From the IMG/VR virus record IMGVR_UViG_3300048919_000569, positions 1-36,925 of that record: 36,925 nt of DNA; one strand, 5' to 3'. The stretch is from a virus. How positions within the stretch are numbered: position 1 is the stretch's first letter; every line of letters begins with the position of its first letter. A program made the translations under genes and the position numbers. The notes under the pieces were generated by a model, which ran no database searches, was not told where the DNA came from, and worked only from the letters and a program-made list of their open reading frames with translations. This document shows positions 1-36,925 of the stretch, piece by piece.

Positions 1-645
1 TCACCGCACAGGCAACGCACCAGCGCCGCCTTCCCGCCTCTGCTCGTCGATCTGTCGCTGCTGATCCTTGAACCGTTGATCATATCCGGCAAAGGCGCGC
101 TCAAGCTCCGGCCGCGGAACCTGCGCATCGCGCAGATCCTTGACCTCGGCTTCCATGCGAAGCCGATCTTCGGAGCTGCGTTGCTGGCGCCACTCCATCT
201 CCTGCCGCGTTACCATTCGCTCCGTCATCGCAACGATGCTCTGTTGTGTGGTATCGGCGAGTTTCGCAACCGCTGTCTGCGCCAGTTCGGAGTTCTTCAG
301 GATCGCTGTATCAAGCCGGCTCTGATCCTTGCTGAGCGTGCCATAGACGAAAGCGCTGAGCGCCGCCAAAATGGTGAAAGATACGCCGACCGCCGACCAG
401 ACGACCGGCCACTGCGTGCGGCTGCGCTCCGCAAGGCTGGCGGAGAGGCCTGAGATCGAAGAACGCATCTCATTGGCAATCGCCGACATGGTGTTTTCCA
501 CCTGCTTGAAACCGGAGCGCATCTCGGTTTCAAGATCGCTTTGCCGGCGCCCAAGATTGGTGACGCGCTCCCCAAGCTGGGCGGTCGCGGCGTCGCTATA
601 GGCCCGGTGGGCGTCGTTGCCATTCATCTCGTCAGGTCCCATCAT
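1..645 (-). CDS. Membrane-anchored coiled-coil phage protein downstream of the spanins
   Basis: A 214-aa protein with one clear transmembrane segment at about residues 80-103. A polar, heptad-like region precedes it and a long charged Glu/Arg/Gln-rich region follows it, probably coiled coil. The start is placed at 645 because that ATG overlaps the stop of the outer spanin gene as ATGA and has GGAG five bases upstream; the frame stays open further upstream but no better site is seen. It is the last gene of the lysis cluster and its stop is the first codon of the window. No family is recognised. The single anchor plus coiled coil suggests an envelope-spanning or lysis-accessory role, but this is inference only. 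Confidence 0.7.
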   Translation of the reverse strand: MMGPDEMNGNDAHRAYSDAATAQLGERVTNLGRRQSDLETEMRSGFKQVENTMSAIANEMRSSISGLSASLAERSRTQWPVVWSAVGVSFTILAALSAFVYGTLSKDQSRLDTAILKNSELAQTAVAKLADTTQQSIVAMTERMVTRQEMEWRQQRSSEDRLRMEAEVKDLRDAQVPRPELERAFAGYDQRFKDQQRQIDEQRREGGAGALPVR

Positions 646-971
646 TTTTCTCCGCGGCGCGGCGCCGCTCCGTCGAAGCGCGTCCTCACGCCATCGTAAA
701 AGGAAGCGCAGCGCCCCGTGCGCTGATCGGCAAGCTCGGCAGCCACCTCCCATCGCAACTGCGTGTTGCGCGGCTTTTCGATGCCGTATTTCGGAACGAC
801 CCTCGGCATCTTCTGGCGACATTCGTCCGGCAAATCCGGCAGGCGCACACCTGCCGCGAGCCGTCCTGTCGCATCAGCGGCCGCAATCAGCCGCGCCTCT
901 TTGCCGGCACAGCCAGAGACGATCAGCATCGCTCCAGCGGTAATCGCCATCATCCATCTTCTGATTGTCAT
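642..971 (-). CDS. Outer-membrane spanin (Rz1-like lipoprotein)
   Basis: A 109-aa protein with a short basic N-terminus, a hydrophobic stretch and a lipobox ending LIVSGC, so Cys21 would be lipidated after signal peptidase II cleavage. Its first about 98 bases lie out of frame inside the 3' end of the inner spanin gene, the overlapping Rz/Rz1 arrangement of many phages. An AAGG lies upstream of the ATG at 971. The mature part has two further cysteines and several prolines. It is longer than typical Rz1 (about 60 aa), so it may carry an extra periplasmic domain. The assignment rests on lipobox, position and overlap, not on family sequence similarity. Confidence 0.7.
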   Translation of the reverse strand: MTIRRWMMAITAGAMLIVSGCAGKEARLIAAADATGRLAAGVRLPDLPDECRQKMPRVVPKYGIEKPRNTQLRWEVAAELADQRTGRCASFYDGVRTRFDGAAPRRGEK

Positions 972-1257
972 TGCGGATCGCCTTTTCGAGTTGGGCTTCA
1001 AGCGCCTGCTGCGCCAGCGCGTCCGCCGCCGCACGTTTGCGATAATCTTCCAGCGCCAGCGCTGCGGCATTGCGCTGTCGCTCGAGTTCGGCCGCCTTGG
1101 CCTCGGCCGCGGTCTTTTCGGAGAGCAGCACATAGCCTTTCAGCAGCGCCGCATCATGCGCGGAAAGCCACAGCCGAAAGCCGCTCAGGACCAGAAGGAT
1201 AAAAAGGATCAGCGCCGCCAGGCGCGCCATAAGCGAGGTCGGAAAGAAAACACTCAT
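874..1257 (-). CDS. Inner-membrane spanin (Rz-like)
   Basis: A 127-aa protein with an N-terminal transmembrane helix (about residues 10-31) followed by a long Ala/Glu/Lys/Gln-rich helix with coiled-coil character. This is the classical i-spanin layout: anchored in the inner membrane with a periplasmic rod that meets the outer-membrane lipoprotein to fuse the two membranes at the last step of lysis. The ATG at 1257 overlaps the endolysin stop as ATGA, implying translational coupling. The 3' end overlaps the outer spanin gene in another reading frame. Confidence 0.75.
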   Translation of the reverse strand: MSVFFPTSLMARLAALILFILLVLSGFRLWLSAHDAALLKGYVLLSEKTAAEAKAAELERQRNAAALALEDYRKRAAADALAQQALEAQLEKAIRNDNQKMDDGDYRWSDADRLWLCRQRGAADCGR

Positions 1258-1841
1258 AGGCCGCTCACACAAAGCTCGGCTTCGCCGATGCGCTGCGCGT
1301 CCCCCATCTCCCGACGATTGACGAGCCCACGCACGATGCGCCCACCCGCCCGGTTGAACGCCGTCTGCGCCTCACACGCCGCCCGCCATTGCCCCGCTTC
1401 GATCCTCGCCTTCGCGGTCGACCGGCACCAGGCCCCGACGCCAAAGTTATAGGACCCGGAAATCATCGACGCACGAACGCTGACGGGTGCCGCCCCAAGC
1501 TTCGGCGAACATTGCATGATCGGCTGGTAATAATCGTCATGCACCCGGCGCAGCAGCATATCGCGACACTGCGCCTTCGTCTTCTTCATGCCTGGGCCCA
1601 CACCTTGGGTCTCGCCGTAGCAGATATCCCAGATCTTCGCGAAAGGGTCCCAATGCGACGTCAACACCAGCCCTTCCCAGGGAATGATGGCCTTCTCCAC
1701 CGCCAAAATAACCGCAGGGTCCATCCGCCCCGCATCCGAATAACGGTCGTAAGCCGCATAACCACCCGCAGCGACGCTGGCCAGCACAGCCGCAACAGCC
1801 GCCCGCCCGCGCCGCGTCGGCACAATCCTATTGATCGGCAT
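1254..1841 (-). CDS. SAR-type phage lysozyme (endolysin, GH24 family)
   Basis: A 195-aa endolysin that would cleave the peptidoglycan glycan strand. The N-terminus (about residues 13-31) is a weakly hydrophobic Ala/Gly-rich segment typical of signal-arrest-release endolysins such as R21. The lysozyme core has WEG with catalytic Glu56, then Asp65 nine residues later, as in T4 lysozyme Glu11/Asp20. At the position of the third triad residue (Thr in TIGYG-type motifs) the sequence reads WDICYG, so Asp72 seems to replace Thr; this may be a family variant. The ATG at 1841 follows AAAGG. Its first codons overlap the end of holin copy 1. Confidence 0.88.
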   Translation of the reverse strand: MPINRIVPTRRGRAAVAAVLASVAAGGYAAYDRYSDAGRMDPAVILAVEKAIIPWEGLVLTSHWDPFAKIWDICYGETQGVGPGMKKTKAQCRDMLLRRVHDDYYQPIMQCSPKLGAAPVSVRASMISGSYNFGVGAWCRSTAKARIEAGQWRAACEAQTAFNRAGGRIVRGLVNRREMGDAQRIGEAELCVSGL

Positions 1842-2050
1842 CCGATACACCTTTCTGAGCAAGAATTCGGGAGATGAAGGCCGCGCACGTCGCGGCACCA
1901 GATAGCGCGGCGAACAGCCCACGCGGAATTTCGACGGAACCATCAATGATCGGCAGAAAGACTTCGAGGCCGGACAGAAGTCCGGCGAGCACGATCCATC
2001 GAATGGACCAGGCGCGTTTGAGCACCTGCCACCAAATTTGAGATGAGCAT
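1828..2050 (-). pseudogene. Holin copy 1, frameshifted near its start
   Basis: The DNA is similar along its whole length to the intact holin at 3150-3371 (same start MLISN, same end ADQ plus stop). One extra T in the run after codon 5 (AAATTTGG here, AAATTGG in the other copy) shifts the frame from the ATG at 2050. The rest of the protein can only be made from a GTG at 2025, giving a 65-aa product that lacks the first eight residues but keeps both hydrophobic segments. It could therefore be a shortened working holin or a decaying copy. It lies directly upstream of the endolysin and overlaps it by 14 bases. Confidence 0.65.
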
Positions 2051-2153
2051 ATTTAAAAATATTAGTATCCAATAATGTTGAGAAATAAACGTGAACGAAA
2101 TAAATCGTAAGATAGTAAACGGCACACCTTAGTTTGACATCGAGAAGCTATTC

Positions 2154-2870
2154 ATGCCCCTGCTAACGCTTGGTGATAGTCATGCGCTCTTCTGCTACGC
2201 GGGAGTCGCGGATGCCCGCATTTTTTGGCGCGGTCCTGTCACAATGAACAGAGCGGCGAGAGACGGATTGCAGTCTGTCATGCCCAAAAACTGTCAACCT
2301 AAAGCAGATGATGTGCTGGTGCTGTCCTTCGGAGAAATCGACTGTCGCGTGCACATTCCAAAGATCGCTAGCCTCAAGCAGACAACGACGAAAGATGAAA
2401 CGCTAGCGCTTTGCGATAGGTTTGGGACAGCCCTTGATAACTTTTCTCGCAAGTGTGCCGCCCCCGTCGCCATTTCTTGCATCATCCCTCCACCTAGAAT
2501 TGGGCTAGCAAAGGAGTTCTATCGTGACGAGGAGGAGTGTTTCCAAGACGCGCTCATCATCCGTGAGACGATGAACTTTCGCTTGTCGCAAATTGCACCT
2601 CTGGTAGACTTCAGATCGAGCTTTGCGGATGGAACAGGCCAACTAAATCCTGAAATGTCAGATGGATCTGTGCACATCGATAGCCGTTGCTCGCAACCAG
2701 TTATCGTCGCCCTAAATGCCGCCATGGGCCTCTGTTGCGCGCGCACAGAGCCTGTCTGGCCTCACCCTTTCCCGATGGCCCAACCACCTTACATTTCTCC
2801 GACAGCGAGGGTTCGAAGGACGGTGAAGCATTTTTTGCTTTCCTTGGTAGCCTTACTTAAGAGGAAGTGA
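2154..2870 (+). CDS. SGNH/GDSL-type hydrolase-like protein, probable cargo gene
   Basis: A 238-aa protein with signs of the SGNH hydrolase fold: GDSH at residues 7-10 (nucleophile Ser9), FGEIDCR at 59-65, and DGSVH with Asp170 and His174 spaced like the catalytic Asp-x-x-His pair. Such proteins in polysaccharide gene clusters remove or move acyl groups on sugars. There is no signal peptide; the C-terminal 20 residues form a hydrophobic helix with a basic end that could touch the membrane. It is on the strand opposite to the lysis genes, between two holin copies, and has lower GC and different codon use. Surface polysaccharide modification (lysogenic conversion) is plausible but inferred. A GAGAAG lies upstream of the ATG. 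Confidence 0.65.
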   Translation: MPLLTLGDSHALFCYAGVADARIFWRGPVTMNRAARDGLQSVMPKNCQPKADDVLVLSFGEIDCRVHIPKIASLKQTTTKDETLALCDRFGTALDNFSRKCAAPVAISCIIPPPRIGLAKEFYRDEEECFQDALIIRETMNFRLSQIAPLVDFRSSFADGTGQLNPEMSDGSVHIDSRCSQPVIVALNAAMGLCCARTEPVWPHPFPMAQPPYISPTARVRRTVKHFLLSLVALLKRK

Positions 2871-3118
2871 GGGGTTTGGAGGACGGCCAGCTCAAACGAT
2901 CATCGTGAGTGTACTGGTTGGCATAGACTGGTTTGCTTAAAACCGAAACACGCAGGAAAAGTGGTTGCCTGCAACCAGCAGCCGCACCAATCAGAGGCCA
3001 CTACACGTTGGCCTTCAAGCTCAAAAGATCCTGCCTTGGAATTTGGATCACGCTCTTCCATGACAGTGTGGACGGGAAGTATTATCGCTCCGGCTTGCTC
3101 CTGGTCGTGCCTGAGCGA
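2871..3118. other. Intergenic stretch without recognisable gene
   Basis: About 250 bases of moderate GC between the SGNH gene and the endolysin stub. Both strands were read; short open frames exist but none has a ribosome-binding site or recognisable product. If the duplication of the lysis cassette was once complete, this is where the rest of the second endolysin copy would have been; I see no further endolysin similarity. Confidence 0.4.
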
Positions 3119-3163
3119 TCAAGTCCTTAGCAGGCCCGTCAGCACGAGCTTATTGATCGGCGT
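3119..3163 (-). pseudogene. Endolysin 5' stub (second copy, truncated)
   Basis: Immediately after the intact holin, the - strand reads PINKLVLTGLLR and then a stop. This matches the start of the intact endolysin (PINRIVPTRRGR) in the same position relative to the holin end. The start codon has become ACG, and similarity ends after about 13 codons. It is the remnant of a duplicated holin-endolysin pair. Confidence 0.6.
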
Positions 3164-3371
3164 TCTGTAATTCTTCTTGGGCGAGAACGCGGGCGACGAA
3201 GGCAGCAGCTGTCGCGGCGCCTGAGAGCGCGGCGAACAGACCGCGCGGGATGTTGGAATAGCTGCCAATGATTGGAAGGAAGACTTCGAGGCCGGACAGG
3301 AAACCTGCAAGCGCGATCCATCGGATCGACCAGGCGCACTTCAGCACCTGCCACCAATTTGAGATGAGCAT
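3150..3371 (-). CDS. Holin, intact copy 2 (DUF7940-like)
   Basis: A 73-aa membrane protein with two hydrophobic stretches (about residues 15-35 and 44-63) separated by a short polar turn, and an amphipathic tryptophan-rich N-terminus. Holins accumulate in the inner membrane and trigger lysis timing; for SAR endolysins a pinholin-type depolariser is sufficient. The ATG at 3371 is chosen over the ATG at 3377 because AAAGGA sits six bases before it. It is followed by a broken endolysin start, so it must act with the endolysin about 1.3 kb downstream. The C-terminal AWSIRW and GLFAALSGAAT stretches are shared with copy 1. Confidence 0.7.
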   Translation of the reverse strand: MLISNWWQVLKCAWSIRWIALAGFLSGLEVFLPIIGSYSNIPRGLFAALSGAATAAAFVARVLAQEELQNADQ

Positions 3372-3667
3372 GATCATTCCTTTAGACAGGAGGTTACAGT
3401 GAGCGGGGCTGTTCGGCAAAGCGAACGGAAACTGGAAGAGTTGCCTTCAGCGCCAAACAAAAAGTACTAATCAGTTGCCGCGTAGCGCCCAACGCAAACT
3501 AGGACAACTGACTTTCAATGTTGTAGTACCATTCGATCCGAAGTCTTCTCTGGGTAAACTGGTGCTCAAGCACCGGATAAAAAGTCGCCTAGATGATTTT
3601 TTGGGTCCACGGGCGGTAATCGCGGCACCGCCGCGATAGCTTTAGAAACTGGTGGAGAGAGGGACAT
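3372..3667. other. Intergenic region with one perfect hairpin
   Basis: No convincing gene. The main structure is a perfect 8-bp inverted repeat at 3619-3637 (ATCGCGGC, loop ACC, GCCGCGAT). It lacks a following T-run on either strand, so it is not a standard intrinsic terminator. This stretch separates the tail fibre end from the holin on the - strand and is lower in GC than the virion genes. Confidence 0.4.
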
Positions 3668-3781
3668 ATGCTCAGTTCTTCGGCAAACATCCCTGGCGCG
3701 AACCCTGATCAATTCCAAATTCCATCTATTGACAACTTCGTGGCCACAGCATCAAACGGAGATCGGGTCTTCATGCTGTGA
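3668..3781 (+). CDS. Possible 37-aa small protein opposing the tail fibre 3' end
   Basis: A short reading frame, product beginning MLSSSANIPGANPDQ and ending GDRVFML, preceded by a strong purine-rich site GGAGAGAGGGAC two bases before the ATG. It ends 11 bases inside the tail fibre gene on the other strand. No family is recognised. The ribosome-binding site is the only positive evidence; it may equally be the remnant of a longer lost + strand gene. Confidence 0.25.
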   Translation: MLSSSANIPGANPDQFQIPSIDNFVATASNGDRVFML

Positions 3782-5585
3782 ATTCCCAGTCAGCCCAAAT
3801 ACTATTACCACTCATCGTGGCGCTTCCTGCTGCTGTAGAGAGCAGTATCCGGTCCAGTTCGCCCGGAAGGGTGACGCCCCCTTGCCACTCGCCGGAATAA
3901 AGATAGTCGCCTGACATCACGAACTGACCCTCAAATAGCCAGTCGTTAGAGTCGGGAACACGAACAAATAGGACCGAACCCTGAATTGAGTTTACCACGT
4001 TAGCTTGTAGCGTTGTCAATCCTGTGGAGAGCGGGGTGCTCGAATAACCTGTTTGCCCCACGATGAGGCCAAGTGCCCCGGAATAGCCAGTCGAAACTAT
4101 GGTCGTCGAAGTTCCCAAGCGTACGATGGGACTAGTGCCCATGCTGAATGCGACGTTTCTGAAATGCAGCGTGAGTTTGGCAACACCTGGGGGAATGCCA
4201 CTGTATAACACAGATGTATTTGCTGGTACCACCTTCGCTCCACGCTTCAATCCCGTTCCGTAAACAGCAGTTTGAAGAGCTTGGATATTATTTAGTAGGA
4301 CGGCTAGATCAGCGGAACCTGTAACGAGATCAGTACCGTAGGCTTTCACCCAATAAGTAAATGTTTTATTGAACGGCCGCGTTTCGAGCCCACCTTCGGT
4401 GCTTGTATTAAAACCGGCAGTTGGCGCGTCAGGGGCTGCCTGAATATCCGCATCACTGGCGGCGGTAGAAGTGAGGCCTGTCGTTTTCCCAAATCGACTA
4501 GGATGATTCGTCTGGGTACCTAACCCCTGGACATGATAGTGCGCTTTAATCGCATCCTGCTGCATTCCACCAAACACACGTCCACTATCCACCACCTGCC
4601 CCGGTCGCCAGCCACGAGGGAAATATCCGCCCATATCTTCGACGATCGGGTCGCCGTTGGCGTTGACATTGGCGCCGTTGGCCAAAAGCCATGCGCGTAG
4701 TTGCGGATAGGCGGCTGTGCAGGGGGCGCCGTTGTGGAGGAGGAAGCCGGGAGGTGGGGTGGTGCCGTTGCCCTGCATCATGATCGTTGTGCCAACCGGC
4801 AGGCCGAAGACTTCCTGGAAGCGGGCGAAGCTGCTTTTCTTGATCTTCCAACTGTCGCCACTATCGGCAAAGCCGAACTCGTCGTTCAAAGAAGGCGTCA
4901 CCTTTAGTGGCGCGTCGTGAACGGCGCCGGACCATCCTGCAATGACCGAGTCCTTCGCAAATTCGGCCTTTCTCGCCTGGTGCAGCGCCGAATACCGGCC
5001 GGAACCAGGGATCACCTCTTCATTTTCGGGGGCATTGGCCCAGCGTCCAGCAAGGGTTGCGGCTTCGGAAGCGCTGTCCCTGCCGTGGGCAGCGCTCTGC
5101 GAAAACTGCTCTGCTTCATCACGGCTTGTCCTCGCAGCCTGCGAATAACCCTGCGCAGCCGCAATCTGCGTCATGGAGGGCTTTTCCTGCCCAGGCTCAA
5201 CAGTCAACGATCGCTCCGTCGTCTCTTTCACCGACTGGATCTGCATCACCATTTGATCGAGACGGCGCTCCACCACCTCGGGATAATATGCTCCCTGGTT
5301 TTCCAGCGACGTCTCCTGGGTCATCGGCAACCGCCGAACGAGCGTCAGCGTCTGGCCGGCGAGAAGCGGTGTCGCCTTGATGACATCGCCGCCGGTCTCG
5401 CTGCCGACGCCGGTGACGTTGTAATCACCATTGTCGAGAGAAAGATCGGATACGTCGCCGGACGCCGAAATCAGTACGGCGCGGATGTGCTTGGCATCGA
5501 GTATCTTGAAACTATAGGGAAAAGTCGTCGTCGTGCTGTTGCCATAAAATGGCCCGGCGACGCTGACTTCGCTTGAAACCGTCAT
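3771..5585 (-). CDS. Tail fibre / receptor-binding protein with T7-type N-terminus and collar domain
   Basis: A 604-aa protein. The first about 120 residues have the layout of the T7 tail fibre N-terminal domain (virion attachment, YPYSFKI-like motif seen here as FPYSFKI). An Ala/Gln/Glu-rich segment (about 140-200) is probably a trimeric stalk. A collar-like region (about 265-330) contains the PPPGFLLHNGA and GGYFPRGW motifs of tail-collar/fibre tip proteins. The last about 180 residues are beta-rich, Ser/Thr/Gly-rich and probably bind the receptor. The ATG at 5585 has GGAG eight bases upstream, directly after a terminator hairpin. No variable repeat or reverse transcriptase of the BPP-1 type was seen near it. 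Confidence 0.85.
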   Translation of the reverse strand: MTVSSEVSVAGPFYGNSTTTTFPYSFKILDAKHIRAVLISASGDVSDLSLDNGDYNVTGVGSETGGDVIKATPLLAGQTLTLVRRLPMTQETSLENQGAYYPEVVERRLDQMVMQIQSVKETTERSLTVEPGQEKPSMTQIAAAQGYSQAARTSRDEAEQFSQSAAHGRDSASEAATLAGRWANAPENEEVIPGSGRYSALHQARKAEFAKDSVIAGWSGAVHDAPLKVTPSLNDEFGFADSGDSWKIKKSSFARFQEVFGLPVGTTIMMQGNGTTPPPGFLLHNGAPCTAAYPQLRAWLLANGANVNANGDPIVEDMGGYFPRGWRPGQVVDSGRVFGGMQQDAIKAHYHVQGLGTQTNHPSRFGKTTGLTSTAASDADIQAAPDAPTAGFNTSTEGGLETRPFNKTFTYWVKAYGTDLVTGSADLAVLLNNIQALQTAVYGTGLKRGAKVVPANTSVLYSGIPPGVAKLTLHFRNVAFSMGTSPIVRLGTSTTIVSTGYSGALGLIVGQTGYSSTPLSTGLTTLQANVVNSIQGSVLFVRVPDSNDWLFEGQFVMSGDYLYSGEWQGGVTLPGELDRILLSTAAGSATMSGNSIWADWEFTA

Positions 5586-5597
5586 TGTTCACTCCAT

Positions 5598-5621
5598 AGA
5601 AAAAGCGCCCTGAAGGCGCTT
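5598..5621 (-). terminator. Intrinsic terminator directly upstream of the tail fibre gene
   Basis: On the - strand AAGCGCC, loop TTCAG, GGCGCTT, then a T-run. The T-run leads straight into the tail fibre Shine-Dalgarno (CTATGGAGTG), so the hairpin separates transcripts of the 5876-8050 gene from the fibre gene, or acts as a partial terminator or processing site within the late operon. Confidence 0.7.
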
Positions 5622-5875
5622 GTCAGTGTGGGCTGTGTGGGCATAAAATCGAAATGATCCGCCCAATATCGCCGCGGCGTAGGGAATACCGGATCTCCGC
5701 CATCGTTTTGGACGTTGGGATTGGTGGCTCTGGTCATACCGAGGCAACCGTCGTGGCGGATCATCCGCAACAGCATCGGCTCGAAAATCGGTATCGATTT
5801 TCGCAAAAGCACGATGCGAAAATTCAAGTTTGGGCGTGTTTCCCGCAAGGACCCATAACTCTATCGAAATCGCTC
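5622..5875. repeat. Intergenic region with rhizobial-type palindrome
   Basis: About 250 bases between two late genes. At 5782-5803 it holds a perfect 9-bp inverted repeat (CGAAAATCG, loop GTAT, CGATTTTCG) followed by an ACGATGCG tail. This resembles the short palindromic elements common between genes in Rhizobiaceae chromosomes; that comparison is from memory. Open frames here lack ribosome-binding sites. Confidence 0.4.
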
Positions 5876-8050
5876 TCAGAGCGGCGCGTGAAGTTGAACT
5901 GGCTCACTTCGTGGTGCCCCACCACCTGACACAGGCGAGGCCTCGTCAAGGGCAAGGATCGGATAAAAGTCTTGCGTATCACCAAACCCTGCTGCCTTGA
6001 CCAGGCGATCGCGAGAGATACCGAGCACCATGGCAACCGCCGTCAATCCGTCACCCTCCGCGGCATCAACACTTTTCAAGCTGCTGTTGCTTAGGGAGGC
6101 GTCATTCCAGTTTTTCAGGAAAGCGTCGAAGGCTTGGTCCGAAACCGGCGCCATCCCCGCGCCTCCCTCCGCCTGGTCGCCCAGAAAAAACCCGGCCAGC
6201 TCCCCGGCCGCGCCTCCATCCCTCGCCAACTCGCCTTTCCCAACCTCGGTGATCACCCTTGCCAGAACCGCCGGAAGAGCAATCCCCGCCAGATAGATGG
6301 CAAACAGGCGCGGCGCCCCCATGTAGCCGAAGCTCTGCATGATGGGCTGAAGATCTCCACCTAAGATTTTGGCTTGGCCATTGAAGTAGCTGTAGAACAG
6401 CGTGAACAGGCGGGCGAAAGCAGTCCCGGTCTCTGTCGCGAAAGGGCTTTCCATACCTTGGATCACGAGACTGTCCGCCGTCGCCACAGCCTTCCCCAAG
6501 CCCTTCCCGATTGCCTCGTCATAGGCGGCATGCCAGAGAACAAGCTCAAGGGCACTCCGCGTCCCCTGCAGCAAAATGTCGCCATAGATGCCGGCCTTCT
6601 CGCTGATCAACCCGCGATCACCTGGCTTTATGATCGCATCCTGAACACATCTCTCCATCTCCCGGCTGCCACGCGTCATCCGCGCTTGCATCACGGAAGA
6701 CACCGTCGCCGCCTCGTCTCGCATGGCTGCGCCTTCTCCATTTCTACCGAAGCGAAGCAGCGCAGCCTCCAAACGGTCGGACGACATGTCTGCCTGCATG
6801 GATGAGTGGGAGCAGACCGAGGCGGTCGCATTGACGATATCGAGCATCATGCTGCGAACCCCCGCACGCCGACGGATTGCCCGCAATCCATGAGACAACG
6901 CCCGCCCCTCCGCCGTTGTTGGCTGCACCCCAGCCACCGGCTGGCGAACCATGCGCAGCCAAGGCGCTATCACCGTGTCGATCATAACGGGCGAGATCTC
7001 TTCCAGCGCCACCAGAATTTCCGGCCTGTTCAGGATCCGCCCAATCTGCTGCACCGCGGGCTCGAGATGGATGAATCTCAAGAGCTGATCCATATGCGCC
7101 GCAAGCTTAGAACACTCCAGTTCCAGCGGCCGCGCGTCACCCGCCTTACCCTGCGCGATGAAGGCAGGAGCAATGGTCGGAAACATTTCCGCCGGGTCCC
7201 GCACCCCATCATACACACCACCCGCGTGTTCAAACACCGCCGGCACGAAACCACCGGCATAGGTCCCAAAAGGCGTCTTCATCGCAGCAGGCACCACCTC
7301 CCTGAAAGAGAAGCCGCAGATCTTGCGGTGCGCCTCCTGCCCTGGGCGCTTCAGCCTCTCCATCACATCCCAGATGGCCTGCGCCGCATCATAATCCGCT
7401 TTGGTCAAAATGCCTTCGCGCCACATCCTTGCGAGAAAGCGCTCCCATCCGGCCTGCCAGCCACGTGCCGCCAGAAGCTTGCGTTTATTGCTGTCATTGC
7501 CGGTGTGCAGAAGCGCGTGAAACAGCTGCCCCTTGTTCTCGAATGTATATCCAAGCTCCGGGGCGCCGATCGCCGGCCCCAGAAGTTCGGCGCGGCGCGG
7601 CTCGATAATGGCGTGAAGCGAGCGAAGATGAGCAGCCCTGTCCTGTTCATAGCGCTCAAACGCCTGCCGCACCGGCTCGATGATGAAACGCGAACAAGGC
7701 CCCGCCTCGCCCCCATCCATATCCTGCGCCCAGAGCTCAACCGGCCGCTGGGCGACCTCAACGGAGAGGGGCATCACAGCCCCCACTCCAAGCGCCTTCA
7801 GCCTGCGTCGCAGGTCCGCGTTCTGGCCCTCGCTGCGCTCCGCCATAGCCGCCAAAACCGAGCCAAGAACAGTGTCCAGATCATGCCGCTCACCGTAGAT
7901 CTCGATGCTCCTCGCGCTCCGGCCAACCTCCGTGACATTGTCGATCGCATCGTGAACGGCATCGAATTCCGAAACGGTCAGATCGCCAAACACCTTTCCA
8001 TCGGCGTGGGCGTAAACCTCTGTCGCCTGTGAAAGCACGTCATAGGACAA
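5876..8050 (-). CDS. C-terminal part of a large polyvalent/internal virion protein (LPD38-like)
   Basis: A 724-aa late protein. The stretch with LLHTGNDSNKRKLL (about residue 182), the MFPTIAPAFIAQGK region and the C-terminal FYPILALDEA motif resembles the last domain (LPD38-type) of giant polyvalent virion proteins of podoviruses. A hydrophobic segment near residues 590-615 may insert into membranes, fitting the T7 gp16 role of forming the ejection channel. The start is a TTG at 8050: it has a strong AAGGAGG six bases upstream, inside the end of the preceding gene, with which it overlaps by 11 bases. The in-frame alternatives have no such site. Confidence 0.65.
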   Translation of the reverse strand: MSYDVLSQATEVYAHADGKVFGDLTVSEFDAVHDAIDNVTEVGRSARSIEIYGERHDLDTVLGSVLAAMAERSEGQNADLRRRLKALGVGAVMPLSVEVAQRPVELWAQDMDGGEAGPCSRFIIEPVRQAFERYEQDRAAHLRSLHAIIEPRRAELLGPAIGAPELGYTFENKGQLFHALLHTGNDSNKRKLLAARGWQAGWERFLARMWREGILTKADYDAAQAIWDVMERLKRPGQEAHRKICGFSFREVVPAAMKTPFGTYAGGFVPAVFEHAGGVYDGVRDPAEMFPTIAPAFIAQGKAGDARPLELECSKLAAHMDQLLRFIHLEPAVQQIGRILNRPEILVALEEISPVMIDTVIAPWLRMVRQPVAGVQPTTAEGRALSHGLRAIRRRAGVRSMMLDIVNATASVCSHSSMQADMSSDRLEAALLRFGRNGEGAAMRDEAATVSSVMQARMTRGSREMERCVQDAIIKPGDRGLISEKAGIYGDILLQGTRSALELVLWHAAYDEAIGKGLGKAVATADSLVIQGMESPFATETGTAFARLFTLFYSYFNGQAKILGGDLQPIMQSFGYMGAPRLFAIYLAGIALPAVLARVITEVGKGELARDGGAAGELAGFFLGDQAEGGAGMAPVSDQAFDAFLKNWNDASLSNSSLKSVDAAEGDGLTAVAMVLGISRDRLVKAAGFGDTQDFYPILALDEASPVSGGGAPRSEPVQLHAPL

Positions 8051-9521
8051 GATCGTCCTCCTTCATTTGCTCAAGCCAGCCATCCATGTCGAACCGGACA
8101 GGTTTGCTTGCCAGGCCAAATTTTGCGGCAAGCGCACGCACGGCTTGGCGATCATCCGCCTCAGCGCCGCCCGCCCGCTCGTCATCCATCGCATCCAAGG
8201 TCGCCATGCGGTCGATCAGCGCCTCAAGCTCGTCGGCCTTGGCAGAGGCCGCCATGTAGAAATGGCACGCCATCAGCTGTCGCCGTTTCGCCTCCGCCGC
8301 TTGGCTCAGATCATCCTTGGCAAAGGCCTCCGCCGCCTCGGCGGCGGCCTTGCGCTCGGCCGCAAGGTGGCGGTCGGAATCCGTCGCGCTGGACACTTTC
8401 AGCGCGCTGAACAGCCGGTAGACATGCCCCTCCACCTCGTAACGCGTCGTCGCCTCACCGCCCGAAAGCTGGCTCAGCGCATTCAGCTCCGCCAGCAGAA
8501 ACGCGCGCCGCTTGTCCCCATGCAGCGCCTTCAGCGCCTCTTCTTCCAATTGGCCGTCCAGCAAAAGATCGCCATGGCGCTCAACCATCGTCCGCTCGGT
8601 CAGAAGCTCGATGGCAAGTTCGATAGGACGCGCCCGCACCAGCGCCTGCAGAAACGTCCGCCCACTGTCAAACCCATACATGCCGGCGGCAATGTCGGGG
8701 TGAATGCCCTCACGTCCGGCAAAGGCATGGGCATGGTCCAGCTCGTCTTCACCTCCATCCGCCTTGGAAGAAAGAGGCTTCAAACCAAAGTCCCGCTCCA
8801 GAATATCCCGGTCGAGCTTGATCCGCCCCACCGGCTTGCCATCGAAATCGGTGCCGAAGCGCAATGCCTGAATGGCCTGGTAGATCGGCACGGCCTGCAA
8901 GGTCCGCGTCGATATCGCCTTCACCGTCTCGCGCTCCTTGCGATACCAATCCTGGCGCGCGAGAAACATCGGCTTCATCACCTGACGCCGCAGTTTTTGA
9001 TGCGCCTCATCATCGGCCTCTTCATGAAGCCGACGCAAACGCCGGTGCTCATCCGCGGAAAGCCCCGCCGTCTTCCCACCCGTAAACAGCATGCCCGCAG
9101 ACATGTCGTCGCGCGCCTCTTCGATTGCCGCATGTGTTGCCAGCATGCGCAAAAGCACGTCGCGAATATCGGGCGAAAGCGTCACATCAAGACCCTGCAA
9201 TGCTCTATAGACATGCAGAAGCCACTCGGCGAAATGCTCGAAAACAGTGCGAAGAGCCACCGAAGGCGCCTCACCCTCCAGCAGATACACCTCGAAGGCC
9301 TGGGCAAAATGCACGTGGATCGCGCTTTCGTCAGCACCAGAAACCTCCCGTCCCCAGTCGCGCAGGGTCTCACCCATCTCCCGCACATCGGCATCCGTCC
9401 GGCCAATTTCAGGAAGTGTTTCCAGAAAATACCGGCTCGTCCCGCGAAGAAAGGCGGAAAGCTCAGCACTTTCAAAAAGCCGAATGAGGGATGGGTTTTC
9501 ATCGGGTTCAACAGTGTCCAT
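8040..9521 (-). CDS. Middle part of the large polyvalent/internal virion protein
   Basis: A 493-aa mostly helical acidic protein. Residues about 62-110 match a segment common in large polyvalent phage proteins, in which a zincin-like helix (HE-x-FA-x-x-FE) is followed by YL-x-EG-x-APS and a W/Y-rich helix. Here the helix reads IHVHFAQAFEVYL, so the glutamate after the first histidine is valine and metallopeptidase activity is unlikely. The ATG at 9521 has a strong AAGGAGG. It begins 17 bases after the stop of the preceding gene and overlaps the next by 11 bases. Together with its neighbours it probably corresponds to one giant ejection protein in related phages. Confidence 0.6.
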   Translation of the reverse strand: MDTVEPDENPSLIRLFESAELSAFLRGTSRYFLETLPEIGRTDADVREMGETLRDWGREVSGADESAIHVHFAQAFEVYLLEGEAPSVALRTVFEHFAEWLLHVYRALQGLDVTLSPDIRDVLLRMLATHAAIEEARDDMSAGMLFTGGKTAGLSADEHRRLRRLHEEADDEAHQKLRRQVMKPMFLARQDWYRKERETVKAISTRTLQAVPIYQAIQALRFGTDFDGKPVGRIKLDRDILERDFGLKPLSSKADGGEDELDHAHAFAGREGIHPDIAAGMYGFDSGRTFLQALVRARPIELAIELLTERTMVERHGDLLLDGQLEEEALKALHGDKRRAFLLAELNALSQLSGGEATTRYEVEGHVYRLFSALKVSSATDSDRHLAAERKAAAEAAEAFAKDDLSQAAEAKRRQLMACHFYMAASAKADELEALIDRMATLDAMDDERAGGAEADDRQAVRALAAKFGLASKPVRFDMDGWLEQMKEDDLVL

Positions 9522-9538
9522 CGAATCCCTCCTTGGAT

Positions 9539-11863
9539 TTATCGTCCGTTACGGTTCAGCCTGTCTCGGCGCGCAGACCAGGGCGTCTCCGTCGGAACTG
9601 CGGGGCCTTGCTGATCGAGGGTCTTGGGTGGCGAGCCGGGCGGTTCCAGCCGAGGCGCGGGCGCGGTGGATGATTGCATCATCCTCTTGAATTGGTCCGT
9701 CGACATACCGCCACGGCCTTCGGGAACTGACTGCAACCGCGGCCCTTTCTGGATATTAGTTGAAACCTGAGCTTGTGCTTCCGACGCTGCATCGGTCGTC
9801 GAGGGCGTGCTTGTACCGGTATCGCCGGGAGCGCGACTAGTGGCCGCGTTGCCCGCGCCAACACCCTGAAGACTGGCGGGAGGTAGCCGTGCTGGACCAG
9901 GTACGTGTGACTGCCCTTGGTTGCTCAAGGAGCTATCCTGAAGCGACGTGTCACCTCGACCATCGTCGTCGGGCGTTCGTCCGGTCTTCCCGATCCTTAC
10001 GGTACGCATTGCAGTTACTGGTAACGTACCAGAAGACTGCCGATTTTGAGAGTTCTGCCCCCGTTCCGCCTTGGAAACAGCTTGATCGTGATCGTCAGCG
10101 CGAGCTGTCGTCTCTTCTGCCTTCTTCGCTTCGGTGATACGCTCAGCCTCTTTAGTCATGAATTCTCGCCCCTCCGCTGGTGTCTTGGCGTTAGGGTCGA
10201 AGCTCATGTGAGTGCGAAGCGATAGATCGTACTCGCCTCCAGCAAAGTGAGTAGAGTAGTTCCCAGTCGAAAATCTGACGTATCCCTTGCTCTGAACCGC
10301 GGCATCCAAATCGGCTTTATCTATCCCCAGCTTCTCATAAACCGTGTTTGGATCACCACCGACGCTTGCAACAACGTCTCTGAGGGGATCAATTCGGATG
10401 TAGAGATATTCGGTGGGCGAGCCTTTGGTGAGTTTATGAACAAATTCTCCAAAAGCAGCCGGGTCTTGCTTGCGCAGATCTGATGCAGCCGCGTTATCGC
10501 TTAGCTCACCAAGGAAGGCCTCATTTTCTTTTGCTTTCGCGGCTGCAGCTCGCTCTTTGTAGATCCGGAAGCTCCCTACGGCCGCATCTTTTGTTTTCGA
10601 TATTGTTTTCGGAAGCGCTTCGCCAATTATTTTGTTCCAATCAATATCTTGGCCTGCAGCCTTGCGAGCGGAATACTCTCCTATCGGCCCACTTAGAAAA
10701 TCCTGTACATTCTGAAATGCCCACTCCACCAACGGTTTTTTAAATGGTGCTCCTCCGGCCAAGCCGCCAGATATCGCATCTACCGTAGTAAGGACACGAG
10801 CTCTAATTATGCCTCGCTCATTGGCCTTCGCCAGCAAGACAGGATATTTAAGGACTTTATCGACATCCTCATTTTTCATCAGATCAATGCCCAGCTCCTC
10901 TAGGAACTCGGCGGGTACCGTGTAGCGCTCGGTAGCGTAATTTCCCGCGTAGCCCACAGCTAAACCTAACTGGGGATTTTTTGTAACATACGTGATCGCG
11001 GCTGCTAGCGCGATTTGGGCCGCCTTCTCACCGCCGCTTTCAGCCGCCAACGCGGCCACCCCGACGGGATCTTCCCAAATTGTTTCACCGTAGTTTTTAA
11101 GTACTTCAAGGGCGGAAGCACTTTCTTTGTTTAATGACTTTTCAGCTCTAGTTGCACTTTCAGACTTCGGAAAAGACTTCAAATCTCGGAGACTTTTTCC
11201 CACAGCTCGAGCATAATAGCGCGCCGCCTCTTCATCGTCGGCACCAATCACATCGGCAAAACGGGCGTCCACGTAACGAAGCAAAGCAAAAAAAACATCA
11301 TCGGGGGTGATATCACGAGGATCCACCACCTCAGATGTAGGAAAAACATGGCGCTCGCTATTAACCATATCCCAGAATGAAACCCTGCGATCCCAAGCGC
11401 GGACCTGAGTCTGATTCAGCATAAATTGATAATATATTTGCTTAAGCTTGATAACGTTACGTGCAGCTGTGTTAAAAGTACCTCGCCTTGCACCCTCAGC
11501 CCATGTCAGTTCACGACGTCCCTGCTTTGCATTTGCCCGTTCTACTCGCCGAAGCGCCTGCTCAATAAGGGACAGATTATTTAGATCGTCTTTCGCCGCC
11601 TTGGCATTGCTAGGCATTTCCACCCACTCATGTAAGTGGGGATTTTCCTCGAAAAGTTTCTTGTTCTTGGATGAAGTGATCGACCCGTTGAGCCAATCCA
11701 CAGATTGCCTGGCGGCAGACTTAGATGCTTCGGGAAACTGACCAGATTGGTTTGCCTCAGTGCGATTCACGGTCTCGCCGAGGTGCGTCAACATGAAGGC
11801 CGTCTGCTTGACAGAAGACCCGCCTTGTGTACGGGTCCTGTCTCGATTTTCTTCTGGGGACAT
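9539..11863 (-). CDS. N-terminal part of the large internal virion protein (gp16-like)
   Basis: About 774 aa from the ATG at 11863 (a GTG at 11899 in the same frame is possible; neither has a strong ribosome-binding site). The middle (about residues 250-420) has Ala/Gly-rich hydrophobic helices, including a stretch around ALAAAITYVTKNPQLGLAVG, compatible with a membrane-inserting ejection protein. The last about 180 residues are low-complexity, rich in Gln, Ser, Pro and Gly. Much of the gene (about 10080-11800) is visibly more AT-rich than its neighbours, suggesting replacement by recombination. Position after the gp15-like gene supports the internal virion role. Confidence 0.6.
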   Translation of the reverse strand: MSPEENRDRTRTQGGSSVKQTAFMLTHLGETVNRTEANQSGQFPEASKSAARQSVDWLNGSITSSKNKKLFEENPHLHEWVEMPSNAKAAKDDLNNLSLIEQALRRVERANAKQGRRELTWAEGARRGTFNTAARNVIKLKQIYYQFMLNQTQVRAWDRRVSFWDMVNSERHVFPTSEVVDPRDITPDDVFFALLRYVDARFADVIGADDEEAARYYARAVGKSLRDLKSFPKSESATRAEKSLNKESASALEVLKNYGETIWEDPVGVAALAAESGGEKAAQIALAAAITYVTKNPQLGLAVGYAGNYATERYTVPAEFLEELGIDLMKNEDVDKVLKYPVLLAKANERGIIRARVLTTVDAISGGLAGGAPFKKPLVEWAFQNVQDFLSGPIGEYSARKAAGQDIDWNKIIGEALPKTISKTKDAAVGSFRIYKERAAAAKAKENEAFLGELSDNAAASDLRKQDPAAFGEFVHKLTKGSPTEYLYIRIDPLRDVVASVGGDPNTVYEKLGIDKADLDAAVQSKGYVRFSTGNYSTHFAGGEYDLSLRTHMSFDPNAKTPAEGREFMTKEAERITEAKKAEETTARADDHDQAVSKAERGQNSQNRQSSGTLPVTAMRTVRIGKTGRTPDDDGRGDTSLQDSSLSNQGQSHVPGPARLPPASLQGVGAGNAATSRAPGDTGTSTPSTTDAASEAQAQVSTNIQKGPRLQSVPEGRGGMSTDQFKRMMQSSTAPAPRLEPPGSPPKTLDQQGPAVPTETPWSARRDRLNRNGR

Positions 11864-11874
11864 GGGGGTCTCGC

Positions 11875-12153
11875 TTGAAAAAGATGTTTTTCGCAGCACT
11901 CTGCACGACGGTCGTCGCTGCGCTGGTCACGGCACCGCTTGATTGGGATCCGTCTCGATTGTCTCAGAGTCCTGGCCGGATTTTGGGAGAGTGGGTTGGA
12001 GGCATGCTCCCCACATTCGCAGCAGGCGCGATCGTTGGCTCGATCGTCTATTTCATCCGACGACGTTCAAGTAATCCGTGGAAAGGCGCGCTTTCAGCGG
12101 TCATCGCTTGCGTCATTTTTGAAGCGCTCGCGGTTGTGGGAAAGATGAACTGA
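11875..12153 (+). CDS. Small membrane protein, + strand cargo gene
   Basis: A 92-aa protein with three hydrophobic segments (about residues 4-20, 42-62 and 72-88) and a basic loop (FIRRRSSNPWKG) between the last two. The start is uncertain: a TTG at 11875 has GGGGG eight bases upstream and an ATG at 11884 is in the same frame. It is transcribed away from the gp16-like gene and against the late operon. No family recognised. A small phage membrane protein expressed from the prophage could act in superinfection exclusion, but nothing in the sequence proves it. Confidence 0.55.
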   Translation: MKKMFFAALCTTVVAALVTAPLDWDPSRLSQSPGRILGEWVGGMLPTFAAGAIVGSIVYFIRRRSSNPWKGALSAVIACVIFEALAVVGKMN

Positions 12154-12309
12154 AAGCTCCGCTGAAGATCCGAATCTGACCTTCCAAAGGCGCCAGGTGC
12201 CGGTTCAAATAGTCACAGCGCCATTCGCCCTAGGGAAATGGCGCTCACAGGTGTTTGAAGCTTAGAGGCATCGCCTCGACGATAGAGCACGAACCTGGCA
12301 AGACCAGCA
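12154..12309. repeat. Convergent intergenic region with hairpin
   Basis: Between the + strand membrane protein and the end of the gp15-like gene. It carries an 8-bp inverted repeat at 12217-12245 (AGCGCCAT ... ATGGCGCT, 13-base loop containing CCCTAGGG). No T-run follows on either strand; it may still act as a transcript end for converging genes. Confidence 0.4.
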
Positions 12310-14733
12310 TCAATCCGTCCCAATGGTTTCCATCGCCTCAGCGCTGTACTCCGCTTCGATTTCGGCTCGTGACGGTGCCTTGCCGTTCTTCTTCATCAGC
12401 ACCTTGAAAAGCCGCGCCCGCTCGTTTGGCGGGATTTTGCCATAGCGCGCCGTAAGCCTGACGTCAGATCCTTCCGGCCTGTCGTCATTGTCGAACATAT
12501 AGCCGCTGCCAACCTGATCCTCACCGTCGTCGATCAGCCTCATGGGCGATAGGCGAGCACGTTTCTCGGTGTAGATGACTTCCATGGCCAGCATGTTGAT
12601 CATCGATTGACGCTCGGCAAAATTCGGATATTCGCCCTTGCGCTTCAGCCACTGGTCGATCTCACGCTGTAACCGCGAATTATAGCGCAGCGTCTGGCGC
12701 GGCTTGTTGATCCCCGCCTCCTCCAGCGTCACCCCGGCCTCCTGGAACGCCTGTTTGTAGAAGGTCCCGTCGCGGTCGGCCTTGGCCTCATCGGCCCGGA
12801 TGGAGCCTTGCTTGTCCGCCAGACCCTTCCATTGTTCCCGGGAAAGCCTGTTAATGATCTCCGGTCCGGTAAGATCCATCTTCAGAAACTGCCGGGGATT
12901 GCTCGCACTCATGATTGAAAGCTGATCATGGAGATCGGGATTGGCTTTTACCCTGCCACCCTGCGCCTCGAACTGCTTGACGCCATCGACAGCATCCGGG
13001 CCGGCCGCGAGTTTCAGGTCGAGCGGGATCTGGGACAAGGGCACGTTGTCCATGATCATCTGGCACATCTGCATCTTCGCCGCGTTGGCAGCCGCACTCT
13101 CGGCTCTGCCACTCTCCCGGAACATCCCGTTCACATATCGAAGCGTCGAAGACCGCAACTCCGGGTCTTCAATCAGCCGCACCTTCGCCATTGCCTGCGA
13201 AAAGGGCAGCATGTTGCTCCGCGCTGCAACCCCGTCCCGCGCCGCAACAAGAGTGCTACCACCACGACCGAACGCCTCCGGTGCGGTGGAGGATGGGTCG
13301 GTCTCATAGGGAAGCCGCAAACCATATTTTTCCGCATTATCGTGAAGCCAGTCGAGAACCGGAGCCGGAGCCTGATCCAGCGGCCGCCCCTCATAGGTCA
13401 ACTGGATGCTGCGTCCGGTAGAAGTGGACGCAAGAGGCGCGCGCGACCTTGGGTCGCCGAAGCTCACTCCCAATCCTTTACGGATACGCTCTGGCGCATC
13501 CTCGATTAAGGCCTTGGTGTTTTCGGCAAGGGCATTGTCAAGCGGAAGCGCGTCGCCGGGCCGATCGGGCTTTGCCGAGATTGAAACGAGAAACGCTTTC
13601 GCCCGCGTTGGTCCGCCGCGTTGCGGTTCTTCCTCCGCCGCACCGTTCACGCCACTTGCGGATGCCTGGCCGGGCTCAGCTTTCGCATCCCCAACCCCGT
13701 CAGGGTTGCTGCTATTCCTGTCCGTTCCGACGACCGTGTCCTTGCCGGCATCAGCGATTGGATTCTGAGCGGCATTGGCATCGTCTCGCGTGCCAACATC
13801 CTTACCAGCACCAGTCTCAGCCTTGCCGGGCGAAGCCTTATCCACAGCGCCCGTCACAACATCGTCACTCGCACCGGCGGGTGTCCGTTTCTCCGAAACG
13901 ATCTCCAGGGCAATCTGCTTGCCCTTCTCGTCGATTGCCAAGGGCCTGATCTTGGTCTCCAGGTCCGCCCGCGCCTTCGGGTCCACCTGGGCACTGTTGG
14001 CCTTCAGATACTCCATCGCCGCGGTCGCCCCACCAGGCTTTCCGGCCATCGTCATGGCTACCCCGGTGTGAAGTCCCGTTATGAAGTCCATGGCCTTGGC
14101 CACTATCACCTCCGGCGCCCAGCCGTTCAACTTACCGAGATTGTGGATTTCGGTGACGCCGGACGCCACTGCGGAAGTGATCTGCTCGGGCTTGTTGTAC
14201 CCGGCGATCGCCTGGTCCTTGGCAAGAGAAAGCCTGCCTTCAGCGGCCTTGCCAACCCACTCCTTTTGTCCCTGTGCTTTGTGCTTGATGGCGGCTTCCA
14301 GGCTGGTCGTCACCACAGGAGCGACCATCGCCTCATATCGTCCCGCCGCCAGCGGGTCTTTCGGTTCAAAGGTCTTTTGAAGCTTGGCAAGCGCGTCTTC
14401 ATAGCCGGGATAGCCTTCGACAGCGCCTTGGCCGCTTGTGTTGAGATAGCCATTTTCGCCATGCTCCAACGCAAGCTTTGCCCGCTCGAAGGCGGTCTTG
14501 CTGTCCTTGGCGGTGGTGTCGGCCTGAGGGTCGCGCAGCTTGCTGGCAAACTCTGCCATCTTGCCGAGCCCTTCGCCAAGAGACTGCATGCCCTTGCCCA
14601 CCTGCGCACCAAAATCATTCTCCGTCGCCTTCACCGTCAGTGGCTGCTGGAGGATCGGCCGCTGGGCAACGCTGCCCTGATAAACAGGCACGGCAGCCTG
14701 GCGAAAATATTGTTTGACCGGAACCTCAGCCAT
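12310..14733 (-). CDS. Internal virion protein (gp15-like) with a degenerate M15 peptidase-like insert
   Basis: An 807-aa late protein in the position of T7 gp15. The N-terminal about 290 residues are helical. Residues about 290-400 are a low-complexity Ala/Gly/Asp-rich linker. After it, about 435-490, the pattern TGRSIQLTYEGRPLDQAPAP then VLDWLHDNAEKYGLRLPYE resembles the end of M15 (D-Ala-D-Ala type) peptidase domains, but the His and Asp zinc ligands of the SxHxxGxAxD motif read Thr and Gln, and no WHxE follows. The rest is helical. The ATG at 14733 has GGAG upstream, directly after a terminator. Unlike in T7 it is separated from the gp14-like gene by the 3.5-kb exported-protein cluster on the other strand. 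Confidence 0.7.
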   Translation of the reverse strand: MAEVPVKQYFRQAAVPVYQGSVAQRPILQQPLTVKATENDFGAQVGKGMQSLGEGLGKMAEFASKLRDPQADTTAKDSKTAFERAKLALEHGENGYLNTSGQGAVEGYPGYEDALAKLQKTFEPKDPLAAGRYEAMVAPVVTTSLEAAIKHKAQGQKEWVGKAAEGRLSLAKDQAIAGYNKPEQITSAVASGVTEIHNLGKLNGWAPEVIVAKAMDFITGLHTGVAMTMAGKPGGATAAMEYLKANSAQVDPKARADLETKIRPLAIDEKGKQIALEIVSEKRTPAGASDDVVTGAVDKASPGKAETGAGKDVGTRDDANAAQNPIADAGKDTVVGTDRNSSNPDGVGDAKAEPGQASASGVNGAAEEEPQRGGPTRAKAFLVSISAKPDRPGDALPLDNALAENTKALIEDAPERIRKGLGVSFGDPRSRAPLASTSTGRSIQLTYEGRPLDQAPAPVLDWLHDNAEKYGLRLPYETDPSSTAPEAFGRGGSTLVAARDGVAARSNMLPFSQAMAKVRLIEDPELRSSTLRYVNGMFRESGRAESAAANAAKMQMCQMIMDNVPLSQIPLDLKLAAGPDAVDGVKQFEAQGGRVKANPDLHDQLSIMSASNPRQFLKMDLTGPEIINRLSREQWKGLADKQGSIRADEAKADRDGTFYKQAFQEAGVTLEEAGINKPRQTLRYNSRLQREIDQWLKRKGEYPNFAERQSMINMLAMEVIYTEKRARLSPMRLIDDGEDQVGSGYMFDNDDRPEGSDVRLTARYGKIPPNERARLFKVLMKKNGKAPSRAEIEAEYSAEAMETIGTD

Positions 14734-14744
14734 GGCTCACTCCA

Positions 14745-14770
14745 TAAAAAAGGCGCCCCGAAGAACGCCT
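14745..14770 (-). terminator. UUCG-loop terminator directly upstream of the gp15-like gene
   Basis: On the - strand AGGCGTTC, loop TTCG, GGGCGCCT (two G-U pairs), then six T. The T-run leads into ATGGAGTGA, the Shine-Dalgarno of the gp15-like gene. It would stop transcripts coming leftward through the antisense of the exported-protein cluster unless antiterminated. Confidence 0.7.
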
Positions 14771-14848
14771 GGCAACATCTAATCTCGTGATTTTGTCAGA
14801 GCAGGTCGCAGCCAATGGCCGAGCCCTCACCCGCGGCAGGTCTGCGCA

Positions 14849-14864
14849 TTCTCACCTGTGAGAA
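14849..14864. promoter_or_regulatory. 16-bp palindrome, candidate operator
   Basis: TTCTCACCTGTGAGAA: perfect 7-bp arms around CT, about 200 bases upstream of the first exported-protein gene. Its size and symmetry fit a dimeric regulator site; it is not the alphaproteobacterial LexA box (GTTC-N7-GTTC). It could alternatively be part of the adjoining repeat element. Confidence 0.35.
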
Positions 14865-14875
14865 CACACGCCTAA

Positions 14876-14976
14876 GCATGTCGCGCAAAAGTGGTCACCG
14901 GTTTTGCGATAACGACATGCGACAAAACAAAGATCTAAAGCGTATGAGCGAATCTGAAAGATCGCGAGACGCTTTA
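14876..14976. repeat. Rhizobial-type palindromic intergenic element
   Basis: Nested inverted repeats: GCATGTCG (14876) with CGACATGC (14913), enclosing GCAAAA with TTTTGC, then TAAAGCGT (14936) with ACGCTTTA (14969). The sequence closely resembles an element I remember as dispersed between genes of Rhizobium and Agrobacterium chromosomes. It marks the left edge of the exported-protein cluster, where host DNA probably joins phage DNA. Confidence 0.6.
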
Positions 14977-15065
14977 GCTCGAAGAAACGACTCGACAGCC
15001 CTTCCAACTCCTGCGCAAATATCCAGGTCTCAAACCAATACCGCACCCGAACAGCAGGCCCGCAC

Positions 15066-15674
15066 ATGAAACTGGCAACCGCCGCCCTTCTTCTGGCCTG
15101 CATGCCTTTTGCAGCTTCAGCAGAGGACGCGCCCTCGGACGCACCTGTTCCTTGGGGCGAATTCGCAGGCTGGCGGGTTCTCATGGACCCTAGCGTTGGC
15201 AACGCCTGTTACGTAGCGCATATCTACAATGCGGGCGTCTTCATAAGACTGGGACGCTTCCGCAATGAGACAGGCTCCGGAATTTATCTTTCGTTCAACA
15301 ATCCCAAGTGGAAGTCGTTGGAGGACGAGAAGGAATACCCGGTCAGCGTCCAGTTCGGCAATCACGAACTTTGGGATGCAAAAGCGTCGGCATTGGTGAA
15401 GGATAATGATGTCACACGCGCACTTACGATCTCCACGGGTGATGAGAGTTTCCTTGAAGAGTTCAAGACGAGCGACACCACAAAGCTTTTCTATGAAGGC
15501 AAAGAGATCGCCAATCTCTCGCTAGACGGTGCTCCCAAGGCCGTGAGCGAGATGAACGCCTGCCAGAAGAAGACCGACGAAGTTTTGAATAAGCTGAAAT
15601 CGAAGGCTGAAGACATCGATCCTTTCGCAAAAGACCCGTCCGTCAAAGCATCGGATGATCCTTTTAAGCTGTAA
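15066..15674 (+). CDS. Exported cysteine-pair protein, paralogue 1
   Basis: A 202-aa protein with a signal peptide (cleavage likely after AASA, residue about 19). The mature domain has features shared by all five cluster members: WGEFAGW near the start, a first cysteine (ACYVA), a WKSLEDEKEYP motif in the middle, a Phe-rich segment, a K-x-FYEGKEIA-x-LSL strand, and a second cysteine (NACQKK) before a charged tail. The two cysteines probably form a disulfide in the periplasm. The tail contains DPFAK and then, 13 residues later, DPF at the end. No known family is confidently recognised; a loose likeness to the IalB (invasion-associated locus B) group of alphaproteobacteria is possible. An AGCAGG precedes the ATG. 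Confidence 0.8.
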   Translation: MKLATAALLLACMPFAASAEDAPSDAPVPWGEFAGWRVLMDPSVGNACYVAHIYNAGVFIRLGRFRNETGSGIYLSFNNPKWKSLEDEKEYPVSVQFGNHELWDAKASALVKDNDVTRALTISTGDESFLEEFKTSDTTKLFYEGKEIANLSLDGAPKAVSEMNACQKKTDEVLNKLKSKAEDIDPFAKDPSVKASDDPFKL

Positions 15675-15689
15675 CACCAGCTTTCGATG

Positions 15690-15707
15690 TCGCCCCGACG
15701 GGGGCGA
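15690..15707 (+). terminator. Hairpin between paralogues 1 and 2
   Basis: TCGCCCC, loop GACG, GGGGCGA, followed only by GCATTTCC. The stem is strong but the T-run is weak, so it probably attenuates or protects the transcript end rather than stopping transcription fully. Confidence 0.4.
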
Positions 15708-15738
15708 GCATTTCCTCAACCAAAGCTCCAAGGTACCG

Positions 15739-16305
15739 ATGCACTCAAATCTGGCCAGAAAAACCTTAAGCATCGCAGCCAGATCCGTGGCAGCACTGCT
15801 TGTTTGCCTCTCTCTCGCCGGCCCTGCATGGGCCGCCTCTTCCGGCGAAAACGATACCCCTGCACGAAGATTGAAGGGTTGGAACATCGGTGAATGGAGG
15901 GAGACCGGCGGTTGCTATTTTGAGGCACCCTTTGAAGGAGCATTGTTTTTGCGCGTGGTAACCTACGTTCAGGCGGAGCAGTCGGGATACATGTTTACGA
16001 TCCACAGTAAAAACTGGACGTCGATCGAGAACCGTCAACACTATCCGATCACCCTCCAGCTCGGCGATCACAATCCTTGGGAATTCAATGCAATAGCGAG
16101 CGTGGCCAAACCGATCTATATGCTCGGCTCTCTGACCCGCAGCGAGAAATTTATGGATCAGCTCAAGAACAGCGACGTTCTTCGCATTTCTTACAACAAC
16201 AAGATCGTTGCAAGGCTTGAACTGAAAGGCGTCTCGGGTGCCATGGCGGACGTACTCGAGTGCCAGAAATACATGCAGCCGTCGCCACCAAAGAGCAGCC
16301 AGTGA
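15739..16305 (+). CDS. Exported cysteine-pair protein, paralogue 2 (no repeat tail)
   Basis: A 188-aa protein with a long signal peptide (cleavage likely after GPAWA, residue about 32). It is the most divergent member but keeps the shared layout: GWNIGEW, first cysteine GGCYFEA, KNWTSIENRQHYP in place of the KWKSLE motif, a gap, a LRISYNNKIVARLEL strand, and the second cysteine LECQKY. It ends in PSPPKSSQ without any DPF repeat. AAGG lies seven bases before the ATG, chosen over upstream in-frame codons because the signal peptide starts there. The stop overlaps the next start as TGATG. Confidence 0.8.
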   Translation: MHSNLARKTLSIAARSVAALLVCLSLAGPAWAASSGENDTPARRLKGWNIGEWRETGGCYFEAPFEGALFLRVVTYVQAEQSGYMFTIHSKNWTSIENRQHYPITLQLGDHNPWEFNAIASVAKPIYMLGSLTRSEKFMDQLKNSDVLRISYNNKIVARLELKGVSGAMADVLECQKYMQPSPPKSSQ

Positions 16306-17009
16306 TGTTTGAACCGCGATGGCTGCAAGCGCCAATTCTACTCCGAGCCCTGCAAATGGCAACAATCGCCGCCCTTGCATTCCAACCCGTCACGGCGCGG
16401 GCGGAAGCAACCCTTTGGGGATTCGTCGGTCATTGGTCCGTTTACACTGACGCAGTCGACACCCTTGGATGCTACGCCGAACGGACCTACAGGGATGCTA
16501 CATTCCTGACCGTCGGCCTCTCCCGTCAGGCAGGAGATCACTACGTCTACCTCACTTTGGCAAACGCGAAATGGACGTTTCTTAAAGAGGACAAGGCCAA
16601 CACGCTGCGCCTTAAGTTCGGTTCCAGTCCAACAATAAAGTTGAGCGCAAAGACGATCGTCGCAGGCGGGGTTCCGCAGATTTTGGCGATTATCGATAGG
16701 CTCGATTTTCTCGACGAATTCCAGAAGCACGACACCTTGCGCATCAATCTGGACGGCTCGGATGTTGCAACGCTCAAGCTCGATCGCGCCACGGATGCGT
16801 TTTCCGAAGTGCGAGACTGCCAGACGATGATGACGGAAGGCACCAAAAGGTCGTTGGAAGCGGGTAGCGATCCTTTCGCCAAAACGCCATTGGCCGAGCC
16901 ACAAGATGATCCCTTTGCCAAGCCCTCATCCCAGACTTCGCCGGACGATCCTTTCGCCAAGCCGCCTGCATCAAGCGCATCTGACGACCCTTTCGCCAAA
17001 AAGCCATGA
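16305..17009 (+). CDS. Exported cysteine-pair protein, paralogue 3 with four DPFAK repeats
   Basis: A 234-aa protein with an N-terminal signal sequence (cleavage near TARA, about residue 33). The domain has WGFVGHW, first cysteine LGCYAER, NAKWTFLKEDKANT, and second cysteine RDCQTM. After it, the C-terminal about 45 residues are four units of a 13-residue repeat beginning DPFAK, otherwise rich in Pro, Ser, Gln and Ala and thus probably unstructured. The start at 16305 overlaps the previous stop (TGATG) and has only a weak ribosome-binding site, so it is probably translationally coupled. Confidence 0.8.
   Translation: MFEPRWLQAPILLRALQMATIAALAFQPVTARAEATLWGFVGHWSVYTDAVDTLGCYAERTYRDATFLTVGLSRQAGDHYVYLTLANAKWTFLKEDKANTLRLKFGSSPTIKLSAKTIVAGGVPQILAIIDRLDFLDEFQKHDTLRINLDGSDVATLKLDRATDAFSEVRDCQTMMTEGTKRSLEAGSDPFAKTPLAEPQDDPFAKPSSQTSPDDPFAKPPASSASDDPFAKKP
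16869..17000 (+). repeat. 39-bp in-frame tandem repeat, four copies
   Basis: GAT/GAC-CC-TT-GCC-AA cores encoding DPFAK begin at 16869, 16908, 16947 and 16986, exactly 39 bases apart. The intervening codons vary (TPLAEPQD, PSSQTSPD, PPASSASD), so the DPFAK core is the conserved part. The same 39-base spacing separates the two DPF codon blocks in paralogue 1 (15618 and 15657). Confidence 0.85.
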
Positions 17010-17222
17010 AGCGGTAACCATCTGACGCGACGCCGATATTCGCGCAATCTGGTCGACACCCTCAGCCCGAAAGTATTGAGCTGACGGGTGAGATCATCCT
17101 CTGCGCAACCTATCGGACGCAAGACGCTTCCAAGGCAAAACCACTCGACAGGCATTTCGACTCATGCACAAATGCGCAAATCTCACCACCTTGCCGATAG
17201 CCAAAATAAAGCAGGCCCTCAC
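17010..17222 (+). other. Intergenic region upstream of paralogue 4, partly duplicated
   Basis: No gene seen. The last about 90 bases resemble the region upstream of paralogue 1, with scattered shared blocks (ACTCGACAG, GCGCAAAT and AGCAGGCCC-CAC just before the start codon). The duplication that made paralogues 1 and 4 therefore seems to have included the 5' untranslated region. Confidence 0.45.
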
Positions 17223-17819
17223 GTGAAACAGGCAATCGCCGCCCTCCTCCTGGCCTGCATGTCTTTCGCCGCCGCTGCGCAGGACGCATCAAAGGTAAAA
17301 GACCCGATCCTTTGGGGCGAATTTGGCACCTGGACGGTTCAGATGGAACCGGACCTTGGTCATGCTTGTGTCGTCGCATCCGAGTTTGACACCGGTCATA
17401 TTCTGGTTTTTGGGCGCTATTTCAAACCGGGTAAGCCCGGATTTTTCATTTCCTTTCAGAACGAGAAATGGAAGTCATTGGTGCATAAAAAAGTGTACTC
17501 CGTCAGTGTCGGCTTTGATGAGAAAGAAACCTGGGACACAGAGAGCGGAGCCTACGTCCAGGGATCTACCCGTAGACTTGCGATGAGAACAGTCGCGCGC
17601 GCTTTTTTTGATGAGTTCAAGTCCAGCAAGACCGTCAAGATGTTTTACGAGGACAAGGAGATCGCTCGACTTTCCCTGAGCGGCGTCGAAACGGCTGTAG
17701 AACAAATGGACGCCTGTCAGAAGACGACTGACGAACTCTTGAAAACCTCAAGAACAGAGTCCGACACATCCGATCCCTCCGCCAGGAAACCGTCTTCACA
17801 AGATCCCTTTGAACCGTGA
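17223..17819 (+). CDS. Exported cysteine-pair protein, paralogue 4 (GTG start)
   Basis: A 198-aa protein, closest to paralogue 1 (ALLLACM signal core, WGEF, EKWKSL, F-x-EFK, MFYEDKEIARLSL, DACQKTTDEL). The GTG at 17223 is chosen because AGCAGGCCC-CAC before it matches the bases before the paralogue 1 ATG, and the signal peptide begins exactly there; upstream in-frame ATGs would add a charged non-signal segment. Cleavage is likely after AAAA (about residue 19). The tail has DPSARK and ends DPFEP, a decayed version of the DPFAK repeat with a shorter 10-residue spacing. Confidence 0.8.
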   Translation: MKQAIAALLLACMSFAAAAQDASKVKDPILWGEFGTWTVQMEPDLGHACVVASEFDTGHILVFGRYFKPGKPGFFISFQNEKWKSLVHKKVYSVSVGFDEKETWDTESGAYVQGSTRRLAMRTVARAFFDEFKSSKTVKMFYEDKEIARLSLSGVETAVEQMDACQKTTDELLKTSRTESDTSDPSARKPSSQDPFEP

Positions 17820-17926
17820 TCAAGATAGCAGTAGCCTCCACGTGCAGTCGATGAACGCGATGGTCAAACAGAGCTCTCACAACCACATCCGGCACAATAA
17901 CCATCCTGCGTGATCAGGCAAAAGAC

Positions 17927-18490
17927 ATGAACAGGCTCCTGAAACGCACCCTCCTCGCCGCATGCCTTCTCTACGTGCCGTTCGGTGCCAATGCCGCTCC
18001 TGTCGAATGGGGCACCTTTGGCAATTGGTCCGTGGCCGTGGAGCCCGATCGGAATTTTGGCTGCTATGTGGCGCTTCGCTCCGAGGGCGATACGATCCTG
18101 CATTTCGGCATGGATCTCGCAACGGAATTTCCAAGATTCTATTTTCTGTTGAGGAACGAGAAGTGGAAATCACTGGAAGACGAGAAGGTCTACCCGCTGC
18201 TCTTCACCTTCGATTCAAAGGCACCTTTGGAGGTGGACGCCATCGCATCGGTGAGCGAGACATTGCAAGACCTGAGCATCGGGAAGATGGGCGGCAAATT
18301 CATGCTGGAGGCCCAAAAAAGCACTCAGTTGCGCGTGACCTATGCTGAAAAGGACGTCGCAAACTTTCAGCTCGAGGGAGCAACCCAGGCGATTTACGAA
18401 ATGCGCGCCTGCCAGGACGAGACTGAAAAAATGCTCCGCAAAAGCGCCGAAGATGCAAAGCAGCAAGACCCCTTCGCCAAGACGCCTTGA
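17927..18490 (+). CDS. Exported cysteine-pair protein, paralogue 5
   Basis: A 187-aa protein with a signal peptide (cleavage likely after GANA, residue about 23; LLAAC fits a lipobox but lies very close to the N-terminus). The domain shows WGTFGNW, first cysteine FGCYVAL, NEKWKSLEDEKVYP (nearly identical to paralogue 1), and second cysteine RACQDE. The tail has one DPFAK just before the stop. It ends 41 bases from the converging gp14-like gene. Confidence 0.8.
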   Translation: MNRLLKRTLLAACLLYVPFGANAAPVEWGTFGNWSVAVEPDRNFGCYVALRSEGDTILHFGMDLATEFPRFYFLLRNEKWKSLEDEKVYPLLFTFDSKAPLEVDAIASVSETLQDLSIGKMGGKFMLEAQKSTQLRVTYAEKDVANFQLEGATQAIYEMRACQDETEKMLRKSAEDAKQQDPFAKTP

Positions 18491-18498
18491 CGGCTGAA

Positions 18499-18514
18499 GG
18501 GCTTCGAAAAGCCC
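18499..18514. terminator. Bidirectional hairpin between converging genes
   Basis: GGGCTT, loop CGAA, AAGCCC between the stop of paralogue 5 and the stop of the gp14-like gene. The stem is short with no clear T-run; position at a convergent junction suggests a shared transcript end. Confidence 0.4.
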
Positions 18515-18531
18515 CGACCAACAATGGGCGC

Positions 18532-19053
18532 TCATCCCGTCCCCGGTTTCGGCTTGAACAATGGACTATCGCCAAACGTCTTGCTCGCTCCGGTCAGCAG
18601 CGTGCCAATCGCTTTCAGGTTGCCGCCCTTGCGGGTGTTCTTGGCATTCGCCCGCGCCAGGCTCGCCTCCGCCCGGCCATTGGCCGCCGCCACGTCGAAG
18701 TCATAGGCCTCGTTTGCGGCGTTGCGGCGAATGGTCAGCGCGTCGATCTCGCCAAGCGTTGCGGTATCGACCAACAGATCAAGCGGAGAGCCGAATGTCA
18801 GGTCCACGCCATTGGCGGCCATCGCTGCCCTTTGCTGGCCGGTAATTTGCGCCGTCTCCTGGCGCTTCTTCTGCTCTTCCAGCTTACCGCGGTCCAGCGC
18901 GTCTCGCGCCCGCCTCTCGGAAAGCCGCACATTCATGTCCGTGACTTTCGCGTTGTATTCGGATGCGGCGGCACTTGCCTCCGCCTCCTGTTTTGCGCCG
19001 GCCGCACCAATCACGGTCGAGGCGGCGCCAAGGATCAGACCAAAATCACACAT
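18532..19053 (-). CDS. Internal virion protein, gp14-like
   Basis: A 173-aa protein. A hydrophobic Gly/Ala-rich N-terminus (about residues 5-20) is followed by a long Ala/Arg/Glu-rich helical region and a Gly/Lys/Pro-rich end. This layout and the motif NGVDLTFGSPLDLL are typical of T7 gp14-type virion core proteins, which form the outer-membrane pore during DNA ejection. It follows the gp13-like gene, as in T7-like order. The ATG at 19053 has only a short GAGGC before it. Downstream on the same strand, the next late gene is 3.8 kb away because of the exported-protein cluster. Confidence 0.7.
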   Translation of the reverse strand: MCDFGLILGAASTVIGAAGAKQEAEASAAASEYNAKVTDMNVRLSERRARDALDRGKLEEQKKRQETAQITGQQRAAMAANGVDLTFGSPLDLLVDTATLGEIDALTIRRNAANEAYDFDVAAANGRAEASLARANAKNTRKGGNLKAIGTLLTGASKTFGDSPLFKPKPGTG

Positions 19054-19056
19054 GCC

Positions 19057-19515
19057 TCAAGCCTTCATCTCAAAAATACGAAAAGGGCGCTGCTCATAGC
19101 CAAAAGGCTGCGGATCGGAGAGCGTGAAGCCCAGCCATTGCAGCCACCGTTTGGAAACCACATTCCGGTCATCGACCACATTCTGCAGCAGCGTGTAGCG
19201 CTGCCGCATCTCGGCCACCCAGTGGAGCGAGCCACGCAGAAAATCGCGCGCATGCCGCTCCAGCGCATCGGTCCCCAGCAGCCACGGCGCACCGGTCCGG
19301 GTCAGAATATTCGTCGTGCCGCAGCCGAACATCAGCTCCGGCACATCGTCGAACAACACGGTATGGGCAAAGTCGGACCGCTCCAGCGAGTGCAAAAGCG
19401 CAGAGGCCGGTCCGCGTCCCACGGCGGCGAACACCTCCTCGCGGTCGGCCTCACGCATCCGCGGCGCAATCACATCCACATGGTCGATGCTGGCCTCGAT
19501 CACCCGAACCGTCAC
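19057..19515 (-). CDS. gp13-like / GNAT-fold phage protein (DUF2833-like)
   Basis: A 152-aa protein with features of the T7 gp13 family, related to the GNAT acetyltransferase fold: an N-terminal READREEV segment, a central FGCGTTNILTRTGAPWLLGT region, and WLQWLGFTL near the C-terminus. In T7, gp13 is needed for correct virion assembly. The start is a GTG at 19515 overlapping the nozzle gene stop as GTGA. Confidence 0.7.
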   Translation of the reverse strand: MTVRVIEASIDHVDVIAPRMREADREEVFAAVGRGPASALLHSLERSDFAHTVLFDDVPELMFGCGTTNILTRTGAPWLLGTDALERHARDFLRGSLHWVAEMRQRYTLLQNVVDDRNVVSKRWLQWLGFTLSDPQPFGYEQRPFRIFEMKA

Positions 19516-22127
19516 GCTGCCACCCTGAGATCCGGCATGATGGCCAGAACCGTCATCGGCAGCGGATCGAACTGCTTGATGATCATCGTCCCACCCTTCG
19601 TCCAGTCCGCCGTCGGCGTCAGTTCCACATCGCCGGTCGCAAGGCGGATCGCCTCGCTCCAGTTCTCGAACTCACGCTGCTTCAGCTCCACCAGCGCATC
19701 CTCGGCAGGCCCGGCCCAGATACCGCGGGTCTTTTCCACTCTGAGCGTGATATTGGCGATCGCCTTGTTCCTCGCCTGCACCGTGCCAAGCTCGCCCACA
19801 TTGCCAAGATCGACATCAAGCGTCCTCAGCTCCGCCTCGTAAGGCAGGCCCACATGCACTTTTGAGGCGGCAATCGGCAGCGTCACCGTGCCATTCGTCA
19901 CCACCAGATCGCGCACCACATTGCCATCCGCCAGCGCCACCAGCACCTTGCCCTCCAGGTGGTGAAGCCCGCGCATCGTCTTCGTCGGCGCGCCCTCATA
20001 GGAAAGCCCGCTATCGACGAAGAACGCATCTTCGGACACCGCAAAGAGGCGCGAATGCATGCGCTCGATGTAACGCTGCGACTTGCCATCCACCGTTCGG
20101 CGAATGACGAAATAGACCGCGTCCTCGTCGCCCTCGGCCACCACATTCACCGCCTCGAACTGACCGTCCGTCTCATGCCGCGTCCAGGCCCACACCTCAT
20201 GCTCGCGCATATAGGTCAGGCTCACGCATTGGCCATTGTCCAGCACCACCCAGACGATCGAATAGGGCGATTGGGCAAAAGCCCAGGACACAACCTGCCG
20301 GCCTTCGAACAGATGGCGCGACATGATCGTCAGATCCTGGCCAGTGAAATTGTCGTTGGAAAATTCATAGGAATAGTCGCGAATAACCCCGCCCCGCGCC
20401 AGTGCAAACAGCATCACGTCGCCCACCGCAATCGGCTGCAACCAGGATGAGCCTCGGTTGCTCTGCTTCTTCACCACCATATTGGTCGGCGTCATGATCT
20501 CTTCACCGCTGCCGGCCACATTGAACTCGTTGGCGGTGGTAAACACCGCCATGCCGCGAGACTCGCTGATCGCGCGGATCTGGTTCTTCTCCTTGGAACG
20601 GATGCGCAATGTGATGGCATCGCTCGCCTTCACCGGCGAGGCCGCGCCGAAATTCTCATAATTGGCGGATTGTCCAAGCCACAAACCCGCCGGCACATTC
20701 GCCGTGCCGCCCATGGCAAGCCGCTGCTCGTAGAAATTCACGCAGGCCGGATAATTGCCAGCACTGTCGAACGGGTTGTATCCCTCCTGCGGGCCGCTCG
20801 CCAGATCCGGCGTGATGTTCTCGTCGGTGAAGCTCGTCGTCTCGGTCTTGCCCACATAGTCATAGCGGCCATTGTCCAGCCGGTAGACCACATAGCTTCC
20901 CGCCCCCGGCGTCGCCGTCCAGAACAGCACATTGCGGTTGCCGCGATAAACCATGTCGTTGCGCAGCGTCGCAGGCTCGGAAGGCAGGCTCTCTTCGCCC
21001 GTCTCATCGGAGATGGCCGCCACCACATATTTCATCTCCTTGCCGTAGACGATCGTACCCGTCACGCCCGTCGGCACCGGCGGTGCGCCCGTTGCGGAGG
21101 CTGAGGGGATGGCCGTTCCATCCCCCTGATACTGCGTCTGGTCGATCTCGATTTCCGCAAGCGGCGTTTCCGCCAGAATGCCGGTATTCGCGTCAGAGCG
21201 GTAGATGCGATAGAGGGCAGCGCCGGTAGAGGCGTTCCAGGTCAGCCGCACCCGGCGGCCGTCCTCATTCTCATATTGAACCCCGACGGTGACGCCGGAA
21301 GACGCCGCACTCTCCGCGCCCGATGCGCTGACTGCCGACACGCGGTAGCCGATATTGGCAACCGAGCCGGTCTTGCGCTTGAAATAGACCGTTCCCTTTA
21401 CCCCCGTCGGCTTGGCAATCTGCGGCACGAAGGTCAGCGGCGAAAACAGCCAGTTGGCGTCGCCAAGCCTGGAAAGCTTCATCGGCGGATGTGCCTGATG
21501 CGTCAGGTACATCACATCATTCTCCTGGGCAAAAACCACGCGCCGCAACTCGTCCGCCGTATAGGGCGATGAAATCTCGTAGACGCGCCGCGCCGTGCCA
21601 CCACCCGCGTAGGCCGGCATGCCAAGCGTGGAGAGAGCCACACCCAGCAGGTCTTCCAGCTGATACGTATTGGACGTCACATTGCGAATAATGAAATTGC
21701 GATTGTTCAGCGCGTTCATGCCGGCAACGCCGGAAATGAAAACCTCATCGCCATTCGCAAAGCCATGCGCTGCGGACGTCACCACGCCATTTGCGGCAAC
21801 GGAGATACCAGTGATCGCCTTTGCCGTCTCCAGCACCGGGCTCCCGGCGCGATAGACGCGCATCTTCAGATGGGAGAACTCCAGATTATAGGTCTGGTCC
21901 GTCTCCGCATCGAAGATGAAGGGGAGCAGAATGGCAAAGCCCGAACCCCGCGTGCGGCCGATAAATTCAAGACCGCTGCGGTTGGACGCACCGCCATGTG
22001 GGTGAATGAAAATATTCTTTGCCACTTTCAGCCCGGACCGATATTTATCCACATCGACCCGCGCCCACAGCGCCGGGCTCAACTCGCCGGAAGTAAAGGC
22101 CGGCTGCATCACGCGCAAAATCGCCAT
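19512..22127 (-). CDS. Tail nozzle / tail tubular protein B-like
   Basis: An 871-aa late protein. The N-terminal QPAFTSGELSP and NIFIHPHGGASNRSGLEF motifs are characteristic of podoviral tail nozzle proteins. Around residues 110-150 a SAAHGFANGDEVFISG stretch resembles the FCCH beta domain found in such proteins. Residues about 235-430 hold two fibronectin-type repeats. The C-terminal half forms the nozzle body. It forms the distal end of the short tail below the adaptor. The gene lies 4 bases from the adaptor stop. Confidence 0.85.
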   Translation of the reverse strand: MAILRVMQPAFTSGELSPALWARVDVDKYRSGLKVAKNIFIHPHGGASNRSGLEFIGRTRGSGFAILLPFIFDAETDQTYNLEFSHLKMRVYRAGSPVLETAKAITGISVAANGVVTSAAHGFANGDEVFISGVAGMNALNNRNFIIRNVTSNTYQLEDLLGVALSTLGMPAYAGGGTARRVYEISSPYTADELRRVVFAQENDVMYLTHQAHPPMKLSRLGDANWLFSPLTFVPQIAKPTGVKGTVYFKRKTGSVANIGYRVSAVSASGAESAASSGVTVGVQYENEDGRRVRLTWNASTGAALYRIYRSDANTGILAETPLAEIEIDQTQYQGDGTAIPSASATGAPPVPTGVTGTIVYGKEMKYVVAAISDETGEESLPSEPATLRNDMVYRGNRNVLFWTATPGAGSYVVYRLDNGRYDYVGKTETTSFTDENITPDLASGPQEGYNPFDSAGNYPACVNFYEQRLAMGGTANVPAGLWLGQSANYENFGAASPVKASDAITLRIRSKEKNQIRAISESRGMAVFTTANEFNVAGSGEEIMTPTNMVVKKQSNRGSSWLQPIAVGDVMLFALARGGVIRDYSYEFSNDNFTGQDLTIMSRHLFEGRQVVSWAFAQSPYSIVWVVLDNGQCVSLTYMREHEVWAWTRHETDGQFEAVNVVAEGDEDAVYFVIRRTVDGKSQRYIERMHSRLFAVSEDAFFVDSGLSYEGAPTKTMRGLHHLEGKVLVALADGNVVRDLVVTNGTVTLPIAASKVHVGLPYEAELRTLDVDLGNVGELGTVQARNKAIANITLRVEKTRGIWAGPAEDALVELKQREFENWSEAIRLATGDVELTPTADWTKGGTMIIKQFDPLPMTVLAIMPDLRVAA

Positions 22128-22131
22128 CGCC

Positions 22132-22713
22132 TCAACCCCGTGCCGTCATCAGCGTGGAACTGTCGGTCCAGCTCGATCGATTTTCATCCGCATCCGCCTC
22201 CTTCGCCGCCTCGAAAGACGAGGCCGCAATCTGGTAGGCATCCTTGCGGGTGGATTGGTCGGAGGTCAGTGGAATGGCGATCTTGGCCGAAAGCGCCCAG
22301 CTCAACGCCTCTTCGAAAAGCGGCGGATAGCGCGCCGGGTCATCGAACTGCCGCACGAATTCCAGCTTCGCCGGAGACTGATCGCAAAAGATCAGCCCCT
22401 CCGTCGCATGATAGGCCACATCGTCTGCATCGCCTGGCAAAAGGACGGCCGGCACGATGCGCAGCGGCTTCAAACAATTCTGCGGCCGCGCATAGGCATG
22501 GCGCCAGCGCTCAGGGCGCGGATTGGCCACCTCCGCCAGATCGACCATGGTCTTGGCAAATTCCCATTCATAGGATTGCAGCAACCGGTCGCGCGTCAGC
22601 GCATAGTGAAGCTTGCAGGTGCGCGCCTCGGTCGAGGGCTCGTCTATGTCGGAAATGGTCTTCTTGCCGATGTTGGACAGCGCAATGTTGCAGATGCTGG
22701 TAACGGATGACAT
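22132..22713 (-). CDS. Tail adaptor / tail tubular protein A-like (gp11-type)
   Basis: A 193-aa protein starting SSVTSICNIALSNIGKK, the common N-terminus of podoviral tail tubular protein A, with conserved WEFAKTMVDL and Arg-rich segments after it. It joins the portal to the tail nozzle. The ATG at 22713 is chosen because GGAG lies seven bases upstream, just after a strong terminator; the longer frame would include that hairpin. Confidence 0.8.
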   Translation of the reverse strand: MSSVTSICNIALSNIGKKTISDIDEPSTEARTCKLHYALTRDRLLQSYEWEFAKTMVDLAEVANPRPERWRHAYARPQNCLKPLRIVPAVLLPGDADDVAYHATEGLIFCDQSPAKLEFVRQFDDPARYPPLFEEALSWALSAKIAIPLTSDQSTRKDAYQIAASSFEAAKEADADENRSSWTDSSTLMTARG

Positions 22714-22723
22714 TCGCTTCTCC

Positions 22724-22758
22724 AAAATAGAAAACCCGGCTCTGGATTGAGCCGGGTT
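22724..22758 (-). terminator. Strong terminator between capsid and tail genes
   Basis: On the - strand AACCCGGCTC, loop AATCCA, GAGCCGGGTT, followed by TTCTATTTT. The perfect 10-bp stem sits just before the adaptor Shine-Dalgarno. Its place between capsid-region genes and the gp11-type adaptor corresponds to the T7 late terminator after gene 10, which lowers expression of tail genes relative to capsid. Confidence 0.75.
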
Positions 22759-22785
22759 CAGCGTCATAAGTTTGATCGACAGGGA

Positions 22786-23235
22786 TCACCCCTGGCTCAC
22801 CTTGTCCTCAAGTGCGGCGATAATCTCCGCCTTGGTCGAAGGCGTCGCCTCGCCGAGAAGCTTGCGCGCTGCCGCCTTGAAGGTCATGAACTCGACGCCC
22901 GGATCGCTTGCCATCTTCACCACATCCGCCGCGGTCTTCTCGGCAGAAGCAACGGGCGCGTTGCGCATCAGCCGCTCGATCTCGGCATTCTTTTCGGCAA
23001 TCTCGGCGCGCAGAGCCTCGATCTCGACATTGTCGACACGGGACTTCTCGGTCCCATGGCGCTGTGCTTCCGCCCGTTTGCGCGCCGCCGCCTGACGCGC
23101 CAGCGCTTCTTCCGGCGAAATCTCGGTCATCCAGAAGGCGGAGAAATGGTTTTCGGTCGCAATCTCAAAAACCTCGCCCTCTTCGCGAAAATGCCCATAC
23201 ACACCAGCCCGGGTCGCCATCACGGTCTTAGTCAT
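22786..23235 (-). CDS. Capsid-region protein with coiled coil and HeH-like C-terminus
   Basis: A 149-aa protein: an N-terminal small beta domain (about residues 5-35, GVYGHFREEGEVFEI), an Ala/Arg/Glu-rich helix, a clear coiled coil EIEALRAEIAEKNAEIERL, and a C-terminal HeH/SAP-like helix pair (FKAAARKLLG ... PSTKAEIIAALE). The ATG at 23235 overlaps the cement gene stop (ATGACTAA) and has GGAGG upstream. Function unknown; co-expression with capsid genes suggests a head or head-completion role. Confidence 0.65.
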   Translation of the reverse strand: MTKTVMATRAGVYGHFREEGEVFEIATENHFSAFWMTEISPEEALARQAAARKRAEAQRHGTEKSRVDNVEIEALRAEIAEKNAEIERLMRNAPVASAEKTAADVVKMASDPGVEFMTFKAAARKLLGEATPSTKAEIIAALEDKVSQG

Positions 23236-23671
23236 AATTATTGTCCTCCGAGGCGGCCACCACACCGGCGGTGATCCTGCCCGCCGTCAGCGGACCGGTC
23301 GCGACCGTATAGGCAAGACGGGCAAAGCGCTCGTCGGCACCGCGCGGGAAAAACTCCAGCGGAAACACATAGCCGGCCACAAGGGCCGCCTTGGGGATCG
23401 CGCCGGAGGTCCACGCCACGCGGGGCGAGGAGAACGCCTCATTGTCGTCGGTCTGCAGATCGACGGTCAGCGTCGCCGCACCGGCGGCAAGGGCCGTTTC
23501 CACCATCTGCAGGCGAAGATCGACCTTCTTGCCGCGGCCTAGATCCTTGCGGATCGCAGCAGCAGCACCCACGGGTTTGCCCGATGCGCCGAAGTCGATG
23601 ACATTGGTGGATACGGTCGAGGCGGTGATCGCCTGCGCATCCGAGAAGAGATTCTGTGCGTCAAAAATCAT
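23228..23671 (-). CDS. Capsid cement/decoration protein (Bbp16-like)
   Basis: A 147-aa protein beginning MIFDAQNLFSDAQAIT, the signature start of the Bbp16 cement protein of Bordetella phage BPP-1 and relatives. It is Ala/Gly/Val-rich and beta-structured, expected to sit on the capsid surface at two- and three-fold positions and stabilise the shell. It lies directly downstream of the major capsid gene, as in BPP-1. Confidence 0.85.
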   Translation of the reverse strand: MIFDAQNLFSDAQAITASTVSTNVIDFGASGKPVGAAAAIRKDLGRGKKVDLRLQMVETALAAGAATLTVDLQTDDNEAFSSPRVAWTSGAIPKAALVAGYVFPLEFFPRGADERFARLAYTVATGPLTAGRITAGVVAASEDNNYD

Positions 23672-23697
23672 GGAGTGTCACCTGTTCCAGACCGTCC

Positions 23698-24693
23698 TCA
23701 GACGATCTGCCCTTCTGTTTCGAGAATATTGTCGTCGCGGCGGATCGGATGCCCAAGGAAGGAGACGATCGGCTTGCCCTGGCTCTGGTCGAGCGTCAGG
23801 TTCACATTGGTACGGTTCATCGCCTGCTTGTGCAGGAAGGTCTGCACCGTCTTGCTGGCATAGATCACCGTCTTGCCGTTCGGCTGGTTCGGGTTCTGCA
23901 GCGCGTAATAGCCGTCGATCATCAGGTTGATGAGATCCGCACCGCCGGCCGTGGGGTTGGCGCGCAGATCGGAAATATCGATATTGGCAATACGCGCCAC
24001 ACCGCGCCAGTCGCGCACCGAAAGGCCGATATCCTGCTGGAACTTCTCGCGGTACACATCGTAGAGAGAGCCGTCCGGCAGTTCCTTTGTGGTCTTGCCC
24101 TTGTCCTCGCGCTGCAGACCGGCCTTCGATCCTTCCGGATAAAGCAGGTGCACGGAATCCTCACCCCAGGTCACGAACCAGATGGAGGTGTTGTCCGACC
24201 CTGTGCCGCCGGCATCGACGATCTGGCGGCCATTGGCGGCGGATTTGGAATTGAAGCGGGCATGCAGGCCGGTAAAACGCTCCGGGTTCACGTCGATATC
24301 GCCGTAATAGACGGTGGAGCCCAGCATGTTCGCCATGCCCGCAATATGCGCCTTGGCTTCATTGAGCCTGAAACGCGCCGGGTTCTTGGCGATTTCGACC
24401 AGCTTGGCGTCGACTTCGGACCAGTCTTCCAGCATGCCGGTCGCATCCTTCACCTGCGCCGTCGTGCCCTTGGTCGGCAGAACGCCCTTGTAGAGCTTGC
24501 GCCAGGTGGGAACGGGAAGGCCGGTACGCACCGTTGTCAGATGCGACGAGCCCATGTTGCATTCGAAGATCGGTGCGTCTTCATACATCGCGTTGAACTG
24601 CACCAGCATGTCGATGATGGTGGAAATGTCGTCGCCCCAGCCCTGCTTCTTCAGGTCGGAAAGGGTGGGATACATATTGCCGATAGTGGCCAT
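23698..24693 (-). CDS. Major capsid protein (BPP-1 Bbp17-like)
   Basis: A 331-aa protein with the recognisable N-terminus YPTLSDLKKQ, the FNAMYEDAPIFECNMGSSH region and the C-terminal GKPIVSFLGHPIRRDD end of the BPP-1-type major capsid family (HK97 fold). The ATG at 24693 has GAGG eight bases upstream and follows the scaffold stop by three bases. No protease gene is seen; assembly is expected to use the separate scaffold protein. Confidence 0.88.
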   Translation of the reverse strand: MATIGNMYPTLSDLKKQGWGDDISTIIDMLVQFNAMYEDAPIFECNMGSSHLTTVRTGLPVPTWRKLYKGVLPTKGTTAQVKDATGMLEDWSEVDAKLVEIAKNPARFRLNEAKAHIAGMANMLGSTVYYGDIDVNPERFTGLHARFNSKSAANGRQIVDAGGTGSDNTSIWFVTWGEDSVHLLYPEGSKAGLQREDKGKTTKELPDGSLYDVYREKFQQDIGLSVRDWRGVARIANIDISDLRANPTAGGADLINLMIDGYYALQNPNQPNGKTVIYASKTVQTFLHKQAMNRTNVNLTLDQSQGKPIVSFLGHPIRRDDNILETEGQIV

Positions 24694-24696
24694 GTG

Positions 24697-25407
24697 TTAA
24701 CCTCGTGTCGTTGATGTTGTCGCTCCATACATCGCCTGTTCGGGCGAGGTCGGAGGGGCTGCTGCGGTTTCCGACGATGCGGGCTTGTCATCACTGAGAG
24801 CGTTGCCGACACGGGCCAATAGCCGGAAAAGTCCGGGATGGTTGCCAATCCCGATTTCGACGAGATCGCGGCGGAGAGCATCGTCTCCGAACGTCGCGAT
24901 CACGCGGTTTGCGTTGTTGAGGCTGGTGGAAAGATTGTCGCCGCCAAAGTCCCGGTCGGCGCGGATTTCCTGCTGCCAGTCGGAGGTAATCTTCTGGTGG
25001 CGCTCGCTCAGCGCGTCATATTCAAGCTTGCGCTGCTCGGCGATCACGCCGGCCAGACGGCTCGCCTGGCCATTCGTCAGGCCAAGCTCCTTCATCACCG
25101 GAGAGGCGCGGTCCAGCAGCGCCCGGTCGAGTTCAATACCGCCATCGAGCTTGATGTCGTATTGACCATTTTCAGGCACCAGATCGGCGGCATCACCCGG
25201 CTCAGGAGAAAGGTTCCCACCCTCCCCTTCGCCACCCTCTCGCCCGGCCCCATTCTGGCTGGCGACAAGCGGCTCGGCCGCCCCGTTCAGAAGCGGCGCA
25301 TCGTCATTGGCGTTGGCATTGTCATTGCCGCCATGAGCCGGGGCAGCGCCCCAATCGGTATGGCCTTCCGGCGCAAAGGTGGCGCTATTCATCCACTGTC
25401 TCAGCAT
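24697..25407 (-). CDS. Capsid scaffolding protein
   Basis: A 236-aa protein. The N-terminal about 80 residues are low-complexity (Ala, Gly, Asn, Glu, Pro), then a helical core (about 95-210) with LLDRASPVMKELGLTNGQAS and KLEYDALSERHQKI, and a disordered C-terminus. Size, acidic helical nature and position immediately before the major capsid gene fit podoviral scaffold proteins. The ATG at 25407 has GAGGGAA before it and overlaps the previous gene by 23 bases; the ATG at 25392 has no such site. Confidence 0.75.
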   Translation of the reverse strand: MLRQWMNSATFAPEGHTDWGAAPAHGGNDNANANDDAPLLNGAAEPLVASQNGAGREGGEGEGGNLSPEPGDAADLVPENGQYDIKLDGGIELDRALLDRASPVMKELGLTNGQASRLAGVIAEQRKLEYDALSERHQKITSDWQQEIRADRDFGGDNLSTSLNNANRVIATFGDDALRRDLVEIGIGNHPGLFRLLARVGNALSDDKPASSETAAAPPTSPEQAMYGATTSTTRG

Positions 25408-25681
25408 GCTCTTCCCTCTTGCGCTTTTCCGCGCGTCTGTGTGCCTCGATCATCATCTCGGCATAGGCGGTGGGTTTGATCTGGTTCAGCTGGTCGATGA
25501 TGGTGACACCGATTATCCGGCGACCGATGTGAATGCCGGTCTCGCCATTCACCACATGCGGCGCGCCATAGACGTTGCACTGGCAAAGCACCCACCAGAG
25601 AAATTCGCGCGCACGCGGCTCCGCCAGCACGAACTCGGTTGCGAGATCGAGCGCCTGTTCCTGCATTGTTTTGGCTGTCAT
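25385..25681 (-). CDS. Bbp19-like phage protein
   Basis: A 98-aa protein with the pattern of the Bbp19 family: FLWWVLCQCNVYGAP, GRRIIGVTIIDQL and a closing AYAEMMIEA. Found between portal and scaffold genes in BPP-1-type phages; function unknown, probably head assembly. The ATG overlaps the portal stop as ATGA. Confidence 0.75.
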   Translation of the reverse strand: MTAKTMQEQALDLATEFVLAEPRAREFLWWVLCQCNVYGAPHVVNGETGIHIGRRIIGVTIIDQLNQIKPTAYAEMMIEAHRRAEKRKREEHAETVDE

Positions 25682-27393
25682 CCGGCAATTCCAAGCTTGC
25701 GCAGCAGTTCCACCGGCCCGCCATTATCGTCGGTGGCGGAAAGCGCCTGTGCCGCCTGCGCACCATCCTTCAGTGCAGGCGCCAGCTTGGCGGCGGCTTC
25801 CGTCGCCTGCGCCGCCTGTTGCTGTTGCACCCGCTCGTCGCGGATCGCCTTCACCTTGTCGTCGGAGCGCACGATGGTGGAAACCACACCGATCGCATCG
25901 CCATATTCGTCGATCGCCTGGTCGACATCGAGCTTGTCCACCGCGTCAGGTCGCGCACCGGCAAGATTGCCGACAAAACTCACCATCCGCTCGATAGAGC
26001 CGGTCGAAACCGCAAGCTGCGCCTGGTAGAGCGTCGAGATATTGTCGACATTCAGCTCCTCGCCCTGCAGATCCTGCGGCGCCTCCGGCAACTCGTCGTC
26101 ATCGTCCAGCTGGTAAAACACCCAGTCCGCCAAGGGCTGGATAAGTTCGTGATGCTGTCGCTCCACCGTCGGTCCCAGCTGCTGAAGCTGCTCTTCCTTG
26201 CGCTGCGTCAGCTCGAACTGGTTGCGCGGCTGTACGCCCTCCATGGTGCTGATCGCCATGAAGAGATCGGCATAAAAGGCCCGGTCCACCCGACGCTTCG
26301 CCTCATCGATATCGGCGGCCAGATCGCCGAGCGGCACATTCACCTCGAAGGCGCGGCGATAGGCGGCGGTGCCGACACTCTGCTCGTCCACGAAAGTCAC
26401 GGTGCCCGGCAGCGAGGAATTGCGCTTGTTGCGAAGCGAGGTCGGCGCCACCAGTGGTGGGCGCACCTGGTGCTCGATGCCCATGCCCTTCCAGCGCTGT
26501 TCGGTCTGCAGCATCTTCACATCCGGCAGCGCATCCATGCCGGGGCATGTGGCGGCATAGACATCTTCGCCCACCACATCCCAACGCGGCGCAATCAGCG
26601 GATTGCGGTCGAAGCCGCTCACTTCCAGCATCTTGTCGCGGTCCTGGCCCGCTTCCCAATAGTTGGACATGAAGGGCTTGTTGGCCTTCGTCGGGCGGGC
26701 GGGATCGCGGGCGGAACGCGGCTCGATGGCGTTGAACACCTCCACCACCTCGTCGTAATTGCCCCGGTCCCACAGGTTCTTGATGGTGGAGGAGACGTTC
26801 GACCAGTCCATATCGCGGGAATTGGGTTTTGCCACCCAGCGCCCGACAATCTGCTCCACAGTCATCCACACGCGCCGGTAACAGGTATCGACCCGCATGC
26901 CATACTGGCTCTGCGCCAGCCAATATTGCCCGACCGGCGGCAAGATGCCGTGCAGGCGGCGCCCGGCGCGTGTCAGGATCAGGCAGAACTGCCCGAACAG
27001 AAGCTCGTCGCCATAACCGGAATGAAGACAATTATATATATTCGAGACAGCCAACCGCTCACGCGCCCGGCGAGTCGCCTCATAGAGATAATCTTTGACA
27101 GGCCCGAACTCGCGCAGATCCTTGTCGGTAATGCTGTAGCGCATCCAGGGCCGCGTGGGAGACGTCAACCCCGCCTGCATGCCCGATTGCGCCACGCGGT
27201 GGGCAAGCTTCGGTGAATTGTCGATGATCTTCTTGTTGCCGTTGATCCCCTTCGGATCACGGGCATCCCCCTTGCGGTAGCGGCCGGGGACGATGAAATC
27301 GTTCAGCTCCTGCCACTGCGCCTCATAGGGGTTGCGCTCCTTCTGCAACGCCTTCAGGCGCCGCTCATGCCGTTCGCGGATCGTATCGGCCAT
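25678..27393 (-). CDS. Portal / head-tail connector protein (T7 gp8-like)
   Basis: A 571-aa protein with the features of the T7-type head-tail connector: N-terminal NPYEAQWQELNDFIVPGRY, then SGMQAGLTSPTRPWMRY, YGDELLFGQFCL in the core, and a C-terminal DDDELPEAPQDL with long helices after it. Twelve copies form the ring through which DNA enters and leaves the head. GGGAGG precedes the ATG at 27393, which begins one base after the previous stop. Confidence 0.9.
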   Translation of the reverse strand: MADTIRERHERRLKALQKERNPYEAQWQELNDFIVPGRYRKGDARDPKGINGNKKIIDNSPKLAHRVAQSGMQAGLTSPTRPWMRYSITDKDLREFGPVKDYLYEATRRARERLAVSNIYNCLHSGYGDELLFGQFCLILTRAGRRLHGILPPVGQYWLAQSQYGMRVDTCYRRVWMTVEQIVGRWVAKPNSRDMDWSNVSSTIKNLWDRGNYDEVVEVFNAIEPRSARDPARPTKANKPFMSNYWEAGQDRDKMLEVSGFDRNPLIAPRWDVVGEDVYAATCPGMDALPDVKMLQTEQRWKGMGIEHQVRPPLVAPTSLRNKRNSSLPGTVTFVDEQSVGTAAYRRAFEVNVPLGDLAADIDEAKRRVDRAFYADLFMAISTMEGVQPRNQFELTQRKEEQLQQLGPTVERQHHELIQPLADWVFYQLDDDDELPEAPQDLQGEELNVDNISTLYQAQLAVSTGSIERMVSFVGNLAGARPDAVDKLDVDQAIDEYGDAIGVVSTIVRSDDKVKAIRDERVQQQQAAQATEAAAKLAPALKDGAQAAQALSATDDNGGPVELLRKLGIAG

Positions 27394-27394
27394 A

Positions 27395-27610
27395 TCAGCC
27401 TCCCAAAAGGTTTTTCTTGCCGCTCGTATCCAGCGCGCCGACGCCCTGAACCCCGGTCAACATCGTCGACGTCGCGGCCCGCAACCGATCCCGCGTGCGG
27501 CGCCCGGCCCCATTCACCGTCTGACTGTCCGGCTCGCGCTGCGCCGCATACTCGATCGGCAACTTCGGATCCTCCGGCTTCGCCACCTTGGGAGACTTGA
27601 AAACACACAT
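27395..27610 (-). CDS. Small conserved podoviral protein before the portal gene
   Basis: A 71-aa protein beginning MCVFKSPKVAKPEDPKLP and ending KKNLLGG. Small Lys/Pro-rich proteins of this type with a terminal LLGG lie between the terminase and portal genes of many podoviruses; function unknown. GAGG precedes the ATG at 27610. Confidence 0.7.
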   Translation of the reverse strand: MCVFKSPKVAKPEDPKLPIEYAAQREPDSQTVNGAGRRTRDRLRAATSTMLTGVQGVGALDTSGKKNLLGG

Positions 27611-28021
27611 CGCAAAACCTCGAATTGAAGACAGACAGAGCCAGCCCGCACCGCAGGCCGTTCGGCTTAAATTTCATGGAAACAATCACTTAGGGCAGAT
27701 CACCCACCCCCACCCTGCGTCATCCTCGGGCTTGACCTGAGGCCCCATCGGCATCGCAACAGACGCAATGTTCCGGATTGCAGAGGACTACTCCCCAACG
27801 ACCCTCATCCCTGTGCTCGTCACAGGGATCCAGTCAGACCAAGTCCTTGGTCTGGAAAAGCTCTTTCGCCACGCAGACGCGCGGCGGCTAGATTCCTGTG
27901 ACATCCTCGGACTTGATCCGGGGAACAGGAATGAGGGAGGGAAGGACCTTCGCCAAAATAAGGCAAGCGGACGACATCACAGAAACGACGCAACACTTAC
28001 GCGGATCAGATGGCTCACCCC
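27611..28021. repeat. Mosaic palindromic repeat between terminase and portal module
   Basis: No gene. Several nested inverted repeats: CCCTCAT (27802) with ATGAGGG (27931); ATCCCTGTG with CACAGGGAT (27807-27829); CAGACCAAG with CTTGGTCTG (27835-27854); ATTCCTGT (27892) with ACAGGAAT (27925). TCATCCTCGGGCTTGACCTG at 27720 is the edge of another such unit. These look like the mosaic repeats common in alphaproteobacterial chromosomes (from memory) and not like phage genes. Confidence 0.6.
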
Positions 28022-29533
28022 TCACCCAAACGGATTATACCCATCCCCACCATCACCATACCCGGTCTCCCGGCTATGATTATACCGCTCATCCCCCCGC
28101 CCCTTAGGCACGACAGGCCGGGCAAAGGTCAGTCCAAGCGCATCGGCACGGTTGGGAGAAGGAAGCCCCCGCGCCTTCATGTCTTCCTTGCTCTCGATCT
28201 GCAGCTTGCCATCCACGCGGGCCACAAGCTCAGGGCCGATCAGGTCGTGGTAGAGAATGTCGTCGCGCGCATCGAGCGCGCCGCCCTGTTTGAGCCAGTC
28301 GCGCATGCCCTTCCACATTTCGGCACGCTTGTTGAGACAGCCGCGATCGATGCTCTTTTCGGCAAAGCTGACGAGCTGCCATGTGCGCCCCAGCGTCACG
28401 CCGGCGGAATAGATGCCGGTACCGTGACCAAGATCGATGAACACCGCATCGGCCTGCAACTCATCCTCGAAGCGCGCCACATGGTTTGCCACCAGAATGT
28501 CGTTGTCGTTCTTCGGCATGGTCATCAAAAGCCGGGCATAAAGCCCCTGGCGCAGATAGATCACCAACTCGTCGTCACCCGTCCAGGCCGGATCGACACC
28601 GATGATCTTCGGCGCGAAATCATATTGCTCCTTGCGCAGATGCACCTTCTGGGCAGCATCCACATCGTCGGTGGAAATGAATTGCTTTGCCGATGTTGAG
28701 GGAAACATGCCACGCACTCGCACTTTGACGAAATCGCTGTCCTCGCCGTAGTCACTGACCCATTCGGCAAGTTTCTTCTTGTTGGTGCCGGGCACCGTGC
28801 GGCTGTCGATCTGCCGCCTGATCCAGCGTCGGCGATGCCGGCGGAAACACTCGCGAAACCGCCCGGTATTCTGCGTCGGATTACCAAACACGATCCAGAT
28901 GATGATGGTGTTTTCGTCGGTCAGCGCGCCTTCGGCCACTTCCCAGACACTGTCGGTAATCTTCGACGCCTCATCGAACATCAAGACGATGATGCGGTCC
29001 TTATTGTGCAGACCGGCAAAAGCCTCGGTATTGTTGGCAGACCAGGCGACGAAATCCAGCCGCCACAAATCCGCATGGCCGCGATCGCGCGACTTGATCG
29101 ACATCGCCTGCGTCTCGAACCAATGGCTGGTGATCGAGGAGCGGAACCACTTGCCCACTTCCGGCGATGTCTTGGTGCGTAGCTGCGTCTCGGTATTGGC
29201 CGTCACCACGATCTTGCAATCGGCAAAACAGGACATAGCCCAATTGGCCATCATCCCCATCTGTGCCGATTTGCCGATCCCGTGGCCGCTCGCCACCGCA
29301 ATCTGCAAAGGCTGGTAGCGGTTCTCGCTGTTCAGATGCTGTCGGATCTCGTCATTGATATCCGCCTGCCAATCCCGCGGCCCCGCGATACCGTCAAGCT
29401 CGCCCTCATCCCAGTCCCAGGCAAACCGCGCCCAGGCCTGCGGATCATACTGAAACCGCGCCGCCGCCTCGATAATCTCCGCATCGAGATCGGCATCCAC
29501 ACGGCCCTTGCTCGCCTGCTTGGCATTGCCCAT
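28022..29533 (-). CDS. Terminase large subunit
   Basis: A 503-aa packaging motor. The ATPase domain has the Walker A motif ASGHGIGKSA (about residue 85) and the Walker B motif IIVLMFDEAS, with the FGNPTQNTGRF coupling motif after it. The nuclease domain has VDPAWTGDDE, an acidic strand DAVFIDLGHGTG and the final NRADALGL, carrying the metal-binding aspartates. It cuts concatemeric DNA and drives it through the portal. GGGAG precedes the ATG at 29533. Confidence 0.92.
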   Translation of the reverse strand: MGNAKQASKGRVDADLDAEIIEAAARFQYDPQAWARFAWDWDEGELDGIAGPRDWQADINDEIRQHLNSENRYQPLQIAVASGHGIGKSAQMGMMANWAMSCFADCKIVVTANTETQLRTKTSPEVGKWFRSSITSHWFETQAMSIKSRDRGHADLWRLDFVAWSANNTEAFAGLHNKDRIIVLMFDEASKITDSVWEVAEGALTDENTIIIWIVFGNPTQNTGRFRECFRRHRRRWIRRQIDSRTVPGTNKKKLAEWVSDYGEDSDFVKVRVRGMFPSTSAKQFISTDDVDAAQKVHLRKEQYDFAPKIIGVDPAWTGDDELVIYLRQGLYARLLMTMPKNDNDILVANHVARFEDELQADAVFIDLGHGTGIYSAGVTLGRTWQLVSFAEKSIDRGCLNKRAEMWKGMRDWLKQGGALDARDDILYHDLIGPELVARVDGKLQIESKEDMKARGLPSPNRADALGLTFARPVVPKGRGDERYNHSRETGYGDGGDGYNPFG

Positions 29534-30066
29534 GAACGATCTCCCGGCAAAGCCTGCACTGTCTGGAATTGAATGCTACACTCGGCGCACTCGCCCGATT
29601 GAAGCGGGTCGCGATCTTTCCGATCACACGGCGCGAATAATCCGCTACAGCATCGCCTAGATTCAAAAAAGGCAAAGCGTCCTTTGTGCGTCCAATAGGA
29701 CGCCCGGCGGTTTAGCTGGATACACAGCCATTCAGCCGGACCCTCTGTCACTTATCACTTCCGCACGACGTTGCGATGAGGTCAAACTTCTCCTCCTCCG
29801 TCATCCTCGGGCTCGACCCGAGGATCTCTCACGTGCGTGAAAAGATGGATCCTCGCCTCAGGGCGAGGATGACTCCGAGAGGTTTTCCGCCTTCGACCAA
29901 AAGGCTGTTCTCAACTGTCGTTCCAAGACCCTATCCAAGGTCACAAGGCTAGAAAGTCAAAAAGCGTCGTGCAACGGAGCCACAGACAAAGCACCTCGAC
30001 GCAGACGCCACCCGCCAACACCCCGACCGACCGGTGCCGTGAAATCAACCGCGACAACGAAACCCG
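29534..30066. repeat. Intergenic region with two rhizobial-type repeat elements
   Basis: No convincing gene on either strand. At about 29640-29720 there is an element centred on GCGTCC-AATA-GGACGC (29688-29703), resembling a rhizobial intergenic repeat from memory. At 29800-29873 there is a triple-hairpin palindrome: outer arms GTCATCCTCG and CGAGGATGAC, enclosing CCTCGGG/CCCGAGG, TCACG/CGTGA and CCTCGCC/GGCGAGG. It separates terminase small and large subunit genes, an unusual place for a long gap. Confidence 0.55.
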
Positions 30067-30612
30067 TCATTCAAAAACCCGCGCCTTGGCCCGCGCCAAC
30101 CTTTCGGCCAGCGACCCGCTAACCTCAACCTCGACTTTCTCACGAAAGGCCTGCACATCGATATGCTTGCCGATCAGCTCCAGCCGCTTGATCCGGTCGC
30201 TGAGCTTCACCTGAGACACCCGCCCGATCGCTTCGCGGCTCTCGCCGCGCCCTTCGAACAACTCCTTGACCTCGACCGCAGCAACCAGCCCCTGCCGCCA
30301 GATCAACGGCCACTGATCGACTGGCTTCAGCCCGCCATTCTCATCATAAAGATCGGCAATATCCGCCAGCGCCTCTTCGGCCAGCCGCGACAGCAACCAA
30401 TCCGCATGGATCTGCGTGCGCTTCGAGCGCTGTTCTTTTGCCGTGTCGATCGCGTCTCTGACGGCCGTATTCCGCATGAGCTTCCACGCTATCTGGACGG
30501 GGTACGAACGGCTGTACCCTGCCCGCATCGCAGCCTGGGGAGCGTTGAGATCGACCAGATATTCCTCAACGAAGGCCTGTTGCCTCGCGCTTAGGGGCCG
30601 TGGTGATGTCAT
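30067..30612 (-). CDS. Terminase small subunit (Terminase_2 family)
   Basis: A 181-aa protein with LSARQQAFVEEYLVDLNAPQ and AAMRAGYS followed by NTAVRDAI, the N-terminal helix-turn-helix pattern of the Terminase_2 small subunits that recognise the packaging site. A C-terminal helical region with DRIKRLELIGKHIDV is the oligomerisation part. The ribosome-binding site before the ATG is weak (GAGAGACC). Confidence 0.88.
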   Translation of the reverse strand: MTSPRPLSARQQAFVEEYLVDLNAPQAAMRAGYSRSYPVQIAWKLMRNTAVRDAIDTAKEQRSKRTQIHADWLLSRLAEEALADIADLYDENGGLKPVDQWPLIWRQGLVAAVEVKELFEGRGESREAIGRVSQVKLSDRIKRLELIGKHIDVQAFREKVEVEVSGSLAERLARAKARVFE

Positions 30613-30796
30613 GGAAGGTCTCTCAGAGTGGGGGGTCGCATCGCTGCGTATCGAAGCGTGAATGTTGAGGCTGCGATGACTGACGCAGTCGCGGACAGCA
30701 GTAAGGCCGGATCAACGGGTTGATGGAAATTAAGTGCGGGAGCACGAAGAACGCCGGTACAAAAACTGCGTATCGATGGCATTAGCCCAGAAACGC

Positions 30797-30819
30797 AAAA
30801 AAGCGACCCGAAGGCCGCT
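30797..30819 (-). terminator. UUCG-loop terminator between fic and the terminase genes
   Basis: On the - strand AGCGGCC, loop TTCG, GGTCGCT, then six T. It would end the leftward fic transcript (and any early read-through) about 185 bases before the terminase small subunit gene. Confidence 0.75.
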
Positions 30820-31189
30820 CCCAAATACAATTCTTCGAATATGAAGACATGTCACTTATCGCTGTTTCGGGAAGAAAAGTCAAACGCTAAAATCCTCAAA
30901 ACTCAAAAATCGTCTAAAGCCCTGAAACATATATTTTAAAATCCACTGATCCAAAGGACGATTTGTATATAGAATCCGCTTTGACGGCTGGTGCGACATT
31001 CATCGTCTGTAGCGACTGACATTTCGAGCATCCCGCCGTCCAGGCGTTCGGCATATCGATGATCAGAGCCGGAGATTTCGTGGCGGAATTGACGAGAAGA
31101 AGACAATCAACATGAGCGCCTATCCTCTCAGATTTTGATTTTTGCTATTGCTGCCTCTGCTAGCGGTAGCAAAGGTCAAAAGCAGACCA
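30820..31189. other. AT-rich gap downstream of fic, possible late promoter region
   Basis: About 370 bases, AT-rich around 30850-30970. One small - strand frame at 30914-31054 would encode 46 aa with a CSKC motif (MPNAWTAGCSKCQSLQ...), but it has no ribosome-binding site and the frame runs open upstream without a start, so it may be a gene remnant. No clear promoter was identified. Confidence 0.3.
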
Positions 31190-32326
31190 TTAGTCACGAA
31201 CGATCTGCAAAAGCGGCTCGAAACTGTAGAGCGCTGGCCGTCGACCGGCAGCAGGCTCAAGAGTCCGTATCAGCCCGCGTTCGGACAAGATGCGCGTGAA
31301 CCGGTGAGCGGACGGTCCAGGAATTCCGGATTTTTTGGTAAAAACGTTATTCCTGAAAACCGGACGCGAAAAAAGGAAGTCCAGAGCCGCTGTGCTCCAC
31401 TGCGATGTCAGGAGTTGCGGAAACTCTTTTTTCAGCTCTTCGTAAAGGTCGCGAATCCGTTCGGCTGTTGCCAGGTTTTTTTGCGCCTGGGATTCCAGGG
31501 CTTCAAGAAAGAAAATGATCCACTCGGTCCAAGCCCCCGACTTGGACACGTCACGCATAAGATCGATATATTCATCGCGGCGATCTTCAAAATAGCTACT
31601 GATATAGAAGTGCGGCGCGGAGATCGCTCCGGCTTTCCAAAGCATGAGGGTGATCAACATCCGCCCAATTCTACCATTGCCGTCCTTGAATGGATGCAGG
31701 GCTTCGAACTCTAGATGAGCGACTGCTGTCTTGATGAGAATCTGCCAGTCATCCGATTCGATGAATGCGAAAAGACGATCCATCCCGTCCTGAAGTTGTT
31801 CGGGTCGCATTGGCACGAAATGGACCTTACGGCGCATTCGATCTGCCAGATAATTTTGCTCCGTCTTATACTCGCCTGGGGATAGATGCGCGCCGCGACC
31901 GAAACCAAGAAGAACGCGATGCGCGCTTTTTACAAGAAAGCTCGACAGTGGCGCTCCTTGCTCCATACTGCGCTGGGCGGCTGACAGGGCGCGAGTGTAC
32001 AAAAAGACCTCAATCGCTTCATTACGATAGTGGCCACCCGTCTCGTCACCACTTTCCTCCTGATCGGCTTCATATCGCAACACTTCGTCGAGCGTACTGA
32101 CCGTGCCTTCCATACGTGAAGACACAACGGCTTCTTGATTTCTCAAGGGCGCAAGCAGAATCTCGCTATTATGCATGCTCTTGAGCATTTGATCGTAGCG
32201 CGCCAGAGCAGCGGATGCGGATGCCACCGGCGTAATGAGTCTGCCAGCATCGATGTGCCGCGGTGGAAACTGATCATAGTGATATTCGACCGCTTCAGAG
32301 AGGTCCAAGCCTGGGCGCAGCGCCAT
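31190..32326 (-). CDS. Fic-family AMP-transferase with inhibitory motif and winged-helix end
   Basis: A 378-aa protein. The Fic core has HPFKDGNGRIGR at residues 211-222, matching HPFx[D/E]GNGRxxR with the catalytic His. The N-terminal domain holds the inhibitory motif SSRMEG (Ser69, Glu73, Gly74), so it belongs to the class with self-inhibition inside the same chain, like Shewanella SoFic (similar length). The C-terminal about 80 residues look like a winged helix (AHRFTRILSERGLIRTL). It would transfer AMP from ATP to a protein hydroxyl. The target is unknown. Lower GC than the virion genes and isolated transcription suggest a cargo gene. The ATG at 32326 has a weak upstream site. Confidence 0.85.
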   Translation of the reverse strand: MALRPGLDLSEAVEYHYDQFPPRHIDAGRLITPVASASAALARYDQMLKSMHNSEILLAPLRNQEAVVSSRMEGTVSTLDEVLRYEADQEESGDETGGHYRNEAIEVFLYTRALSAAQRSMEQGAPLSSFLVKSAHRVLLGFGRGAHLSPGEYKTEQNYLADRMRRKVHFVPMRPEQLQDGMDRLFAFIESDDWQILIKTAVAHLEFEALHPFKDGNGRIGRMLITLMLWKAGAISAPHFYISSYFEDRRDEYIDLMRDVSKSGAWTEWIIFFLEALESQAQKNLATAERIRDLYEELKKEFPQLLTSQWSTAALDFLFSRPVFRNNVFTKKSGIPGPSAHRFTRILSERGLIRTLEPAAGRRPALYSFEPLLQIVRD

Positions 32327-32390
32327 TGTGATGTCCGAGTTTCAGGATTTTTGACGTACGAGCTACAATGTCATGCCTGATCACGGAGGC

Positions 32391-32565
32391 GTTGTCTATC
32401 AAGAATGGTTATTTTTGATAGACAACGCGGCTTGATGTACATCTGGATCACTCAAACCCATTTGATTTTCAAAATACCGTATTATTGATAGTCAAATCCA
32501 TTTGCGTATCACGCATGCGAGACAAACAAGTTTGTCTTTCAAAAAGCGGCAATTTTGAAAATCAA
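32391..32565. promoter_or_regulatory. Phased array of six 11-bp elements upstream of fic
   Basis: Six copies of TTG-N5-CAA start at 32392, 32415, 32462, 32485, 32532 and 32555: pairs 23 bp apart, repeated at exactly 70 bp. Sequences: TTGTCTATCAA, TTGATAGACAA, TTGATTTTCAA, TTGATAGTCAA, TTGTCTTTCAA, TTGAAAATCAA. The first pair is a perfect 12-bp inverted repeat with a 12-bp spacer. Unit 1 is 65 bases from the fic start. The exact spacing points to cooperative protein binding. It is not the FNR/FixK box, which has four central bases in a 14-bp site. Confidence 0.75.
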
Positions 32566-32593
32566 CCTCTTCTATGCACCGGATCGTTGTTCA

Positions 32594-32701
32594 TCAGGCG
32601 TGGGAAGCCACTTGAAGCTCTGTAAAGGCTTCTCGCATAGCCCATAGAATTGGCGTGGCGAGGGCGGCGCACCCGCCTCCTTCACGGCTTCTCCCCGCCA
32701 T
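32594..32701 (-). CDS. Possible 35-aa protein at the end of the early operon
   Basis: Starts at an ATG overlapping the preceding stop (TGATG) and ends ILWAMREAFTELQVASHA. Only the overlap supports it; the ribosome-binding site is poor and no family is recognised. The region also holds a GC-rich hairpin that could end the early transcript. Confidence 0.25.
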   Translation of the reverse strand: MAGRSREGGGCAALATPILWAMREAFTELQVASHA

Positions 32702-33261
32702 CACACCCCAAAAAACCGCGCCAGCACATTGCAAACCACGCGCAGATCCCCCAGCATATGGTGCTGCCGCTCGCCCTTGATCACGCAGAAATCCAGCGCT
32801 GCCCAAAGGTTCTGGCGAAGCTCGTTCTGTGCGGTCTGGATGGTCTTGCGGCATCCGTCATAGCGGGCGATCACCGCCTTGCACCATTTCTCGTAATCCT
32901 CGCTGATCGTCTGGGAGGGCGTGCTGCGCTCGCTTTTGTCGCGCTCTCCATCCGGCGCCTTGATCGCCATCATGTAGGATTGGCGCAGTTCCAGAAACCG
33001 CACCGCGCCTTCATACTGGTCGTCGCTTAGGCCGTCGCGTTTGCCGAGCATGTTCAGCGTGCCGATATAGGTTGCCGCCCGCGGGTCCCGTGCCTCTTCC
33101 ATCGTCACGCCCATCCGGCTTGCCCGCGCCTTCAGCGCCACGCTGTCTGCGGGCGCATGGGCACGGCCGGATCGTGAGATACGCCCATTCGGCTCGCGCG
33201 CCACATTGATCACCTTGCGCCGTCCGCGCTTCTGCTTCAGTTTTTCGGCCTTGCTGGTCAT
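32701..33261 (-). CDS. Conserved basic phage protein, end of early operon
   Basis: A 186-aa protein. The N-terminal about 35 residues are strongly basic (KAEKLKQKRGRRK) and could bind nucleic acid. The rest is helical, with GLSDDQYEGAVRFLELRQSY and SEDYEKWCKAVIARYDGC. The family is not identified. AAAAGGA precedes the ATG. As the last full gene of the early operon and next to the late module, it is a candidate late regulator or antiterminator; this is inference from position and charge only. Confidence 0.65.
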   Translation of the reverse strand: MTSKAEKLKQKRGRRKVINVAREPNGRISRSGRAHAPADSVALKARASRMGVTMEEARDPRAATYIGTLNMLGKRDGLSDDQYEGAVRFLELRQSYMMAIKAPDGERDKSERSTPSQTISEDYEKWCKAVIARYDGCRKTIQTAQNELRQNLWAALDFCVIKGERQHHMLGDLRVVCNVLARFFGV

Positions 33262-33282
33262 GCTGCTGGTCCTTTTCCGTTG

Positions 33283-33444
33283 TTAATTGCGCGCCAGAAT
33301 GCGCTTGATGTCGTCCATGCAGGCCGATGCACCGCGGCCTTGCTGATACTGGTCGAGAATGCGGTGGATCGCCGTTTCCCGCTTCTTGCGTTCCGATGCC
33401 GCCGCCTTTGCCTGGTGGATCGCTTCTGGAATTGTGCCGGTCAC
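33283..33444 (-). CDS. 53-aa early protein, GTG start
   Basis: The GTG at 33444 overlaps the previous stop as GTGA and has GGAGGG upstream. The product is short, basic and helical (IHQAKAAASERKKRETAI ... DDIKRILARN). Codon use matches the surrounding operon. It fills the only gap between two early genes. No family recognised. Confidence 0.65.
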   Translation of the reverse strand: MTGTIPEAIHQAKAAASERKKRETAIHRILDQYQQGRGASACMDDIKRILARN

Positions 33445-33785
33445 GCCCCGCCCTCCAGAGCTTGTGCCTTCGCCTTTCGGTAGAGATGCAGAATGGAGGT
33501 GTGGTCGCGGCGCATGAAGCGGGCGATCTGCGGGTAGGTCTTGCCCAGCGCATCGCGAAAATGCACCACCATCTCCATCCGGATCCTCACAAGCCAGCGC
33601 GCCCGCACATCGCTGCGCACCAGATGCAGCGTGGCGTCGGGGTATTTCTGAAGAAGGTGACGCGCCGCGTCCGCCATGCTGTCACGCGCGCGGTATTCCA
33701 GCGGGCTGACAAGCCGCATGAAGCCGTCCACGCGATTGGTCTGGATCAGGGTGAAATTCAGCTGTGTCTGAGGATAGAGGCTCAT
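33441..33785 (-). CDS. DnaA domain IV-like DNA-binding protein
   Basis: A 114-aa protein whose residues about 65-106 match the C-terminal DNA-binding domain of DnaA: a helix with VVHFRDALGKTYPQIARFM and then RRDHTSILHLYRKAK, which corresponds to the DnaA signature (GGRDHTTVLHACRK-like) that reads the DnaA box. The AAA+ ATPase part is absent. It may bind DnaA-box-like sequences to direct or block replication initiation. It starts at an ATGA overlap with the preceding gene and lies within the replication-type early genes. Confidence 0.75.
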   Translation of the reverse strand: MSLYPQTQLNFTLIQTNRVDGFMRLVSPLEYRARDSMADAARHLLQKYPDATLHLVRSDVRARWLVRIRMEMVVHFRDALGKTYPQIARFMRRDHTSILHLYRKAKAQALEGGA

Positions 33786-34420
33786 CGTCTGTCGTCCTTG
33801 CCGATACGTGTCTTTGAAATTTTCGATGGGTGCTGCGGCGTCTTCTTCATCGCATCCAGCGTCGCCTGCACCTGCGGGTCGAGAGAGCCATGCAGGAACC
33901 CGACCCTCGCCGGTGCCCCTGCGCGCGCCTCCGCCACAATCGCCCTCACCCGCGCCTTCACCGCAGGATCAGCCCGCTCGATGGCAATCATCGCCCGCCG
34001 TTTCTCATCCGCCGCACGGTCGAACAGCCGCGAGGCCTCGATGCGCAGCGCACAGCGTTCGGCATGGAAAGGCGCGATAATGGCTCTGGCCTGCTTGCCG
34101 AACTCCGCACAGGTCGGCACGAACTGGCCGGTATGGTTGGCAACCCGCCCGGCGATGAAATCATTGGCCGCCTCGCACACCGCCCATTCCGGCAGATCGG
34201 CGCAGACACCGCGAAACTCGCGGCCAAACGCCGCCACATCCACGCCCGGCTGCGGGCGAAACTGGCCGATCAGCCGAAGCGCCGTATCGCGAATGGTCTC
34301 CGGCGAACCGGGCGCAAGCAGCCGGTCGATCTCCTGCACCCGCAGGGCAATCTGCCGTGCACGCTCACGATACCGCTCCGGCAGCCGGTCGAACTGATCC
34401 TTGGCAATGAGGTCAAACAT
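33782..34420 (-). CDS. Replication-module protein of unknown family
   Basis: A 212-aa mainly helical protein (DRLPERYRERARQIALRVQEI; EWAVCEAANDFIAGRV; FVPTCAEFGKQAR). It follows the DUF1376 gene with an 8-base overlap and precedes the DnaA-domain gene with a 4-base overlap. In related early operons this place often holds a helicase loader or replication accessory protein, but no Walker motif or zinc site is seen, so that role is only a guess. Confidence 0.6.
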   Translation of the reverse strand: MFDLIAKDQFDRLPERYRERARQIALRVQEIDRLLAPGSPETIRDTALRLIGQFRPQPGVDVAAFGREFRGVCADLPEWAVCEAANDFIAGRVANHTGQFVPTCAEFGKQARAIIAPFHAERCALRIEASRLFDRAADEKRRAMIAIERADPAVKARVRAIVAEARAGAPARVGFLHGSLDPQVQATLDAMKKTPQHPSKISKTRIGKDDRR

Positions 34421-34904
34421 CCTGAAACGCCTCCATCAACAAATCGCGGGATGTTTTTTTCGGCGCGCGAGCGCCTTTGGAAAAATCGCCAGATTTTTCT
34501 TCTATGGGTGTGACTCTGGAAGCAGAGCCTTCGCTGTGCTTTGGCAATGCCTTCGCATCGCTGTTTTTCTCAGCCTTCCAGCGGGTTACGGCGCTATCTC
34601 TGGCTTTCGCCTTGCGCTCCATGGCCTTTTCGCGCTCGATCCGCAGCCGCTTCTGCACCCATTTCTTCCGCCGCTTGTCGAGCTTCCAGAACGCCATCAC
34701 CACCGGCTTCATCGCCCGCCATTTGGCCGGCGAAACCTTGGCCTGCAGCGCCAGAAGTTCATCGTCGTCTGCCAGCGAACAATCGGGGGAGCGCCACGCC
34801 TGGAAGAGCAGCAGCAGATAGGCGCCATGCTGCTCGGTGGTCAGATGCACCGTGTCTGCCAGATAGGCATCGGTCCAGAACGGCATGAAAGGCAGGTTAG
34901 CCAT
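34413..34904 (-). CDS. DUF1376-family phage replication protein
   Basis: A 163-aa protein starting MANLPFMPFWTDAYLADT, with TTEQHGAYLLLLFQAW and the WRAMKPVVMAFW region, as in the YdaU/DUF1376 group of prophage replication proteins. The C-terminus is Lys/Arg-rich then disordered. The ATG at 34904 is chosen because GGAG lies eight bases upstream; it overlaps the previous gene by eight bases (ATGGCTAA). Confidence 0.78.
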   Translation of the reverse strand: MANLPFMPFWTDAYLADTVHLTTEQHGAYLLLLFQAWRSPDCSLADDDELLALQAKVSPAKWRAMKPVVMAFWKLDKRRKKWVQKRLRIEREKAMERKAKARDSAVTRWKAEKNSDAKALPKHSEGSASRVTPIEEKSGDFSKGARAPKKTSRDLLMEAFQDV

Positions 34905-35103
34905 TGGCATTCTCCGCGCGCATCGGCGGCGTGCCCCAGGCATCCTTGGCCGGGTGATACTTGATCACCGCCACATTCGCCGCCCGGCTTTCTTCGCGAA
35001 GCCGTGCAAGCTCGTTGTAAACATCCGCTTCGGAACGCCCCAGAATGTAGGCGATCTCGGCCGTGTCATAGCCGGAGCGAAAAAGTGTCAGTGCCTTGCT
35101 CAT
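34897..35103 (-). CDS. Small helix-turn-helix protein
   Basis: A 68-aa protein with a helix-turn-helix in residues about 10-36 (SGYDTAEIAYILGRSEADVY). The start at 35103 is preferred over an upstream TTG as GAGGAAGCGGGA lies before it and the domain begins there. Likely an early transcription factor or DNA-binding accessory of the replication genes. Confidence 0.65.
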   Translation of the reverse strand: MSKALTLFRSGYDTAEIAYILGRSEADVYNELARLREESRAANVAVIKYHPAKDAWGTPPMRAENANG

Positions 35104-35503
35104 GCGTGTTCCCGCTTCCTCGCCATCAGGCGGCAAAGTTCGCCTGTCGTCTGAACCGCAGGCGCAGACTTAAGGCACGTGGTATTGGCAATGGTGATAT
35201 CGGCCGCACCTTCACGGCACGGCTGAGAGTTTTCGGGCCAAAAGGCCGGCGCTCCCGCAAGATTTTCCCGACAAGCGCCTCGAACCGTCTTCTCGAGACG
35301 GCAAAGGCTTCAAGGATTGGAGGGTTGGGCTGACGGCCCGGGAGGACAAGCCGTCAGCCCGTTTTTGATCGCCAGGGAGGAGACGCGATCAAAAGCTTCG
35401 ATCCAGCGGCAGAACCGCCGAAATCTCGAACTCAGTCATGGGGCAAACACTGCAGCCATCAGGCCGCCAGTCGCTCGCTATTGATTGTTGCTGTTGCATT
35501 GGG
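35104..35503. ncRNA. Gap with three consecutive hairpins, candidate small RNA
   Basis: About 400 bases without a gene. Three hairpins: 35285-35301 (CCGTCT/AGACGG), 35327-35360 (GGGCTGACGGC/GCCGTCAGCCC) and 35367-35390 (GATCGC/GCGATC). On the - strand two of the loops carry TGTCCTCCC and TCTCCTCCC, anti-Shine-Dalgarno motifs as in alphaproteobacterial trans-acting RNAs with CU-rich loops; on the + strand they read GGGAGGA. The strand transcribed cannot be decided from sequence. Confidence 0.35.
35327..35366 (+). terminator. Terminator-like hairpin, + strand
   Basis: A perfect 11-bp stem (GGGCTGACGGC, 12-base loop, GCCGTCAGCCC) followed by GTTTTTG on the + strand. It would end a rightward transcript, yet no convincing + strand gene lies upstream, which suggests an untranslated or antisense RNA. 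Confidence 0.5.
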
Positions 35504-35737
35504 TCATAGCCGCGCGGCCTCCTCGATGGTCAGCAACCCGCAAACCGGGCGGGCAAAGGTCACGGTGATCTTGACCAGCGTATTCCAATCCGGCCCGCGC
35601 TCGATCAGGTCGTGCAGCTCGTCCAGTTCCTCGATCGCGTGTTCGACATCGACGATACCGGCCTGGCTTCGATATTCGGCAACCGCCTTCCAGCGCGCCA
35701 CGCCGAAGCCGGGTCTGTCCAGAACATCAGTCATCAT
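35504..35737 (-). CDS. Early hypothetical protein
   Basis: A 77-aa acidic protein, helical in the middle (EHAIEELDELHDLIERG). No family recognised. GGAAGGAAAG precedes the ATG at 35737, which overlaps the zinc-finger gene by 11 bases. It ends before the hairpin gap. Confidence 0.6.
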   Translation of the reverse strand: MMTDVLDRPGFGVARWKAVAEYRSQAGIVDVEHAIEELDELHDLIERGPDWNTLVKITVTFARPVCGLLTIEEAARL

Positions 35738-35906
35738 TCTTTCCTTCCCGGATTTCGACCGGCGTCACCGTTCCGCACCTGTCGCAGAACCGCTCGATCT
35801 GGTGTTCGATAGAAAGCGGGCGCCGGCATTCGCGGCAGCCGATATAGCTTGTCTGAAACGCGGCGCGGCGCGCCTGCGCGGATGCTTCGATACGGACAGA
35901 ACTCAT
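35727..35906 (-). CDS. 59-aa zinc-finger early protein
   Basis: The product has two CxxC knuckles, CREC (residue 24) and CDRC (residue 41), separated by 14 residues, a small zinc ribbon. A strong AAGGAGG precedes the ATG at 35906; the start overlaps the previous stop as ATGA, and the end overlaps the next start. Phage zinc ribbons of this size often contact DNA or RNA polymerase; the exact role is unknown. Confidence 0.75.
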   Translation of the reverse strand: MSSVRIEASAQARRAAFQTSYIGCRECRRPLSIEHQIERFCDRCGTVTPVEIREGKNDD

Positions 35907-36241
35907 GCGCGCCGATCCTCCTTGAAGGTCAAAGCCCGCCTTTGCCCCGCCCCGATGCCGGGAGCGGCCAGCGCGGCGAAGGACGCATCGGTCCTCCGCT
36001 TCGCTGCCTGCCGCTCGCCAAAGACATCGGGGCGCAGGTCCAGACGAGGGACAAACCCATCCCTCGCCATTCGCAAGACAGGCACCGCCTCAACCCCAAC
36101 CGCCCCTCTGGCGCAGACCTTTCGGGCCGCCACCCGTAACCGGCAAACGAACGGCTTGAAGCCGCTCCCTGCCGAGCCGGGTCCGACCCGGAAGCCATCA
36201 GCCTCAGCGGCCTGTGCGATGTGATGACGAAATCTGTTCAT
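35903..36241 (-). CDS. First early gene, probably leaderless
   Basis: A 112-aa Arg/Ala/Gly-rich protein, MNRFRHHIAQAAEADGF at the start and FKEDRRA at the end. No family recognised and no helix-turn-helix apparent, although it occupies the Cro position. There is no ribosome-binding site; a predicted -10 box ends seven bases upstream, so the mRNA probably starts at or next to the ATG. The ATGA overlap with the zinc-finger gene and GC-rich third codon positions support it, but a non-coding alternative is possible. Confidence 0.5.
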   Translation of the reverse strand: MNRFRHHIAQAAEADGFRVGPGSAGSGFKPFVCRLRVAARKVCARGAVGVEAVPVLRMARDGFVPRLDLRPDVFGERQAAKRRTDASFAALAAPGIGAGQRRALTFKEDRRA

Positions 36242-36289
36242 ACAAGGAAACTAGTAAAAATTGGGACATCCGTCAACTAGTTTCCTTGT
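36242..36289 (-). promoter_or_regulatory. Early promoter with repressor operator
   Basis: A perfect 14-bp inverted repeat: ACAAGGAAACTAGT at 36242-36255 and ACTAGTTTCCTTGT at 36276-36289, 20 bp apart. On the - strand TTGACG (36276-36271) and TAGTTT (36253-36248) form -35 and -10 boxes with a 17-bp spacer, each touching one operator arm, so repressor binding would block the promoter. A further pair, CTTGTG (36285) with CACAAG (36299), extends toward the repressor gene and may serve autoregulation. Confidence 0.75.
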
Positions 36290-36325
36290 GTGCGTTTCCA
36301 CAAGTGTTCTGGTAGAAACTAAGCC

Positions 36326-36925
36326 ATGGGAATTATTGGCGAAAATCTGAAATCGATCAGGAAGATCAAAAATCTTTCGCAGGCGAAAGTTGCGGAACTG
36401 TCGGGTGTGAGCCAGCAGCTCATCTCGCAGCTCGAGACCGGCTTGACTGAAAAGACCACTGAACTTCCCGCCCTTGCCCAGGCGCTCGGCGTCAGCGTCC
36501 ACGAACTCGACCCATCCTACACGCCGGATGCGGAGGGCGTCCCCACCCTGATCGTGCCCTATCTCGCCTGGGTCAGCGCCGGCGCCATGATCCGCGATGA
36601 CATCGCCGACGAAGCCCTTGGCCTCATCCGCGTGGCGGATTTACCGGCCTCGGGAGACTGGATTGCCTTGAAAGTCAGCGGTGATTCCATGGACAGGATC
36701 TCCCCGCCCGACTCCATCATCTTCGTCGATCGCAACGATCGCAACCTCGTTCCCAATGGCTGCTACGTCATCTCGGACGTGGAAGGCAACGCCACCTATA
36801 AGCGCTACCGCTCCGGCCCCATGCGCTTCGAACCCGTCTCCACCAATCCACAGCACGAACCGATCTTCCCGGACAACGACCCCATCATCGTCGGCCGCGT
36901 CCGCCGCTCGATCATCAATATGTAA
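36326..36925 (+). CDS. CI/LexA-type phage repressor (XRE helix-turn-helix plus S24 peptidase)
   Basis: A 199-aa repressor. Residues about 5-62 form an XRE helix-turn-helix (LSQAKVAELSGVSQQLISQLE). The C-terminal S24 domain has a cleavage-like SAGAM at about 78, SGDSMD with catalytic Ser at about 120, and the lysine of TYKRY at about 152. RecA-stimulated self-cleavage would release the lysogenic state after DNA damage. It lies divergent from the early genes across the operator. The ribosome-binding site is weak (AACTAAGCC). The gene ends at the last base of the window. Confidence 0.9.
   Translation: MGIIGENLKSIRKIKNLSQAKVAELSGVSQQLISQLETGLTEKTTELPALAQALGVSVHELDPSYTPDAEGVPTLIVPYLAWVSAGAMIRDDIADEALGLIRVADLPASGDWIALKVSGDSMDRISPPDSIIFVDRNDRNLVPNGCYVISDVEGNATYKRYRSGPMRFEPVSTNPQHEPIFPDNDPIIVGRVRRSIINM

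Follow-up and report, generated by a model that had tools for sequence, protein, structure and literature searches.

A 30/40-bp lattice of dyads precedes one clade of SoFic-type genes and is probably an operator bound by SoFic itself

Introduction

CccR of Yersinia pseudotuberculosis is a Fic protein with a C-terminal helix-turn-helix (HTH) that represses its own gene via the inverted repeat AGATAATCAT-N26-ATGATAATCT (PMC9755527). It binds as a dimer in which the HTHs are about 70 Å apart (PMC9755527), and for this reason the two half-sites lie far apart, with a spacer of 26 bp. CbFic2 of Coxiella burnetii (PDB 8cil) also binds DNA through its HTH, taking random DNA at high affinity, and on DNA it changes its oligomeric state and turns from AMPylation to deAMPylation (PMC10628234). 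SoFic is a one-protein abortive-infection system, and how it is silenced and triggered is an open question (PMC12249575). For EcSofic, a small downstream antitoxin, AS1, has been reported (PMC12249575). Fic autorepression, as in CccR, and the role of SoFic as a defence gene are known already, whereas a lattice of sites in front of SoFic genes is apparently undescribed: in the open-access papers searched we found no description of the 30/40-bp lattice, of its conservation in one clade across phyla, or of its position before SoFic.

The DNA analysed here, referred to as the window, is a stretch of 36,925 nucleotides from a virus. It carries a fic gene that is preceded by a strictly phased array of short inverted repeats. 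We conclude that this array very probably consists of docking sites by which a toxic SoFic protein restrains its own gene.

Results and Discussion

Geometry of the array

A preliminary description of the window had placed six TTG-N5-CAA elements at positions 32392, 32415, 32462, 32485, 32532 and 32555, and these positions proved exact, as did the spacing of 23/47/23/47/23 bp with its 70-bp period and zero deviation. The six elements are one register of a larger and denser lattice. The strongest element of this lattice is the dyad CAA-N6-TTG, with the consensus AGtCAA-N6-TTGaCT, which recurs alternately 30 and 40 bp apart, and each TTG-N5-CAA element is the outer half of one dyad together with a weaker inner half-site of the 40-bp interval. 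The features are as follows.

32392..32565, no strand: putative operator array of three 34-bp TTG-N5-CAA-N12-TTG-N5-CAA blocks with an exact 70-bp period and a half-dyad at each end; lattice kept in relatives
32392..32425, no strand: block 1, TTGTCTATCAA-N12-TTGATAGACAA, its two 11-mers forming a perfect inverted repeat
32462..32495, no strand: block 2, TTGATTTTCAA-N12-TTGATAGTCAA
32532..32565, no strand: block 3, TTGTCTTTCAA-N12-TTGAAAATCAA
32423..32434, no strand: dyad CAA-N6-TTG, CAACGCGGCTTG
32453..32464, no strand: dyad CAA-N6-TTG, CAAACCCATTTG, 30 bp after the 32423 dyad
32493..32504, no strand: dyad CAA-N6-TTG, CAAATCCATTTG, 40 bp after the 32453 dyad
32523..32534, no strand: dyad CAA-N6-TTG, CAAACAAGTTTG, 30 bp after the 32493 dyad

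The pairing of the TTG-N5-CAA elements had been described as spanning about two helical turns. The fit to two turns is loose (23 bp are 2.2 turns), and dyads 30 and 40 bp apart describe the array better. We do not claim binding to one face of the helix, because 70 bp amount to 6.7 turns at 10.5 bp per turn.

Beyond the four dyads of the array, CAA-N6-TTG occurs just once more in the window. The element TTGNNNNNCAA is not enriched in the window as a whole (12 copies versus 10.6 expected from shuffles), and half of its copies lie within the 174 bp of the array. The array segment is AT-rich, with a G+C content of 37% versus 58% for the window. Importantly for its origin, the three 70-bp units share 18 of the 22 element positions, against only 12-18 of the 48 positions in the remaining sequence. 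Because the units agree inside the elements and differ outside, the array of the window is not a recent tandem copy, as the preliminary description had already argued from its unconserved inter-element DNA, and tandem duplication was rejected as an explanation for the window on account of this divergence.

The fic gene and its protein

The gene downstream of the array encodes a protein of 378 residues with the following features.

31190..32326, minus strand: fic gene, SoFic-type class II Fic AMPylase, 378 aa, with Fic_N and Fic (Pfam) domains and a C-terminal winged helix
32105..32122, minus strand: inhibitory helix motif SSRMEG, residues 69-74, at the class II position, matching (S/T)xxxE(G/N)
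31661..31696, minus strand: FIC motif HPFKDGNGRIGR, residues 211-222, intact, matching HxFx(D/E)GNGRxxR
31193..31405, minus strand: C-terminal winged helix, about residues 308-378, the proposed DNA-binding domain, from AlphaFold2, fold search and conservation

The protein matches the PADLOC SoFic profile over its full length (residues 14-377, E 2e-105). Its AlphaFold2 model has an overall pLDDT of 88.6, with values of 91-95 over most of the winged-helix segment and 85 at the C-terminus. In a fold search the best PDB matches of the model were 3zec, 3eqx and 3zcn (TM 0.82-0.85), and the predicted fold resembles that of SO_4266/SoFic of Shewanella, the C-terminal winged helix included. CbFic2 was a weaker fold match (TM 0.61); entry 7cb8, also from the fold search, is a Mycobacterium marinum Fic. 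The winged helix is conserved in the clade of array-bearing Fics. Judged from its sequence and predicted fold, the window fic belongs to the SoFic-type genes, with anti-phage defence as its predicted role.

The window gene thus shares with known SoFic defence genes (PADLOC SoFic; EcSofic, PMC12249575; SO_4266, PDB 3eqx/3zcn) the family, the fold and the class II inhibitory motif, as well as an intact FIC motif and the solitary position of the gene. It differs from EcSofic, which has AS1 downstream, in that the window fic and its relatives have no common neighbour gene. Among the neighbours of fic, a gene kept throughout that might act as antitoxin or regulator was looked for, and none was common to the 21 loci compared.

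Distances between array and gene were examined as well. In the window the nearest dyad lies about 97 bp from the fic start codon, whereas in most relatives this distance is about 30-60 bp (29-62 bp). A promoter scan of the window gave a single, weak promoter-like match, located between the array and fic, and a terminator scan found none.

Joint loss of fic and array in near-identical phages

Five phages are near-identical to the window, with flanks of 94-96% identity, and in all of them unrelated cargo replaces the segment that holds fic and the array, so that no array is present. The two therefore form one exchangeable cassette.

30910..32662, no strand: exchangeable cargo segment with fic and array; other genes are found there in the near-identical phages

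This observation bears on the possibility that the array is a control site of the phage itself, serving partition, replication or a switch between early and late genes, as raised in the preliminary description, or repressor binding. The array does lie in a prophage, between replication-type and packaging genes, as such a site might. However, its joint absence with fic from the five near-identical phages excludes a replication, partition or lysis-lysogeny site, and the array also accompanies fic in chromosomes and plasmids. We consider a phage control site to be highly improbable.

The segment itself is a moron site of variable cargo, flanked by the replication-type genes of the phage on one side and by terS on the other. 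Each of the near-identical phages (L112, L113, L114, L116 and L117) has different genes there, and one of them carries a weak DUF6731 match and a membrane-protein-like gene. It is possible that this site is a defence hot spot. The small protein encoded at 33441-33785 of the window, beside a DUF1376 replication-type gene, weakly matches Bac_DnaA_C, the DnaA C-terminal DNA-binding domain (E 1e-5).

Conservation of the lattice in front of related fic genes

The same lattice was found in front of related fic genes. Gap counts over 28 fic upstream regions gave 100 occurrences of CAA-N6-TTG, 79 of TTG-N5-CAA, 47 of TTG-N18-CAA and 30 of CAA-N12-TTG, and mostly 0-15 for other gap classes in the same regions. 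These counts are the unbiased measure of dyad frequency; the near-100% conservation of the dyad in the unit profile arises by construction, the units having been extracted by their dyads. The outer flank of the dyad is usually AGt/aCT among the relatives. In some lineages the distances are off by one base, with 39 or 41 bp for 40 and 29 bp for 30.

The lattice precedes fic in Rhizobium, Ensifer, Sphingobium, Pseudochrobactrum and Devosia, and also in Pelistega, Acinetobacter, Roseovarius and Verrucomicrobiota. Altogether, nearly all Fics with an identity of 48% or more to the window Fic have it upstream, in Alpha-, Beta- and Gammaproteobacteria, Verrucomicrobiota and Bacteroidota, in chromosomes and plasmids and not in phages alone. 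DNA similarity to the window stops at the fic coding sequence in all relatives except those belonging to the same phage. That the lattice persists where this similarity has ended, the DNA between its sites being too diverged to align, implies purifying selection on the spacing and the half-sites; the relatives thereby show the conserved spacing with diverged spacers that the preliminary description had proposed to look for as support for function.

Exact pairs of dyads at 30, 40 or 70 bp numbered 98 in 35 non-redundant upstream regions, with a mean of 0.01 and a maximum of 1 in shuffles. This excess also bears on whether the array could be a neutral tandem repeat that arose by 70-bp duplication. 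Near-identical 70-bp copies do exist in L028, L032 and L049, yet in the window and in most relatives the units differ outside the sites and keep an exact spacing, and phased pairs should be next to absent by chance. We give this explanation practically no credence. Duplication does seem to occur on top of the lattice: at L032:7500-8000, on a contig shared with L044, a SoFic relative is preceded by at least five near-perfect repeats of 70 bp, so the array appears to lengthen by duplicating its 70-bp period.

The distribution of the lattice was quantified with a score over four consecutive dyads (maximum 24; shuffles average 13-14). Scores of 19-24 were obtained for 35 of the 41 Fics that are at least 48% identical to the window Fic, and the number rises to 37 of 41 when L028 and L029 are added, whose start codons were mis-set and whose arrays are visible in the gap analysis. 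At 44% identity or less, none of 23 Fics reached 19 and none exceeded 16 (a few of the starts being uncertain). In a maximum-likelihood tree every array-bearing Fic falls in one clade with support of 100/100, and the array label requires 4 changes on this tree versus 18.9 in shuffles, which means that it is strongly clustered. The same fic gene without the elements, named beforehand as an observation that would speak against function, was not seen in close relatives; four clade members that are 50-63% identical to the window Fic (L067-L070) have a weak lattice only, and these count in the other direction.

As a held-out test, we used plasmid Fics that were absent from the earlier comparisons. 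All five plasmid Fics at 51-86% identity had the lattice, among them that of a Riemerella anatipestifer plasmid (Bacteroidota), with intervals of 40/29/40 bp. Two distant phage Fics had no lattice, and one Fic at 41% identity scored an ambiguous 17/24.

Camelimonas lactis (L015, L056) has two distinct SoFic genes in its genome, and both come with a separate array.

The repeats are unlikely to act as RNA

Short repeats directly upstream of a toxin gene are also a feature of ToxIN-type (type III) systems, in which the repeats work as RNA. It was therefore considered that the inverted repeats form a structured leader or a type III-like antitoxin of repeated hairpins. Every block is an inverted repeat, the position beside a toxin gene recalls ToxI, and inner-arm complementarity was above shuffles when all clades were pooled. 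When units were permuted only among rhizobia, the excess was gone (N5xN5 p 0.62, N6xN6 p 0.63), as it was when they were permuted inside single loci (N5xN5 p 0.48, N6xN6 p 0.88); it appeared only with permutation across clades. Moreover, the best-conserved dyads, spaced by 30 and 40 bp, do not form the arms of hairpins. This lack of covariation within a clade is expected if one protein sets one consensus for both half-sites, and unlike type III repeats the dyads behave as protein sites. The hairpin reading was disfavoured on these grounds and is very unlikely.

Arrays without fic

To what extent the pattern is confined to fic was assessed by genome scans. A three-dyad pattern with at most one mismatch, scanned in 25 fic-bearing genomes, matched exclusively at fic genes, the second fic of Camelimonas among them, and the reversed control gave zero. 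The exact pattern was found in 3 of 398 genomes of the order, one at a fic and two as orphans. In IMG/VR, 20 contigs contained the pattern versus 3 for the reversed control, and at least 11 of the contigs had an adjoining fic. The matches in L034, L035, L040, L050 and L052 lie inside long ORFs and were taken as chance. No DNA match of the array region to phages was found.

The two chromosomal orphans are in Rhizobiales genomes, at L055:1501-1622 and L054:1471-1631. The former stops some 25 bp short of a Macro-domain (ADP-ribose) gene in a genome with no Fic, and the latter lies upstream of an ABC permease in a genome with no close Fic; of the two genomes, G066 has no Fic match and G395 has distant Fic proteins only. 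Their congeners lack the orphan arrays, in keeping with remnants that lost fic cassettes left behind. Orphans in phage contigs whose records contain no SoFic are at L100:447-700 and in L103, at L102:3940-4060, at L104:3312-3400 and at L047:3723-3874. Those of L100/L103 and L102 precede DUF932 genes, and that of L047 precedes a PDDEXK_5 gene. The half-sites in L104, TGATCGnCAAA, are very near to the TGATAGACAA of the window. A winged-helix profile gave no credible match in the fic-free phages with orphan arrays, the best hit (E 0.001) being short and interrupted by a stop. The phage orphans might be decoys, remnants or sites of another protein.

A regulator distinct from Fic, encoded by the host or the phage, might instead bind the array and control fic and other genes from outside. 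In favour of this are the orphan arrays in genomes or records that lack a close Fic, one of them ending just before the Macro-domain gene and others in front of DUF932 genes. Against this, the array goes with the Fic clade rather than with the host, accompanying the same Fic clade in at least three phyla; it is absent before other Fic clades in hosts of the same order; the loci share no neighbour gene that could be a candidate; and the orphans are not kept in congeners. Control by such an outside regulator is unlikely.

An autoregulatory operator as the preferred reading

Taken together, we favour the view, with a probability of roughly 0.8, that the array serves the SoFic gene as an extended operator with many sites, at which the C-terminal winged helix of SoFic itself binds and fic is repressed. 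The evidence consists of the lattice and its phase, the spacing kept with diverged spacers, the restriction to one SoFic clade and the joint loss with fic, together with the intact catalytic motif and the winged helix in the predicted fold. The orphan arrays, the weak lattice in L067-L070 and the ambiguous Fic at 41% identity count against this view, as does the ~97-bp distance of the nearest dyad in the window, which, with the weak promoter-like match between array and gene, makes overlap with the promoter uncertain. The proposal of the preliminary description that the elements are a fic operator bound by the winged-helix end of Fic is strongly supported by the co-inheritance of lattice and Fic subfamily, the binding itself being a prediction.

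Each CAA-N6-TTG dyad would comprise two inverted half-sites resembling TTGnCTATCA, and the 40-bp intervals would hold the weaker inner half-sites. Fic dimers may bind adjacent dyads cooperatively through their winged helices and spread across the promoter and the 5' region. The alternation of 30 and 40 bp could mean that one dimer bridges two dyads. Once sufficient Fic protein is present, transcription of fic would be switched off, amounting to negative autoregulation of a self-toxic defence enzyme. In relatives with dyads about 30-60 bp from the start codon, the bound protein would block initiation. We infer each of these elements, namely binding by Fic, its cooperativity, repression rather than activation, and the bridging of half-sites by a dimer.

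Such an operator would resemble that of CccR in several respects. Both proteins are class II Fic AMPylases that carry an HTH at the C-terminus and, as toxic enzymes, need tight control, and in both cases inverted repeats before the gene itself would be the operator; the window fic shows inverted-repeat sites upstream of its own gene and a site pattern that is co-inherited with Fic. However, CccR has a single 46-bp palindrome with another half-site, whereas in the window many dyads follow one another at 30/40 bp in an open-ended lattice. Half-site and spacing thus both differ from AGATAATCAT-N26-ATGATAATCT, which makes this a different type of operator with a similar logic. CccR is, furthermore, a T6SS effector, in contrast to the SoFic-type defence gene of the window, and its DNA binding has been demonstrated, whereas that of the window Fic is predicted. 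CbFic2 is likewise a Fic enzyme with a C-terminal HTH, but it has no known cognate operator and its fold matches less well.

The behaviour of CbFic2 on DNA makes it conceivable that the array holds SoFic inactive. By this analogy many SoFic dimers would be kept DNA-bound and non-toxic, perhaps deAMPylating, so that the array would serve as a DNA antitoxin and release would be the trigger. We regard this as unlikely. If it were true, toxic SoFic would be freed when a phage attacks the host DNA or when the protein is displaced from the array, and the arrays of fic-free phages would be decoys against SoFic.

Returning to the array as an operator, a conserved cis-element limited to one SoFic clade provides a direct experimental handle, with a defined DNA ligand and natural variants in several phyla, and its spacing rule predicts in what way SoFic assembles on DNA. 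The lattice is also a sequence signature of this SoFic subfamily, and it points to phages whose copies without fic may interfere with SoFic.

Further repeats

Two other repeats were noted. At L049:8108-8330, immediately 3' of a Fic that has a frameshift and about 40% identity, three near-identical 70-bp repeats form a 40/30 lattice with a different half-site, CTCCTCAAA/TTTGAGGAG. In the window, a long inverted repeat, ACAAGGAAACTAGT...ACTAGTTTCCTTGT, lies at 36246-36297, just upstream of an XRE/S24-type repressor gene (36326-36925). Its sequence is unrelated to the array, and it is probably the own operator of the phage repressor.
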